A stretch of 64,000 bases of DNA from Porphyridium purpureum (lineage: Eukaryota > Rhodophyta > Bangiophyceae > Porphyridiales > Porphyridiaceae). Made by a program: the position numbers and the translations under genes. Under the pieces are notes generated by a model, which was not told the DNA's origin, made no database searches, and saw only the letters and a list, made by a program, of their open reading frames with translations. The stretch is from positions 1,674,001-1,738,000 of the forward strand of contig VRMN01000002.1 of assembly GCA_008690995.1 (NCBI GenBank), given 5' to 3'. Below, piece by piece: positions 1 through 64,000 of this stretch. Positions within the stretch are counted from its first letter, which is position 1. Every line of letters starts with the position of its first letter.

Positions 1-33
1 TTTTTTCATCATGATGAACACGTTTCGATACTA

Positions 34-2616
34 TCAGTACATGTGACGACTGTGCAAAATCCATCGCTCTAGGGCATCTGCTCCTAATTCAACGTCTGGA
101 TCGAACCCGTCGCCCAGCCCGCGCGTGGTCCAGTGTGTGCGAATATCCTTGATTAGCTCGTCACTCTCCTTCTGATTGCCTTGATCTGACAGCGCGTGAG
201 CTAAACCTTTCATCAACCAAAGATCCAGGTCTAGGCAATGCTGCAGAGGCGCATCGAACCATTTCTTGTCGCCAAATTTGCACACAATCGCAAGCGCGCC
301 ACGGAAACTGGTCTCTGCTCCAATTGGATCCTTCATCAAAAGACTAACGACTCCAGCCACACCAAGAAGATCCGCATAAATGGGCAGCTCTGAATACTGC
401 ATGCACTTGAGCACTTCGAGCACTTTGCAATTCAATTTGGCGGCCGCCGTGAGCTCGCTACGAGCCAATTTACACGAAATCAGATTGGCCAACGCATTCA
501 CTGCGAGCGTTGTCTTTCCCATTCCATGAGAGTACAGCAGCTTGAGCACGCGCACAGTAATTACATTCGTCTGATCAATATCGCCTTGCATGAGGTGCAA
601 ATTGGCCTTGATGAGCACACAGAGACAAGCATCAATGATTTGCATGTCGTTTTCGAACTCGCGCCTCTCCAAGAAGGGCTCGTAGTAATCCAAAGCGCGC
701 TGCAGGGGCGCCTCGGCGTGTCGAAGCATCAGCAGGTCCATGAAAGCCTCGGCCAAGCCCAACTCAACGCGCGCCACGTGAAGCTCTTGCCGGCGCACAT
801 GGCATACGATGTCTTGCATTGATTTCAGCACGCGCTGGAAGTATTTCAGTCGTGAGCGCGCACCCACGCAAAAGCGCATCACAATAGGTGCCGCGGTCAG
901 TGCCCGGGCATGATCGCATACGCCAGACGTGCGCGTCCGACTGAATAGAGTTTCGTAATTGTGCCGGTCGATGTCGTACGTTTGCATAAGACGCTCGCGC
1001 ACCTTCCCTTGCTTGTACGTTTCCAAAGAATTAAGCCCCTCCAAGCGGCGAATGAAGTGGTCGATGAAACGACGATTGGCCTTTGACAGCACGTCTTCAA
1101 CGTACGCATTGTGCATAAACGAAGAATTCGAAAGGGTCTCCGGAGACAGAAACATTCTTGCAGGCTTTGAGAGCTCGGCACGCTGCGTGCCGTCCAGGCC
1201 GCTGAACAAGCCACATGCGCACAAAAGGTCCAGCTGAAGCAGCGGCTGCAAAACGCGGTAGCACTCCTCGACACCGTCAATATTGCATACTGCTGCTGCC
1301 GCGTGAATATCAAAGCATCGAGGAAAGACACCAAGGCAAATGAACGCGTCCTTCGAACTATCCGGCAGCATTTCATAGACGCTCCGCACGGTGTCAATTT
1401 CTGCATTCGCACCGTCCAGCTCTGAACCAATGACCGCCATGATTGGATCATCCACTTCACCCCGTGAGAGAGACCCCCGTGATGTTTGCCTCTTTTCATG
1501 CTTTTCCTGCTCTGGCTGTGCATGCGACTTTCGACCGAGCTCGCTCAAGCATGGAGACCGCTCGTCCGAGGGAGGCTCCGAGCCCAGGTGCGTACCGGTC
1601 TGATCTGAGGAATCGTCATCGGCCAAATCCTGGGCTGGAATGTAGGAAGTTCCCATGTATCGGAAATCCCCTTGGAGCGCAAATGCGGGATCCTTAAATA
1701 TGTTCGGAGTCTCCAGTCGGGCTAACGCGTCGCCGTCTACATCGATGTTGAATTCTTCGAGATCAAAAGAACTCGAGGCTGAACCGGGCAAAAAGTCCAT
1801 CGAAAATGCGCGCGGTGAAGAGCTCGTCGGATCCCTTGCTTCTCGCAATCCTCCGTTCATTTCTACAGGAGCACTGCTCTCGTGCAAGCCCGACAATGCG
1901 TGGGACGAACGACGCCCGCTGCCGCCTGCTGCGCTCGGCTCAACCACGCCATGCTCAATGTTGCCCAGTCCAAAGTCGTTTTCGGTCGAGCCAAACAATT
2001 CAAGCGAGGTCTGCAGCTGCCGCGCGTATGCATTATCGTCGGACGGTACACCGGCCTCACCATTCGGTGTTTCAGCCACCTGCGGACCCTCTACGAAGCG
2101 CAGCCATGGCGCCCCCTCGACGACGTTGCGAACAAAGCTGTCGTACGGGGCTAGGTTGGGCTGGTATTCGTTCTCATTGCTTGTTTCGTGTGAAAATGAC
2201 TCCATCAGGTTTTCGAGAGCGCCGCCATTCATCTTGGTGGTGTCGCGCTCCTCGCTGGTGACGTGCGACGAGGCGCTGCTGGTTCCGGATGCGTTGGCGT
2301 GAGTGCGCGGTGTTCTGTGCGCTCCCTGCACGTGCGATTGTGTAGAGCTAGAGTTCGCCGCGCGGGCGCCCGAGGAGGACAAGGGGCCGCGCAGATCTGT
2401 TCCGACGCCGAGCTCGGCCAAGCTGGCGGACAAATCGCCGCTTTCATGCGCCTGGAGCAGCGCGCGCTTGCGATGGTACGACTGATTCTGGCGCTGTCGG
2501 CGCTTGAGAATGCTGGACTTGAGCTTGCGCTCTGCCTCTGTGAGCTCGGCGTCCGGCCGGTCGAACACGTACATCTGCGGCCGGCCGGCCTTCCGCTTGG
2601 CCACCTCGTCACCCAT
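34..2616 (-). CDS. Possible transcription regulator: basic region plus STAND-type winged helix and TPR-like helices
   Basis: About 860 residues from the first ATG at 2616; the frame is open a little further upstream but only with a GTG. The N-terminus has an AT-hook-like KAGRP and then a dense basic stretch, KRRQRQNQSYHRKR (about residues 38-51), that resembles a bZIP basic region, but no leucine zipper follows. A long Ser/Gly-rich, low-complexity part runs to about residue 400. Around 430-560 the pattern LGVFPRCFDIHAAAAV, followed by a leucine-rich helix, resembles the winged-helix segment after the NB-ARC domain of STAND ATPases. The last 250 residues are helix pairs like TPR repeats. I see no P-loop, so an active NTPase is not supported. 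The family is not recognised with certainty; DNA binding is inferred from the basic region alone. Confidence 0.6.
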   Translation of the reverse strand: MGDEVAKRKAGRPQMYVFDRPDAELTEAERKLKSSILKRRQRQNQSYHRKRALLQAHESGDLSASLAELGVGTDLRGPLSSSGARAANSSSTQSHVQGAHRTPRTHANASGTSSASSHVTSEERDTTKMNGGALENLMESFSHETSNENEYQPNLAPYDSFVRNVVEGAPWLRFVEGPQVAETPNGEAGVPSDDNAYARQLQTSLELFGSTENDFGLGNIEHGVVEPSAAGGSGRRSSHALSGLHESSAPVEMNGGLREARDPTSSSPRAFSMDFLPGSASSSFDLEEFNIDVDGDALARLETPNIFKDPAFALQGDFRYMGTSYIPAQDLADDDSSDQTGTHLGSEPPSDERSPCLSELGRKSHAQPEQEKHEKRQTSRGSLSRGEVDDPIMAVIGSELDGANAEIDTVRSVYEMLPDSSKDAFICLGVFPRCFDIHAAAAVCNIDGVEECYRVLQPLLQLDLLCACGLFSGLDGTQRAELSKPARMFLSPETLSNSSFMHNAYVEDVLSKANRRFIDHFIRRLEGLNSLETYKQGKVRERLMQTYDIDRHNYETLFSRTRTSGVCDHARALTAAPIVMRFCVGARSRLKYFQRVLKSMQDIVCHVRRQELHVARVELGLAEAFMDLLMLRHAEAPLQRALDYYEPFLERREFENDMQIIDACLCVLIKANLHLMQGDIDQTNVITVRVLKLLYSHGMGKTTLAVNALANLISCKLARSELTAAAKLNCKVLEVLKCMQYSELPIYADLLGVAGVVSLLMKDPIGAETSFRGALAIVCKFGDKKWFDAPLQHCLDLDLWLMKGLAHALSDQGNQKESDELIKDIRTHWTTRGLGDGFDPDVELGADALERWILHSRHMY

Positions 2617-3077
2617 GCGCGGTGACGCGTCCGCTCCCCGCTCCCCACTCCCCACACGCCCGCGTTCCCCCTGCCGCCTCCCTCGTTCCGGGACTCAACC
2701 CGGTCGTCACACCGCTGTCCCTCCTTCACGCACGTACATCAACATCTGCACACATGCACGTGCATCCTTATCGCTCTTCCGCCCCCGTACTGCACACGTT
2801 CCTCCCCACTGGACATACAAACACACACCTCACCTGAACGACCTGCACCGACTGACCCACTAGAACCCAGGACCAAAAACCTACCAAACCAAAACGCCAA
2901 AAAAAAAACCCCCCAGCAAGGCGCTCCGACTCGCGTTCGCACACGCGCGTTTTGTTTTGTCGGCGGTGTTGGCGCGTGCTCGGTTCGCGCGTGAGCTTGA
3001 TCGGCGCGGGAAGAAGCACGTGCGACTGTGAGCGCGGCGGCGCCTGTCAGAATCCTCCGAACGCGCGAAACGCACAG

Positions 3078-3098
3078 CGCATAACGCATAACGCATAA
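3078..3098. repeat. Tandem repeat CGCATAA x3
   Basis: Three perfect head-to-tail copies of CGCATAA lie about 30 bp from the GTACAGTG pair, within the putative promoter of the first gene. Function unknown. Confidence 0.8.
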
Positions 3099-3129
3099 CG
3101 CTCGCGCGGAAAAGCAAGGGCGCATTCAG

Positions 3130-3146
3130 GTACAGTGGGTACAGTG
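3130..3146 (-). promoter_or_regulatory. Two tandem GTACAGTG elements
   Basis: GTACAGTG occurs at 3130-3137 and 3139-3146, separated by one base. The same 8-mer (CACTGTAC on the other strand) recurs in other gaps of this window. If it belongs to the first gene the distance to its ATG is about 510 bp, longer than at most other genes, so a long leader or a leader intron is possible. Confidence 0.45.
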
Positions 3147-3317
3147 CGTTGTGCCATTGACGCACGGACCGGAGCACGCACAGCGGGACGGGATGGAATC
3201 GAGTGGCGGGGCGAGTTTTGGAGCTGGATGGTGGGTGTGTGTCGATGGATGCATGGATAGATAGAGTGGGTTCGGAGCAACGGAGCAACGGATCGCCATG
3301 TAAGAGGTTGGGGGCTT

Positions 3318-5108
3318 TTAATCGTTCCGAGCGCTCTTTCGGCGCGATGCGGTCGCGGGGCCGGGCTCGGCAGCAGCGATAAATGTCGAGAACAGGTCGA
3401 GCGGCTTGGCTGGTTTGGACCGCTTGCCTGTGCGGGAGATGGGCGTGCTTGGCTCGCTCTTCGCCGCGCCTTCGATGGCGACGACGACGGGCTCCAGCTG
3501 GTCGACGTCGTCCTCGACCCCGTCACTGTATTCACCGCTACTGGAGTTGTAGTCCCTCTCGTCGTACGATATCCGTGCATCTCTACCACCACTCGTATTG
3601 CGCCGACGCCCTGCCTTTTCCCCAGATGAGGGACGCTCGCCTCGGTTGCCCTTCGCCTTGTTGCCAGCAGTCGCCGTCTCAAACCACGCAGCAAGAAAGG
3701 ATGTCTTGCTACGCGCCTTCAATTTCTTGTTCGCGCGTGACTTGCGTGAGCCTCTGCGGTCCTTCTCATCATCACCACTGGCCCGCTTACTGCCGCTACC
3801 GCCCAAGCAGCCAAACAGAGCAAAGTTCAAAACCCAGCGCGTCACGCGGTATACCGTAATCAGGAGCACAGTGAACGTCCGGATCACAATATGCCGAGCA
3901 GACGCCAGGCGTACGGAGAGGTTCAAGTTCCAATTGGTAACAATCCGGAGCTCGCCGCCGAACAGCAGCAGCTTGAACCGCGCGAAAATTTCGTCCGTGC
4001 TGACACCTACACGCGCCAGGCGTTCCTGCGTGGTCATCCAAAAGACCGAGCAGTACCACAGGTAGGCAGAGCTCAGCATCGCTGGTACCAGATCCAGTAC
4101 GAATGGGCGCCATGTGAACACAAAGAAATGAAGCCCAATCGCGCAAGCACTGCAAAGTTGAGCAAGGTCGAGAACAGTTCGTCGGAGGACGCACTGGATT
4201 GCTAGCATGCTGCAATGAACGAGAAAAAAACCGGCCAGGCACAGCATCAACGGTGCGAACCACCGATGCTGATACACGTCGAGCAGAAACAAAGGGTCAC
4301 GACCCATCATCACACAGCACACAAAGCCAAGCGCGGACAGCGCCAAAAAGTAGGCGCTCGTGAAAGCTATGTAGTGAGACACCGTCAGGGACACAATGTT
4401 ATGGTAAAGATGAAACAAAATGGAAGCAATGGTCAAGCTTGGAACGAGCATCAACGCATACGATAGAACGCCAAACAGAAACGGAGAGTGTGTGACGTGC
4501 AAGTGAATTGCCCGGTCGATCTCGTGCGCGACATTCCGCACCATGACCGCGTTCGTGCTCGCAACCACCGAAATTAACTCGAAGAAGGGAATCAGCGCCT
4601 CGGCGGACTTTTTCATAGAGCCTTGCATGGTGGGCGAGTAATCCTTCATCGTATTCGAGACGTAGTAATCGACGCCATGGTCCTTGAGTTCTTCACGCAG
4701 GCTCGACTCTTCCACCAGCAGCTGTTGACGCTTAGCTATTAATTGATCGAGCTGCTTCTGCAGGAGCGCCTGCGTCGTCTCCAGGTCTGTCACCTGCAGG
4801 CCCAGTTTGAAAAGCGTGGCGTTGCGCACCTGGTCCAGTTCTGCGCTGATGTGCTTGAGCTCTGCTGCGTCCAGGGCGGTTTGCGAACGATCCATCGCAG
4901 ACTGGCCTGAGCTTTTGGACTTGAGCGTGGTTGTCAAATAGTTCACGTACGCTTCCAGCTCGAGTTTCTTGGCCATTTTGGCGGACACGCTGTTCTCCAG
5001 CTCAATCAATTGCGTCGGTAGATCGTTTGGGTCAATCCCAAATCCCTCGGCGCAGGAAATCAGCGCTGGGACAAAACATAGGACAAGCCATGCGGCCCGG
5101 GGCCGCAT
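3318..5108 (-). CDS. Secretory-pathway multipass membrane protein with coiled coil, function unknown
   Basis: The frame stays open to 5357, but I place the start at the ATG at 5108 (596 residues). It begins MRPRAAWLVLCFVPALISC, a good signal peptide, and the three CACTGTAC-type elements at 5228-5273 lie just upstream of it. After the signal come long amphipathic helices, a likely coiled coil at about 30-150, then about five hydrophobic segments between 208 and 360. A shorter hydrophobic stretch lies near 400-425, and the tail from about 430 is basic and Ser-rich and probably cytosolic. The coiled-coil-then-membrane layout resembles TMEM120-type proteins, but I cannot match specific motifs, so no function is assigned. 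Confidence 0.75.
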   Translation of the reverse strand: MRPRAAWLVLCFVPALISCAEGFGIDPNDLPTQLIELENSVSAKMAKKLELEAYVNYLTTTLKSKSSGQSAMDRSQTALDAAELKHISAELDQVRNATLFKLGLQVTDLETTQALLQKQLDQLIAKRQQLLVEESSLREELKDHGVDYYVSNTMKDYSPTMQGSMKKSAEALIPFFELISVVASTNAVMVRNVAHEIDRAIHLHVTHSPFLFGVLSYALMLVPSLTIASILFHLYHNIVSLTVSHYIAFTSAYFLALSALGFVCCVMMGRDPLFLLDVYQHRWFAPLMLCLAGFFLVHCSMLAIQCVLRRTVLDLAQLCSACAIGLHFFVFTWRPFVLDLVPAMLSSAYLWYCSVFWMTTQERLARVGVSTDEIFARFKLLLFGGELRIVTNWNLNLSVRLASARHIVIRTFTVLLITVYRVTRWVLNFALFGCLGGSGSKRASGDDEKDRRGSRKSRANKKLKARSKTSFLAAWFETATAGNKAKGNRGERPSSGEKAGRRRNTSGGRDARISYDERDYNSSSGEYSDGVEDDVDQLEPVVVAIEGAAKSEPSTPISRTGKRSKPAKPLDLFSTFIAAAEPGPATASRRKSARND

Positions 5109-5227
5109 GCTTGGAACACCAGCCGCCAAAAGCACCACCCTATCTGGCTTCCGACACGTTCTGAGCGTCGCACCGCACTCGCCTGCGCTCGGCACCCACG
5201 CGCGACACCTCATGCGAGGTACACCGT

Positions 5228-5273
5228 CACTGTACTTCTGGCGTTCAACTGTACTTGTATCCGAACACTGTAC
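5228..5273. promoter_or_regulatory. Cluster of three CACTGTAC-type elements
   Basis: CACTGTAC at 5228-5235, AACTGTAC at 5247-5254 and CACTGTAC at 5266-5273 are spaced 19 bp start to start. They sit between two divergent genes, about 120-165 bp from the ATG of the membrane protein (minus) and 410 bp from that of SRP9 (plus). The regular spacing suggests sites read from one face of DNA about every two helical turns. Confidence 0.5.
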
Positions 5274-5682
5274 TCCCTCGGTCAACTTGCGGCGGTCAGA
5301 GCGATTGCTGCGACGAAGGACCGGAGCGCGCAAGCACGGGGTAGCGCGCGGGGACAAAGATTAACGACAGTGTTTGTCCGCCTCTTCGCACGGTTGGAAC
5401 GAAGAGCTTGATGTTCGTTCGCCGGCGTCCGCAGTGCCTGTTCCAGCGTCTTTGTTTATTGCCTCGATTGAGGTGGAAGTAGGGTGGTGCGCTTGGGTTC
5501 GACGGAGATCCGCTGACAAGCACGTTTAGCTCTTTCGTTGATCTATGTGAAAGGTTCATTGGTACGCCCGAAAGGTTGGTCAGTCGTTGTCAGAAACTTT
5601 GGCGCGGAGCACGTGGGTGTGTGGTGGTGGGGTAAACTCGAGAACGCATCTCCAGCGGCTTACGTTGCGAACAGGGCGTAAG

Positions 5683-5931
5683 ATGGTAGAGGTCAAAAAT
5701 TGGGACGAGTTTTTCGAACAGACCAAAGAACTGATGCGGCAAAACCCCAGCAGAACTAGATATAGCATCAAGTATAAGACCAAGCCAGGGGCTGCGCTTG
5801 TGATCAAGATCACAGATAACTCGACGGTGCTCAAGTTCACCACGTCAGAGAGATCCGATTTGAAACGAATAGAAGAATTGACAGGCTGGATGCTTGCGGC
5901 GATGACTGAGCAGGAGCAGCCCCACGCGTAA
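5683..5931 (+). CDS. SRP9: Signal recognition particle 9 kDa protein
   Basis: 82 residues from the first ATG in frame. The whole chain follows SRP9: an N-terminal helix with VKNWDEFFEQTKELMRQNP, a strand with TRYSIKYKTKPG, then ALVIKITDNSTVLKFTT and a C-terminal helix DLKRIEELTGWMLAAM. Human SRP9 has the same length and the same order WEEF / YRH / VKVTDD / KIE. With SRP14 the protein binds the Alu domain of SRP RNA and slows elongation during ER targeting in the cytosol. No SRP14 gene is in the window. It is divergent from the membrane-protein gene and shares the 5.2-5.3 kb CACTGTAC cluster. Confidence 0.9.
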   Translation: MVEVKNWDEFFEQTKELMRQNPSRTRYSIKYKTKPGAALVIKITDNSTVLKFTTSERSDLKRIEELTGWMLAAMTEQEQPHA

Positions 5932-6210
5932 TCCGTGCGTCATCTGTCTGTGAGGCAGACTTGGGTAGATGCATGTACAGAATTCTTTCTTCCCTGCGTA
6001 GAAAAAAGAAAAAGAAGGGTGCGAAATCATACTTCTGAGGACTTCAAAAGCACGTGATCATTGAGAGGCACTCTTTTCTCGCCTAACAAAATCATAGACT
6101 CGCCGTGCACTGCGCAGTTGTGAGCTCACAATGATTTAGTGGATTAGCCTACTCGGACTGTTCTCAGTAACTCGCTCTTCATCGAGCTTCAGCAAAGGCG
6201 GACTGGCGGG

Positions 6211-7371
6211 CTATGGCGGCGGGCTCGTCGGCTTTGGCGGGGGCAACAACGACGCGGCTGCAGCGCCACTGTGCGAGTCTTCACTCGACATGTTCTTTGT
6301 ACGGTCATAAATCTTCCGTGCCTCCTCTGCCATGACTTCGTGGCCACTTGAGCGTAACGTAAATTTCGACTTGGACTCTGCACCCGGTGATATGATTGTC
6401 ACGTCTGCCAGGTCGTGAAGATCGTCTTCCTCCTCGTCTTCCAAGTGGAACAAGTTTTGAAGGCGCTGGTACTCAGATTCTGCGCCGTTTGCTTCGGCCT
6501 CGCCAACATCGGCCGCGTGCTTCTCCGGACTAGATGGCTGTACTTTGCTGCGCTCCTCCTCCACCTGCAAGGCCTTCTGCCTCATCTCTTGCAATTTCTG
6601 GCTCTGTTTCTGCGCCCGATACTGGTCCCGCACCGTGCTGCGCATCTCGACAGCCTCGGGAACGCGCGCCCGGATCTCCCGGACAAATCGTCTGTAGTAT
6701 TCGACAAAAGTCCAGTAGTCAACCTTGCAGCCCGTCGCGCGCCGAAATTCGACGCGGCACTGTCCAATAACCTCCAGAATACGAATCTCTCCCATGTGCC
6801 AGCCCCTCTTTAGCTTTGTCGAGTACCATAATGTATTCTTTTGGCGCTGGAACGTCGTTGTGTCTTGCGCGAGGAGTGTTTCCTCTACTTCAAACATGAT
6901 TTCCTCGTACTTGAGCTTGCTTTGGAAACTCGTCTTCTCCGCTGTGGCCGCAGACAGATGCCTGAAAACGTCAATGCGGTTTTTGCGCTGCGCACTCATC
7001 GACCTGAACATGGCGCCTTCGTTTGGATCCATCGTATGGCTCAAGCCGCCCTTCTCCGTCGAAATGTACGAGGTGGAGCGCTCTATTTTTTTAAACGACG
7101 GCGCGCGCTCCAACTTTGTACTGGATGAGGTGCGCGGCATGCTTACATTTTTCGACGAGGAGGATCTGCGCATCGGCCCCGTCGACTCTGTGCGTGGCCC
7201 GACGTCGCTGACCGATGCGCCCTGCTGTCCACGGCTAAACCGGTTCATGGACGGTACGCGCGGCAGCATGCCGCTCCCTTTTTGGTCCAGCCCTCCACTT
7301 GAATCCCCCGCCTCCTCACCAAGCTCCTTGCTACTCATGTCCCTTTTAAAGGACATCCTCTTCCCAAACAT
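6211..7371 (-). CDS. Ser-rich protein of unknown function
   Basis: 386 residues from the first ATG at 7371. The N-terminal third is rich in Ser, Arg and Pro (clusters such as RRSSSSK and PRTSSSTK), typical of a disordered phosphorylated region. The middle (about 110-240) is more regular, with KLKYEEIMFEVEETLLAQ and a run WTFVEYYRRFVREIRARVP that should form helices. It is followed by a charged coiled-coil-like stretch, an acidic patch EDEEEDD and a Pro-rich end. I recognise no domain. No signal peptide or membrane segment is seen, so it is probably cytosolic or nuclear. It converges with SRP9, leaving about 280 bp between stop codons. Confidence 0.65.
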   Translation of the reverse strand: MFGKRMSFKRDMSSKELGEEAGDSSGGLDQKGSGMLPRVPSMNRFSRGQQGASVSDVGPRTESTGPMRRSSSSKNVSMPRTSSSTKLERAPSFKKIERSTSYISTEKGGLSHTMDPNEGAMFRSMSAQRKNRIDVFRHLSAATAEKTSFQSKLKYEEIMFEVEETLLAQDTTTFQRQKNTLWYSTKLKRGWHMGEIRILEVIGQCRVEFRRATGCKVDYWTFVEYYRRFVREIRARVPEAVEMRSTVRDQYRAQKQSQKLQEMRQKALQVEEERSKVQPSSPEKHAADVGEAEANGAESEYQRLQNLFHLEDEEEDDLHDLADVTIISPGAESKSKFTLRSSGHEVMAEEARKIYDRTKNMSSEDSHSGAAAASLLPPPKPTSPPP

Positions 7372-7439
7372 CCTGCCGACACTAAAAAATCCCACCGCGT
7401 GCGCGTCCGTCTCCCCAACCTTCAACTAACGCTAGCTCC

Positions 7440-7486
7440 ACGACCACCACCACCACGACCACCACCACCACGACCACCACCACCAA
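7440..7486. repeat. Microsatellite (ACC)n with ACG interruptions
   Basis: An ACC-rich run just upstream of the Ser-rich gene (on its 5' side), interrupted by ACG triplets. Probably non-coding low complexity. Confidence 0.85.
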
Positions 7487-7585
7487 CGCCCATTCACTTG
7501 CAAAAAAAAAGCGCTCTCTTGCTTCTTCCACACTACTGCAAGTCTACCTTTCTATTTCCCCCACCGTCCCTTTTGCGTGTGTGTC

Positions 7586-7599
7586 ACTCTCTCTCTCTG

Positions 7600-7631
<32 letters not shown>

Positions 7632-7650
7632 TCGCTCTCTCTCTCTCTCC
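7586..7650. repeat. (CT)n microsatellite
   Basis: A pyrimidine run of about 65 bp, mostly CT dinucleotides with a TTCG interruption, in the divergent gap between the Ser-rich gene and the K+ channel gene. Such tracts often lie in promoters but no role can be read here. Confidence 0.85.
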
Positions 7651-8092
7651 CCCTTGTTCCCTGCTGACACTGCGGTTCCACATGCGCTTGTCTCCCAATA
7701 GCCACGCTCATAAGGGCTACGGTCAAGGTGCTCATGTTCATATCAAAACACCCGCATTCGATGATAAACACGCATACACTCAGTCGCTCCTTGCCACCCT
7801 CTCTCAAACAGCGGGTACGTCCGTGTAAAGCACTCAGCGAGGCGAGCCGGGCAGTAGCAAAGCGCTGACATACAACACACGCGCGCCAATCATCGTGAGC
7901 GCGGCCCGGTGCGGCGCGCCCGTCGTAGACTGGCACTCGCTCAACACTCGGTGCGAGTGTACCGCCTAGTTCGCCGTCCGCTGCACGCGTCGCTTGGTTC
8001 GCACGTCGCGCGTACCGCCTCTGCCACAATTCAGCCGCTCCGGAGCTTGCGCTTGTGACGTTTGCAGCTCGCGCAAGAGGTCCACGAGCTTG

Positions 8093-9190
8093 ATGGCTTT
8101 TGTGAACCTGTTTGCAGCTCCGAAGATTGACGCGACTCGCGCGCTGCTGGTATGTGCGTGGCCTGCGTCGAACAGAATGCCGCTGCAGCGTGATAGCGGG
8201 GCGGCGCTCGCCGGAACCCAGCAAGCGAAGAGCCTTTTGTATTCACGCCGCTCCCGTGTGCCGCGGGGAGCGCGCGATGCGCGGTTGCGCGTGGAAGCTT
8301 CAAGTCAGAATAATGGCGTGCCCTCGACTGACATCGGCGAGAAAGTCAAGCGTGCACTATGGAAAAATCCCCTGGTGGTGCTTTCGCTGATGCATCTGGT
8401 TTCAGGGGTTGTTGTGTTCAAGGTGCTCGAAGGGGCGCATTGGACATGGCTCGACGCCGTGTACTTTAGCATGACGCTGATCACGACGGTCGGATACGGA
8501 GACTTGACGCCGTCTAGCTCGGGCACCAAATTGTACGCAATTGTCTTCATTCTGGTGTCGGTCTTTCTCGTATCTTCCGTGCTGAATGGCTTCGTTACGA
8601 AACTATTGGACTCACAAGAGAAGCTCTTTGCGCGCGTGATGGCAAAGAATCCGTCGGGCGATGACATTGAAAGCTTGAACGTCCCGGTACTCGCAGCTCG
8701 TCGCGACCTCATTTCAAATGTGGTGATATTTTCATTGTTTCTTGCAGCATCAACTGCATTTTTTATGGCCTCTGAAGGCTTCAGCGTCTTGAATGCCATC
8801 TACTTTGTGATTGTAACTCTTACCACAGTGGGATTGGGCGACATCACGCCAAAACACCGGAGCGGAAAGGCGTTCGCCATCATTTTTCTGTTGGTGGGCA
8901 CGGTGCTTCTTGCACGGCTCGTCGGGTCAGCAGGTGAATTTATTTCGTCCAAGCGACACGCGCAAAGAATGCGCGACCAGCTGACCAGCAGGATGTCTGC
9001 CGCCGAAGTAGATGCAATGGACTCTGACGGTGACGGGCAGATCTCAAGGAATGAGTACTTGATTACGATGCTGCGGAAGAACGAGCTAGTCAGCGAAAGT
9101 GACATCAAGAGCATACTCGATCGCTTTGATGAGCTGGATCAAGATGGCAATGGTTTCTTGAGCCACAAAGAACTTGGTCTTTCAAAATGA
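8093..9190 (+). CDS. Two-pore K+ channel with EF hands, probably plastid-located (TPK-like)
   Basis: 365 residues from the first ATG, which gives MAFVNLF, a start typical of red algal plastid presequences. Two pore modules are clear: selectivity filter TTVGYGD near residue 131-137 and TTVGLGD near 244-250, each flanked by hydrophobic helices. The C-terminus has two canonical EF-hand loops, DSDGDGQISRNE and DQDGNGFLSHKE. This is the layout of plant TPK/KCO channels, which conduct K+ in vacuole or thylakoid membranes and are gated by Ca2+. A presequence of about 70 residues, rich in Arg/Ala/Ser, precedes the first helix, so a plastid membrane is likelier than the vacuole. The second filter has L where the first has Y, a change seen in some K+ channels. 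A mitochondrial site cannot be excluded. Confidence 0.88.
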   Translation: MAFVNLFAAPKIDATRALLVCAWPASNRMPLQRDSGAALAGTQQAKSLLYSRRSRVPRGARDARLRVEASSQNNGVPSTDIGEKVKRALWKNPLVVLSLMHLVSGVVVFKVLEGAHWTWLDAVYFSMTLITTVGYGDLTPSSSGTKLYAIVFILVSVFLVSSVLNGFVTKLLDSQEKLFARVMAKNPSGDDIESLNVPVLAARRDLISNVVIFSLFLAASTAFFMASEGFSVLNAIYFVIVTLTTVGLGDITPKHRSGKAFAIIFLLVGTVLLARLVGSAGEFISSKRHAQRMRDQLTSRMSAAEVDAMDSDGDGQISRNEYLITMLRKNELVSESDIKSILDRFDELDQDGNGFLSHKELGLSK

Positions 9191-9613
9191 TGAAGGGTAG
9201 TCGTAAATGACACATTTAAGTTGCCGCTGAGCTTCCTTGGGGCCGAACGTGAGCGTTGTGAGCAAGGCTAGTACGGTTTACTGCGTTCCGCCACGTCGGC
9301 GAGCTCGCTCCCTATCGACCGCGCATCCGCCGTCGCAGTGTATGCGACCACCAGCACGCGCATGTGAATTTCGCATGCGATGCTCTAGACCTCGACGCAG
9401 AATGCGTGATGTCGATGTCATGAAGGGCACCCATGGATGTCGTGGTGTCTTGCAGATGTGCTTCACCCATGGCGGCCTCGCGTTTGAATATTCCGCACAT
9501 TGAACCACTCTAGAAACATACGCATAAAAATAGAAGGTTTAAGACCGGGTGGTGCAAGAGAAGGTTTGAGCTGGGGGGTTACAGAGGAATGAACGCGAGA
9601 AGACGCGAATACG

Positions 9614-11926
9614 ATGATGGAATGTTTCTGCGCACCGGCACAACACGCGCACGAGTCGCGCGCAGGCACACATGCGGGCGTAAGCTCGTGGATGCGTGCG
9701 CACGCGCCTGTCCGGAAGAGACGGTGTGTGAGTCGACGTGGCGGTGCGCGGATGAGCGGCAGCAGCGATGTGAGCAGTAGTCCAAAGGGGAACGAAAGTG
9801 AGAACAGCCCGCCGAGCAAAAAGAACGATGGGGCGTTTGACTTAGTGAGACGTGAGGTGATTGCCGCCGCATTGCTGTCGTCCACGTTCACCGTGATCGG
9901 GCTCGCGTCGCAGCGCAACAAGGCATTGCGAAGGTATTCGCTTGCCGGTTTGGTGGCCGCGCTCAACTCGAGACGGATTGCGCCTAACATGAATCTTAAG
10001 ACATTTGCACTTGAAGGGTTGCAGACAGCGCCGCGCGCTGATCTCAGCAAACTGGTGTGGGTGAATGTAGCCGACGCCCCAGACCTCAAGGACCGCGTTG
10101 TCGTCGTGCATATTTTCCGCGCAAGCGATCTCAACGTTCAGGAAACCCTGCGTAGACTAGATAAGTCGCTGCGCGAGACAACTGCGCACTTGCCAGAGGA
10201 CGCGCGGCGCGCTGCTCAGATCATCTCGGTCCACTCGCCCAAGTTTGACTTGGAGTTCGACTCCCGCGTGGTGCAGAAGACCGCAATGCAGCTTCGTCTT
10301 GCGCATCCGTGTGCCTCAGATCCAGGACTCCACCTATGGCAGTCGGTCGGGATCACCGACTGGCCGGCCGTACTGGTTTTATCCCCCAACCTGTTCCGTG
10401 TTCTTTTCACGCTGCAGTCTGATTCTTTATCCAGACTTGGCGAGTGCCTGTCCACTGTATTGGACATATACTCGAACACCAAGCCCACAACGCTGGGGCT
10501 GCCTGTGCGCGTGTCATACCCGGCACTGACTGACTCGGAGTACACGTCTACGGTGCTGTCCTTTCCGGGCAAAGTAGCGGTCGACACAGCGGGCCGCAGA
10601 CTGTTTATCTCGGACTCTGGAAACAACAGGATCGTGGTGACCTCTCTTGACGGGTCGTACCTGACTCAAATTGGCGGCCTCCAGACTCGACTCGGTTTCC
10701 GCAGCAGCGATGTGACACAACAGGGACATCACGGTGGTGGCGCTCCGTCCGGGGGAAACAGCGGGAGCTCGTCAGGTGGCGCCAAGGCAAGCAGTGCCGC
10801 TGGAACTAAGACGGGTAGCGCGTCTGGCAGCACTTCCGTGTCTGGAAGTGCGAGCGGCACCATCGGCGGTGGTCCTGGAGTAACCATCAAGTCGGCGTTG
10901 GGTGGACTGGGCGGGCATCCGGGTTCCCATAGTGACGGGTCAACGAGCGGGGATGCATTCTCAAGAGATGTCTTTATGACCGCGCCCAGCGAATCGGCGG
11001 GATTCGCGGACGGTACCTTTGAGGACGCGAGGTTCCGCTCTCCGCAAGGACTAGCGTACAATAAGAACAAGGACGAACTGATTGTTGTCGATACTGGCAA
11101 TAAGGCACTGCGTGTAATCCGGTTCAAGGACGGCTCGGTGTCGACTGTAGGGCTTGGCTCAAAGGAAAGCAGACCGGGCATGCAGGCGGTATCGAATGGG
11201 TTCGGCGATAGGAGACGCACAGTCGCAAATACGTCGATTCCCTCGTACAGCTCACCGTGGGATATTGCCTACGGGCAAGGTACATACTTTTTGACGAGTC
11301 CTGGCTCAAACCAGGTGTGGATGTTTGATCCTAATACTGGGGACATCCGGCAATTAAGTGGCCGGCCGCTCGGGCCAGGTCTTGCAGACACGGAAAATGA
11401 CCTTACGGCAGCGCGCTTTGCTATGCCGACGGGCATCTGTGTCACCAAGACGCATGTTTTCACAGTAGACTGCGACTCGAGCACGTTGCGCCAAATCGAT
11501 GTGCGCTCACAAACCGTCTCGACCAAAGTAGGTGGGGACGTCCTCTTTCCGTGGAATTTGAGCGCATTTGGAGATAGGGATGGTTTCGGGCCCAGCGTGC
11601 GGCTGCAATACCCTCTAGGCATTGCTGTGATCGATGACGATCGATTATGCATTGCAGACACGTACAACAACAAGATCAAGTTGATCATGCCGAAAGACAG
11701 TGAGTGTCGCGTGCTTGCTGGTCAAGGCCCACGCGGTAACAGGGACGGGGCGAAGGAGATGGCGCGTTTTGATTGCCCCAGCGGCGTCGCGTACGATACA
11801 AAAATGCAGCGGTTGTACGTCGCCGATCGCGGTAATCACGCTATTCGAGTTGTAGATGTAGCAACAGGCAGCGTTTCTACGCTGCGGTTTTCCAACTTTC
11901 CATTACCCGATGAGCGATTGCGATGA
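9614..11926 (+). CDS. NHLRC2-like protein: thioredoxin-fold domain plus NHL beta-propeller
   Basis: 770 residues from the ATG at 9614; a shorter start at 9752 is possible. The first 47 residues are Arg/Ala/His-rich, like an organelle presequence, and a hydrophobic helix follows near 85-100. Then comes a thioredoxin-like domain (about 125-285), with DRVVVVHIF, AQIISVHSPKFDLEFDS and WQSVGITDWPAVLVLSP. This matches human NHLRC2 segment by segment. The C-terminal half has NHL repeats, for example FPGKVAVDTAGRRLFISDSG, SPQGLAYNKNKDELIVVDTG and YPLGIAVIDDDRLCIADTYN. A Gly/Ser-rich insert (about 370-440) splits the first blades. The NHLRC2 motif CCINC is absent here (replaced by RASDLN), so thiol redox chemistry is unlikely. 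Plant SOQ1 carries related Trx-NHL domains in the thylakoid lumen; a plastid role is only inferred. Confidence 0.82.
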   Translation: MMECFCAPAQHAHESRAGTHAGVSSWMRAHAPVRKRRCVSRRGGARMSGSSDVSSSPKGNESENSPPSKKNDGAFDLVRREVIAAALLSSTFTVIGLASQRNKALRRYSLAGLVAALNSRRIAPNMNLKTFALEGLQTAPRADLSKLVWVNVADAPDLKDRVVVVHIFRASDLNVQETLRRLDKSLRETTAHLPEDARRAAQIISVHSPKFDLEFDSRVVQKTAMQLRLAHPCASDPGLHLWQSVGITDWPAVLVLSPNLFRVLFTLQSDSLSRLGECLSTVLDIYSNTKPTTLGLPVRVSYPALTDSEYTSTVLSFPGKVAVDTAGRRLFISDSGNNRIVVTSLDGSYLTQIGGLQTRLGFRSSDVTQQGHHGGGAPSGGNSGSSSGGAKASSAAGTKTGSASGSTSVSGSASGTIGGGPGVTIKSALGGLGGHPGSHSDGSTSGDAFSRDVFMTAPSESAGFADGTFEDARFRSPQGLAYNKNKDELIVVDTGNKALRVIRFKDGSVSTVGLGSKESRPGMQAVSNGFGDRRRTVANTSIPSYSSPWDIAYGQGTYFLTSPGSNQVWMFDPNTGDIRQLSGRPLGPGLADTENDLTAARFAMPTGICVTKTHVFTVDCDSSTLRQIDVRSQTVSTKVGGDVLFPWNLSAFGDRDGFGPSVRLQYPLGIAVIDDDRLCIADTYNNKIKLIMPKDSECRVLAGQGPRGNRDGAKEMARFDCPSGVAYDTKMQRLYVADRGNHAIRVVDVATGSVSTLRFSNFPLPDERLR

Positions 11927-11986
11927 GCTCGAAGAATTAACAAACCCAGGCTTACTTATCTTGACAGACGAGGAGGTGTGAATCAT

Positions 11987-13309
11987 TTATTTCCTCCACC
12001 ACGGTGCAAGGCCCGATGCGATTTCCCGTGGCTGATTTTTCAAGTCATTAAAGTGAAATACGCTTGCGCACAGACTCACACGGTTCGGCTCGGGTCCGAA
12101 CATGTCAAGGTTATCGTCTTCGGGTACGCCGCGATGCACTCTGCCAGACACTGGGCGGTACCTTGAATCTCCGAACAAGGGCAAGCCGAGCGAAGCAAAT
12201 TGCAGTCGAAGCTGATGCGTTCTTCCAGTAAGCAGCTCCACTTCGTACTCTGTGTAACGTACATCGATGCCCGCATGATCGGCCTGCATTGTTACTACCT
12301 CACTAAGCTCGGCACGATTCATTTCGCGCTCTGTCAGAATGCGCATGGCTGCCACGTGCCAAGCACCTCCAATTTTAGGCGCTTCCAGAGGCGTTGAATA
12401 CGATTCATCTTGCAGCAGTGCGGCGTCCAAGTCTTTCTCAAGGTCTAGCAGCCTGTATATGCGTGGTTTGGGAATGTTATCCGGAAGATTGGTCCTGGCA
12501 GCATGCAGAACGCGGCCGTCCTTTTGGATTATCTCACGAGGAATGGGACCTGGCACGAGCAACGTGTACCGCTTTTTGACGGATCTATTCCGAATCTGCT
12601 CGTTTAAATGTGCGGCGGCACGCTTGTGTCGCGCAAACACGAGTACACCGCTCGTGCAAACATCCAACCGCGACACGGCATGGAGCGGCGCGGGACATTC
12701 GAGTGCGCACTCCACTTGTGTGCGCGCACACTCCACTACATTGACCAAAGTAGGGACGGACGGCAGGTTCGGCGGCTTGTCGACTGCAACAAAGTCGTTG
12801 TCACCATTGTAGACAATACGGTCCTTCCACACGTACGCGTGAGCGTCTGGGTAACGAGCGGGATTCGCGTGCAGCCTGAAGTACATTCCTTTCTTTGACT
12901 GAGCATCCAGCATGCTGCTCACGTCTGCAGGCAAAATGCGCTGCACCCTGCTCAAGTTCGGAGTGCTTGGGCTGCGGCTACTTCCTCGCTTCCCGCCCGA
13001 AATCACGCTGGCCATGTACACAGCTCCAATCCTGATCAGATCTTCCACGAGTTCCGGCGCCAATTTTGTTTCACGCGCCAGGACGTGCTGGACAGAGACA
13101 CCCCTGTATGGCTGCTCGACGACGACATGAAACACCACTGGCGGGAGCGGCGTGGACGGCGGCTGTTTCCCGACGCGCGGATGAACTTTCATCAGCGCAG
13201 GATTTGCCGCGGCGCCGCGAATTTCGCAGCGCATGTTGAGCGCATTTCGAGATCTCCAGTGAGACGCCCGGCTCGCGCGCAAGTCCGCACCGAATACCCA
13301 GCTCAACAT
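11987..13309 (-). CDS. RluA-family RNA pseudouridine synthase
   Basis: 440 residues from the ATG at 13309; an ATG at 13234 is also possible. The frame continues upstream only into the CACTGTAC elements, so the longer version is unlikely. The catalytic block HAVSRLDVCTSGVLVFARH holds the RLD aspartate of RluA enzymes. FVAVDKPPNLPS before it and YEVELLTGRTHQLRLQFASLGLPLFGDSRY after it are the other two family signatures. An S4-like segment (VQHVLARETKLAPELVEDLIRIGAV) lies at the N-terminus. The enzyme converts uridine to pseudouridine in rRNA or tRNA. The Arg/Ala-rich first 40 residues could be an organelle presequence. Confidence 0.88.
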   Translation of the reverse strand: MLSWVFGADLRASRASHWRSRNALNMRCEIRGAAANPALMKVHPRVGKQPPSTPLPPVVFHVVVEQPYRGVSVQHVLARETKLAPELVEDLIRIGAVYMASVISGGKRGSSRSPSTPNLSRVQRILPADVSSMLDAQSKKGMYFRLHANPARYPDAHAYVWKDRIVYNGDNDFVAVDKPPNLPSVPTLVNVVECARTQVECALECPAPLHAVSRLDVCTSGVLVFARHKRAAAHLNEQIRNRSVKKRYTLLVPGPIPREIIQKDGRVLHAARTNLPDNIPKPRIYRLLDLEKDLDAALLQDESYSTPLEAPKIGGAWHVAAMRILTEREMNRAELSEVVTMQADHAGIDVRYTEYEVELLTGRTHQLRLQFASLGLPLFGDSRYRPVSGRVHRGVPEDDNLDMFGPEPNRVSLCASVFHFNDLKNQPREIASGLAPWWRK

Positions 13310-13386
13310 CGGCGCCGCCCTCAACGCGCGTCGCGTCTTGCCTTCTCTCTCTCGCCCAAACACGCGCGCCGTTTCTACGCGTTGCG

Positions 13387-13442
13387 GTACAGTGGACGAT
13401 CGATTCACTGTACTTTGACACGATGTTCAGTGATCACTGTAC
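13387..13442. promoter_or_regulatory. Three CACTGTAC/GTACAGTG elements
   Basis: GTACAGTG at 13387-13394, CACTGTAC at 13406-13413 and CACTGTAC at 13435-13442. They lie 80-130 bp upstream of the pseudouridine synthase ATG, in mixed orientation, and mark its likely promoter. Confidence 0.5.
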
Positions 13443-14382
13443 ACGAGGGGGAATGAACTTTTTTGGAGCCGAGTCAGATGCTGATCGGACCGACCACTGG
13501 GTGTCTGACAAAGTGTGGTTCTCGTGTTGAGTCGGCTGCGTTGCGGCTTTGGAAATTCAACGCCAGCGAAAAGGCGACACCAAGCACGATCACCATCACT
13601 ACCACCACCAACAACCACCGCCCGCCAGAATGGCGCAACACGCGGGGCAAATTCGGATGAGGGCACCATGGGATACGTGACATCTCACTCCGCCTGGCCG
13701 CGGCAAGCGGCGTGTGTCCGAACTGCGTCCTTGTCCGCTCGTGTTCTCAGATGTCATGGATACGGTGCACAATCAGCTTGATGACGGAACGAAGACGTAC
13801 GAGAGCCAGAGGTGGATGGATGGATGGATTCTGTACGGGCCGACGGTCGACCACTATCCTTGTCAGGTTTTGAATGATTCATCAGCGGGCGTGAGTACAG
13901 GGTAACTCTGCGCGCGCTTGCGCGGCACCGGCCGCCTACGTATAAAGCTGCAGAAGGCTTTTGGCCCAACTGCGCTCAACGACGCTCGCGTGGTCTTTGC
14001 CGGACACGTGTCTCGGCTGACTCGACGCCGACTAGCGCCCCCCCTTCACCGCGCACACGGGTATGCTTCCGTGGACTTTAAGCAACAATATTTTTCCGGG
14101 TCGGCGTGAACGTGGGACGTGCGGTGGATTGTCCCTTTGAATTCATTCCAGCTGGACGGGGTCCGAGGCAGCTGGCAACTCAAACGCTGGCGCGATGAGA
14201 AGACTGACAAGATTCTACGTGCGAGCTGTCTGTAGTAGGAGCGAGCCTGGTTTAGTGCTGCATTGAGCCAACTCCGCGTTGGACGTATCATTCCTTGTTA
14301 GGACACACGTGTGAAGTTTGCCTTTAGGCTACGCTTCGTCGTCGGGAACGCCTTCCCCTCACCTTCATTGCTCGCGGAGGGG
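13443..14382. other. Intergenic stretch without a supportable gene
   Basis: About 940 bp with only short overlapping frames, a short GGAT-type repeat near 13811-13829 and a TATAAAG at 13939-13945 that is not followed by a convincing reading frame. A non-coding transcript is possible but nothing in the sequence identifies one. Confidence 0.5.
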
Positions 14383-14390
14383 TATAAGTA
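14383..14390 (+). promoter_or_regulatory. TATA-box-like element
   Basis: TATAAGTA lies 106 bp upstream of the ATG at 14496. With an AT-rich AATAAATATA stretch after the stop codon, it supports the plus strand as the coding one here. Confidence 0.45.
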
Positions 14391-14495
14391 CGATCCAAGC
14401 AGGGCGGGACACCAAAGGCCAGAGTCGTTTATCTTACTTTCCATTCGTGGAGACGTGCTCCGCATCGAGTGACCATCGCATAAGCGACTCCCAAT

Positions 14496-14999
14496 ATGCT
14501 TCAGACAATAGCGCAGCGAGGGCAGGGACGAAGCCAAGTCGCGGCAGACAGCAAAACTCGGATCTCGTGCGACTCAGGGGTTGAGAGCAAAGCGCGGATT
14601 CCGGATGGCGCGACTTCAGTACTCGAGATCTCGACAACGTCACGGCGAAACACGGTAAGGTGCCTCATTGCGCAGCAAATGCGCGAGCTGACCGCGTTTC
14701 TATTTGAAGGTGATGTTGTGGCGAATACCCAATTGAACCGCTCTCGCGTATCGGTGGCCGACGTGCTGCAAATGCAGAACGACGGAATTTCTTTGGCGAT
14801 TGTATTTAGTTCAGCCTCGTCGTCTGGGTCGTTGGACTCCCTTCTTTCTGACTGTTCTTCGACGGCGAGCCGAAAGCGCACGAGACCGAAAAGCGTGGGC
14901 TTCGTCGGGATGAAAGGAAACGTCGCGAGTGAGACTTCCGTTGTTCTAAAGCGCAAAGACAAGCACTTGGCGCCCGAGTTTCAAATAGAGCAGATTTGA
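14496..14999 (+). CDS. Small hypothetical protein
   Basis: 167 residues. The frame has an ATG, an upstream TATA-like element and a downstream AATAAATATA that could serve polyadenylation. The chain is Ser/Arg-rich at the start. It holds a short helical stretch RCLIAQQMRELTAFLF and ends with basic motifs SRKRTRPK and LKRKDKH that could act as nuclear localisation signals. No family is recognised. A frame of similar length runs on the opposite strand over almost the same bases, so strand choice rests on the flanking signals. Confidence 0.45.
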   Translation: MLQTIAQRGQGRSQVAADSKTRISCDSGVESKARIPDGATSVLEISTTSRRNTVRCLIAQQMRELTAFLFEGDVVANTQLNRSRVSVADVLQMQNDGISLAIVFSSASSSGSLDSLLSDCSSTASRKRTRPKSVGFVGMKGNVASETSVVLKRKDKHLAPEFQIEQI

Positions 15000-15162
15000 G
15001 TACACAAGATGCAGCAAAGTGTGCTCGTTGTAAATAAATATATTCCTGCGCAAGCGCGCTTCGGGCCCTCTGTTTGGTCGGTGGAGTACTCTCTTTATTG
15101 AAAATTTGAACTCGGAAGACGTCTCGGTCTCCAGAGGAAAGGTAAGCGCAGTCGCCGCGAGG

Positions 15163-15836
15163 TCAACTAGTCATCACTGGAGACTTTAGGATGCTATCTA
15201 GCATGTCGAGAAGGTCTTCCACTTCGCTCAGCGCTGTGTACCTGTTCTTTGACGTCAGCGCCTTGTCCAGGCCTTCGATGCGCTTTTTCAATTGATCCGG
15301 CATTTTCTTCGCCTTATCCGGGACCTCCCCGGTCGTCCTGGAAAGAACATTGCTGATATATCCGGGCACAGGTGTGATCCAAACGGCCATGTAGCGCTTT
15401 GCATATGCACATTCTTCGTCCTCCATAGCCTTCACAAGTTTCGGACCAGGCGGGCCCTTGATCAGCTTTTCGAGCTCTTTGGCCTTTGGTAGCGCCTCTT
15501 GCACGCGTGCGATCATAGCCCTGCGGTTGGGATCTTTCATGGGCGCCATGAACTTGTCAAAATTGCGTTGCATCTGCCGCACCTCATTCATCGGCTTCTG
15601 CAACTGAAAGTTCTTCTCCAGGTTCAGATCCAACGGCTTGGGCGCCTTCAGATCGGTTGGTAGGGTCGGTACCCACACCTGGACCTTGTCAGGGATGGCA
15701 GGTGGCGGCGGGAGATACAGCGCTCCGGCCTGCTGTTGGTTGGCGGCCAACGGCGTCACCAATCCCGCCAACACCAGGGCGCTCCTGAGCACGTCTCTTC
15801 TGCCGACGCCCTCCTCAGTACGCTGCTGCGGTGGCA

Positions 15837-15867
<31 letters not shown>

Positions 15868-16053
15868 ATGCGGCGGCAGCTGCGGCTGCGGCTGCTCTGA
15901 TTCCGTCTCGTTCTGACAGAAATTCAGCACGGCCGGCCTCGAGCCGCAGCTGGAGCGCTTGCGTTGCTTCACACTCATGCGCGCTGGTGACGACGTCGGC
16001 GAGGCTCCCACGAAGCCCAGCGAGCGCCGCGCGCCTTCCGAACCCTCTGCCAT
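15163..16053 (-). CDS. PsbQ-like thylakoid lumen protein with polyQ presequence
   Basis: 296 residues from the ATG at 16053. The presequence has a plastid-type first part and a Gln run (about 63-72). A twin-arginine signal follows, GRRDVLRSALVLAGLVTPLAA (RR at 85-86), with a likely cut after AGA near 111. The mature part of about 185 residues starts Pro-rich and then forms long amphipathic helices (MNEVRQMQRNFDKFM; YMAVWITPVPGYISNVL; LDKALTSKNRYTALSEVEDLLDMLDSILK). This is the four-helix layout of PsbQ-like proteins, which in red algae (PsbQ') stabilise the oxygen-evolving complex. A similar gene on the same strand starts about 1.5 kb upstream. Which of the two is PsbQ' itself cannot be told from reading alone. 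Confidence 0.75.
15838..15866. repeat. CAG/CTG triplet run coding for polyglutamine
   Basis: About nine CTG triplets on the plus strand, read as CAG codons in the PsbQ-like gene on the minus strand. The run falls in the cleaved presequence, so length changes should be tolerated. Confidence 0.9.
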
Positions 16054-16871
16054 CTCCCGTGCGCTGCGCGTGCGGTTCACTGGCTGCTGCCGCTGCAGCT
16101 CTGTGTTCCGTCGCTACCCCTCCTGTCTCCTTCTACCGCCACCACCCACACTACGCGCAGAGCAGCTATCGCACGAAATACTCGGAGACTGTCTCTATAT
16201 TCTCAGCGCCTTACTCGGCCACACGTCCACATCCACACCCCCTGCTCGCAACTTCCATTCATGTCCATCACCACCATCGCCGCACACACCCCCCGCATTC
16301 GTGCCTGTGTGAGTCCGGATGGCCCGCACGCCTGCTTCTCGCTGCACTCAGCCGCGGAGATGGATTACTAGCAAATCGGCCTGATTTACAAGACCCCCAT
16401 GTGCATGCCGACGTTACACGGGAGATTGATGGCGCGGGCGCCCGTTTCAAGTCTGCGTTCTAGGGGTTCCATCGGTCGCGCCTTTGGTGCACTTTGCAAG
16501 GCGGCTGAGCGAGTTGTGCGTGCGTGGATGCACGTACAGCGCGCGCGTACACTACGCCAAAGGCACAGCCAACCGTTTCGAGTGGCGGTGTCGCGCGCGT
16601 GCCCGCGCACAGCGCACGACGATGAACTGAGGCGGCATGTGGCGTCATCCGATGCGTACCTGCCCGCCACACGCGCGCGGACGGTGGTCCATGTGCTCCG
16701 CGCGTGCCACTTGAAGGGCCGTGAGTGTCGCAAAGATGCCGGATCCCACGGAACCTCCTTGAAAATAGTACACAGGTGGGAAACATCGAACTAAAGGAAG
16801 ATGGTTTTCTTAGGTATGGATATCCAAATACAAGTGAGCGCGCACTTCTACAGAACACGGCTGTATCTTGA
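16054..16871. other. Gap between the two PsbQ-like genes
   Basis: About 820 bp holding the 5' region of the polyQ PsbQ-like gene and the 3' region of its upstream neighbour. It has one GTACAGCG variant (16535-16542) and no convincing reading frame. Confidence 0.5.
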
Positions 16872-17543
16872 TCAGAGCGATTTCCACACCGGCGCATTCA
16901 GGAACTCCTCCGCCGTTTCAATCACTTCCTGCACTTCGCGCAAAGACGCCGTGCGGTCCTTGCCGCGCAGCGCTTGCGTCAGCTCCGCGTAGTGGCCCTT
17001 CATCGCCAGGGCAAGCGTGTTCACGCGCTCAGGCACGGGAACTTTGGAGGTCTTCAATGCGCCGAGCTGCTCAACGGCCAGACTCATCTGACCGGCCAAG
17101 GGGGAGAGGTAGATCGCCGCGTAGCGCTTCAGCATCAACGCCGTGTCCTCGTCGAGGCTCTCGCTGCTCTTGAGCATCGTCTCAAATTGCCTCACTTTCG
17201 GCATGTACGCCTTGACCGCGTCGACCTTGTCCAGCACCCACTTGTTCTCCGTGCTGGTGTATTTCTTAAAGTCAGGGTACTTATTTTCCTTGGCCGCTTC
17301 GCTGCTCTGCGGGATCCCAAGCAAACCTGCGAGCCCAGCTACACCGAGCACTTGCAGTAGCACGTCCCGCCGCGTCGCGACAAATCGCTGCTCCCGCTCG
17401 AGATGCGGCAGCTGAAGTTGCTGATGCTGCTGCTCGCCAGTAGTCATCACAACCGCCGCGCGCGACGAGCACGTCGCGCGCTTTGGCTGCGCCAGACCGC
17501 ACGCGCGCCCTTGCACGCCGCCAGATGAGACCACGAACGCCAT
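16872..17543 (-). CDS. Second PsbQ-like thylakoid lumen protein
   Basis: 223 residues from the ATG at 17543, chosen because it gives MAFVVSS, the plastid start seen in other genes here; the frame remains open upstream. A twin-arginine lumen signal follows: TRRDVLLQVLGVAGLAGLLG (RR at 58-59), with a likely cut after SEAA near 84. The mature part of about 140 residues is four helices, with LDKVDAVKAYMPKVRQFETMLKS, ALMLKRYAAIYLSPLAGQMSLAVEQL, RVNTLALAMKGHYAELTQAL and SLREVQEVIETAEEFLNA. Its length fits red algal PsbQ' better than the neighbour does. It should act on the lumenal face of photosystem II. A CGCTGTAC variant at 17681-17688 may mark its promoter. Confidence 0.78.
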   Translation of the reverse strand: MAFVVSSGGVQGRACGLAQPKRATCSSRAAVVMTTGEQQHQQLQLPHLEREQRFVATRRDVLLQVLGVAGLAGLLGIPQSSEAAKENKYPDFKKYTSTENKWVLDKVDAVKAYMPKVRQFETMLKSSESLDEDTALMLKRYAAIYLSPLAGQMSLAVEQLGALKTSKVPVPERVNTLALAMKGHYAELTQALRGKDRTASLREVQEVIETAEEFLNAPVWKSL

Positions 17544-17823
17544 CCTACCTCTTATGCGAGCGCCGCTGCCGCGTCTGTGCCGTTCTTCCCGATCGCTCGT
17601 TCTCCTGCTGCGCCCAGCCAGATAACCGGACGACTCGGTTCTCAGAGATCGCTCGACAACCGCCCGTCTCATGTGGGACGCGCTGTACCGCTATTTACAT
17701 AGAAAAGAAACACATTCTAGATAGTGTACAGTTCGGTGCACCTCCGAGAGGATGTTTTGCAAGCTGCATTAGGGTTTGGCCATGGCGCACCGGCTGGTCC
17801 GAGATTTCGCCGTCTGCGCGCGC

Positions 17824-18386
17824 TCAGGTCTTGAACGGGTTGCTGATCTCCTCCATGCCGTCTGCGGAAATGATGCTCATCACGGACGTGCCGCGCGCGA
17901 CAATGAGCCCGAGCGGGCGGCTGAGACCGGATTCCTTGTACGGATCCGACGGATCTGTGCCCCACGACGCCGGCGAATCGAAAGGAACAAAATTCACAAA
18001 GAGAACAAACACAGAAACAAACCAAGTCGAGAAGCATATCGAGTTTTGGGAAAGGAGGCCATTTCACGAGTCAGACACAATCCTCATGTCGCAGCGCTTG
18101 TAAATGATCGGGAAAGACGACGATGACGTGCCACCACGCGCGATTTGGTAACACTATCCTCGTTTTCGCATTCTTCAGCAGTTCCGCAAGCTCGGTCTCA
18201 CGTACCTCTCATATACTCTACAGTCTCGTCCAACACCAAATTGACCAGCTGGTCGTAGCCCTTGAGCGTTCCGGCCACCTGCCGTCCGCCGACCAGCTTC
18301 ACATGCACCCGCTTATCCATGTGCCGCGATAAGTCTAGCGCTTGCCCGCGACCCGACCCTCCCGTCGCTGCACCGGCTGCTTTCAT
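17824..18386 (-). CDS. LSM7: U6 snRNA-associated Sm-like protein LSm7 (two exons)
   Basis: Exon 1 runs 18386-18206 and exon 2 runs 17954-17824, joined over a 251-bp intron (17955-18205) with borders GTACGT...CACAG. Joining restores EYMRDPSDPYK, the same as the human EYMRDPDDQYK stretch, and gives 103 residues, the normal LSm7 length. Exon 1 has the Sm1 motif (DLSRHMDKRVHVKLVGGRQVAGTLKGYD, LVNLVLDE). Exon 2 has Sm2 (GLIVARGTSVMSI) and the LSm7-type end DGMEEISNPF. LSm7 is a ring subunit of LSm2-8 on U6 snRNA in the nucleus and of LSm1-7 in cytosolic mRNA decay. Without splicing the frame ends right after the Sm1 half. Its 5' side shares a CACTGTAC repeat with the divergent neighbour. Confidence 0.93.
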
Positions 18387-18513
18387 CCTTGAGCTCTTCT
18401 CCTCAACACCGCCGCCGCCACCACCGCCGCCTACCCGCTCCAAGTCAAGCAAAGGTCCTTCTTCTGCTCGCCCTCTTCCCGCTCGCTCGCACAACAGCCG
18501 CCAGTTCAAACCA

Positions 18514-18545
18514 CACTGTACTCCACACTGTACTCCACACTGTAC
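18514..18545. promoter_or_regulatory. Three CACTGTAC elements in 12-bp tandem repeats
   Basis: CACTGTAC at 18514-18521, 18526-18533 and 18538-18545, as direct repeats of CACTGTACTCCA. They lie 128 bp upstream of the LSM7 ATG and about 115 bp upstream of the first plausible ATG of the beta-propeller gene on the other strand, so one cluster may serve both. Confidence 0.55.
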
Positions 18546-18660
18546 CTCAATTCACGGACACGCGCCACACGTAAACGAAGCGGGTCGGAAGAGGGCGCAA
18601 GATGCAAGTGGGGACGTGATCGGGCTGGGTCTGTCTCCGGGAGACGACGGGCGATGCAGG

Positions 18661-20778
18661 ATGGCTGGGGGTAGAGAGGCGGCGCGGACAGGGCGGCTCG
18701 ATATGGCTATGCCCCCGCCTGACGATCAGTGGCTGCAAAAAGAGCATGGGTCACCCGCGATCATGCATACACGTTGCGAGGGCTCGAAGCGACCGCAAAA
18801 AGCGCACACAGCGGAATGCCATCGGAACATGGGCGGGTTCGAGACGGATCTGGTGCGCTGCAGAACGAGAAAAAGGGACACGGGAAGTGGGGTTTCGAGT
18901 ACGTGCTTTGTCGTAGGCGTATTGGTGCTTGCTCTTTGTGTGGGTCTGAACTCGGGGCGTGCTGGTGTCGAGGCCAAAGCCGATTCATCGCCCTGGGATT
19001 TAAGACCAAGCGAGGCTGTCTTAGATGCGTACTCTTCGCAGATTCTTTCGGTTTACAGGAGCATGCAGGAGGAGCAAAGGCAAAAACAGCAGCCGGAACA
19101 GCAGAGTGCGTCACGACAAGCGCGCCGAAGGAGCCCGACGCCGTCGCAAAAAGATGTGCTTTCATCTGCTGTGCTGCGTGACCTTGACTTTGTGTCGCGT
19201 CGGGTCAAACGTGAAGACGCGAGCCGAGCCGCATTAACCGAAAACCAAAACCGGTCCGCGATCATGACCGGAATGCGCAGGTCTCATTTCGGTCAGGCAG
19301 TCTGCGCCTCGGCGGATGGCTCCACCGTTGTAGTCGGTGCGAACGCTTTCCTGAAGACTCAGGGCTCTGTGTTTGTGTTCGAATTTGACGAGAGCGACAG
19401 GAATTCCCAGAACCGCCGATCCGTGTTCCGTTCGGCTATGCAAGATCAGCCTGTCGCGTGGACGGAAACGCTGCTCACATTCGACGAGACTGGCATGGGC
19501 ACACAATATTTGGCCAGCCTCGAGCACGCCACGCAAGGCCGCGGGCCACCGCCTGCAACCTCTGCCGGCCGCGCCGGGCTCGGATTTGCATGTGCAATGA
19601 GCGCGGATGGCACGGCTCTTGCCGTGTCCAGTCCATCAGGCGGCACGACCTCTTCGTCTGGAGCTGCTATTCCGCCTCCGTCTTCCACGTCGGCCGCATC
19701 AAACTTTAACGACGGATATGTGGTTTTCTTCCACAAAGAAGCCAGTCCACAGCCAGGACAACGAGCGCGATGGGTACAAGCACCGGAGCGCTTGCATTCG
19801 ACCATGCCTCTGTCCGAGAGTGACCGCCGAAGTAATGCCTTTGGATGGGCCCTCTCCGGGTCGGCGGATGGAACCCTGCTTGCGGTCTCTGCGCGTGGCA
19901 CACGGGCACATAATGGAGCGGTCGAGGTCTTCAAATGCGAGCGCGGCTTTAGATCGTGCGTGTTTGTGCAGGGTCTTGAGCCACCAGAGGAAGTGACTTT
20001 TGTTGGTCCACGAGGAATTCGTATTCGGAATAATTTTGGCATGAGCCTGGCGCTGAGCGGTGACGGAAGCACGCTTGTTGTGGGCAATACAGGGTATGAC
20101 TATGAGCAAGGCTGTGTATATGTTTACGAAATTGCCAAGGGGCACGAAAATCGAGACGTTGTGTTTGAGTTGGCCGCACAGCTCGTGTCCGCTGGCCCTC
20201 AAAAGTATGGCTACTTTGGGTACAAGGTCGCCGTTGACGATGTCGGATTGACGGTTGCCGCTGGGGCGGACGGTGAGGATGAATACCGAGGCGCAGCGTA
20301 TACGTTTCGCCGCAGCCGAGCGCGAGCGCCGTGGTCGAAGCCGAGCGTGTTGCTGATTCCTGAGCCCGAGCGCCTGGAAGAAGATAATTTTGGTGGCAGC
20401 GTAGCGCTTTCTGGCGACGGCACCGTGCTGGCGGTGGGTGCACCAGGTGCAAAGAAGAACAGAGAGAGTGACCATGGTGCGCTTTACGTTTATGAGCTGC
20501 TGGAGAGCACGTGGGAACTGAGCATGACTGTGCGGCGGCCCGAGGCCCAGGGCATGAGCGGAGACTTGTTTGCATGGGCACTGTGCTTGGATCGGCGCGG
20601 GCGACGCGTCTTCATTGGTTCTCCCGAAGTGGAAGCGTCGCGCGGGTTGTTGACGATCACGTCTTTTATCAAGTCTGGGCGCAAGAATCCGACCACAGAC
20701 AGCCTTTTAAACGACGACATTATTAACTATTACGCGACGAAGAGGGACCCTGAGCTCGATGCAAAAAGCGAACTCTAA
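18661..20778 (+). CDS. Membrane-anchored or secreted FG-GAP beta-propeller protein
   Basis: About 705 residues from the ATG at 18661. The frame stays open upstream, but that part crosses LSM7 exon 1 and the CACTGTAC cluster; ATGs at 18703 and 18829 are alternatives. The start at 18829 would put a hydrophobic run (CFVVGVLVLALCVGL) about 25 residues in, as a signal peptide. From 18661 it would be a type II anchor. The rest is about seven repeats of the form FG-x-A-x-SADGT-x-L-x-V-x-A-x-G-x-V-x-VF. Examples are AFGWALSGSADGTLLAVSA, NFGMSLALSGDGSTLVVG and NFGGSVALSGDGTVLAVGAPG. These resemble integrin-type FG-GAP repeats and predict a seven-bladed propeller outside the cell or in the secretory lumen. 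Ligand unknown. Confidence 0.75.
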   Translation: MAGGREAARTGRLDMAMPPPDDQWLQKEHGSPAIMHTRCEGSKRPQKAHTAECHRNMGGFETDLVRCRTRKRDTGSGVSSTCFVVGVLVLALCVGLNSGRAGVEAKADSSPWDLRPSEAVLDAYSSQILSVYRSMQEEQRQKQQPEQQSASRQARRRSPTPSQKDVLSSAVLRDLDFVSRRVKREDASRAALTENQNRSAIMTGMRRSHFGQAVCASADGSTVVVGANAFLKTQGSVFVFEFDESDRNSQNRRSVFRSAMQDQPVAWTETLLTFDETGMGTQYLASLEHATQGRGPPPATSAGRAGLGFACAMSADGTALAVSSPSGGTTSSSGAAIPPPSSTSAASNFNDGYVVFFHKEASPQPGQRARWVQAPERLHSTMPLSESDRRSNAFGWALSGSADGTLLAVSARGTRAHNGAVEVFKCERGFRSCVFVQGLEPPEEVTFVGPRGIRIRNNFGMSLALSGDGSTLVVGNTGYDYEQGCVYVYEIAKGHENRDVVFELAAQLVSAGPQKYGYFGYKVAVDDVGLTVAAGADGEDEYRGAAYTFRRSRARAPWSKPSVLLIPEPERLEEDNFGGSVALSGDGTVLAVGAPGAKKNRESDHGALYVYELLESTWELSMTVRRPEAQGMSGDLFAWALCLDRRGRRVFIGSPEVEASRGLLTITSFIKSGRKNPTTDSLLNDDIINYYATKRDPELDAKSEL

Positions 20779-20869
20779 TCGCTTTTCTTCATGTGGCGAA
20801 AGAGGGTGTACTCGCGTGCGTATATTGAGAGCCAAGGGGACGGGAGAAAGCAACTAACGCATGATATGT

Positions 20870-21976
20870 TTAATAAATTCCTAAAATTGTAAGAACGGCA
20901 AACACTAAGAAGAGCACACCACCAATAAGGCGAGCGTTGCGCTCCGTCAGGTACTCACTGAGGAAGGACCCGCCCACAACAGCGATGATGGACGCGATGG
21001 CGTGTCCAGAGATACCGCCGAGTACGACGCCAAGCGGACTCTTTGCAGCCGCCAGCGCAATGGTCGTGAGCATGGATTTGTCGCCCCACTCGGCCAGAAA
21101 GATTAGCGTGAATGTTTCCACGATGATCTTGATGTCCTCGGATCGTGACAGCGCCTGGATCCATCCCGGTCGCGAGCCCTTGGACTTTTCTGACTCGGCT
21201 TCTGCAATCGCCTCCTCGGCGTCACGCTTTTCCCCATCGGCATCGTCTTTGCCCATTGCCAGTCCGCTTCGGATATTGTCAATGCCGAACCACACGAGCA
21301 GCGCCACAGCGGCGTAATCGTCCAGAGGGATAGACGTATTCAGTGACGATGGAAGTGCGTGAAACACCTGCCCGATCCCTACAGAAATCAATGTCATCAG
21401 CGAAAGTGCGCCCAAGGTTCCCACAAGCACCAATCGTTTTGCGTACTTGAGCGACAAGAGAGCCGAAATGAAGAACGTCTTGTCACCTATCTCAGACGAC
21501 AACACAAGCAGGAAGCTCGACGTGAAACCGGCGGAAAAGCTGTCAAGCTCTGCGTTCAGCGGCAGCCCGGTCACGCCGGCCGCCATCGCAAGCGCAGGCA
21601 TCACAAACGCCTTGCTGAGAAGCGCACCGCCCGCCGTACACACCAGCATCCGCACTACCGCTCGAGACATGGCCTTCCACGTCCATCCCAGACTCGAATG
21701 TGGCTGCGGCTTTTCCACCGTTTGCGTTTTCCGCGCCACCGCCAAGTTTGCGCTCTGCTCAGAAACTTCCGCGTTGGCACCACAACTTACATCCACCTCA
21801 ACATCAGGATCGTTGAGTGGTTGCTGCATGCCCATCTGCCACATCAACCGCCGCGTCGGCCTCGCTCGAAACCCTTTCGCGTCCACACTCACAACCCGCT
21901 TGGATCCTGATTCAAAAACGGGATGACGCCCGTGTCGGCGTCCTGCGAGCGCAGGCACGCCCACAACAAATGCCAT
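20870..21976 (-). CDS. GDT1/UPF0016 cation transporter, plastid type (PAM71/CMT1-like)
   Basis: 368 residues starting MAFVVGV, a plastid-type presequence of about 100 residues. Two copies of the family signature are present, SEIGDKT (161-167) and AEWGDKS (295-301), each opening a three-helix hydrophobic bundle, with an acidic, Lys-rich loop (about 242-268) between them. GDT1 proteins move Mn2+ and/or Ca2+ against H+. In plants, plastid members load Mn2+ into the stroma or thylakoid lumen for the photosystem II manganese cluster. The plastid site is inferred from the presequence. The gene is tail to tail with the beta-propeller gene, 91 bp apart, and about 420 bp from the divergent photolyase gene. 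Confidence 0.9.
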   Translation of the reverse strand: MAFVVGVPALAGRRHGRHPVFESGSKRVVSVDAKGFRARPTRRLMWQMGMQQPLNDPDVEVDVSCGANAEVSEQSANLAVARKTQTVEKPQPHSSLGWTWKAMSRAVVRMLVCTAGGALLSKAFVMPALAMAAGVTGLPLNAELDSFSAGFTSSFLLVLSSEIGDKTFFISALLSLKYAKRLVLVGTLGALSLMTLISVGIGQVFHALPSSLNTSIPLDDYAAVALLVWFGIDNIRSGLAMGKDDADGEKRDAEEAIAEAESEKSKGSRPGWIQALSRSEDIKIIVETFTLIFLAEWGDKSMLTTIALAAAKSPLGVVLGGISGHAIASIIAVVGGSFLSEYLTERNARLIGGVLFLVFAVLTILGIY

Positions 21977-22398
21977 CGCGTACGGCTACCTCCGTCCCTT
22001 GTGTCGACAAGCTCACAACAACCTCGCTCCCATGCCGCCGAGATTGCGTCCCACCCTGGCCTCCACCAACCTTGTCGTCCTAACCAAACCGCGAAAGAGA
22101 GAAAATGAGAAGAATGGCATCGTTTCAGTATGTAGCATTCAGCTGGAAGGCTTAGGTGAGGAGGTCTGCGTGAGATGCGCAGAGGACAGCAGCGGTGCGA
22201 AACTCGCTGCCAACATATGGAGTAGAGTATCTTGAGGAAGCGGACACGACAGCACACGCAGTGCCTTCAAGCGGCACTTCCAAGCTGGCGTTTGTAGCGG
22301 GCAGCAGAATTGGGTTTGGCGAGCGGCGGCGTTGTGGAGCCGCGGCTGCTGCGCGAGCAGAGAAGAGAGCTGTGCGAGAGTCGACGCGCGCATGCGTG

Positions 22399-23976
22399 AT
22401 GACGCAGCCGGTGCTGTTCTGGTTCCGCAAGTCTCTGCGAGTCCATGATAATCTCGCGCTGAAACGTGCTGTGGAGTATGCGGCTCAGCACAGCGCCACG
22501 CTGGTACCGGTGTTTGTGATTGATCCGCATTTTGTGAATCCGGACAAGGTGGGCGTTGTGCGCATGAACTTTCTTCTTGAGAGCCTGCAGGATCTAAGCT
22601 CAACACTGCAACAGCACCGTGCGCAACAGCTGCTGGTGCTTCGCGGAAATCCAGAGCAGGTATTTCCGGATCTGCTCTTTGCACGAAAGGGAAGCGAGTC
22701 TGGCATTTCGGCGCTTTTCTTTGAGAATGACACCGAGCCCTATGCCAAGCAGCGCGACACACGCGTCGGTGAGCTCGCACGAAAGGCCGATGTGCATGTA
22801 GAGTCGTGCTACGGTCACACGCTTTATGATCCGGACTGGCTGCTAAAAAGGGCGCGTGGTGGGCGTCCACCGGAAACCATGTCCGCGTTCACGGCGTTAA
22901 TGGAAAGCGTTGGCCCGCCATCAAAGCCTGTGTCTGCGGAAGATGTCATGAAAAGTCTCGCAAATACGCCGCAGGACGATGAATTATTACGAAAGCAATT
23001 GATGAGCGAGGCGCAACCACTGAGCATTCCGAACCTAGCTGAGCTGGGCTACCCCGATGCGTCGCCTTCACGTCTATTCAAAGGTGGGGAGAGCGCCGCA
23101 CTAGAGAAACTCCGCGAGTTCTGTGCTCGCAAGAAAGGCGAATGTGTTCGCAAGTTCGCCAAGCCAGAGACAAACCCGGCCGCATTCGAACCGCCAGAGA
23201 CGACAACGCTCAGTCCGTATATGAAATTCGGGTGTCTGTCACCGCGAGAGTTTTACCACCGGGTCGAGAGCATACGCAACAGCAAGTCAACGCAGCCTCC
23301 AGTTAGTCTAATTGGACAGCTTTATTGGCGAGAACATTTCACTCTGCTTGGTTATGTGACGCCCAACTTTGACCGAATGGAAGGCAACCCGTTGTGTCGG
23401 CGGATCGACTGGGACACAACTCCCGAGTACGTATCTGCATGGGAGTCCGGAAAGACCGGGTACCCGTGGATCGATGCATGCATGCGGCAGCTCGTCAGTG
23501 AAGGCTGGCTGCACCATCTTGCTCGTCATAGCGTTGCTTGCTTTCTGACGCGTGGTGATTTGTGGCAGAGCTGGGAAGTGGGAAAGGCAGTGTTTGAGAA
23601 GCATTTGATCGACGCCGACTGGAGCCTCAATGCCGCAAACTGGATGTGGTTGTCGTGTTCGGCGTTCTTTCATCAATATTTTCGCGTCTACTCGCCATCC
23701 GCCTTTCCGAAAAAGTACTCTCACGTCGCTGCTTTCATTCGCAAGTATGTGCCGGAGCTTCGAGCCATGCCCGACGCATACTTGTTGGAGCCTTGGAAAG
23801 CTCCCGAAAAAGTGCAGCGCGAAGCCGGCTGTTTGATTGGTAAGCATTATCCATCTCGAGTTGTGATACACGAGGACATATCCAAGGAGAACATTCAGCG
23901 AATGAAGCGCGCTTTTGAACTCAACAAAACCGAGCGCCCATCGAGCACTGGCACGAAACGATCCCGCGAAGAGTGA
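22399..23976 (+). CDS. Photolyase/cryptochrome, (6-4) or animal-cryptochrome type
   Basis: 525 residues from the ATG at 22399; the frame is open to 22195 but the upstream part is not conserved-looking. The N-terminus (VLFWFRKSLRVHDNLAL) is the antenna-domain start. The FAD domain is intact, with TTLSPYMKFGCLSPREFYH, GQLYWREHF, GYPWIDACMRQL, HHLARHSVACFLTRGDLW and DADWSLNAANWMWLSCSAFFHQYF. The pair H373/H377 in HHLARH matches the two histidines needed for (6-4) photoproduct repair, and the sequence is closest to that group rather than CPD or plant cryptochromes. The C-terminus is short with a basic KRSREE, possibly a nuclear signal. Dual repair and signalling roles are known in algal members; here repair is favoured by the His pair. 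Confidence 0.92.
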   Translation: MTQPVLFWFRKSLRVHDNLALKRAVEYAAQHSATLVPVFVIDPHFVNPDKVGVVRMNFLLESLQDLSSTLQQHRAQQLLVLRGNPEQVFPDLLFARKGSESGISALFFENDTEPYAKQRDTRVGELARKADVHVESCYGHTLYDPDWLLKRARGGRPPETMSAFTALMESVGPPSKPVSAEDVMKSLANTPQDDELLRKQLMSEAQPLSIPNLAELGYPDASPSRLFKGGESAALEKLREFCARKKGECVRKFAKPETNPAAFEPPETTTLSPYMKFGCLSPREFYHRVESIRNSKSTQPPVSLIGQLYWREHFTLLGYVTPNFDRMEGNPLCRRIDWDTTPEYVSAWESGKTGYPWIDACMRQLVSEGWLHHLARHSVACFLTRGDLWQSWEVGKAVFEKHLIDADWSLNAANWMWLSCSAFFHQYFRVYSPSAFPKKYSHVAAFIRKYVPELRAMPDAYLLEPWKAPEKVQREAGCLIGKHYPSRVVIHEDISKENIQRMKRAFELNKTERPSSTGTKRSREE

Positions 23977-24088
23977 TGCTCCATGCGAGGCTAGTAGATG
24001 CAGCGGAAACCATTTTCCGCCTCCTTGAACAACGTCTCGACACCCGAATGTGACCAGGTTTTGACCCTTTCAGAGCACTCTACTCAAA

Positions 24089-25750
24089 TTAGGGAACGGT
24101 ATCCGCACCTGCGGTTGCGGCAGGTGCGCTCGCGTTTGGACCAGGTTCAGGGGCGCCAGGAGTTGGTTTCGGTTTCATCTCTTTCTTGGCCAGAATTTGC
24201 CATATATAAGCGGGTGCCTGCTCCTTCCCGACCGCTTTGAAAATAAGCTCAAGACGTTGTGAAGCAACCGCAATGCCGCATGTTTCGCCACAATATTTGC
24301 TGGGGTCGTTCGCGAAGTTCGGGCACGTCCTTCGAGCGCAAGGCTCAGCAGCGAGCGGTTCAGAAGCGCGATCCTCACGCTTGGCGCGCTTTGCCGCGGG
24401 TGCACTGCTGTCATGCACCTTGATTGTTATGCCGGTGGTTTGCTGTGACTTTTGCGGCTCCTTGTCATCGTCAACTTTCGGATGCCCGGTGTGCACTCCC
24501 GGCGAGCCACCAGAAGAGGTGCGCCGTGCTAGTTTGCCAGTCGGCGGCTTTCCTCCGGAATCCACCATCGGTGGAGCGAGCTCATACACTGATTCGTCGC
24601 CTGTCTTTGAGTGCACACGGGCCAAATCTGACTTGGAAGGCGCATGTCCCGCGCTACGCAATAATCCCGCAAATTTTTTCTCCATAGCCACGGCCATTTT
24701 GAAGAGCTCAGAGCCATCTGCATTGTACAGCTTGCAGTTACTCCAGATTAATTGCACGTCTGCAGCGAAAGCCGCGACGTCGGCGTATTGGCCAGTATCG
24801 AGCTTGGATCTCACCGTCGCAAGATCCATGGGATGCTGCACGACTAGAAAATAGTCGCGCAAACTCGGGTCCACCGGCTGCAAAAATGGCCACGCATTCT
24901 TACTGTGCTCCAGAGACGCGAGCAGTTTCGCGCATGCTTTTGTATCCTGTTCGTCTATGACGCCGGCATTCCGAGTCCCTGACACCTGCGACGAGACATT
25001 GTGAGAAACCGCATTCGCGGGGACAAACGACCCTTTTGCGGACAAATCCGCACCCGGTAAAGCAACTGCATCGCCACCTCTTTGCGTGATCGCTGCGAGC
25101 TCGGTACAGAACCCAGAAGTCAGCAAGCTGGGATCATCCAGGGATCCAGCTTGGTCCAAAATAAACGACGCTTCCTTCAAGATGTCCCGCTCCGTGTAGC
25201 CCTTCATGTCCATGTAGGGATGCGAGAGCAAAGACAAAAAATTCGCGTACGACGCTTCTCTCGGGTCCATCGAGGTGGCGAGGATAAATGCGCGCGCACA
25301 AATCTCGAATCGGCGCCGTGTGAGTGTATACGTCTTGGTATAATCCTTGGCTGCGGCTCCAAGCTTGTACCATGCTAGCTCGGTACGCACGTATAGTGCT
25401 GGGTTCAGTCCGTACTCGATACACCATTCAAGCAACGGCCCGACAAGCGCATGGCAATACCTGGTACCGTTCACGGCAGTGCCGACGGCCATGATCCGCA
25501 GCTGCGCCTTGTCCTCCACGGAAGCGTCATCCAGCGCATCAATCGGCACTTGGTGGCCGTCTTTCAAGACTCGGAACTCCACGAGTTCCCGCGTGGGAAC
25601 GCCTGACTCGTCTGTCGACACGCTAAGCTCATCGCGGATGTCCTTTTCCTCCACCAGCGTCCCATTCACATACGCCTCGCTCGACTGCGCGCCGTAGCTC
25701 CCGGGTCCGGTCGATGCCCGTCGACTCAGCGACTTGGATGCCGAAGCCAT
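24089..25750 (-). CDS. Chromatin protein: RFTS-like domain, bromodomain, Cys-rich zinc motif
   Basis: 553 residues from the ATG at 25750; the frame is open upstream but that segment looks non-coding. Residues about 80-165 (LRIMAVGTAVNGTRYCHALVGPLLEWCIEYGLNPALYVRTELAWYKL) match the replication-foci (RFTS/RFD) domain of plant and animal DNMT1. Residues about 272-365 are a bromodomain, with WPFLQPVDPSLRDY, HPMDLATVRSKLDTG and the acetyl-lysine Asn in LYNADG (N343). Near 475-510 is a Cys cluster, CARRTCPNF...YCGETCGIAVA, like the PHD-linked zinc motif of SPP1/CFP1. No methyltransferase domain follows. The likely role is reading modified histones in the nucleus. The gene is convergent with the photolyase gene, 112 bp apart. 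Confidence 0.85.
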   Translation of the reverse strand: MASASKSLSRRASTGPGSYGAQSSEAYVNGTLVEEKDIRDELSVSTDESGVPTRELVEFRVLKDGHQVPIDALDDASVEDKAQLRIMAVGTAVNGTRYCHALVGPLLEWCIEYGLNPALYVRTELAWYKLGAAAKDYTKTYTLTRRRFEICARAFILATSMDPREASYANFLSLLSHPYMDMKGYTERDILKEASFILDQAGSLDDPSLLTSGFCTELAAITQRGGDAVALPGADLSAKGSFVPANAVSHNVSSQVSGTRNAGVIDEQDTKACAKLLASLEHSKNAWPFLQPVDPSLRDYFLVVQHPMDLATVRSKLDTGQYADVAAFAADVQLIWSNCKLYNADGSELFKMAVAMEKKFAGLLRSAGHAPSKSDLARVHSKTGDESVYELAPPMVDSGGKPPTGKLARRTSSGGSPGVHTGHPKVDDDKEPQKSQQTTGITIKVHDSSAPAAKRAKREDRASEPLAAEPCARRTCPNFANDPSKYCGETCGIAVASQRLELIFKAVGKEQAPAYIWQILAKKEMKPKPTPGAPEPGPNASAPAATAGADTVP

Positions 25751-26150
25751 GTTTCTCCAATCGCGCCGTTCATGAGGCCAGCACTCGCTCTCATTTGGGA
25801 GATGCGTGATGTTCTTTGGCTTCACCCGCAAACAAAAGTGATGATGGCGCCGGAGCGGGATACGTGTTTGAGAATAATAGCAGGCTGAGGGCAGCAACCG
25901 TTGAGCGGGTAGAGAACGTGCAGAGTTTAAATTCGCATTCATACCGACGTTTCTATTTCCAAAGCGAATGTCCGGAGTATTGGCGCAGAGGCGTTGCGCT
26001 TGCTCGGGTGGTTTCTAGTCTCCGAGGAGAACATCACGTGTGCGAAAAGCACAAGCTGAGACGCAGCGACAAAGTCTGTTCGCGCCGGGACATGCCTCGG
26101 AACTTGAAGTAACGCGTCCCGTCAGAAGACCAGGAACGGAATCTCACGCT

Positions 26151-26619
26151 TCATCGGAACACGGCCGAACAGTCTGCTGTGTAGCCACTGCAGCAAAATC
26201 GCTGCACGAGCCGGCTGGCCGCGGCAACGGTCGAGGGTGCGGGAGTCGGCGAACTTGGGTTGGGATAGGTGCATACCGCAACCTGCTTGCTCGGGGGGAT
26301 GGCACTGTCCTTCGGGAACGGGCCAATAGGCACGTGACACCCAGACGAGAGGCGACTACGTTGGTTCGGTCAATGGTGTTAACCAAAATCTGCGCATCTG
26401 CATTACATAAACCCGTGCCCATGCAAGCGACGTCGCACGAGGCACCCACAACGCCATGTACCCAGACATTCTGCGCTGGCGTTGGCGACGATGATGGGGA
26501 CTGGGTTACCAGCTCGCCCGTAGCGAAGAATCCTACAAAGTTATCCGCGACACAAGCTCCCACATCATCCGGCAGGGTGCAGAAAGTTGGCACCGTCTCC
26601 CACGGCACGGGTCCGCCAT
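26151..26619 (-). pseudogene. Broken or misassembled Cys-rich secreted-type gene
   Basis: On the minus strand one frame (26608 to about 26320) reads NVWVHGVVGASCDVACMGTGLC...ASRLGVTC. A second frame (about 26335-26154) reads FPKDSAIPPSKQVAVCTYP...VQRFCCSGY. Together they resemble algal and oomycete extracellular proteins with a W-x-G-x-x-G-x-SCD-x-x-C start and an RxCCC-like end. The two halves lie in different frames with no plausible intron between them. The first half has no in-frame ATG: a TAA lies just upstream at 26621-26623. It is a decayed gene, an assembly error, or a gene with an unseen first exon plus one frameshift. Confidence 0.35.
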
Positions 26620-27169
26620 TTTAGAGCACATCTGCTGCCCCACTGCCACTTTCAGCCATGCAAGACAAACCAAAAGCGCTGAGCCAACAATTCTTCCGAG
26701 CCCGTGTACTCGTGAAGCACGTCATATCTCTACCCAAGCCCGAGATCCACCACACAAGTCTCGCTGACGACGAGTGCTCCATTCGTTCTCCCCGATGTTT
26801 TCTCCATCACCTTGTTTTGTCTAAAGGATGAGCTGTTCGACGACTTCCGGGCTGAACAAGTAACATGTACCCGCTGAGATTCAGAAAGATAAGCTTCACC
26901 ACCGACACCGAGCTACGAATATGGCTGGCGAGTGGCATGAGCCTGGAGACCGTGTGCGCTGGTATCGACATCACCGCGCGCACTGAAGCTCGCCGCAGAG
27001 CCCGCCGAGTGTGGCCACAGTGGCTGATTGCGCCAGTTTGGAAACGGCGATGCGTGTCTCTCGGATGCGCTTGACATGCTTGTCTGGTGTGCTTTGGCGG
27101 CAGCCACGGAGCTGGCGGAGCGACTGTCCTGAGCAAGCATAATTCCAGGGTTACTCGAGTTCAGTTGAA
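26620..27169. other. Upstream gap, nothing convincing
   Basis: About 550 bp between the broken Cys-rich gene and the CSE1 promoter elements. Only short frames without recognisable protein character are present on either strand; a first exon of the Cys-rich gene could be hidden here. Confidence 0.4.
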
Positions 27170-27208
27170 GTACAGCGTTTGGGGATAAAGTACAGTGATT
27201 CACTGTAC
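27170..27208. promoter_or_regulatory. GTACAGCG plus an inverted CACTGTAC pair upstream of CSE1
   Basis: GTACAGCG at 27170-27177. GTACAGTG at 27190-27197 and CACTGTAC at 27201-27208 form a perfect inverted repeat around the 3-bp spacer ATT. The cluster lies about 125-160 bp upstream of the exportin-2 ATG. Confidence 0.55.
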
Positions 27209-27331
27209 GAAACGCGAAACCATTTCGAACGTGCCGCGTGCGGTGAGTGGGAAGAAGGGGACGGTAAGAGAGGCTTAGAGTGAGGGAGGGGAGCGAAGGA
27301 AGCGTCAGAAGGGAGGGGAGAAGAAATCAGG

Positions 27332-30300
27332 ATGGGTTCGCAAGAGATGGTCGTGCAGGTTGGGTCATGGATCGAGGCGTCCTTGTCGCCGGACGCGACG
27401 ACGCGACGACAGGCAGAGCACATGCTGCAGGCGTCCGAAGGCGCCGCCGGATTTGCCGTCGTGCTGCTGCAGCTCATGGCGAACGAGAGCGCCGCGCTGC
27501 ACGTCCGGCAGGCGGCCGCCGTCTACTTTAAGAACCTCGCAAAGCGCAAGTGGGAGGATCTTCCTGAACAGGACCGCACCGGCGTCAAGGAGGTGCTCAT
27601 CCGCGTCATGCTGAGCAGCCCGCTGGCCGTGCGCAGGCAGCTGAGTGAGGTTATGGCCATTATTGCCGAGTTCGAGTACCCGGAGAAGTGGCCACAGCTC
27701 ATGCCGGAGCTTTCGGCAAAACTCAAGGACGCGTGCGAAAAGGGCGACTGGCAGACACTCCAGGGCGTCGCAGAAACGCTGGACGCCGTGTTTGAAAGAT
27801 ACAGATTTCGATTTCGGAGCGACGATCTGTTTCGCGAAATTCTCTACTCGCTTGAACATATCGCGATCCCACTAACTGCGGCGTTTGGACTCACTAGTGC
27901 TGCGCTCTTCGCGGGCAAGTTTGCAGATTTGAAGCAGGGCGAACTGATGATGGACACGGCGCAGTCGCTCGTCTCGACCTATCACTCGCTTCTGTGGCAA
28001 GACATTCCGGCAGTTCTGGAAGACCACCTCAAAGAGTGGATGGAGCCCTTTCTCCGCTTCATGAGTTTGGAGGTGCCGAACCTTGAGGGAAGTCCCGACG
28101 AACTCGAACCCAGTTGCCTTGACAAGGTGCACGCCGCCATTCTGGACGTGTGCAGTCTTTTCCAGACAAAATACGAGGAAGAATTTCGTCCGTACCTCTC
28201 TGGACTGATCGCTGCGGCATGGACACTTCTCGTGAAACGCGGGAATGCGCCCAAGTTTGATTCGGTCGCTACGCGCGGTATCCTTTTCCTAACGATTGTG
28301 AGCAAAAGTGCTGACTATGCCATGTTCAAGGATCCGGGCACGCTACAGCAAATATGCGAAAAGATCGTTATTCCAAACATCGAGCTGCGCGCGGAGGACG
28401 AGGAACAGTTTGAGGACAACCCGATGGAGTACATTCGGAGGGATATGGAGGGTGCTGACGCCGAGAGTCGGCGTTCCTCCGCGGTGGAACTGGTCAAGGG
28501 TCTCACTGTCCATTTTGAAAGCCAAGTTACGGAGACGTTCTCGGCGTACGTGACCGCCATGCTAGCGAGCTATCAGCAGGATCCAGCGGGCAATTGGAAG
28601 TCCAAGGACGCAGCAATTTACATTGTGACGGCGCTGGGGTGGAAATCTGGAACTAAGAGTGGAGGCGCCACGCAGACCAGCCAGCTGGTAAATGTTCTGG
28701 ACTTTTTTAAGACGCACGTTGCGTCAGAATTGTCTCGTGCCGCCGCGAACCCGCCAAACATCCAGACACCGATTCTGGTCGCGGACGCCATAAAGTTTGC
28801 GACCTTGTTTCGCAACCAGATCAATAAGGAGCTGTACGGTGAGCTCATAGGTCTGTGCATCAGCCTGGCTTCTTCAAGCTTGGTCGTAATTCATACGTAC
28901 GCAGCGATCTGCATTGAACGCCTGCTCAGTGTCAAGGACACGGTTCAAGTCGGGGTCGGCAGCGGAGCCCCGATTGGTGCTCCGTCTGCCACCACCGCAT
29001 CTTTGCAACAAGCGCCATACTCGGTCGTCAAAGCGCAACGTTTCGGCAAGACCGATTTGGAGCGCCAATTGCCGACACTACTGGCAACCCTTTTTGCGCT
29101 CCTTGGGCCGGGCAGACCAGAAAATGAGTACATTATGCGATGCGTGCTGCGAATTATTGTCGTGAGCCAGGATCTGCTGGGTGCGCATGTGGGTCTCTTG
29201 ATCCAGGTGCTTCGCACGTCGCTCGAGCAAGCGTGCACGAACCCTGCCAACCCGAGGTTCAACCACTACCTCTTCGACGCGATCGCCTCGCTTATTCGAC
29301 AGCTTGCGTCACGGCGTGCCGAGTATTTGCAAGCGTTTGAGGCCGGGTTCTTCGGAATCTTCCAGAACATTCTGGCGAACGACGTGGTTGAGTTTATTCC
29401 GTACGTTCTTCAAATCCTGGCGCAATTGCTTGATGTACGCAGCTCATCAGCAAATGCAGTCGACACTCTCCCAGCGGCTTACGGTGCCCTGCTACCACCG
29501 CTGCTGTCCCCAGCGCTTTGGGACCGCTCCAGTTTTATCCCGGGCATGGTGCAATTTATTCAGGCGTTTGTTCGCAAGGCGCCCGATACAGTGATGGCGA
29601 ACAATCAATTGCCAGCCGTTCTTGGCATTTTCCAGAAGCTTGTGGCAAGCAAGACAAACGATCAACACGGTATCGGCTTGCTTTCAACCTGCGTCGAAGT
29701 CTACCCGCTGGACACGTTTAAAGTGTACCTGCCCGATGTAATCAAGATTCTGGTTATCCGGCTTCAAACGGCAAAGACTTCACGCTTTGTGCTCAAATTT
29801 CTGGCGCTGTTGGGCCTCATCTTGATGCGGTACGGCGTAGCGGCATTGGTTGCGTGCTTCGACGCGCTTCAGCAGCATCTTTTTGCAACGCTGCTGCAAC
29901 AAGTGTGGCTGAAAGACGTACCGACTGTGGCATTCCCGATCGACCGCAAGTTGTGCTCGCTCGGAGGTGCGGTTCTCATTTCGTCCGATGTTTTCACCGC
30001 TCCCCCGTATAACGCACTGGTAGGACCGCTGCTGAACACCACTATTGCCCTTTTGGAAGGCATTCAGATGGACGCCTTGGATCAAGGCAGCGACGATGAG
30101 ACGGATATCATGGCCGCTGGCGCGCCTGGCGGCGGAGATCATGCGGATAACAACATCATGTTTGCTCAGCTCGCGCACGCGGCGAAGGCCAGGCACCACG
30201 ACCCGTTTCCGGACGTCTCTCCTCGCGCGGTTTTGGTCGAGCACGTGTCACTGCTGATGACGCGGGATCCGGATGTGCTCGGCAAGGTAGGCGTCGAACC

Positions 30301-30361
30301 GGCAGCTCAAGCCGCACTCGCGTCCTACTTTCTGGCTGCCGGCAAGACGCTGGGCAAGTGA
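27332..30361 (+). CDS. CSE1: Exportin-2 (CSE1/CAS), importin-alpha re-exporter
   Basis: 1009 residues, close to the 960-970 of yeast and human CSE1, in one exon. The N-terminus has the importin-beta N-terminal HEAT region (ATTRRQAEHMLQ, LHVRQAAAVYFKNLAKRKW, EYPEKWPQLMPEL). CSE1-specific blocks follow: DDLFREILYSLEHIAIPLT, MEYIRRDMEGADAESRRSSAVELVKGL (human YIRRDLEGSD...) and KDAAIYIVTALGWK. The protein binds RanGTP and carries importin-alpha out of the nucleus. Two small insertions account for the extra length: a Gly/Ala/Ser stretch near residue 540-555, and an acidic, Gly-rich stretch before the C-terminal helices. Promoter elements lie just upstream. Confidence 0.93.
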   Translation: MGSQEMVVQVGSWIEASLSPDATTRRQAEHMLQASEGAAGFAVVLLQLMANESAALHVRQAAAVYFKNLAKRKWEDLPEQDRTGVKEVLIRVMLSSPLAVRRQLSEVMAIIAEFEYPEKWPQLMPELSAKLKDACEKGDWQTLQGVAETLDAVFERYRFRFRSDDLFREILYSLEHIAIPLTAAFGLTSAALFAGKFADLKQGELMMDTAQSLVSTYHSLLWQDIPAVLEDHLKEWMEPFLRFMSLEVPNLEGSPDELEPSCLDKVHAAILDVCSLFQTKYEEEFRPYLSGLIAAAWTLLVKRGNAPKFDSVATRGILFLTIVSKSADYAMFKDPGTLQQICEKIVIPNIELRAEDEEQFEDNPMEYIRRDMEGADAESRRSSAVELVKGLTVHFESQVTETFSAYVTAMLASYQQDPAGNWKSKDAAIYIVTALGWKSGTKSGGATQTSQLVNVLDFFKTHVASELSRAAANPPNIQTPILVADAIKFATLFRNQINKELYGELIGLCISLASSSLVVIHTYAAICIERLLSVKDTVQVGVGSGAPIGAPSATTASLQQAPYSVVKAQRFGKTDLERQLPTLLATLFALLGPGRPENEYIMRCVLRIIVVSQDLLGAHVGLLIQVLRTSLEQACTNPANPRFNHYLFDAIASLIRQLASRRAEYLQAFEAGFFGIFQNILANDVVEFIPYVLQILAQLLDVRSSSANAVDTLPAAYGALLPPLLSPALWDRSSFIPGMVQFIQAFVRKAPDTVMANNQLPAVLGIFQKLVASKTNDQHGIGLLSTCVEVYPLDTFKVYLPDVIKILVIRLQTAKTSRFVLKFLALLGLILMRYGVAALVACFDALQQHLFATLLQQVWLKDVPTVAFPIDRKLCSLGGAVLISSDVFTAPPYNALVGPLLNTTIALLEGIQMDALDQGSDDETDIMAAGAPGGGDHADNNIMFAQLAHAAKARHHDPFPDVSPRAVLVEHVSLLMTRDPDVLGKVGVEPAAQAALASYFLAAGKTLGK

Positions 30362-30648
30362 CATGATGAGGGCATGGCCGCGAGCATCTGTACTGCAGAG
30401 ACCATGTAAATGTGATTCTTACTTGACTGGCGCAAGTCAGTGTATTCATGGAAGGAGACCAGGATACCTGGCGCCTGCCGCGTGTTCCGTGTGCCTGCCG
30501 TCTGCGGAAACTCCCAGAACCAACAGAAATAAAACGAGCCAGGTGGGAGGCTGAGGGCAATAGTCTGCACTTGGCGACCCGAAGAACGAGCGTTTGCAGG
30601 TGATGGTATTGGAGCAACGTGAAGCAAAGCGATAAAAGAGGCTGAGCA

Positions 30649-30810
30649 ATGAAACGTTTCAATCTCTTGAAGACCAAGATGGTGAGCAACAAGGCAAGCG
30701 CTTTTGAAGACAAGTTGGTGTCTGTGCTGCAGGCTTTCAACAAGGATGGGATACCTAAAGACAAGCATGGCTTGGATTCGGACGGGGATAGCCTTGACGT
30801 CGACTTGTGA
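30649..30810 (+). CDS. Possible 53-residue protein
   Basis: ATG to TGA with a strikingly protein-like composition: a Lys/Asn-rich amphipathic helix (LLKTKMVSNKASAFEDKLV), then SVLQAFNKDGIPKDKHG and an acidic end DSDGDSLDVDL. An in-frame stop lies two codons upstream, so either the ATG is real or this is a terminal exon. It is 290 bp after the CSE1 stop on the same strand. No family recognised; chance is not excluded. Confidence 0.3.
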   Translation: MKRFNLLKTKMVSNKASAFEDKLVSVLQAFNKDGIPKDKHGLDSDGDSLDVDL

Positions 30811-31050
30811 AACCATCGGGGCTCTCTTAGGAGACAGTCGCGCGCGATTTTTGCGGCAGCCGTCGGAGCATACAAATGGATGGTTTTTCGATCGGCAGCT
30901 GTCTCGCTGGTACGGTAATATGAGAAAATTTGTCGGAGTGGGCAAGGAATAGATTCGGTCGCGCTGTATTCATACCCGCAGACTCGTTCGCATCATTCCT
31001 TTCTTCGCGCAATCGGCATAAGAGCTGGTTCGTGTGGGCTTGCACTCAGT

Positions 31051-31205
31051 ACGCTGAAGCTTCCCTTGATCGCTAGGACACGAACGTGCCCTTTGAGTCG
31101 GCGTGCTGAAGCTTGCATTGGCACATAGAACAATGCATGGCATCAGCTTACCATGACACCAGAACATGGTTGCTTGTTTTGATTGAGCGTGCTGAAGCTT
31201 ACATT
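31051..31205 (+). repeat. Three dispersed copies of CGTGCTGAAGCTTNCATT
   Basis: Copies start near 31051 (ACGCTGAAGCTTCC, degraded), 31101 (GCGTGCTGAAGCTTGCATT) and 31187 (GCGTGCTGAAGCTTACATT). All are in the same direction, 50 and 86 bp apart. The last two differ at one of 19 positions. The core GCTGAAGC/AAGCTT is partly self-complementary. Confidence 0.6.
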
Positions 31206-31888
31206 CACATGCAAATACCGTTGTTTCGCGTTACTTTGACGCGTGAGCGCTCTGATAGAATCCTTCGGATCCTTCCCGTGTTCGTGTTGGTGGTTTACAT
31301 GAGAGCAGCTGCTTGTGTGCTCCGATTCAGCATGCAAGAGTTGCGCACGCCTTGATGTGGCCATTACGGTTGGTATCGGCGACATCAGAAGCAAGTGCGG
31401 GGTGTCTTTCCGGTTGTCCCTGTTGTAGTCTTTTGTTGGCTGGTGCTACCTGCCAAGTGTTTGCAGTGTGTTGCGGTTGTAGTGCCATGTCGCGGAGAGC
31501 AGTTCTCTGAGACGGGATGAATTTGACTTTATCCTCTTCTTTGTTCTCAAGTGCCCTGATTAGCGTTGAAATCATTGAAAGATGGTCCGCTGAGCGAAAA
31601 TCACTCTTCCTTTTTTTCCCGTACCATCGAGTCAAACTCGCGCGACTCGCTGACATTTTCAGCCACTAGCAGTGCGTTAATATGCCACGCTCTTGCCCGA
31701 GAGACCGTCGCTTCTTTCTTTTTTCCTTGCGCTCATTGAACGAACTCGACTAAATCTAGCACCCGCGTATTGGTGATTCGCGTCCTCACTTGTTCTACAA
31801 ACATTACGATTGTTGGACATCCCCAGACAGAGCACGACAAGGATTCTCAGTTGTCCCTCAGGCCGTCTTCATTTATTCGAAGTCTGTT

Positions 31889-31913
31889 GAAATCTTCGCA
31901 TCTTCGCATCTTC
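31889..31913. repeat. Short tandem repeat ATCTTCGC x3
   Basis: Three head-to-tail copies of an 8-bp ATCTTCGC unit in the gene-poor stretch. No role seen. Confidence 0.6.
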
Positions 31914-32172
31914 GCGTTGCATCTTTTTTCCCGGGTGCTAACTATATCACTAGTCGAGGTATCTCGCGAATCTCTTGTGGCCTGCTCAGATGAGAGCTCA
32001 CTGTTCCGTCGAGTCTGAACCCGCTGCTTCATGACCTTCAAGTTTGTAGCGCGCACATACTTTCACGCAGGTATACCGCCACATGCAGAGCTTGTCCTGA
32101 TGAGAAGAGATTTCAAACTCGCGCTTTCGAATCGACTTAAAGGCTGGGATTGTTTTGGCCGGACCTGCTGTG

Positions 32173-32553
32173 CTATCTCAGTGCCCACTGCCATGACAAT
32201 TTTGGACGGGTGAGCTCTGAGTCAAATTCGCGGACCGCGAAAGACCATTCATCTGCTTCGGCACACTGCTTTGAGCTTGCAATATGCGGCGCTGTCAGTG
32301 AATCTTGCAGATTGGCGGCGACTGCGCCAGGTACCGCTTGTTGAATAGTTTGAGGAATTTGCGTTGCATTCGCCCGCTGTAACTCTAATAAAGCGTTCCC
32401 CAAAACTTGGTTTGCTCGGTAAGCGTGGACCACCGAGATATTGTCGATTCCTAGAATGAGACACTTCTTGCTGTCATTGGTATTTGCTTGGAGCCGTGCC
32501 ATATACACGAAAAATTGTTCGTGAGCGTTTGGATTCCGCTTGCTCGCTCCAAC
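32173..32553 (-). other. Possible terminal exon on the minus strand
   Basis: An open segment that starts right after ...TTGCAG, a plausible 3' splice site, with a stop in frame just before it. It reads about 126 codons to the stop, with a coherent helical stretch (HEQFFVYMARLQANTND, KKCLILGIDNISVVHAYRA, VLGNALLELQRAN). No upstream exon can be placed and no family is recognised, so this is only a candidate. Confidence 0.2.
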
Positions 32554-32772
32554 CTGCAATCAGCTGAGGTTCGTTCCCCTCCATGACCTGGAAAGAACAG
32601 CTGCAATATTTTCTTCTTCTGAAACCAGGGCATACGACGCCAAGGATGGCGGGTGTGCGAGTGTCAATGGAGCCAGTGCGCGTGAGACACCAGTGAAGCC
32701 AGTGTGCTGAGCAACAGCGCTCGAACGTTTCCGCACACCGCGCGCTGAACACCCGCTGAACCGGTCACCGAA

Positions 32773-32813
32773 GTACAGCGTGACTCCACGCACCCGGTTC
32801 GTAGTGTACAGCG
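32773..32813. promoter_or_regulatory. Two GTACAGCG elements upstream of LpxB
   Basis: GTACAGCG at 32773-32780 and 32806-32813, 33 bp apart, a T-to-C variant of GTACAGTG. They lie 208-250 bp upstream of the LpxB ATG. Confidence 0.4.
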
Positions 32814-33020
32814 ACAAAGCGCTCAAACCGGTCGAACCGTTTTCGGGAACGGTCCGTGTGCGGTGAAATTTCTGGCCGAGTGCGGGAGAATTGGAAGACG
32901 GAAGCAGACGGACGCGAAGCAGGCGCCAAGTGGATACGGTCACTGCGCGTGAGGGTGCAATGTGGGTGTGCGAACGTTGGTTGTGGCTGGTTTGAGAGCT
33001 TTCCAGACCGCACTGGATGG

Positions 33021-34397
33021 ATGAAGCTGCTACATGTGTTGAGGTTGTATGTGGTGGCTGGAGAGGCGTCTGGAGACCGGCTGGCGGCCCGCGCAGTGAC
33101 GTCGCTGGCCGCGCTGGCCCGGGAGCACGGCGTGCGCGTCGAGGTGCACGGGGTGGGAGGGCCGGCGATGCGCGTTTCGGCGGCCGCCGCTGACGTCATC
33201 GCCTCGGGCACAGAGGGAGCAAGCGAGGCTGGCGCTGCGCGATCCTCGTTTCGATCTCTCCTGGACCTCTCCCGCCTCTCAGTCATGGGCATAGGGCACG
33301 TCCTGCTCGCCGCTCCACGATTATGGTACATGCAGCGTCAAGTGGTCAAGGATATTGAGCGCATCCGGCCACACGTCGTCTTGTTTGTTGATTTTAAAGC
33401 ATTTAACAAACGTGTCGCCAAACGTGTTCAGCACATGCGCCGCTTCAAAGAAGGTAGCCCCAGAACAGCATTGCTCCAATACGTCGCGCCGTCCATATGG
33501 GCATGGCGCTCGAGCCGTGCCGGCTCGCTGCGCTATGCCTCGCTTTTTGATGAGATTATGCTTTTGTTTCCGTTTGAGCGTCGTGCGTGGAACGCATTTG
33601 GCATTGCGCACGCATTCCTAGTTGGATCGCCCGCCGTTGAGGTCATGCTTGACGCCCGACTCTGGACGGCTTTAAAGCGTGTCTCTCAAATACGGCAAAA
33701 TCAGAGAGAGCAAACAGGCAGCCACATTGTTCTCATGCCTGGAAGCCGTCCGGATGAGTTGCACCATTGCATGCCTGTTCTCACAGCAGCGCTGAAAAGA
33801 ATCGCAGCGAGCTGCACTGGATATACACGCGTGGCATCTGTCACTTGCATTGTGGCCGAAAGCGTTGCGGAGCTTTTTTCCACCACGCACCTCAGCCGTT
33901 TAGTCGATTCTCTCACTGGAAGCTCTGTCACCGTGAACGTACACGTGAACACGCAGGCTCCCGAATCGTCAAGGCGAATTCCTGAAAACCTCAAGATCCT
34001 CGCATCAAGCGATCTCGCCATTGTGACGAGCGGCACAGCGGTTCTGGAGGCCGCCTTGGGAAGCACTCCGACTGTTTGTGTGTATCTGACTGACTGGCTT
34101 ACCAGTCTTATCGCCAAGCGCCGGGCGCAAGTGACGTGCGCATCCATACCAAACTTGATTCTGAATCGTACGGCCATCCCAGAACTCTTATTCGAGCAAT
34201 GCACAGAGGACCGAGTGGCGCAAAGCGCATGTGACTTGTTGAGAGATGAAGCTTCACGAAAGAAGCAGTTGCATGACGTGGCAATTGCTTTGCGCTGGCT
34301 GAGGCGCGAGCACTGCAGGCATTATGGAGGCGAAGTACCGTCGGCGCTCGTCGCGCAACGTATTCTTTATCACTACAACAAGGTCGAGAGAAGATGA
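33021..34397 (+). CDS. lpxB: Lipid-A-disaccharide synthase LpxB
   Basis: 458 residues from the ATG at 33021, which falls directly before the conserved start. LpxB motifs in order: VVAGEASGD (11-19), HGVGGPAM, LSVMGIGHVL, VDFKAFNKRV, QYVAPSIWAWR, HAFLVGSPAVE, VLMPGSRPDE, SDLAIVTSGTAVLEAALGSTPTVCVY and SIPNLILNRTAIPELL. The enzyme joins UDP-diacylglucosamine and lipid X to make the lipid A disaccharide. Plants keep this pathway in mitochondria; in red algae the product and site are unclear. It is longer than bacterial LpxB (about 380) because of Arg/Ser-rich inserts. No clear presequence is visible at this start; the frame is open further upstream, so a longer targeted form is possible. No other lpx gene is in the window. 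Confidence 0.9.
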   Translation: MKLLHVLRLYVVAGEASGDRLAARAVTSLAALAREHGVRVEVHGVGGPAMRVSAAAADVIASGTEGASEAGAARSSFRSLLDLSRLSVMGIGHVLLAAPRLWYMQRQVVKDIERIRPHVVLFVDFKAFNKRVAKRVQHMRRFKEGSPRTALLQYVAPSIWAWRSSRAGSLRYASLFDEIMLLFPFERRAWNAFGIAHAFLVGSPAVEVMLDARLWTALKRVSQIRQNQREQTGSHIVLMPGSRPDELHHCMPVLTAALKRIAASCTGYTRVASVTCIVAESVAELFSTTHLSRLVDSLTGSSVTVNVHVNTQAPESSRRIPENLKILASSDLAIVTSGTAVLEAALGSTPTVCVYLTDWLTSLIAKRRAQVTCASIPNLILNRTAIPELLFEQCTEDRVAQSACDLLRDEASRKKQLHDVAIALRWLRREHCRHYGGEVPSALVAQRILYHYNKVERR

Positions 34398-34436
34398 TAC
34401 TTTGACGTCGCTCCTGCCCCGTAGGACTGGATCGCA

Positions 34437-35612
34437 TCAATCACCCTCCAAGATGTACATATCTGAAAGTGCCAGCTTAATCTCTTCCATTCCGCTTCGT
34501 TCTTCGGCAATCAGCTTTGCGTACCTGCTGTTCTCCAGCTCAAGCATCTTCTGTTCACGAAGGCGGAGAGCGAGCATGTTGTTTTCGGATTCGTCCGTGC
34601 TCAAACGATCATTCTTGAGATCTCGAATCTGTGTCGACAGCACTTGCAGCTTTTTAGACACTAGCAATTGCGCTCGCTCCAATGACTTGGTTCTTTGCTG
34701 CGACATTTGCGAAAGAAATAACATGAGCTTTCCCTCTTGTAAGAGCACGTCATTCTCACTTTGATCGCCATCTTCAACGAGATCACGCAGTAATTTTCTT
34801 TCGTCATAAAGCTCATCCATCTCAACCGCAAACTCTTCCCCACTGCTTTCTGATTCGTAGGGGTGGTCCACGACTACAAATTCTTTCGGTCCTGAACTCT
34901 CGTCAAGCATCCAAATTTCCTCCTCCTCCTCCTCATCTTCACTCAAGGCCGCATCAGATTCCGCACCTGGATCGTCGTCCCCGAAGCTCTGCACCCAAAC
35001 CTTCTCAGCTTGGTCTTCATCCTCAAGCCCGGCCATTCCCCAGTCCCAATCAATACCATTACCTGTCCCCTTGGGCTGGCTTTGAGAAAACATGGTGCTA
35101 GCGTCATCCAACTCGCCAAACGACACGACCCCTTTCTCCGCGTCGAAGATCTCGAACGAGCCCATACTGGGGTCATAAAAAAAGTCAGTCTTCATCGAGT
35201 CTGAGGACTTTTCACTTTGGCCATCAATACGAGCGTCCTCATCTTCCAAAAGTCCCGCATCTTCCTGCAGCAGCGAGTACGCATCTTCCTGCTCATCGTC
35301 TTCGTCGTCGCTCAGCTCGGCGTCCTCCAAGTCTGAATCAGAATCAGGCTCTATCACTCTCTCATTCTCCAGCACATCCCACAACGGGACATCCTCGCCC
35401 TTGCTGCCTTTCCTCCTCGCGGAAACGACAACTGCACAAGCACTGCCCGTTTGCGTCCTGCACGGTGACGATCTGTGAGCCATCCACCGCTTCGCTAGCG
35501 TGCATGTCGCGCTTCCGGGCCTTTGGCATCGTGAGGTCACCAATATCGGTGTCATGCCCCACGCCACGCACGACGGCGCCGCTGCATTAGTCTTCCGCAT
35601 GCTTATTCCCAT
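34437..35612 (-). CDS. Acidic coiled-coil protein with plastid-type presequence
   Basis: 391 residues; ATG at 35612 or 35600. The first 70 residues are basic, rich in Ala, Ser, Cys and Arg, and end VVVSARRKGSKG, like a plastid transit peptide. The rest is very acidic (SDSDLEDAELSDDEDDE, SEDEEEEEEIW) with short hydrophobic islands such as FFYDPSMGSFEIFD. The last 110 residues form a long helix likely to be a coiled coil (RTKSLERAQLLVSKKLQVLSTQ...LRLREQKMLELENSRYAKLIAEE). No family is recognised. It converges with LpxB, with 39 bp between stop codons. Confidence 0.7.
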   Translation of the reverse strand: MGISMRKTNAAAPSCVAWGMTPILVTSRCQRPGSATCTLAKRWMAHRSSPCRTQTGSACAVVVSARRKGSKGEDVPLWDVLENERVIEPDSDSDLEDAELSDDEDDEQEDAYSLLQEDAGLLEDEDARIDGQSEKSSDSMKTDFFYDPSMGSFEIFDAEKGVVSFGELDDASTMFSQSQPKGTGNGIDWDWGMAGLEDEDQAEKVWVQSFGDDDPGAESDAALSEDEEEEEEIWMLDESSGPKEFVVVDHPYESESSGEEFAVEMDELYDERKLLRDLVEDGDQSENDVLLQEGKLMLFLSQMSQQRTKSLERAQLLVSKKLQVLSTQIRDLKNDRLSTDESENNMLALRLREQKMLELENSRYAKLIAEERSGMEEIKLALSDMYILEGD

Positions 35613-35736
35613 CTGGACTACATCCGCACCACGTGCGCACGGGGCGAGAATCGGCGAACGCCCAGTTCCGGGTCTGGAACCGCAGACCAGAGTAGACAGA
35701 GGTTACCTTACCACTTCGTCTTTACTACCATGACAC

Positions 35737-37767
35737 CTAACCAAAGAAACCAAAATTCCCACCACCTTGAGGAACGTCATCGTACGCGCCTGGATCCTCG
35801 ACTTCAGCGTCCTTTTCGGGCAGGACGGAGCCTTTGGGAACAGGCAATTGACAGCTCGTCAGAAATTCTGAGACATAGATTGCAAGCCTTGTCCTAGGCC
35901 CAGCTGGCGCACTGTCAGGAACGGCCGGCAAGTAGCTTTTGTGGACCAGCCGCATGAGCTTTTCAAACTGCCTGCCGTACTCGCGAAACAGACGGTAGCC
36001 ACATATCTCCAAAAAGGAGATGAGCACAAGACAAGATACATTTCGCGGCTTCATGTTGACTGTTCGCGCGAGCCACATCCAGCCATGCTCAATGCCGTAT
36101 GGGTTGGGTCCAATGCCCAGACTCTCGGCGTTCTGTGTTTGTACGAGTGCGGCGTACAACGTGACATAGCCGCCCATTCTTTCGTGGTAAGATTCAACTT
36201 TCTCGCCTGGTTTCATGCCAAGGGTGCTCTGGTAGTAGTCCTCTTGCGATTGGTCTGGCGAGCGGCGCACATACATGGGAACGGTATAAATACACTCGCG
36301 GTGAAAGTGTGCAATAAGTAAGTCTTTGATGTCAGGATAGACAGCCATGAGCGCGGCAAGGACGGCTGCCACTGGGAAGGCTGAATCTGAGTGCAAGGTG
36401 ATTTGGCCAGCCGCTTCCTTCATCACACGTGCCGCAATCGTGTTTTCAGCGAATGCGAGTGCCTCAGCGCTTAGCGCCTTGGCTTTCGTCAGCGTCGTGT
36501 GCAGGGCGCCCATTTTCAAATTGATCTGCTTGATAGAAGCTGCGATCTGATTGATAGCCAGATTCACTTCTTTCTTGATCTGCAGCCGATTTCGTGACTG
36601 GCTTGTGTCTGTTTCGAATCTGCGCGCCCGCGCTTCCGCACCTTGCAACCAGCGCTCCAACCGACCACCCTCGTCCATCGCAGCCTTCGATCCCAGCTCG
36701 TATCGATCAATCCGATCTTGTTCTGCCTGCCTCCCAGCTCTTTTCACGGCAGCTTCCTTCACCGCTAAGTCTCGGTTTATCTTTTGCTGTGCGCGCTTCT
36801 TCTCCTCGAGCTGGTGTTGGCGTTGCTTTTCACGCAAGCTGACGGCTTCAACCTCAGCCTGCTTCACGCGCTCTTCTTCCCGTATCTGCTCTTCGCGCTT
36901 GATGCGCTCTATTTCGGCCTTCTTTTCTTGCTCCTGAATGTTCCGAAGCCAATCCTGCCCTTGAGCACGAGCGCGCGCGTGGCGCTCGCGCATCGCATTC
37001 AGCCTGTCTGTTCTGCTCAAGTGGCCGGAGTTTGAAACAAGCAAAGCATCTCGCCCGTGCACGCTGCCAGGCAATGTGTCGAAACGTCGTACGTCCAAAC
37101 TGGCGACAGCCGCGTTTGCATCGAGCGCAACTGGGGCCGCCTTGTTTTTCTTGAGTCGGTCGAGCAGCTCTCCCTGAAACTGTGCGTGCGCTTGCTGAAT
37201 GCGAGCGACTGTTTCATAGTCAACTTCTGCATTCACACGCATACGGAGCAAATCCATGGTTGACGCGACTAATTGAGCGTCCACAGACACTGGAAAGCGG
37301 GCAGACTCGACTGTCGCAGCATCGCCGCCGCGCCCAGTAGCATCTCTTGAAGATAATGCCTTCAGGGAGCGTTTTTCATGAGGCACCTTTTCCGCAGGTT
37401 TAGTCATGCTGTCACCAGGGCCATTCTTTTCGAGCTCGTCGTCATCATCACTCGTATCAAAATCCGGCGCCAGCAAGCGTCTCACGCGCTTCGCTTTCTC
37501 TTTGCCATCCAAATCTGATCCTGCCACATCGCACGTCAAGAACGTTGCAGCAGGACCACCCTCGAACGCGCCACGATTCTTTGACTCTGAACTTGCCCGC
37601 GTGCCTAAGTCAGCATGTCCGCGATATCCCGGCTCTGTTTTACTGGTGCTGCGAGGCGCTTCCGAACGCTTGATTGCCGTCGACGCGCGCAGCTGGTCCA
37701 GCGCCGCGCGCCTCGCCGATCGCACGACGTCCAGCGCGCTGCTGGTGTTATCCCACGCCGCGCTCAT
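35737..37767 (-). CDS. GLE1: mRNA export factor / nucleoporin GLE1
   Basis: 676 residues with three parts: a disordered acidic/basic N-terminus (1-230), a long Lys/Glu/Gln/Arg coiled coil (about 255-395) and the GLE1 C-terminal domain (about 430-650). The last has YTVPMYVRR, ESYHERMGGYVTLYAALVQT, NPYGIEHGWMWLARTVNMKP and FLEICGYRLFREYGRQFEKLM. GLE1 with inositol hexakisphosphate activates the DEAD-box ATPase DBP5 at the cytoplasmic face of the nuclear pore to release exported mRNA. The end GGGNFGFFG is FG-like. It is divergent from the PMT-like gene, with about 150 bp between starts, so the two may share a promoter region; no CACTGTAC element is seen there. Confidence 0.88.
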   Translation of the reverse strand: MSAAWDNTSSALDVVRSARRAALDQLRASTAIKRSEAPRSTSKTEPGYRGHADLGTRASSESKNRGAFEGGPAATFLTCDVAGSDLDGKEKAKRVRRLLAPDFDTSDDDDELEKNGPGDSMTKPAEKVPHEKRSLKALSSRDATGRGGDAATVESARFPVSVDAQLVASTMDLLRMRVNAEVDYETVARIQQAHAQFQGELLDRLKKNKAAPVALDANAAVASLDVRRFDTLPGSVHGRDALLVSNSGHLSRTDRLNAMRERHARARAQGQDWLRNIQEQEKKAEIERIKREEQIREEERVKQAEVEAVSLREKQRQHQLEEKKRAQQKINRDLAVKEAAVKRAGRQAEQDRIDRYELGSKAAMDEGGRLERWLQGAEARARRFETDTSQSRNRLQIKKEVNLAINQIAASIKQINLKMGALHTTLTKAKALSAEALAFAENTIAARVMKEAAGQITLHSDSAFPVAAVLAALMAVYPDIKDLLIAHFHRECIYTVPMYVRRSPDQSQEDYYQSTLGMKPGEKVESYHERMGGYVTLYAALVQTQNAESLGIGPNPYGIEHGWMWLARTVNMKPRNVSCLVLISFLEICGYRLFREYGRQFEKLMRLVHKSYLPAVPDSAPAGPRTRLAIYVSEFLTSCQLPVPKGSVLPEKDAEVEDPGAYDDVPQGGGNFGFFG

Positions 37768-37920
37768 AGGTACATTGCCACCTAGACCATCGATCGTGTA
37801 GCCTCCAAACGTTGGTTCGCCTTCTTGATTGACCTCTCGATGCTACACGCTAGGTGGACAGTAAGCGCGACATCGATTGGGATCGACTCAGGAACGAGAG
37901 TTGGTAGCTTGGGGCTGAGA

Positions 37921-39621
37921 ATGCAGGCAAATACACAAGCCGAAGACAGCGTGGCGGTTGCTCCGAAGGACGCTAAGAATGGAGTGCCTGCTGGAGGACC
38001 CGGTGCGGGCCGACCGCGCGCCCCAAACCCGCGGGTTGTGAACCCGCCGCCTTCGAACGCGGGGTTCGAAGTGGTGTTGGATGGTGCCCTGGCGATGCTG
38101 GTGTGTTTGGTGACGATCGCCATGCGTGCGGTTTGGTTGCAGTATCCGATGATCTTGGGTGCGGAGAAGGCCGTGATCGACCAGGCCGCAGCATTGTCTG
38201 ATCATGTGTTTGATTTCAATGTGCATCCGCCGCTTGCGCGGGTTCTGCAAGCGGGCATGATTCGCTACATGCACTTTGTGGCAGAGCTAGCGCAAGTGCC
38301 TTCCTTTGATTTGCAGGAAGCCAACGTGATCGCACTGCGGGCGGTAAATCTCGGTCTCGGCGGGTTTGCAGCGGCGGCATTGTTCCTCCTTGCGCGGTTG
38401 CTCGGCATCTCGCGCGTTTGCTCGCTGCTAGCGGCGTCCTTTGCGGTTTTGGACCCTATGCATGCTATCCTGTCGCGCACCGCTCTCACTCGAGAAATGC
38501 TAGGCACGGTACTGGTCCAGTGCTCCTTCCTGCTGCTCCTTTGGTTTCTTCGAGGCGTGCGCCGCGACCATCTTGATGACCGTTCGAACAAACGCGTGTC
38601 CAAGGCGGGACGTATTATTCGGCGCTTGTTTTTGATTGCATGTCTCGCAGCAGTGTGCGCCCAGGCGCTTCTAACGACCTGGTCCGGCGGCAGTGGGATT
38701 TTCTTGTTTGTTGTGATCGGCTTTTTCGGCATTTGGCCTTTTGTGTACCGGCCGCTTCCCATGTACGAGATCGCATTTGGCAAGCTGGTTTTTGCGACCA
38801 TGTACGTTATCACGTACGCCCTTTTTATGAGCAATACGCGATGTGTTCCAGAGGAAGCGGTAGACACAATCAGACGCCAGTTTTCTCTCCAGTTTCGCAG
38901 TGGGCTCGTGGACTGTAGCGCCGCGGACGACGAAGCCATTGCACAGAAATTTGGAAGTGTTCTGGACGTGCACTTTCCCTTGAATCTTGATGCGCTTGAG
39001 TGGGTTACTCGAGGTTCTTACGAGTATCACGACTTTTTGGCCAGAAACGTGTCCCAGCGCACGGCGCTGAGCGGACCACGGGATGTTGTGTGGTACTCCT
39101 GGATTTTGAATTTGAACAATGCGTCAATTCACACTGAAAGTGTACTATCATCGAAAGGCGACGTCGAGTCCCGCGTGCACGGGGTGTTCAACCCGGTCAT
39201 GAGCGCCAGCGTTGGGTTTCTGGGCTTTGTGTTTGTGTTCACGGCCGTCATTGTTGGGCGGCTGCGCAAGTCAGTTGATGCGCGCATTCTTGCGCCATTG
39301 GTGCCTCGTCTCTCTATTGGCGCTGTGCTGTGCCTTGGCTGGCTAGCCAGCATGCTCCCGTTCTTCACTGTGTTCAAGGGTGGGCCCGCATTTGAATATT
39401 TTCCCGCGCTGTTCTTTGCGCAGCTGCTCACCGCTCTCACGGTGGACCTGATGGGCCGTCCCATCCACGTGGTCGTCAGTATCATGCTCATGTGGATGCA
39501 GGTGCTTTGCTACGGCGCGTACGCTCCGTGGATTTATGCGCTTCCTTTGCGGCGCGGCCTGCATCAGATGCTTGCCATAGTACCGAACTGGTGGTCTTAC
39601 ATCGATAACAGCGGCGCCTAA
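37921..39621 (+). CDS. Protein O-mannosyltransferase (PMT)-like membrane protein, probably divergent
   Basis: 566 residues from the ATG at 37921; the frame opens at 37825. About nine hydrophobic segments follow a Pro-rich cytosolic N-terminus. The PMT/GT39 signatures are FDFNVHPPLARVLQAGM (FDVHPP in yeast Pmt1), FAVLDPMHAILSRTALTREML and, near the end, LASMLPFFTVFKGGPAFEYFPALFFAQLL. In PMTs an Asp-Glu pair in the first lumenal loop is needed for mannosyl transfer. Here the aligned loop reads ILGAEKAV, keeping the Glu but not the Asp. The lumenal MIR domain is also missing. It may therefore be inactive as a classical PMT or act on another acceptor in the ER. Confidence 0.75.
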   Translation: MQANTQAEDSVAVAPKDAKNGVPAGGPGAGRPRAPNPRVVNPPPSNAGFEVVLDGALAMLVCLVTIAMRAVWLQYPMILGAEKAVIDQAAALSDHVFDFNVHPPLARVLQAGMIRYMHFVAELAQVPSFDLQEANVIALRAVNLGLGGFAAAALFLLARLLGISRVCSLLAASFAVLDPMHAILSRTALTREMLGTVLVQCSFLLLLWFLRGVRRDHLDDRSNKRVSKAGRIIRRLFLIACLAAVCAQALLTTWSGGSGIFLFVVIGFFGIWPFVYRPLPMYEIAFGKLVFATMYVITYALFMSNTRCVPEEAVDTIRRQFSLQFRSGLVDCSAADDEAIAQKFGSVLDVHFPLNLDALEWVTRGSYEYHDFLARNVSQRTALSGPRDVVWYSWILNLNNASIHTESVLSSKGDVESRVHGVFNPVMSASVGFLGFVFVFTAVIVGRLRKSVDARILAPLVPRLSIGAVLCLGWLASMLPFFTVFKGGPAFEYFPALFFAQLLTALTVDLMGRPIHVVVSIMLMWMQVLCYGAYAPWIYALPLRRGLHQMLAIVPNWWSYIDNSGA

Positions 39622-40967
39622 TCAATGACATATTGCTGATGAGACACGGCACGCCACCCGTACTGTGGCGCAGGGTATGATAACAGATAGTATGACCAGA
39701 AAATATTTGGAAAACACGCCCCCGACTTTCTAGCGTGAGCCATGAGGAACATCGTCTCACACTCCTGCGTTTTCTCGGCCTTGTGCAAATCTTTTATGCA
39801 GCTGCGCGGTGTGCGCTGGTTCACTTTAGTATTTACGTATAGAGACCTTTGATCTACGGCCATGCAAGGCGTCATATTAGAGGAAGTCTCGGATACTCAG
39901 CGCAGCATTGACATCGCGGGTCGGAGCTTTGCGCTTGCACGTCGGTGATTTGCAGCGTCGCACGCTCAGAATCGCCGAGCAACGGTCTGCCAAGGACCGA
40001 CAATAGAAGCAGGCGCGCAAGACAGAAAACCATCGTCTCCAACTCGCGAAGACACAGACCGACGCAAAAGCCAGAAGCCACGCAAGTCCGCCGGCGCACA
40101 CCTTCCCGCTGACTGCAAGCCTCAGAAGAGCATGCCCAATATCACATCAGCCACGCCATGCGCGCGCGAACGGCCGCGCATGGCGCTCACCGTCGCCGCA
40201 GTGCGACATGCGACCTGTCGCTCCCAAGCCCCTTGTTCCCTCCCCCGCCTGTAGAACAATCACCCGTAGATGTACAGTTACACGGAACACCCACCTTTGG
40301 GGATGACGGGTGTACGGTGTCACTGAACCGCCGCGCCGCGCCGGTTTCCAATCACGTGCGTAAACTGGCACGCAGCCCAACTGCGGGCGCGCCATGTTGT
40401 GAGCGCGCGCGGCTGCGTTGGTACCAAGCGCGAGTGTGTGAGCGTGAGAGAGAGAGAGTGGATGCTGTTTATTTTGCGTCCTTTTTGGTACCACGCGCGC
40501 GAGGCACGCCATGTGCACGAAAAAGCGCGGGAAGCGGCGCGCGTGAGGGCGGGCTGTGTCGAGTGTGTTTATCGTGTCGAGCTCGCGCTGGCGTTGTGTG
40601 GGTGTGTGTGTGTGTGTGTATGTGGGTGGGTGGGTATGTGCGCACGACGACGACCACAGCGACAACGACGACAATAACGAGGAAGCTGGAAAAGGCAGAA
40701 GGGGAAGCGAGAAAGAGAAGCGACAAAGGCTCGAAGGAACGTCGCGTCGAGGGGCGACCAACTTTCGGGCGCCTCGCATTGCACCCTAAACAATACAGGC
40801 AGGCACAAACCGACACCGACACGCACGCGCGTTGGGAAACGGGACAGAAATACAGCACCGGTTGCACTTGATACATCGCCTCTGGAAGAGTTGGCATCGG
40901 CGCGTGCGACTGGCCGTATGGGCGTAGTAGCCGGTTCGGTGTCTTGCACTGGTACAGCGGTTTCGCG
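39622..40967. other. Long 5' region of the E2F gene
   Basis: About 1.35 kb with no supportable CDS. It contains GTACAGTT (40272-40279), a GT-rich microsatellite, purine-rich runs, and GTACAGCG (40952-40959) only 9 bp before the E2F ATG. Longer open frames here are low-complexity and Arg-rich on every strand. Confidence 0.5.
40595..40638. repeat. (GT)n/GGGT microsatellite
   Basis: A GT dinucleotide run passing into GGGT-type repeats in the region upstream of the E2F gene. Confidence 0.85.
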
Positions 40968-42593
40968 ATGAGTGAGCTTCCGCAGCAGCGGCTCACTCCG
41001 CCACCTTCAGCGGCGACCGCGTGTGCGGCTCAAGAAAACGCAGAGTATTCCCGAAAGCAAAAATCGTTGGGCCTCCTGTGCCAGAACTTTTTGAGTCTCT
41101 ACGGCAGGGAGGGCTCAAATGACATCTGTCTCGATAAGGCCGCGAGCAGGCTCGGCGTCGAGCGCCGACGGATTTACGATATCGTGGGCGTGCTCGAGTC
41201 GATTGGCATAGTCGATCGCTTTGGGAAGAACACGTACACGTGGAAAGGCTTTGAGAACCTGACATCGCACCTGGAGCTCCTGGCAAAGGACGATGGCTTG
41301 CTCGTGGATGCTCAAGACTCGGTGGTTGGCGAGCCGGGCGCCGCGTCGCCCGCTCGGCCAGACACCCGAAAGGATAAGGCGCTTGGCATGCTCTCCGCAA
41401 GATTCGTCCGGCTGCTCATCGATCATCCAACGGAAGTTATCAACTTGGAGGACGCCGCCTTGCGTTTACTCGGAAAGAACGAGTTGGCGGCAAGCTCGCA
41501 GGAAGGCTCTGAACAGAGCACAATGATGAAGACGCGCGTTCGTCGTTTGTACGACGTGGCAAACATCCTGGCGTCTCTAAAATTGATTGAAAAGGTCCAG
41601 TCTGGGCGCCATGCTCGTAAACCGGCCTACACCTGGGTCGGCGTCTCATCAGGCGATGCAGACACAGCCGGCGCATCCCAGGTGGTCGTTTCGCAGGAAC
41701 GTGACACGCAGGTCTCGGCTGCTGCTTCTTCTGAAGCCACCGACATGCATGGCAAGGCTCCTTTGGACGCGAGGATGAAGTCAAGCAACAGTCACTCGAA
41801 AAGAGCTGGGTCGTCCTCCGTCGCGAATTCAACGGTAGATCAAGGACCGACCCCAGAAGCTGGCTCCAAGCAGCCAGCGAAAAAGCGGAAGACTGCAGCA
41901 CCTGCAAAGCCCTCCAACGAGAAGACTGCTTCTGGCGCTTCTACGTCGAAAAGGAAAGGAGCGGAAGCAGCAAAGCTCGAACCGGCGCATTCGGACGAGA
42001 GTGTGCGTGAAGCCGCGGACATGTTCTACAAGGAGATGGCAGAGGGTACAATGACTTCGCTGCGCGCGCGGGAGTGGTTGGATAAGTATCATGACGAAAT
42101 TTTGGATTGGTGGAATAGCAGAATCGACCAGACTCGCGCGAGCATCGTGTGCGATGACCCGCATGCTCGTGAGATGGTGTACAGGAGACTTGCCATGATG
42201 AAGGGAAGTGGCCAAACGCCAACTTCACGGGCAGGTGGCACGGCTTCTAGCGTGGAGGGGAAGGAAGGCATCATGAGCGCCGAAGAGATTGAGAAGTATC
42301 TCGCGTCTGCTCGCGAAGCGGGACCAGAGTACTTTGCGCGCGCTTGCCAATGGTTTGTACAGTATGAAGTATGGATGGCGTACCGTTCCGCAGTTCTGGA
42401 GATCCAGGATAAAGAAAAAGAAAAGGAGGAAGCGGGAGCCACGGCTCAGGATGTAGTGCAAGCCGAGCCGCAGATAAGTGACACTGAAGGTCATGAAGCC
42501 ACGACGCAGGCATCTGGTGCTGCGCTCGGCAAGGAGCAGCAGCAACTATGGGCTTCGGTGCTGGCAGGAATGTCAGAGCGCCTAGTATCGTGA
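40968..42593 (+). CDS. Atypical E2F with two DNA-binding domains (E2F7/8, DEL type)
   Basis: 541 residues from the ATG at 40968. Two E2F/DP winged-helix domains are present. The first (about 30-93) has [32 protein letters not shown] and NTYTWKG. The second (about 133-222) has [33 protein letters not shown] and AYTWVG. A duplicated DNA-binding domain defines atypical E2Fs, which bind E2F sites without a DP partner and repress S-phase genes. The middle is Ser/Lys/Ala-rich. A helical C-terminal part (about 340-490) with [16 protein letters not shown] and [16 protein letters not shown] is not a known E2F domain. No retinoblastoma-binding box is seen. Confidence 0.9.
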
Positions 42594-42832
42594 GGCCCTT
42601 TCAAGTTTTCCCCGACTGCCCTGTTTGCGAATTTCTTTTTCCTTCTTCCACGTGCAGCATTGCAGATGAATCATTTTCCGGTCACTGAAGGATTGCCGTG
42701 CACGCCGGCCCTTCATCATTTTTTTATTTGTTAATAATACGCACTTGCCGATTCGCCTTTCTCTGTTTCTGCTTTGTACAGCTTGCATCCGAGCTCCTCT
42801 CTGCGATTCAAATGAGCGAGAGCCTCCGCTGC

Positions 42833-43411
42833 TCATTTTGAGACGGTTCGAATTCCGTTCTTGTCCACGACTTTGATCAAGAAGTCTGGCTGCTTGATCA
42901 AAAACCGAATGCGGACCTCGTCGATCGCCTTTCGCATGACCTCGAGCGCTTCCTGTTCGCTCATGTTGGGCTTGTAGTATCGATCAAGCGTGGCGAGAAT
43001 AAAGTAGGCGCAGTAGCCTTGGGCAGAGAAGGGCATCTTGTGGAGCGTACCGAGGTAGTCAAGATAGAACACCTCTGGTCCATCGTGCTGATCGTAGCCG
43101 CCCAGCAAGAGATTGACAGAGTACGGATTCTTTCTGAGCGACTTGGCGAGCTCGTTGCGCGTGAAGTTTGCGATGGCGCGCGTGCTCTGCGAGACGCCTG
43201 TTCTGAGCTGATACAGGTGCACATTCTTCTGCACGTACTCTGTAAACTGCGCGACGTCTCCCGGCTCGCCCGCCATGCACAGCAAGCGGTGACGATCCAG
43301 CTCCATGATCTTATCCATGTCCTCCTTCATCACCACAATACTGCGCGCGTTCGTCATGTCCGCCGCGCACATCACGAACCCATCGCCCGTCAACGCTATG
43401 ATCGAATCCAT
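42833..43411 (-). CDS. PSMB2: 20S proteasome subunit beta type-2 (beta4)
   Basis: 192 residues, colinear with human PSMB2 (201): MDSIIALTGDGFVMCAAD, IVVMKEDMDKIMEL, GEPGDVAQFTEYVQKNVHLYQLR, ANFTRNELAKSLR, YSVNLLLGGYDQHDGPEVFYLDYLG, ILDRYY-like ATLDRYYKP and KVVDKNGI. Beta4 is one of the non-catalytic beta subunits and, as expected, has neither a cleaved propeptide nor an N-terminal catalytic Thr. It takes its place in the central rings of the 20S core. A CACTGTAC element lies about 210 bp upstream, and the gene is divergent from the plastid MIP channel. Confidence 0.95.
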   Translation of the reverse strand: MDSIIALTGDGFVMCAADMTNARSIVVMKEDMDKIMELDRHRLLCMAGEPGDVAQFTEYVQKNVHLYQLRTGVSQSTRAIANFTRNELAKSLRKNPYSVNLLLGGYDQHDGPEVFYLDYLGTLHKMPFSAQGYCAYFILATLDRYYKPNMSEQEALEVMRKAIDEVRIRFLIKQPDFLIKVVDKNGIRTVSK

Positions 43412-43496
43412 CCCCGCCTCAATCTATTCCCCACCAACCAACCCACCCACAAACACACACAGTCTTTACTCTCCGCACCTTGATCGCAATCAACAC

Positions 43497-43525
43497 CTCT
43501 CTCCCTCTCTCCCTCTCTCCCTCTT
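43497..43525. repeat. (TCTCCC)n microsatellite
   Basis: Pyrimidine repeat in the 5' region of the proteasome beta4 gene. Confidence 0.8.
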
Positions 43526-43572
43526 CCACCGACAACGCGTCTCTTCGTCCACGTTTGCCAGCACTCAATAAG

Positions 43573-43704
43573 GTACAGCTCGACGTCTTCCTCTTCTTCT
43601 TCTCGTTGCGGTGAACACCCGCACTGTACTTAATTATTTAATACTATTATTTTGCATTTTATTAAGATTAAAGCGAGATGAAACAAACGGCGGTGGGTAC
43701 AGTT
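43573..43704. promoter_or_regulatory. CACTGTAC element and variants in a divergent promoter
   Basis: GTACAGCT at 43573-43580, CACTGTAC at 43622-43629 and GTACAGTT at 43697-43704, between the divergent proteasome beta4 (start 43411) and MIP channel (start 43921) genes. Confidence 0.45.
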
Positions 43705-43920
43705 GGATCTTGTTGGTTGCGGCTTTAAAGATGACAGGATAACAGGATGACACGTGGAATGCGGAAACGCGCGCGAGATGCAGCGCCAGAGATTCAGAGC
43801 GAGCGGATAAAGCCGGAAATAATCGGTGTGAGCGTGTGAGGGTGAGGGAGCGGGCGGGGGTGTGTGTGTGTTGCTTCGGCGTGTTGCGGACGCAGCGTGC
43901 GCGTAAAGTGTGTGAAGATG

Positions 43921-44796
43921 ATGGCGTTTGTTGGAGGCATCGGGGCCGCTGCCCTTGGGCAGCCGGCGTTGGACCAGAAAAGGCATGTCGCGCGGCATCA
44001 CGTGGTGGTGCGCGGAGCTCGCGATCGATCGCTCGAAGTGCGGCTGGACGCTCTGAGGATTGCGTTGGGATCGGCGTATCACGTGCGTGCGAGCAAGAGA
44101 AGCCGCGTCTCCGTGAGACGCGAGGCGCAGGCGGTCGCGTCGGTCATGGAAGGTGGGGAGAAGCCGCGGAAGGAGCTCGCGAGGAATGGCGCCATCGAGT
44201 TGCTCGGGACGGCGTTTCTCGCGTTTGCTGTGACGAGCAAGTCTGGCGCGATGGCAGCGGTCATGGCCGCAGTCGTGGTCGCCGCGATTGCAAACGCATT
44301 GGGCCCATTCGGCCCAATTCTGCTCAACCCGGCTGTCACGGTTGGTATGGCCTCCACAGAGAAGATCACGTTGCAAGAGGCCGCGCTGTACGTCCCGCTA
44401 CAGCTGCTTGGAGCCTGTCTGGGTCTCGCACTGACCAAATACATCGGCGGCGCGACTGCCGTTGCAGCGCCGGCATTATTTATGGGAAGCACGAACAAGA
44501 CGGTTGTGTTTGAGCTCATCAACAGCGCATTTCTCATGACTTGTATCTACTGCGCCTCGTTTGGAGGTGATAATTCATCCAAGACGCCCTTTGTGGTTGC
44601 GCTGGCCGTTCTGAGCATTGCACTGTTGGGCGCAAGCTGCAATCCTGCAATCGTTTTTGGATGTGCCTGGGCTGCGGGAGCGTCTCTCATGCAGTTTGCA
44701 TTTTGGGTGCCGCAATGTGCCGGCATGGCAGTAGCCGCGCTACTCTCGGAGCATTTCCTGGTTGCCCCTAAGAAAAAAAAAAGCCCAACTCTTTGA
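43921..44796 (+). CDS. MIP/aquaporin-family channel with plastid presequence
   Basis: 291 residues starting MAFVGGI (an ATG lies directly before, at 43918). A basic presequence of about 75 residues is followed by the six-helix MIP fold. Each half opens with the conserved Glu helix (AIELLGTAFLAFAV; VFELINSAFLMTCIY) and has an NPA loop, LNPAVTVG (136-138) and CNPAIVFG (241-243). In most aquaporins an Arg follows the second NPA as part of the selectivity filter; here it is Ile. Substrate is therefore uncertain (water, glycerol, CO2 or another small solute). The last residues, KKKKSPTL, come from an A10 run, and the stop codon overlaps the ATG of the next gene by one base. Confidence 0.85.
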   Translation: MAFVGGIGAAALGQPALDQKRHVARHHVVVRGARDRSLEVRLDALRIALGSAYHVRASKRSRVSVRREAQAVASVMEGGEKPRKELARNGAIELLGTAFLAFAVTSKSGAMAAVMAAVVVAAIANALGPFGPILLNPAVTVGMASTEKITLQEAALYVPLQLLGACLGLALTKYIGGATAVAAPALFMGSTNKTVVFELINSAFLMTCIYCASFGGDNSSKTPFVVALAVLSIALLGASCNPAIVFGCAWAAGASLMQFAFWVPQCAGMAVAALLSEHFLVAPKKKKSPTL

Positions 44797-45098
44797 TGAG
44801 TCGGTGGAATGATATGTGTCTGCGAAATGGAGTCGACGTGAAGAACATGGGCGCGGCCGGCCTCATCGCGTATGGCGCAATGAATTGCTTGTATTATGGG
44901 ATCGCCTTTGGATTTATGTGGTGTCGACTAGGAGGGTTATCCCGGGGAGGCGCGGACCTGGCAAAAGCTTGGGCCGTAACTTGGGCGGGCTCGCAGGTCA
45001 CCAAACCGTTTCGCCTGGGCCTCGCTTTTGCGTTGTCTCCGTTTGTCAAGAGATTTTTGACTCGTATGAAGAACACAGGTTCAGATTCAACAGAATAG
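44796..45098 (+). CDS. Small two-helix membrane protein, plant-plastid-like family
   Basis: 100 residues from the ATG whose A is the last base of the channel gene's TGA. Two hydrophobic segments, AAGLIAYGAMNCLYYGIAFGFMW and AWAVTWAGSQVTKPFRLGLAFALSPFV, flank a short Gly-rich loop. The second, with its WAGSQVTK core, resembles (from memory) uncharacterised chloroplast proteins of plants. No presequence is visible in the 20 residues before the first helix, odd for such a protein. In this frame an in-frame TAA lies just before the A10 run. One extra A in that run would fuse this frame to the channel; see findings. Confidence 0.65.
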   Translation: MSRWNDMCLRNGVDVKNMGAAGLIAYGAMNCLYYGIAFGFMWCRLGGLSRGGADLAKAWAVTWAGSQVTKPFRLGLAFALSPFVKRFLTRMKNTGSDSTE

Positions 45099-45269
45099 AC
45101 AGGTCGTCTTCCCGACGTGAGCCCCTTGTCCCCTCTTGCAGCGATCGTTGGAGACTGCCAAATCCAATAACAGAGCGCTAACCGCCAAGCAAAATTTACA
45201 CACACTTTCAAAATATACAGCTCGCACGACATGGTGTCTCTTGATCTGGTCATTCGATGGCATGATACG

Positions 45270-47468
45270 CTACCTTCCACCAAATTTGGGGATGCATTTG
45301 ATCTTTCGCTCCTTGAGTGCCTCCTCGTTCAGGGTGCCCTTGTCATGACAGGCAAGTTTGTCCCCGACCTTCCGCTGTGAGACGAGCCCCGAGCCCGTCC
45401 CAAACGTGACCTTCTTTTCAGCCATCAATTCGAGCTCCATCAGAGAGCGCATTTCTTGGTGAATATTTCGGCACCAATACTTGTTTTCCATTTCAAAGCC
45501 ATGGTACGAGACAACTTTCTTGTTGTCCTCGTAGATGAGCTCTTTCTTCCACGGAAATCGGCGGACTTCCTTGAGCCAGACCGATGTTGGGAACGGGTCG
45601 AGTCGCGACTTGATGCAAAAGTAGAGCCTTTGCGATCCGCAGCGGGGACATAAATTGGTCGTCTCGGCCTCGCACGCTTCAATGTGAGGGCGAAGCTGCT
45701 CCACAAGCGCACGATTGAGTACGATGGTCCCGCCTTGGATGATGTTATTGCATCCTGTTCTGCAAAATGTCCTGTTGCAAGACTTGATCGCCTCTGTTTC
45801 CGTAAAGGGAAGCGGCATGTAGGGGTGAACTTTTTGGTACTCCTCGGTGAGGCTAGCGTGAAGCTCTCGTGTCATATTTCCCGGCTCATCCTGCATGTGG
45901 CACCATGTGCCCGATGCTTCAAAATACTGCTTTCTCAAAGGGAGACGGTACCGACCATCCGCGTCTCCGTTGTCAATGCGAATAAGCTCCAAGTCTCCAC
46001 CCCAAGTCGGCTGCTCTGACGTCAACCTGCGCCTGATGAGCTCAGAAAACGAGGAGGGGAATATAAAAACGTCGTCGTCAATGAGCGCAAGCCACTTGAT
46101 TCTCGGGTTGTCCTTCATAATCAAGTCCCACGACTCTCGAACGCGCACAAGATGCGACCATGACTGCATCATGTGCAAGCGCGGCTCTAATTCCGGTCGT
46201 GCCGGAGACACTACGTCGACGCGAATTGGTCCAGCCAAGCTTTCTAGTCGTTCGAGCACGCTTTCGCTCTGCTCGACGTTGGTCGTGATTAAGACATTGT
46301 CAGGCGGAAGGAGCCGCATGAATGTGTCGGCTTGCGCGAAGACTCGCCTCCCAAAGGTAGAGTTTCCGGCAAGCACTGTAAACAAAATGTCGTCTGAAAC
46401 CCCGCCAACACCCTCGACGCCAAATCCGACCCGAGAAAGCGCCACTTCGGTGATTTTAGAATCCGTATTCATCCTCTTTCTGACCATTTTCATCATGTTG
46501 TTGAACTTTTGAGTGAGGACCCGTGCTGCCTGCCACTGGCCCGGTTCGTCACTCGCATCGTATACCTTTAAATCCAGATAAAGAGTCGCTGATCCAATTT
46601 GCTCTTTTCGGATCAGAAACTCAAGCCACTGCACTGCCTCCCAGCCGCTAACGTTCGCCGAAACGAAAACCAACGTGCTTTCCTCGAACGGTCGCGTCCA
46701 TGCGTCCAGATCATGGACCACGAGGTCGACGGGACGAAGCGCGGTATCTGAACGGCGCCTACTGCTAGACTTTGAAGAAGCCATCTCGTACTTGCGCAAC
46801 ACGAGCGTCGCGTTGTCCAGCAAGATATGTTCATCATACTCTCTGAGCTTCATTTGGAACATCTTGGACTGAAAGTCAGCCAAGGCAGACACAGTGTGAT
46901 TTTTTTGGTTTGTCTTGCGATGCAAAGGGTCCACATCTCGGCTTCTTCGTTGGCAGCCAGGCCCTGTCTCGAGCACCACTAGTGCAAACATGCGTGGATC
47001 CGGTGCTGGGTGCGTCTGAGCGTCAAGCTCACGATCTTCAGGAAGCAGCAAACGCTCGAAAATCTTCAGGATGCCGTCCAGTCCCTGTGGCGCACCTGTG
47101 TCCTGTGTAAGCAGGTCAAAGACATAACCTGTAGTTTCAAAGTTCGTCTTGTCGTACTCCGCACAGCTTCCCACCGCAGCGAACACGAATTCGTACGGAT
47201 TTGCGACGTTCGGACTGGATTGATTTCTGAACGTGTCCTCATGTTGTCCACGTGGTAACACTGACTTGCGGGCCATCGTGTGAGCAGCGCGAGTCCAACC
47301 CAACTCATACCCAGCGAAGAACAGCGCGAGCGCGACGAGCGGCAGAAGCAACCACACCGCTCGCGCTGGCTCCAACAACCGCCATGCGACGCACAGATCC
47401 AGCAACGCAGCGCGCATCCGCTTGACCCGTCGAGTCCATGCAGCATGCAGTCCACCACCAGAAGCCAT
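45270..47468 (-). CDS. Fringe-like glycosyltransferase (GT31 family), type II membrane protein
   Basis: 732 residues. A short basic cytosolic tail is followed by a hydrophobic anchor (VWLLLPLVALALFFAGYELG, about 38-57), the layout of a Golgi enzyme. The catalytic part is C-terminal: ILFTVLAGNSTFGRRVFAQADTF, then DNVLITTNVE, WLALIDDDVFIFPSSF with the metal-binding DDD, and the acceptor-side block IIQGGTIVLNRALVEQL, all typical of fringe/GT31 enzymes. About 330 residues of unknown function precede it, and paired cysteines near CNRTFCRTGCNN and CPRCG suggest disulfides. It probably adds Gal or GlcNAc-type sugars to secreted glycans. CACTGTAC variants lie 110-150 bp upstream. Confidence 0.82.
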   Translation of the reverse strand: MASGGGLHAAWTRRVKRMRAALLDLCVAWRLLEPARAVWLLLPLVALALFFAGYELGWTRAAHTMARKSVLPRGQHEDTFRNQSSPNVANPYEFVFAAVGSCAEYDKTNFETTGYVFDLLTQDTGAPQGLDGILKIFERLLLPEDRELDAQTHPAPDPRMFALVVLETGPGCQRRSRDVDPLHRKTNQKNHTVSALADFQSKMFQMKLREYDEHILLDNATLVLRKYEMASSKSSSRRRSDTALRPVDLVVHDLDAWTRPFEESTLVFVSANVSGWEAVQWLEFLIRKEQIGSATLYLDLKVYDASDEPGQWQAARVLTQKFNNMMKMVRKRMNTDSKITEVALSRVGFGVEGVGGVSDDILFTVLAGNSTFGRRVFAQADTFMRLLPPDNVLITTNVEQSESVLERLESLAGPIRVDVVSPARPELEPRLHMMQSWSHLVRVRESWDLIMKDNPRIKWLALIDDDVFIFPSSFSELIRRRLTSEQPTWGGDLELIRIDNGDADGRYRLPLRKQYFEASGTWCHMQDEPGNMTRELHASLTEEYQKVHPYMPLPFTETEAIKSCNRTFCRTGCNNIIQGGTIVLNRALVEQLRPHIEACEAETTNLCPRCGSQRLYFCIKSRLDPFPTSVWLKEVRRFPWKKELIYEDNKKVVSYHGFEMENKYWCRNIHQEMRSLMELELMAEKKVTFGTGSGLVSQRKVGDKLACHDKGTLNEEALKERKIKCIPKFGGR

Positions 47469-47576
47469 ACTCCGTCGCCCTGTCCCACACCACCACCACT
47501 TTCACGTCTCACACGCAGCTGCACCTGCACATGCAAACTCGCGTTTCGGCATTTTTCGCGGTGGCTCCAAATGACC

Positions 47577-47615
47577 AACTGTACCTCACGGCACAAAAGT
47601 ACTGTTAAGCTGTAC
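47577..47615. promoter_or_regulatory. CTGTAC variants in a divergent promoter
   Basis: AACTGTAC at 47577-47584 and AGCTGTAC at 47608-47615, between the glycosyltransferase start (47468, minus) and the JMJD6-like start (47754, plus). Confidence 0.4.
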
Positions 47616-47719
47616 TTCCTTGCTAGCGAGAAACCCTAATCCTTTTTGGCCTTTTCTGGGAGCAGGCGGCTGAGTAAGCGCGCGGAGGAAGAAGGTGGCT
47701 GAGTGGGTTGGTGGGAGCG

Positions 47720-47746
47720 ATTGGGGTTGGGTTGGGTTGGGTTTAG
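47720..47746. repeat. GGTTG-type repeat
   Basis: A run of TTGGG units, ending GGGTTTAG, just before the JMJD6-like ATG. It looks telomere-like but is short and irregular. Confidence 0.6.
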
Positions 47747-47753
47747 ATGAGGG

Positions 47754-49187
47754 ATGAACCGGCACGAGCGACGGCTGGTGGAGAAGGCCAAGCGCGGAAT
47801 ACGCACGGACTTGCGTCCAAGTGAGTGGAGTATTCAAGGGTATGCGTGGGACGCGAAAGTATTGAATGAAGTGGAGCCGCATGGCGTGCTGGCCGTGGAG
47901 CTTGCATCCGAGCTGAGCTTGGAGCGGTTTCGGACGCAGTACGAGGCCGCAAGGCTGCCTTTGGTGATCCGGGGGGCAATGGATAAGTGGCCTGCATACG
48001 CGCAAGGACGCTGGGCATTGCCGCGAATCGACGCTCGGTTCAGACATGTGAAGATGCGCTGCGGCGAGGACGACGATGGCGCCGCAGTCCGCCTGAAGAT
48101 TAAGTACTTTCTAAGGTATTGTGAGCTGCAGCGAGACGACTCGCCGCTCTACATTTTTGATAGCAAGCCCATTAGCATAGGCAGCTTGCGGCACGACTAT
48201 CAAGTGCCAGAGTATTTCAAAGAGGATTTGTTTGCGTTCGTGCCCGAGCCCAGGCGGCCGCCGCACAAGTGGTTCTTGATCGGTCCGAAAAGGTCTGGCA
48301 GCAATGTTCACATAGACCCGCTGGCTACAAGCGCATGGAACGCGCTGATCGCGGGGAAGAAACGCTGGATCTTTTTTCCACCAGGAACCTCCCGCAAGGT
48401 TGTGAAGGCAAAGTACTGGATGCGCGAAGGTGAGGATGATGAACCAATCGACTATTTCACGGTGGCGCTGCCGCGCATGAAGCGGACGCTCGGGGACAAA
48501 TTTGAGTATATCGAGTTTATCCAGAAACCCGGTGAAATCGTCTTCGTGCCCGGCGGCTGGTGGCACGCGGTGCTCAACCTTGAGGATTCTGTAGCCGTGA
48601 CTCACAATTTTTGCAGTAGCATCAATTTTAAGAACGTCTGGGTCGAAACGCGCACCGGGCGCCGAGGCATGGCGCGTCGCTGGTTGGCTGAGTTGGCCAT
48701 GGCTCGTCCAGATCTCGTGGAACAGGCGTGCGCCCTGAATTCGCGCGACGGATACGACATGGAAGCGGCGCGCGTGACTCACCATCGTGAATACCGTGCA
48801 CAGATGCAGCGACGCCGAGCGAAACGGCATATGCAGCGCATGGCACGCAAGCGCGTCAAGACCGCGCGCGCCGTACTGGACAATAATGCGCCACTCCTGG
48901 AGGAGGAAGACCAGAAAAGCAGTTCTAGCAGCGTCGAAACAAGTTCGACTCTTTCAAGCCTGTCACAGAGTGGCGGGTACCAATATTCAGACGACGACTT
49001 GCTCGAGGTAGAAATGACTTGCGCAGCAATGTTGTCAAGCTCTGCCGCGGTGGGTAATGGAGACTCCGTCAACCTCCCAAGCTCGGTAAAGCAGACGGGA
49101 TCGTCGAATTTGGTAGGAGTGACGAATCGCGACATAGTTTCCTCGGACTGCAAGGGGAACATGAACACCAGTGAACGTGCCCAGTAG
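47754..49187 (+). CDS. JMJD6-like JmjC-domain oxygenase
   Basis: 477 residues. The JmjC core matches animal and plant JMJD6 closely: HKWFLIGPKRSGSNVHIDPLATSAWNALIAGKKRW, IEFIQKPGEIVFVPGGWWHAVLNLEDSVAVTHNF and SSINFKNVW. The iron ligands are H186, D188 and H271; the 2-oxoglutarate-binding Lys is probably in GKKRW. JMJD6 hydroxylates lysines in splicing factors, and arginine demethylation has been claimed. Basic stretches (MQRRRAKRHMQRMARKRVK, about 354-372) can act as a nuclear signal. The tail is Ser-rich, as in animal JMJD6. It converges with the MYND gene. Confidence 0.9.
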   Translation: MNRHERRLVEKAKRGIRTDLRPSEWSIQGYAWDAKVLNEVEPHGVLAVELASELSLERFRTQYEAARLPLVIRGAMDKWPAYAQGRWALPRIDARFRHVKMRCGEDDDGAAVRLKIKYFLRYCELQRDDSPLYIFDSKPISIGSLRHDYQVPEYFKEDLFAFVPEPRRPPHKWFLIGPKRSGSNVHIDPLATSAWNALIAGKKRWIFFPPGTSRKVVKAKYWMREGEDDEPIDYFTVALPRMKRTLGDKFEYIEFIQKPGEIVFVPGGWWHAVLNLEDSVAVTHNFCSSINFKNVWVETRTGRRGMARRWLAELAMARPDLVEQACALNSRDGYDMEAARVTHHREYRAQMQRRRAKRHMQRMARKRVKTARAVLDNNAPLLEEEDQKSSSSSVETSSTLSSLSQSGGYQYSDDDLLEVEMTCAAMLSSSAAVGNGDSVNLPSSVKQTGSSNLVGVTNRDIVSSDCKGNMNTSERAQ

Positions 49188-49554
49188 AGCATATAGATTG
49201 ATTTGATTTTCATTCGCTTGGATTTTTTGTTTATTTTTTCTGGTTTTCCTCTGGCCACGAGCACCTGCACATGCAGGAACCAAAGATTTGTCCGTTCGAT
49301 TCCAGGCGCACAAGATGCATGTCAGCCACGCGCTCTGTCGTCTTTGTTCGGCGCTTCGCCTGAGCTTAGACATGTTCAGTGGCAGTCCACATCTTCGTTC
49401 ACATGAGCACAAATCTCGGTTCTGTGAAGCCAAACGGCAGTTGTGTGCGGCAGACTGCTGTGACTTCTGCTGTCCAGGTTGTCACCACGGGCTCCACACG
49501 AAACACAGCATCAGCGTTTGTCGGCCAGTAGGAGCGCGCTTGCCCTCCGTCACG
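49188..49554. other. Convergent gap, no gene
   Basis: 367 bp of 3' flanks of the JMJD6-like and MYND genes, T-rich just after 49200. No feature seen beyond likely 3' ends. Confidence 0.5.
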
Positions 49555-50892
49555 TCATGAAGACGAAGCAAAATCTGCCTTCCACTCAAGCGTGCATTTC
49601 TGCACATCCACTTTGATTTGCTGATGCCCCAGCTCTCGTCCAGGAACCTCAGTCGTTGCCGTGAGCGCACAGGCTGCTGCTTCCATCCACCGTAGTTCTT
49701 GAACCGTTGGTCGCACAACGGTCGGAGTAAAACCTCCTCCGCTGACCGTCACAAAGGGAAACGGATACAACGTAACCGTACGCGTCTTGTCGTCCTCATC
49801 TTGAAATTCATCGTGTGGCATCTCGATTTCATGCTCTTCAATAAAGTCCAAATCAGCGAACGGAGTCGCGACGTCCTCGGCAAAGAGTAAGACGAGTTCG
49901 CGACGACGCCAGCACATTCTCACGATGGAAGCCGGCGGGCTCGTCATTTTGCGCCAGTTCTGACACTCAACATGATGACCCGTTTCCAAGACCCAGTCAG
50001 CTTTTTGACACTCGGACGAGCAGTACAAAATGAACTTGCATGCTGCACAGCGAAATACATCCTGGCCGGCTTCAAACTCGACCCCACAACCAGCACAGCG
50101 GAACTCTGTGTCGGCAAACGCGTCGATGTTTTCTGCCTCAGGCACCGTGACCTTCATGAATTTGAGCTTCATTGCACGGAGCGACTTGCCCGCAGCAAAG
50201 CCGCGACTGCGCTTATCGAGAAATCCCAGCACATTGATATAATTCGCGATCTCGGTCTCAATCGTGACGGAATCAAATGAAATCCCAAAGGCGAGGTTCT
50301 CCGAGAACCCGCGGTTCCACGGCGCCGAGTGGTACAGAAGCACAAAATTTCGCATGCATCGCATCAGCAGATCGTCCGTCACACCCGGAGCGCCCGTGAT
50401 ACTGGGCAGGGCGCCGGCCTCGCCTTGTGTTGCCAGGTCCTTCTCGATCAGCTTTTGAGAGTACGTCTGAACGTAGTTTTGAATACCATCTGCTTTGGTC
50501 AAATACGAGACTCGAATGCCGGCCTGGCCCAGAATTTGCTCCAACGGTTCAATAAGTTTTTTATCGCTGCAGTGGAGGAACTCTGGCCGACGCACAGGAC
50601 TGCCTGTTGGCGGGTCGAGGATTGCTTCCAATACGAATCGCGCGAGTTGCTTGGCATCTGGCTTTATGTGGTGATTACTCGCCTTTCCTGGAAGCGAGCT
50701 GCAGAGCACGAAGCCACGCGGATACAGCTCGTTGAGAATGATCAGGTACGGCCGGACTGGGCGGTCGTCCGAATCTGCGACCCATACGTTCAGCTTGTGC
50801 GCGTCAATTTCCCACACAATTTTGTCCGGCTGCTCGATCTTCCGCGCAGCACGCACTAGATCCTCCAAGGACTGACGAGAAGCTGTCGCCAT
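49555..50892 (-). CDS. MYND zinc-finger protein
   Basis: 445 residues from the ATG at 50892; an ATG at 51021 would add 43 residues. The N-terminal 240 residues have strands and helices (IVWEIDAHKLNVWVA, RPYLIILNELYPRGFVLCSS, RPEFLHCSD) resembling bacterial/algal DUF domains with a nuclease-like look, but I cannot name one. Near 266-310 is a MYND finger: CAGCGVEF, CAACKFILYCSSECQKADW, HHVEC. MYND fingers bind Pro-rich partner peptides. The C-terminus is acidic and then hydrophobic. The gene sits 132 bp downstream of the aminopeptidase-cyclophilin gene on the same strand. Confidence 0.75.
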   Translation of the reverse strand: MATASRQSLEDLVRAARKIEQPDKIVWEIDAHKLNVWVADSDDRPVRPYLIILNELYPRGFVLCSSLPGKASNHHIKPDAKQLARFVLEAILDPPTGSPVRRPEFLHCSDKKLIEPLEQILGQAGIRVSYLTKADGIQNYVQTYSQKLIEKDLATQGEAGALPSITGAPGVTDDLLMRCMRNFVLLYHSAPWNRGFSENLAFGISFDSVTIETEIANYINVLGFLDKRSRGFAAGKSLRAMKLKFMKVTVPEAENIDAFADTEFRCAGCGVEFEAGQDVFRCAACKFILYCSSECQKADWVLETGHHVECQNWRKMTSPPASIVRMCWRRRELVLLFAEDVATPFADLDFIEEHEIEMPHDEFQDEDDKTRTVTLYPFPFVTVSGGGFTPTVVRPTVQELRWMEAAACALTATTEVPGRELGHQQIKVDVQKCTLEWKADFASSS

Positions 50893-51024
50893 CGCTTGCG
50901 CCCTCAGGACCGCCACTCCCGCTTTCGCACCTCTGCATATGACGCCGAGACCTTGCGCCACCTCGCACGCCTTCGCCCCGAGAAAAAGACAACCAGAAGC
51001 ATCTTTATGTGAAAGGAGCACGTT

Positions 51025-54008
51025 TTACCAGACGTTTCGAACTAGGGTTTCGGCGGAGCTTTGGAGCTTTGGTGCTTGTTGTTGGTCGAGGAGTCCGCAA
51101 TCAACGATGGTGACTGGTTGCTTGGGTCGATTCTGTGGGCCCACACCGCCGATCTCTTCCATGTGGTAGATGACAGACATGCCCTCTAGCACGCGGCCAA
51201 ATGCAATGTAGCGGCCGTCAAGGTACCCAGAGTCGGCCTTGGTCTGGATCAGAAACCGAGAGTCGGCCTTGCCATCGCGCGCATGGCACATGCTAATCAG
51301 CCCGGCCACTGAGTGCCGCAGATCAAAGTTCTCAGGCATATAGCTGCCGCCGGGAAGTATGGCGCGGCCTTGCTTGCCTTTGGAGGAAGGAATGTCGCCA
51401 CCTTGGACAGTGAGGCCGGACACGACGCGGTAGAACGAGCTGCCACGGTATCCGGCACCCTCTTTGTCTGTGATCAGACCCACAAAATTCTGGACCGTGG
51501 TCGGGGCAACATCTCCAAAAAGGCCAATCACAATGCGCTGTGGCTCCTCGCCTTCCACTTGCACATCCATGAAGCACTTCTGAGTAATTTTCGGCGGATA
51601 CTCACGCGGGTCAAGTTTCCACTTCGGCCCCTCATCCGCACGACTTGGACGCACGAGAAGCTGTGTACATCGATAAGCGGAACAAGACAGAGGAAAGGAA
51701 AGGTCGGTCGAGGCCAACACGACGCATAGCATGGAGTGGAATGAAATAAAATGGTACACGTCATCATTGGTCAGAAACATCATACTGCATGGCACCAGCT
51801 TGAAAGCGCTCGGACATTTGATCACTGACAAGGACTTACCTCTCCATTTCCAAACAGAAGGGCCAGCGCGCCGAGACCGATCGTAGACTTGATGAAATCC
51901 CTCCGACTTTCCTCACCCGTACTGTCCGTCCCCTGACCGTCACGTAGAGGAGTTGTACTGGCCCGCAACCAGTTCAGCGTGACAGTGTCGTTCTCCGAGA
52001 TTCGAGGCGAAATCGAGTCCCATACCTCGCGGTGGTATAAATCGATCCAGTCGCGCTCCTCCTGACTGAGCAGTTCGACTGCAATCATTCTTTTCTGGAT
52101 GGGCACCTTCGTGAGTCGCGAGAATCCTAGGAATTGCGCGTTCCCAAATGTTTTAACATCGCGCAACTTCTCCTCCACAACGAGCAAGTTCTCGATGCGA
52201 ATGCCGAAAGCACCGTCCTCGTAGTACCCTGGCTCGTTGCTGACCACCATTCCCGGTTGCAGTCCCTGCGTATTCTGCATTCGCGGGCTGATTCCATGCG
52301 GGCCTTCATGCACGTTGAGTGCGGCTCCCACGCCATGTCCCGTGCCGTGCCGATAATCCAGACCCGCCTGCCACAAGGCATTTCTTGCGAGTGTGTCAAG
52401 CAACGCACCCGGCGTTCGCGCTGGAAATATCGCGGCGTCAATCGCAATGTGTCCCTTCAGTACTCTAGTGAACGTTTCCTTTTGCCACGCGCTAGGCTCA
52501 CCGAAATGGACGGTGCGCGTGACATCGGTGGTGCCGACATCATACTGCGCCCCAGAATCCAACAAAAATAGCTCGTCCACGCTGACCTTGCGACAAGACG
52601 CCTCCTGTGCCCGATAATGGATCACAGCGCCGTTAGGTCCGGAGCCCGCGATGGTCGGAAAGCTGCAGAACAAATGGCCAGGCTGCTCCGAGCGGAACTT
52701 GTCCACCTGCAAGTCGACTTCGTACTCGGTCAGTGTGTTGCCTTTCGCCAGGTGTTCCTCGGCCCACGCGAAGAAACGAGACAGAGCAACGCCGTCACGC
52801 AGGTGCGCTTCACGCATACCCGCAAGCTCGGCGTCGTTTTTGAGCGCCTTTGCCAATACTATTGGCGAGGTCTGCAGCACTGCCTCTTTGCACTTTTGGA
52901 AGATTCCGTACGAAACCGTCTGAGGGTCGAGCCACACTTTTTCGAGAGCGGAAATATCGCAGAATATCTGTTCATAGTCACACACAGTGACTCCATGGCC
53001 GCTAAGCGACGATTTAAGCTCCTCAGACACTTTAGCACCGTCCACGTACCACTTGGCTGTGCCATCTGCAAATACGAGGCAGTACGACAGCACTAATTGC
53101 GACTCTTTGTAATCTGTTCCGCGAATATTCAGCAGCCAGGCTACTTCATCTAGCATGCTCACGCACAAAGCATCAGCTCCGTGCTTCTGAATCGCTGCAC
53201 CGATTTCCTTGAGTTTCTCGGTCCGCGGTTTACCTGCGTACGCAAGCGGGTGCTCACGCACTGCACCGGCTGGCATTCCTGGCCTTTCGGTGCCCCACAC
53301 CTCATCGATGAGGTTTGTGTCGCTCACGGTGATCAGCTTGATGTTCTTTTCATTGAGTGTTTTCTCTAGAGACTGCGCGTTTGCTGTGACGTGCACCAGC
53401 GGGTCGATGGCCACCTGACCATTTTCGGGCAAAGAATCGGCAAGGAAAGTCTCAATGGTCGGAGTGTCTGGCATCCCGGCTTTCATTAGCGTCCAGTCTC
53501 CGGACAGCTCTGTGGACGCCTGCAGAAAATACCTGCCGTCTGTCCAGAGCAGCGCCTTGTCTCTCAGAATCACCGCCGTGCCCGCCGACCCAGAGAAGCC
53601 CGAAATGAATGCGCGCCGAAGAAAGCATGGTGCAGCATACTCTGAATTGTGCGGGTCAGCGGACGGGACAATCAACGCATCAATCCCGCGCTCCACCATG
53701 ACCCGCTGCTGCAAGTCCTTGAGCGCGTCCTTCTCACGGCCGCCGACCGCCTTGACATTCAGACTCATAGCCATCCTTCTACCTCCACGGCCAAGCCGCC
53801 CTGGGTTAGCCATGCCATCCCAATTCCGGCTCTGGCTCTGACTACTGATCCCGTGCCATGACGCGCGTCTTCCGATGCAGGCAGATCGGCGCGCGAACTC
53901 AAAGCATCCATTCGGTGCGGTCACACGGCACGCATGGCTTTGTGCACGTGCTTGTGCGCCGGCGCAGGTACGTGCGAGGCCTGCTTGTGCCGCAGCAAAC
54001 GCAAACAT
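51025..54008 (-). CDS. Fusion: plastid Xaa-Pro aminopeptidase P - twin-arginine signal - lumenal cyclophilin (two exons)
   Basis: Exon 1 (54008-51840) codes a presequence starting MFAFAAAQ and a complete M24 aminopeptidase P, about 85-690. Metal ligands are D484, D495, H558, E592 and E606, in LLDSGAQYD, TTDVTRTVHFG, GTGHGVG, SNEPGYY and RIENLL. It continues in frame into SRRDFIK (701-707) and a hydrophobic core, a textbook Tat signal. At 51840 the codon GAG meets GTAAGT. A 179-bp intron (51661-51839) with a pyrimidine-rich 3' part ends TACACAG. Exon 2 (51660-51025) continues in phase 0 with LLVRPSRADEG and a cyclophilin (FYRVVSGLTVQGGD, RFLIQTKADSGYLDGRYIAFGRV). The spliced product is 934 residues. 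Intron retention gives a 728-residue aminopeptidase ending GNGEVSPCQ. The cyclophilin has Y at the usual Trp121 and His126 positions of CypA. Confidence 0.8.
51661..51839 (-). other. Intron joining aminopeptidase P and cyclophilin
   Basis: Borders GTAAGT...TACACAG, phase 0, with a run of pyrimidines (TTCCTTTCCTCTGTCTTG) 15-35 bp before the 3' end. The reading frame of exon 2 stays open back through the intron to 51831, but that stretch looks non-coding. Confidence 0.8.
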
Positions 54009-54109
54009 CCTGCTGTGTCGTCAGCTTACCTCCAGCGCTCCTGTCTCTCACGTGAAAACTCCTGGCCTTCGTTCCATCACATCACGCGCGCCGACTGCGC
54101 ACTGTTCCG

Positions 54110-54117
54110 CGCTGTAC
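54110..54117 (-). promoter_or_regulatory. CGCTGTAC variant
   Basis: CGCTGTAC about 105 bp upstream of the aminopeptidase-cyclophilin start. It matches GTACAGCG elements found elsewhere upstream of starts. Confidence 0.35.
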
Positions 54118-54453
54118 ATCTTAGATGTTGAGCTCGTGACGATCTGCAGCCTCGACGGCTCAAAGGGAGAAGACCAAAGGATAGAACGACTCGAACGCGC
54201 TTGTGCGTTTGTGCGCTGGTCAGAAGCCGCGTGCTGGCAGGGAATGCGTGCGGCTGCCCTGACATGATGTGGGTCAGCGCCCTATCCCGATGATGGGCAG
54301 GACTGTGATATTTTGGCTCGCGAGACATGCTTTGAGAAGTCGACAGAGCCGTCCATGACCGCAGAATGGTTGGTGCCGCTGCGCGGATGAAGGATGGATT
54401 GGCCCAGGGCGCGATGTGAGGCTGTGAGAAGCTCGCCGACGTCGTTGTACGGG

Positions 54454-54461
54454 TATAAAAG
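54454..54461 (+). promoter_or_regulatory. TATA box
   Basis: TATAAAAG 152 bp upstream of the ATG of the Gly-Tyr repeat protein; a strong consensus match, consistent with high expression of a structural secreted protein. Confidence 0.6.
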
Positions 54462-54612
54462 CAGCAGCAGATGCTGTTCTTCCGAGAGGTCGGGCTGTCA
54501 CTTGGAGGCGCAGGAGAGGACAGCTTGAGAAGGTCGGGAACGTGGTTCTGAAATTAAGGCAGGGAGACTTGAATTGGTGACGAGAGGAGTCGAAGCAGAG
54601 ACAATCAAAGGA

Positions 54613-55263
54613 ATGATGCGAAAATCGTTGATTGTGGCGCTTCTGGTGGCGCTGCTGGCCATACTCGCTATGCATGCAGTTAGTGCGCAGACCATGACAC
54701 CGACGCCGACGCCGACCCCATCCCCGATGCCGTCACCGTCGCCGGCGTTGCGTGTGATTGAGGAGGAAGTTGACGAGGAATTGGAGTTTGACCTGCCTCT
54801 GGACTTTGAGCGCCAGATCTTGGTAGACACAGAGATCCCGCGAGCAGAAGAGACCGAGATTCCCATTGCCGAGCGTACATACAAGGGCTACGATAGCAAG
54901 GGCTACGATAGCAAGGGCTACGGCGGCAAGGGCTACGGCGGCAAGGGCTACGATAGCAAGGGCTACGGCGGCAAGGGCTACGACGGCAAGGGCTACGATA
55001 GCAAGGGCTACGGCGGATACGAGGATAAGAGCTACGGCGGCAAGGGGTATGGTGGATACGAGGATAAGAGCTATGGCGGCAAGGGGTATGGTGGATACGA
55101 GGATAAGAGCTATGGCGGAAAGGGCTATGGTGGATACGAGGACAAGAGCTATGGCGGAAAGGGCTATGGTGGATACGAGGACAAGAGCTATGGCGGAAAG
55201 AGGTACGGTGGATACGGTGGCAAGAAGCTGGATGGAAAGAGCAAATCAAAGGGGTACTACTGA
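54613..55263 (+). CDS. Secreted Gly/Tyr/Lys-repeat structural protein
   Basis: 216 residues from the ATG at 54613 (another at 54616). A signal peptide (KSLIVALLVALLAILAMHAVSAQ) is followed by a Pro/Thr spacer (TPTPTPTPSPMPSPSP) and an acidic segment. Then come nine 5-residue units KGYDS/KGYGG and five 13-residue units of the type YEDKSYGGKGYGG, with a Lys-rich end. Tyr- and Gly-rich repeats of this kind occur in cell-wall and adhesive matrix proteins, where tyrosines can be cross-linked. A role in the extracellular matrix is inferred. The DNA repeats are nearly perfect, pointing to recent copying or ongoing conversion. A TATA box lies upstream. Confidence 0.8.
   Translation: MMRKSLIVALLVALLAILAMHAVSAQTMTPTPTPTPSPMPSPSPALRVIEEEVDEELEFDLPLDFERQILVDTEIPRAEETEIPIAERTYKGYDSKGYDSKGYGGKGYGGKGYDSKGYGGKGYDGKGYDSKGYGGYEDKSYGGKGYGGYEDKSYGGKGYGGYEDKSYGGKGYGGYEDKSYGGKGYGGYEDKSYGGKRYGGYGGKKLDGKSKSKGYY
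54883..55209 (+). repeat. 15-bp and 39-bp coding tandem repeats
   Basis: Nine 15-bp units (AAGGGCTACGATAGC or AAGGGCTACGGCGGC) from 54883, then five 39-bp units starting at 55015, 55054, 55093, 55132 and 55171. They code the Gly-Tyr repeats. Confidence 0.9.
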
Positions 55264-56197
55264 TCGTGCCAAGTTTTGCAGAAAACCAGATTTCAATCTC
55301 AAGAAGGCACAGAGGTAGGATTGTACTGCTGCCTCTGTTTGGGCTTCAAGCCAGCGTTGAGCGCGCGCCCTGTGAGCGGTTGGACGATTCTTGGAATCCG
55401 TGAAGATCATTGTGTTGTGGTAGATTGAATTAACGGGTGAATGTGTGAGCCAGAGGATCAGGTGTGTTGTGGGAGAGTTGGGATAAAGTGTGCGACTTCT
55501 CTCTTCTTGACACTATAAAACTTTGATTGTAGTTTGTTTCTTGAGAGAGCCACCTCCAAGCCTTTCTGTGCCTTTCGAGTGGAAGGCTTGCGCAATTGTG
55601 CTGCTCATTGCGACGCACAGATTCGCGCCACAATGCGAGAGTCCGAAGAGAAATGGGTCGTGTGTATCTGGAAACAGAAAAATACGCGTAGGTGTTTGAT
55701 GTGCGCGTTCCCAATGTCATGTCCACTCGCGGCAAATTCACTGCCCGCGCACGTTTGTCGGCGTTCAGCAGCGAGACAAACACGCGGCGCGCGGCGCCAA
55801 ACGAGCGAGCGTCAGCGTCTGGGAGGCGCCAGTCACGCGCGCACACCGTCTGAACGCCCACTCCGGCTCCTCCTCACCAGGTTTTGCACAGATTGCTTGA
55901 TCTGTCAGTCAATGCGGGTCCACTGCTGCTCAGTCGCAATTGAAAAAGTGGCGCTGCTTTGGTTTGGTGAGCGACCGAGCCGAAGAGTAGCAAAGGCGGC
56001 AGCACAAGAGGTCAGGGTGGCGCATGTTGGTTTGCGAACGCGGCGTCACAGAGCGTGTGTTGTCTGAATGAAAACTGCATGAGGCTCTCTCGCAGCAGAA
56101 GGGCGTGCAGGTCGTGGCGAGCAGGACTCGCGCAAAAGCGTTTGAGCGAGCCGTTGGGTCTGCGTGCGACGGAGCAAAACAGAAACGTGGAATTGCG
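55264..56197. other. Intergenic stretch without a supportable gene
   Basis: About 930 bp. A TATAAAA at 55514-55520 is present but no downstream frame looks like protein. It contains the 5' region of the SH3 gene. Confidence 0.5.
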
Positions 56198-57535
56198 ATG
56201 GGTGGTGCTGATGGGAAAGAGGAAGATGGACTTGAATGGGTCACTCGCGTAGAAGAATGCGCGTTTTTTGTGCCACCGGAACTGAAGCTGTACGTGCAGT
56301 TGCTGGTGCGCACGCGCAAGTACTTCAAGTCGATAGAGACGATGTTTGCGGAGAGCGTGGAGTGCAGTATGGCGTTTGCAGAGGAGGCATCCCGCCGCGC
56401 CGCGCTAGATAACGACATGAGCCTGCTGCATAGCACGCAGGAGTTCTACCGCATGCAGCAAACCATGCACCAGAACTTGGGCTACTTGCTCACTGACAGC
56501 GAAGACGTGTCTATTCAGGCTATTGCCGATCGCCTACTCGCGCGCACGCGTCTGATTTTTGAGAGCATGGAGTGTCTCGCGTATATGGACACCGTGCTCC
56601 AGATCTCAAATGACGAGAAGGATGCGCTCGAGCGTTCACTCATGGAATTTGCCCCCAAAGAGTGGACTATTCTTGCAGAATCCATACCGGACTTTGTGCG
56701 TGTGAGCATGGCGCGCCTTTCACTCTTTCAATCAAATATCTTTAGAATTGGCGAAATCATGGCAGCTGAATTCATTGACAGAAACACGTCAGGGTCACTG
56801 GCCAACTCGAAGGAATGGGTCCCCGAAGCATGCGAATTTCCGGAGCACGCGATGCCTTACGTCCAGCAGGTCTTAAGCGTCCGCGAGAGAGAGGCGCGTA
56901 AGGCGCCTCGCGTATCGAACAGCAGAACGAACTCAGCAGCCTCATCCCTTCAGATTGAGTATGACATACGAGACCCTGAAAACGCGAAAGACAAGACGTC
57001 TTCGAAAGATACTCCGTCAGGATCTGCAGCCAAGACGGCTCCGTCGATGGCACAACGCAGTCCAAGTTTTAATGACAAGAATGCCAAAACTGGAAAGCCG
57101 AGTCCGCATCCTTTTGCGAACTTTATTCTTGCCGCGCGAGAATCGTTGCGCTCAGCATCTATTGACGAGGATGGGTCCAGCGACAGCTACGAAGACTACG
57201 AAGCGTCCGACAAGGACGGCGAGGGCAGTGGCGCTCAGAATGATGCCGAAGAAGTACGCAGCGTCTCAGTGTGCGCAGTCTCAGATCCGCGCGACGAAGC
57301 AGTGCGCCTTCTCATGGAGCCGCGGATACCTGCCTCAGTGGTCACGCTCTACAGCTTTGCGTCCAACGATCCGATCGAGCTTTCATTCCAGAAGGGTGAT
57401 CGAATACAAGTCCAGCGCTCAAATCCCGACGGCTGGTGGCAAGGCCATGTGACCAATCGCGTAGGCTTGTTCCCAGTTAATTATTGCGCGCTGGACTCCG
57501 TATGCACTCCTGAGCACCCCGCAGACCCAAAATAA
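56198..57535 (+). CDS. SH3-domain protein with helical (possibly BAR-like) N-terminus
   Basis: 445 residues from the ATG at 56198; ATGs further upstream in frame are less likely. Residues about 5-200 are almost wholly helical (YVQLLVRTRKYFKSIETMFAESVECSMAFAEEASRR, RLLARTRLIFESMECLAYMDTVLQ), with the length and charge pattern of a BAR-type dimer. The middle is Ser/Lys-rich and acidic. The C-terminus holds a clear SH3 domain (about 382-431): ALYDF-like TLYSFASNDPIELSFQKGD, then NPDGWWQGHVTNRVGLFPVNYC. Such proteins link membranes to endocytic or actin factors. BAR identity is inferred from pattern only. It is the first of three same-strand genes spaced 87 and 27 bp apart. Confidence 0.75.
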   Translation: MGGADGKEEDGLEWVTRVEECAFFVPPELKLYVQLLVRTRKYFKSIETMFAESVECSMAFAEEASRRAALDNDMSLLHSTQEFYRMQQTMHQNLGYLLTDSEDVSIQAIADRLLARTRLIFESMECLAYMDTVLQISNDEKDALERSLMEFAPKEWTILAESIPDFVRVSMARLSLFQSNIFRIGEIMAAEFIDRNTSGSLANSKEWVPEACEFPEHAMPYVQQVLSVREREARKAPRVSNSRTNSAASSLQIEYDIRDPENAKDKTSSKDTPSGSAAKTAPSMAQRSPSFNDKNAKTGKPSPHPFANFILAARESLRSASIDEDGSSDSYEDYEASDKDGEGSGAQNDAEEVRSVSVCAVSDPRDEAVRLLMEPRIPASVVTLYSFASNDPIELSFQKGDRIQVQRSNPDGWWQGHVTNRVGLFPVNYCALDSVCTPEHPADPK

Positions 57536-57622
57536 ATACGCAGTTGATAGTAACCTGCAAGAGCCGAGAGGCGCATCGAGGCCGCGAGTGAGGGATCCGG
57601 TTGGTGTCGGGAAAGTCCGAGG

Positions 57623-57913
57623 ATGCCGCCTGCGGACACCCGGAAGCAGTCAGAGCTGTGCAACGCGTTGCTGTATTCATACGCTCAGTGTTTGAAGCAT
57701 CCCGCGCGGTTCAAGTACGGGCGACTGAGCACAGAGACGTTGGACAAGGTGAGGGGGAAAACGGAACCCGCACAGGCAAACGATCGGCTGGCGCCGTGCT
57801 CAGGGATCTACGAGCAACTCGTGCGACGTGAATGCACCAGCCAGCTTGAGCAGATTGAGCTCGAAATCGCGCAGGACAAAGAGAAAGACGCTCCGGCAAA
57901 AGAGGGAGCATAA
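57623..57913 (+). CDS. Small Cys-pair protein, possibly mitochondrial intermembrane space
   Basis: 96 residues. A Cx9C pair (C13, C23 in CNALLYSYAQC) and a second pair spaced 11 (C59, C71) lie in helices, the look of twin-Cys proteins imported by MIA40 such as respiratory-chain assembly factors. The second spacing is unusual, so the family is not assigned. The ending is Lys/Glu-rich. The stop is only 27 bp before the MSH4 ATG on the same strand. Confidence 0.55.
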   Translation: MPPADTRKQSELCNALLYSYAQCLKHPARFKYGRLSTETLDKVRGKTEPAQANDRLAPCSGIYEQLVRRECTSQLEQIELEIAQDKEKDAPAKEGA

Positions 57914-57940
57914 AGGCGCTCATGCCTTTTTGGCTGTACC

Positions 57941-60905
57941 ATGGCGGCTCGGTCAAGTGGGGTGGAACGGAGCGCCGTCTGCCGGCCGACACAGAGTCTG
58001 ACTTGCACTGGGGAGAGACAGACAGGGTCCGATAGCTCTTCGAACTTGCATATCGTGGCGTTGATCGAGAACAAAGCCCATCAAGTAGGGATTGCAGCAT
58101 ACAGCCAGTTGTCGTCGCATGTAGAGCTCAGGCAAGTATGCGATGGTAATCTCTTCATCGATACACTCACAGTGCTTGCCATCTTACCGTATGTTCACTC
58201 GCAACCCCGTGTCAGGCGAATCACTCAGGAGATGTGAGCCATTGCGTCTTCGTTGCCATGTTCATGCACTGACCAAAGCGATCCCTTTTATTTTTTCCAT
58301 GATGGTATCCCGCAGGCCTAGCGAAGTGATCTTGTCATCCACCAGCGCAGGCATGGCGCTTGATCTTGTGCTTCAAGAATCAGGTATTCTAGCTGAAGCC
58401 AGGACGTCGTATGTCGAAAGGAAGCTGTTCAGCGAACTGCGCGGCAAGACGCTTCTTGATTTGTACTGCGCGCGGGGCCCCGAATACGCACTTGGTGCTG
58501 GGTGCCTTCCCACGGCGCAACCATATCTCGCTGTAGCTGCATTCGCTGCACTTCTGGACCACGTGAACATCTCCTTCCCCCCTCAGGCAATGAAAGTGAC
58601 GTACTGTTCGCCGGATGACACACTCTCCTTGGATTGGAGTACCATCTCGCAGCTTGAACTGCTCGGATCCGGAGCTTTCCAAGTTGATGCGCAGACTCAA
58701 CAGGAGAACTGCTCTCTGCTCGGCATCCTGCAACAGATGATTTCGACGCGCATGGGTGCCCGCTTTATGAGGCGTAATCTGTTGGAACCACTCAGCGACT
58801 TGGCGTCCATTGCCATGCGGCAAGATGCAGTCCAAACGCTTCTCCTGCACGAAGCGGCCTTTTTCCAAGCAACAAAGAGTCTCGCAAAGTTCCCGGATCT
58901 TGAGAATGGCATTTCGCTTATTCTGCGTCGTTTCATGCAGCCGCAGGAGGGACATGGAGCCATTCCAAGCATGGCCGTGTACGGGCAGAATTTCAATGCA
59001 TCGGTACTCCGCAATGTCAAGGTGATTTCCCAATTGTACGAAGCCTTGGCTCTGCTTCCAGAACTCGCAGAATCGATTGCTCTCGCACAGCAAGCTTCAT
59101 CGTCCGCTGCTGCTGCTGCTAATGTGGACAAGTCCGCACCTTCGGAGCAGAGGAACGGAGCAGTCCGTTCTAACGGAAACGCACTCTTAGAAAGCGTTTA
59201 TCGCGCGTGCGTGGATCCGGGAATCGTCTCCATCACACACGAGATCACGCAGGTTGTCGAGGCACCTTTGCATGCTGCTCATCATCAAGCTGACACCACA
59301 AGGCCTTTAAATGGCAAACGCGCGATACCAGAAAGCAGTCGCCGCTCACCAAACGCAGCGGAGCGCTCGCGGCTGTATCTTGCGCGCATTGTTCGTGGTA
59401 ATTTAAATCCTCTGCTTGACGTGGCTCGCCAAATCCTGGCTGAAATTTTGGAGGACATTGAAGATCACTGGAGCGCCATCCGCGACTCCCTTTTGCATGC
59501 CATGACGATTGAATTAACGTTTTTGCCCAGCCGCTCGTACGTGCTGCGAGCGTATGCGCGAGAATGGAATGCCTTCTGGGGAAATGCTGAACGAAATGGC
59601 ACCAGTGGTCCGGAGAGCTCTGAGTTCCAATTTACTCAAATTGCGATCCGAAAGGCCTCTGTGTTGTTTTCCACACAGAAGCTGATTGACCTCAACACGC
59701 GCTTTGAGCGCACTTTCGCGGAAATCGTCACTCTGAGCTCCTCCGCGTTGCAGGCTCTGCTGGCGAGCGTATGGAGTCCGCCCGTCATCCTATCACTGCA
59801 TCGGATGTGCGATGCGATTGCCATTTTCGACTGCCTCTTGGGCTTTGCGAAGCTGGTCGCTTCACAGGACGGATACACGCGACCGCGCATTTCCGTGCAG
59901 GGGCCTTTGGCGTTCAAGAAATTGCGGAACGTACTTCTAGAAACGCGTAGCAGTAGTAGTAGTCGCGCCAGGCATGACCAGTCGCGACTCTGTGCTCCCA
60001 ACGATGCGTTTGTGAGTCCGTATGGGCCTCGTGTTGTTCTAATTTCGGGCGCGAATATGTCGGGAAAGACGACATACATCAAAAGTGTTGCCCTGGCTGT
60101 CATTCTTGCTCATGTGGGGTGTTGGGTGCCGGCAGACCGCGCGTATGTCCCAGTACTGCGGTGCCTTCGCTCGCGGTGCAGCTTTGAAGATAGCCTCCAG
60201 AACAATCACTCATCGTTTTCACGGGAAGTAAGTGACATGGCAGCGGCTATAGCCCATATCAATACTCGGAGCACAACTGGATCAGCATCGCGCTCAGAAT
60301 CTGCCTCAAGATCTGATCATGGCCATCACGTGGATGAGCGTCGGAGTTTGCTGATTGTGGATGAATTCGGTCGCAGCACTTCACATCTTGAAGGATTTGC
60401 TCTTGCTTGGAGCACAGTTGAGTTTCTTGCTGATTCTTGCAAGGTGTTGTGCCTCTTCACCACTCACTTTCCCGACTTGGGCCGTGTGACGCGGGTAAAT
60501 TTGCGTGTTCAAGAGTTCCACATGCGCAGCGGCTCCGAGCCGTCGCAGTTTGAGCTGATTGAAGGACCTCTGGATGACACGCGGTACGGGCTACGTACGG
60601 CAGAAGCATGCGGAATACCTGAAATTGTGACTGCTCGCGCGCGAGCGCTCATGGAGACTGGGGAGATGAGCCCTGCACTGCGCGACATGTCGTTAGACAC
60701 AGGATCGTGCGCGCGTGTATCAGTTGGTTACGAGCAGGGACAACAGGAAGATGACGAACTGACGCGCGTTTTCAAAGCGTACGAAAGCGCTCGCTCTTTT
60801 GCGACGAATATTACGCTGCTTAAATCGATTGAAACAGAGCCGGCTAAGCTCAGAGAGTGCTTGAGGCGCATGAAAGCTTCATTGACAACTTCCATTCCCC
60901 AGTGA
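57941..60905 (+). CDS. MSH4: Meiotic MutS homologue MSH4 (two exons)
   Basis: Exon 1 is 57941-58188 and exon 2 is 58316-60905, joined over a 127-bp intron (GTATGT...CCGCAG, pyrimidine-rich before the 3' end). Joining gives AILPPSEVILSST, equivalent to human MSH4 KILSPLEIIMSNT, and a 945-residue protein (human 936). Exon 1 has the N-terminal block IVALIENKAHQVGIAAYS. Exon 2 has the clamp/lever region (SLLGILQQMISTRMGARFMRRNLLEPL), Walker A GANMSGKTTYIKS (about 661) and Walker B LLIVDEFGRST (about 760), then LEGFALAW and TTHFPDL. The mismatch-binding N-terminal domain is absent, as in all MSH4/MSH5. With MSH5 it stabilises crossover intermediates. GCTGTAC lies right before the ATG. Confidence 0.9.
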
Positions 60906-61126
60906 AGTTCAAGAAGTGGAAAAGGAAAATGGGAAAATATTATCAGCGAGGCGACTTGGGTAAAGGTTCCTTCCCTCGCTTGTATTTTTGATTGACGTTT
61001 GGTGACAGGTAGCGCGCTTGGAACAAATAAAGGTCAGACCGAACATCGAGTTGAGTAGTACTTCGATGAATGTCACGAGGGCATGCACATTTAGGGAGAT
61101 CACGAGACGTGAGCAAATGCGCACGT

Positions 61127-62458
61127 TCACGACAGAATGTAGAGAAGATCCTCTACATGCTTTGGATGCATATGCCGAAGGTCTGCACACGTCCGATTTA
61201 TCTGCCCTTCTTGGTGCTTCTTTTCATGCCCTTTAGACAATTCCAAATGCTGCTTTGCCACCGGTGCATAAAAGTGACAGCGATGATCACGCTCAGGGCA
61301 GTTTTCCATGTAATCTGTGACGAAATCTGCATGCGCAACACCATCATAGAGCAAGAGACGCACCGGCAGCCCTACGCGAGCTGAGGAATGATAAAATGCC
61401 ACGCTTGCGTGGAAGGGAACGGTCGAGTCTGCGCCCGACGTCATCAAATAGAGGGGAGGAAATGATCTGCTCGAATTCTCATCGTGGCACGGCCGCCGTT
61501 GTTCTGAATCTAAATGTTCGTGTGCTCCTACCAATACGGACGCGATTGTATCCCCGTGTAATTGCAACGGTTCGGCGAAAGAGCGCTGGCTTGGTAAGAG
61601 CACGTTACTGAGTGCGTCGCGCGTGAGCACTCGCGCAAGGTGTGTCGGGGACAGGAGGTCAAAGTTTCCGGGGCCGCCCATCGCGGGCTTCATGGTTGAA
61701 ATTTCAGACACGCCCCTCCATGCCTCGTATTGGTAGTGGTGCTCAATATCATAGACACCGGCGGCTAGGACGACTGCTTTGAGATTCAGCTCCAACAGTG
61801 AAGCCATCTTGGCCGGAAATACTTTGCCCAGGTCACCGAGGAGCGCCATGGACACAAGGTGCGCGCCGGCAGAATGGGCAAACACGTAGATGGAATCTGG
61901 GTCGCCCCCGAACGTCGCCACATTCTTGCGCGCCCAAATCAATGCCGCGCGCACATCACAGATCTGATCAACGACGCTTCCGTCTGGGAATATGCGGTAT
62001 GTTACGACGAGCGCCAGAATGTCGTGCTGCAGCGCAAAGAATCGGCCGAGCAACGCATACTGCCAAGTATTTCCGCTTCCCCAAGCGCCACCGTGCACGA
62101 ATACGACAACTTTGCGACGATCACATCGACACGGCTCGCGGTGCGGCAGGTAGATGTCCAACACTTGCCTGTCGTGCGGACGGGCCGCATCAGAGTCCTT
62201 CGCGTCTTCTTCTTCATCGCTACAGATATCATCTGAAACGATTTCGGCGGCGTATGAAACCCCTTTGTGGAGAAGACCAGACCAAGGCAGGACGATGTAA
62301 TACTGAACAAGAAGGCGAACGCCAAGCCACACGTTCTCCAACCCCAGATTTTGAACCACAAGCACGAGAAAGAAGAGCACAAACCGAGCCCGCGCGCGAG
62401 CGGAGTCCAGCTTGCGCCACGTAGCGACCACTGCCGCTGCTACATGCGACATGGACAT
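61127..62458 (-). CDS. Alpha/beta-hydrolase, prenylcysteine methylesterase (ICME)-like
   Basis: 443 residues. Hydrophobic segments at about 25-60 suggest ER-membrane anchoring. The hydrolase has the oxyanion motif VVFVHGGAWGSGN, VTYRIFPDGSVVDQICDVRAALIWARKNVATFGGDPDSIYVFAHSAGAHL with the nucleophile Ser in HSAGA, a late Asp in SGADSTVPFHAS and His in YDGVAHADF. This order, including TYRxFP and FGGDPxxIY, matches plant isoprenylcysteine alpha-carbonyl methylesterases, which remove the methyl ester from prenylated proteins. Other membrane carboxylesterases are possible. Its ATG is 29 bp downstream of the stop of the small basic protein on the same strand. Confidence 0.82.
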   Translation of the reverse strand: MSMSHVAAAVVATWRKLDSARARARFVLFFLVLVVQNLGLENVWLGVRLLVQYYIVLPWSGLLHKGVSYAAEIVSDDICSDEEEDAKDSDAARPHDRQVLDIYLPHREPCRCDRRKVVVFVHGGAWGSGNTWQYALLGRFFALQHDILALVVTYRIFPDGSVVDQICDVRAALIWARKNVATFGGDPDSIYVFAHSAGAHLVSMALLGDLGKVFPAKMASLLELNLKAVVLAAGVYDIEHHYQYEAWRGVSEISTMKPAMGGPGNFDLLSPTHLARVLTRDALSNVLLPSQRSFAEPLQLHGDTIASVLVGAHEHLDSEQRRPCHDENSSRSFPPLYLMTSGADSTVPFHASVAFYHSSARVGLPVRLLLYDGVAHADFVTDYMENCPERDHRCHFYAPVAKQHLELSKGHEKKHQEGQINRTCADLRHMHPKHVEDLLYILS

Positions 62459-62487
62459 AACAACGCTTCCTCACCACTTTTACAATT

Positions 62488-62832
62488 TCAATGCTTTTTC
62501 TCTAGCGCCTGGAGTACGCGGTGCTGCGCGTCCATCGCCTTCTGACGAAGTTTAGCCAGACGCCGAGCTCTCTTGTCGCCGCGCTCTCCCAACTTGGAGG
62601 TTTGCTTGCCCTTCGTGTGCTCTCCCTCGAGCAAAAGAACCGCCTGTTGTGTCCGCCTCGCACGGATACTGCGGATCATCTGTTCCACCACTGTCGGCGG
62701 CTGCGTTGAGGCCGGGCTCCCTTTCGAAGGCTTGACCTGCCTCGTCTTCTTGGCCTTCTTTCGCGATCGACCTTTATTGAGCAAGGCAACCTGGCGCGCG
62801 ACGCGCGAGCTTCCTTGCGTGGTGCTTTTCAT
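62488..62832 (-). CDS. Small basic protein, possibly nucleolar
   Basis: 114 residues from the ATG at 62832. Very rich in Lys, Arg and Gln (LLNKGRSRKKAKKTRQVK; KRARRLAKLRQKAMDAQHRVLQ), with a central helix VVEQMIRSIRARRTQQAVLLLEGE. The composition fits a ribosome-biogenesis or RNA-binding protein, but no family is recognised. It is 29 bp upstream of the methylesterase-like gene and about 130 bp from the acid phosphatase stop, all on the minus strand. Confidence 0.55.
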   Translation of the reverse strand: MKSTTQGSSRVARQVALLNKGRSRKKAKKTRQVKPSKGSPASTQPPTVVEQMIRSIRARRTQQAVLLLEGEHTKGKQTSKLGERGDKRARRLAKLRQKAMDAQHRVLQALEKKH

Positions 62833-62963
62833 CCGCTTATAGACCAATACCGTTTAATGCCTTCCCAACCGCTACAAGGCGAAATAAACGTCCACCGGCC
62901 GATCAAATGAACGTCGGTCTCGATTCCTTGTGACAGAACAAGTGGTATACCAGAGTCCTAGGG

Positions 62964-64000
62964 TTACCAGAATGTGGTCTGTGCGTCAGAGTAGTCAGCA
63001 TGCGTTGCCAGATCAGGGTGCGATGACTTCGAGCCGTACAAGCTCTCCTTCCTCTTGCGGCGTTTCAAAATGAAAACTGCAATCAGAATGAGTCCAATCA
63101 CAGCTAGCGTCACAAAGGCTCCAATCACGCCTGCAACGACGGGGCTCATTCCCCCAGAATCCGGGTCGCCATCCACCAGGCACAAGGTGACCTGGTCCTC
63201 GTTAGATATTTGGCACGCAGAGCACCACTCAGAAACAGAGCGGGCTTGTCCAGCAATAAGCTCCAGCATGCTTGCGGAATTGCAGAACGCATCGTTCTGG
63301 TTGCACACTGGCAAGCCTACGTAGCTCCACTCAAAATCTGAGAGGGAAGCAGTCAGAGCTTGGTTTCGAATGTAAACCACACGTAGCGCCCGCTCGCCGG
63401 TGTCCCTATCCTGCTCAAACTGAATCACGACCGAGCCACCAAACGGCGGGATCTCGCCTGACACGCCAGATTCAGAATATGGAAGGCCGAGCCCCGCAAG
63501 CAACGAAAAGAGAGTCGGGTAATGTACAGAATAAGCCTTGAACTTTGGCACGTCCTGCCCGTCAAAGTAGCGGCTCAGATCACTGTGCAGGTCGTTCAGG
63601 ATAAGCGTGGCACCGAGCACGGTGGGCTGCACATTGAGCGAAAACTTGCGGGATTCTACGTAATCTGCAATGGAGCGCACCTCTTCAAATTCAGCCTCCG
63701 TCAAAGTCGGCATATTGCCAACACCAGTGACGTCCCCAAGTGCCGGATACGTTCGAGCGAGCAAGGCACGATCGTAAAGGTTCCACCAGTTCTGCATAGA
63801 CACGTCGCCGTTGATTGCGTACGGGGTGAACCGATTCCTAAAGTCCTTGGTTGAACTTTCGCGCGCCTTGAACTCTTCCGACCCAAACCACTCGAGCTGC
63901 AAATCATTGACTGCCGGGCAACTGGCGTATGCGCGAATCATTTCGTTGTCCAATAAGCTACTTCTGACGGGAACATCGTCTCCCGGCAGCAGACCCTCTG
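62964..64000 (-). CDS. Histidine acid phosphatase-like type I membrane protein (5' part outside window)
   Basis: The frame is open to the window end, so the N-terminus with the catalytic RHGxRxP is not visible. The visible 345 residues begin EGLLPGDDVPV, the region after the substrate loop of the family, then YASCPAVND. The second catalytic block reads FKAYSVHYPTLFSLLAGLGLP, where the family has HDxT: the His and Thr are kept but the proton-donor Asp is Tyr. A Cys-rich segment (VCNQNDAFC, CSACQIS, CLVDGD) follows, then a membrane helix (VVAGVIGAFVTLAVIGLILIAVFIL) and a short basic cytosolic tail, as in lysosomal acid phosphatase. It is probably lysosomal, vacuolar or at the cell surface and may lack normal activity. 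Confidence 0.78.
   Translation of the reverse strand, partial: EGLLPGDDVPVRSSLLDNEMIRAYASCPAVNDLQLEWFGSEEFKARESSTKDFRNRFTPYAINGDVSMQNWWNLYDRALLARTYPALGDVTGVGNMPTLTEAEFEEVRSIADYVESRKFSLNVQPTVLGATLILNDLHSDLSRYFDGQDVPKFKAYSVHYPTLFSLLAGLGLPYSESGVSGEIPPFGGSVVIQFEQDRDTGERALRVVYIRNQALTASLSDFEWSYVGLPVCNQNDAFCNSASMLELIAGQARSVSEWCSACQISNEDQVTLCLVDGDPDSGGMSPVVAGVIGAFVTLAVIGLILIAVFILKRRKRKESLYGSKSSHPDLATHADYSDAQTTFW

Follow-up and report, generated by a model that had tools for sequence, protein, structure and literature searches.

The question raised by this locus is whether an aminopeptidase P and a cyclophilin, which follow one another on the minus strand between positions 54008 and 51025 of the window (the whole 64,000-nt stretch of Porphyridium purpureum DNA analysed here), belong to two genes or to one spliced gene whose single precursor would serve two compartments of the plastid. 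An ATG at 54008 opens a frame of 2169 nt, which passes from a complete aminopeptidase P through a 12-residue linker into SRRDFIKSTIGLGALALLFG and ends, with no stop in between, at a GAG codon and the GTAAGT donor at 51839. Removal of 51839-51661 (179 nt, phase 0) gives a spliced product of 934 residues with the cyclophilin at its C-terminal end. In this one 934-aa chain, Pfam recognised four aminopeptidase P domains and a Pro_isomerase domain, each above its gathering score. The arrangement of aminopeptidase, twin-arginine (Tat) signal and cyclophilin is complete in the sequence, with two complete domains in one open frame, a Tat motif and splice signals. The gene model of the earlier note (exons 54008-51840 and 51660-51025 and a 179-nt phase-0 intron) was reproduced, and translation and Pfam confirmed its description of an M24 frame running stop-free into a Tat-like motif and GTAAGT. 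The most likely structure, and our best reading of the sequence, is one spliced gene, fused across a phase-0 intron and carrying its Tat signal internally. Its features are as follows.

54008-51840, minus strand: exon 1, 2169 nt, 723 codons
53769-54008, minus strand: putative plastid transit peptide, residues 1-80, MFAFAAAQAGLARTCAGAQ..., with 12 K/R and 2 D/E, from composition only
51945-53708, minus strand: aminopeptidase P (M24B) domains, residues 101-688, from Pfam and the 3ctz alignment
51909-51944, minus strand: linker RDGQGTDSTGEE, residues 689-700, beyond the aminopeptidase domain end by Pfam and 3ctz
51840-51908, minus strand: predicted Tat n- and h-region SRRDFIKSTIGLGALALLFGNGE, residues 701-723, from TIGR01409, the motif-plus-core pattern and hydropathy
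51661-51839, minus strand: putative spliceosomal intron, 179 nt, GTAAGT...TACACAG, phase 0, T content 0.346
51822-51824, minus strand: stop codon met on intron retention, the aminopeptidase frame ending NGEVSPCQ
51025-51783, minus strand: rival ORF from an ATG inside the intron at 51783, 252 aa including the whole cyclophilin, from the ORF list
51660-51025, minus strand: exon 2, 636 nt with the stop
51637-51660, minus strand: c-region LLVRPSRA, residues 724-731, with a predicted lumenal cut after A731 (-3/-1 rule, by eye)
51028-51636, minus strand: predicted mature cyclophilin, residues 732-934, from Pfam and the PDB search
51094-51570, minus strand: Pro_isomerase domain, residues 754-912, Pfam 105.8 bits, profile positions 2-158 of 159

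The N-terminus of the predicted product starts with MF and has few acidic residues; transit peptides of red algae carry an aromatic residue near their start. Behind it, the Pfam domains Creatinase_N (residues 101-230), Creatinase_N_2 (241-394), Peptidase_M24 (397-613) and Peptidase_M24_C (625-688) follow in series. Xaa-Pro aminopeptidase 1 (3ctz, which we take to be the human enzyme) aligned over residues 104-688 with an E value of 1.9e-153, and the likeness extends to all four domains, the domain end and the metal-ligand motifs. The alignment reaches residue 619 of the 623 in 3ctz at residue 688 of the fusion product, leaving four residues. Since the Pfam domain and the 3ctz alignment both end at 688, residues 689-723, comprising the polar linker and the Tat region, are extra to the domain. 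The D/D/H/E/E ligand motifs (LDSGAQYD...TTDVTRT, HGTGHGVG, NEPGYY and RIEN, at residues 484 to 606), whose residues are presumably the two-metal ligands, are all present, suggesting that the aminopeptidase half is probably active. Plants have a stromal aminopeptidase P. We know of no member of the aminopeptidase P family whose chain goes on into a Tat signal followed by another protein.

The region beyond the linker has the features of a Tat substrate, namely an [ST]RRxFxK motif, a hydrophobic core and, at a cleavage site placed by eye, small residues at -3 and -1, the positions that govern cleavage by signal peptidases. TIGR01409 scored 18.9 bits on a 34-aa piece and 17.3 bits on a 60-aa piece, both above the cut-off of 16.7. 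It should be noted that the whole 728-aa frame scored 14.7 bits, below the same cut-off, which counts against the fusion. The bare [ST]RRxF pattern was no commoner in the window than chance predicts (2 occurrences against 2.51). When a hydrophobic core was also required, three matches were found, against a mean of 0.46 and a maximum of 3 in 100 first-order Markov draws; they were the fusion site, the PsbQ-like ORF at 16872-17672 and one plus-strand site that looks like noise. The weight of the Tat evidence is carried by position, as the signal is in frame, no more than 40 codons past the aminopeptidase domain, and adjoins the donor. At the null rate, a Tat-like match would be expected about 1e-4 times in the roughly 40 codons after the domain, a post hoc figure that serves only as a guide. 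Codon use in this stretch is also coding-like: the 22 codons from RRD to NGE scored 0.158 per codon, where true coding windows average 0.145, and the 106-nt tail in the same frame scored 0.126.

Two further ORFs with RRD-type signals lie elsewhere in the window:

15163-16053, minus strand: PsbQ homologue with its own start and a Tat-like signal, GRRDVLRSALVLAGLVTPLAANQQQAGA (PF05757, 28.3 bits, cut-off 26.9)
16872-17672, minus strand: PsbQ-like ORF with its own start and a Tat-like signal, ATRRDVLLQVLGVAGLAGLLGIPQSSEA (no Pfam match above the cut-off)

The two share 24% identity over 119 residues. Their signals read GRRDVLR... and TRRDVLL..., respectively, the former recognised by eye as the motif scan requires S or T before RR. 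Together they point to a thylakoid lumen served by Tat in this organism. Their presence indicates a plastid-bearing eukaryote, and the CSE1, GLE1 and E2F genes in the window speak for nuclear DNA. The G+C content, the compactness and the long ORFs free of introns suggest a red alga. As a standard of comparison the PsbQ-like ORFs also count against the fusion on one point, since the c-region predicted for the fusion is longer than in either of them and contains E and R. The distance from RR to the likely cut, read by eye, is 28 residues in the fusion, compared with 25 in the ORF at 15163-16053 and 24 in that at 16872-17672.

The intron is framed by the donor GTAAGT at 51839-51834 and the acceptor ACACAG ending at 51661. 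Among the 172 GTs scored in the locus, the donor at 51839 was the sole 6/6 match to the consensus, with six others reaching 5/6; scoring was against a 6-position consensus rather than a species-specific splice model, and no other intron of the window has been established. On both strands of the window GTAAGT occurs 4 times, compared with 11.35 expected. The donor at 51839 was also the only GT within 51960-51700 that gave an open fusion with the acceptor at 51661. Conversely, 19 acceptors lying 30 to 700 nt past this donor gave an open in-frame fusion, so that frame alone does not pick the acceptor. Measured over the 30 nt before each acceptor, the pyrimidine share was highest at 51661 (0.70, against 0.60 for the runner-up of the 19), and this acceptor yields an S-x-A site behind the hydrophobic core (LLVRPSRA/DEG). 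Over 50 nt, the pyrimidine share before it was 0.72, a value reached by 0.24% of 3780 coding 50-mers, and the T content of the intron, 0.346, was reached by 6 of 1174 overlapping coding windows. In favour of splicing are the Tat motif, the single donor with 6/6 matches, a T-rich stretch that includes a pyrimidine tract, and the S-x-A site.

The cyclophilin domain is complete by Pfam. In the PDB search, its best match had an E value of 1.3e-37; most of the top named matches were cyclophilins B or C, with the lumenal PnsL5 close behind (4.2e-35). Cyclophilins B and C are of the ER type. Sequence similarity does not settle the compartment of the cyclophilin. The active-site set of CypA, with its numbering, we take to be R55, F60, M61, Q63, A101, F113, W121, L122 and H126. 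By eye from the alignment to 4frv, listed in the PDB search only as a peptidyl-prolyl isomerase, three of these nine positions are kept (R55, Q63 and L122) and the others read F60L, M61T, A101C, F113L, W121Y and H126Y. With six of nine positions lost, the protein is probably a weak isomerase or none. The proposal that the gene supplies two enzymes is therefore doubtful on the side of the cyclophilin, whereas the aminopeptidase, in which all motifs are present, is probably active. The pair may thus consist of an enzyme plus a chaperone or assembly factor. Weak or absent activity would match what a review (PMC3813922) states of most immunophilins of the lumen, which are inactive as isomerases when assayed with synthetic peptides. 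A single-sequence AlphaFold model of the exon encoding the cyclophilin had a mean pLDDT of 31.9 and was left out of the argument. The search of genome contigs found four bacterial (Sphingomonas) cyclophilin loci at 33-34% identity, which have no bearing on the fusion.

We propose, at a probability of roughly 0.58, that one spliced nuclear gene gives a 934-residue plastid precursor from which a stromal aminopeptidase P and, through the internal Tat signal, a lumenal cyclophilin are made. We infer a single transcription unit, import into the plastid, transport by Tat and the two cuts. The N-terminus would bring the entire 934-residue chain into the plastid, and there, in the stroma, the front part would fold into aminopeptidase P. 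Behind it, the twin-arginine motif would act as an internal Tat signal that inserts as a hairpin, so that the cyclophilin domain would cross the thylakoid membrane, and the lumenal signal peptidase would cut after SRA (A731/D732) to free the cyclophilin in the lumen. The aminopeptidase would either be released when the linker (residues 689-700) is cut in the stroma, or stay at the stromal face, anchored by what is left of the signal. As to origin, we speculate that, through a deletion, the final codons of an aminopeptidase gene came to adjoin the Tat signal in a gene for a lumenal cyclophilin, which may have made the cyclophilin gene's own start and transit peptide dispensable.

In an extended version of this proposal, splicing would gate the supply of the two proteins. 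The spliced chain would serve both faces of the thylakoid through the internal Tat signal, with the folded enzyme on the stromal side, and the unspliced mRNA would give only the aminopeptidase, ending in a truncated Tat core by which it might be anchored to the thylakoid membrane. Read through the intron, the aminopeptidase frame meets its stop at 51822 after 728 aa. Passages of one report (PMC5880011) describe a reduced set of spliceosome genes in Porphyridium and much intron retention in Galdieria, which makes a retained form of the fusion mRNA plausible. Intron-retained forms might simply be decayed, and we regard the gated version as doubtful.

The first rival explanation is that of two tandem intronless genes, the aminopeptidase ending at 51822 and the cyclophilin starting at the ATG at 51783, perhaps bound for the ER, with the Tat-like tail arising by chance. 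Both ORFs exist, and the high rank of named cyclophilins B and C in the PDB search would fit an ER protein. The cyclophilin frame is open across the whole intron and upstream to a stop at 51915, giving 84 open codons before exon 2, and the ATG at 51783 sits 38 nt past the stop that the aminopeptidase meets when the intron is retained. A gene finder without introns would therefore call two genes 38 nt apart. The cyclophilin had been said to have no start or targeting signal of its own; the in-frame ATG corrects the first part of that claim, and the N-terminus that it opens, judged by eye, does not look like a transit peptide. The codon score of the intron in the cyclophilin frame was 0.068, which leans towards coding and counts against the fusion but is not decisive. 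A score of at least 0.068 was reached by 84.6% of 592 coding windows, by 27% of 1366 stop-free intergenic windows and by 5.1% of 256 stop-free off-frame windows, the last figure speaking for two genes; 25.5% of intergenic windows of the intron's length were stop-free by chance. Short gaps are not unusual in the window, in which two same-strand ORF pairs lie 124 and 132 nt apart; however, none of the same-strand pairs listed is separated by as little as 38 nt. The N-terminus of the shorter ORF, MMFLTNDDVYHFISFHSMLCVVLAST, has two D and two H ahead of a 10-residue uncharged run, and the stretch from its ATG to 51661 has a T content of 0.374, compared with a coding mean of 0.22. With two genes, the Tat signal would also be a coincidence, as would the S-x-A site and the donor, which is the best in the locus. 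Because of these coincidences, the poor N-terminus and the high T content, we consider the two-gene reading improbable.

A second rival holds that the genes overlap or use alternative transcripts, such that the Tat exon is part of a cyclophilin mRNA with its start and transit peptide in another exon, and that the continuity with the aminopeptidase is accidental or a minor read-through. The PsbQ-like ORFs of the window, which have their own starts, and the compact genome, where the gap to one neighbour is 132 nt, are consistent with this. Within the locus, we searched for exon-skipping forms that lead from donors of 4/6 matches or better in the transit region (roughly codons 21-133) to acceptors of the Tat exon (52048-51902), and zero in-frame forms were found within these limits. 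The nearest in-frame ATG (Met641) gives an acidic segment, in which the 60 residues up to SRR hold 13 D/E and 5 K/R, and it was rejected as the start of a transit peptide. We give this arrangement little credence, much as we do two tandem genes. Finally, an assembly error, in which a deletion fused neighbouring genes, with loss of the stop codon of the aminopeptidase, the spacer and the transit peptide of the cyclophilin, would suit a linker as short as 12 residues but is very improbable given a join in frame, both domains intact and coding-like codon use on either side.

The single spliced gene would join two known ideas, and it is plausible as such: an internal Tat signal, and two plastid proteins under one transit peptide. 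For the latter, passages of a report on SODcp-RPL32 in Malpighiales (PMC8429499) describe one nuclear gene that gives two plastid proteins with one transit peptide by alternative splicing. The likeness lies in two unrelated plastid proteins, one transit peptide and a second protein in its own last exon. The difference is that alternative splicing is reported there, whereas the second part of the fusion gene has an internal Tat signal for the lumen. Both products of SODcp-RPL32 are stromal.

For the internal signal, passages of two reports (PMC7317946 and PMC13186574) describe actinobacterial polytopic Rieske proteins in which the last helix is an internal Tat signal. In both cases a twin-arginine signal far from the N-terminus exports, or in the fusion would export, a C-terminal domain; however, transmembrane helices precede the signal in the Rieske proteins, whereas in the fusion the signal comes after a soluble enzyme and ahead of a likely cleavage site. 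The cyclophilin half resembles lumenal cyclophilins (CYP38/TLP40 and CYP20-2/PnsL5) in having a cyclophilin domain behind a thylakoid signal. Cyclophilins of the thylakoid lumen are made with their own transit peptide. CYP20-2 is given as Sec-routed in passages of the review cited above (PMC3813922).

If the proposal is true, one gene supplies two sub-compartments of the plastid, an unusual arrangement, and a lumenal protein would have a route by which to give up its promoter and transit peptide and depend on those of its neighbour. The chain would furthermore be a natural Tat substrate with 700 residues before its signal, or about 620 after removal of the transit peptide, and would test the load that an internal signal hairpin bears in the thylakoid.

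No relative with the same fusion was found among the genome contigs and viral contigs searched, a set to which eukaryotic genomes do not belong, which gives this negative little weight, and the viral contigs held no relative of the aminopeptidase frame or of the cyclophilin ORF. No published fusion of this kind was found by title or abstract start among the CC-licensed papers in PubMed Central, and the words 'fusion' and 'cyclophilin' are both absent from the main text of the 2019 Porphyridium genome paper (PMC6811547). Rfam and tRNA scans gave no matches.

The divergent neighbour on the plus strand (54613-55263) is an ORF of 216 aa. Its N-terminus is hydrophobic, it contains the stretch TPTPTPSP and numerous GYGG/KGYDSKGYGGYEDKS repeats, and it had no significant Pfam match. 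On the other side, a protein with a MYND finger and DUF6930 is encoded at 49555-50892 on the minus strand, its ATG lying 132 nt past the cyclophilin stop. One ORF at 24089-25942 on the minus strand combines a bromodomain with a DNMT1 replication-foci domain, and a homologue of LpxB (lipid-A-disaccharide synthetase; 178.1 bits) lies at 33021-34397 on the plus strand, in what is apparently nuclear algal DNA.
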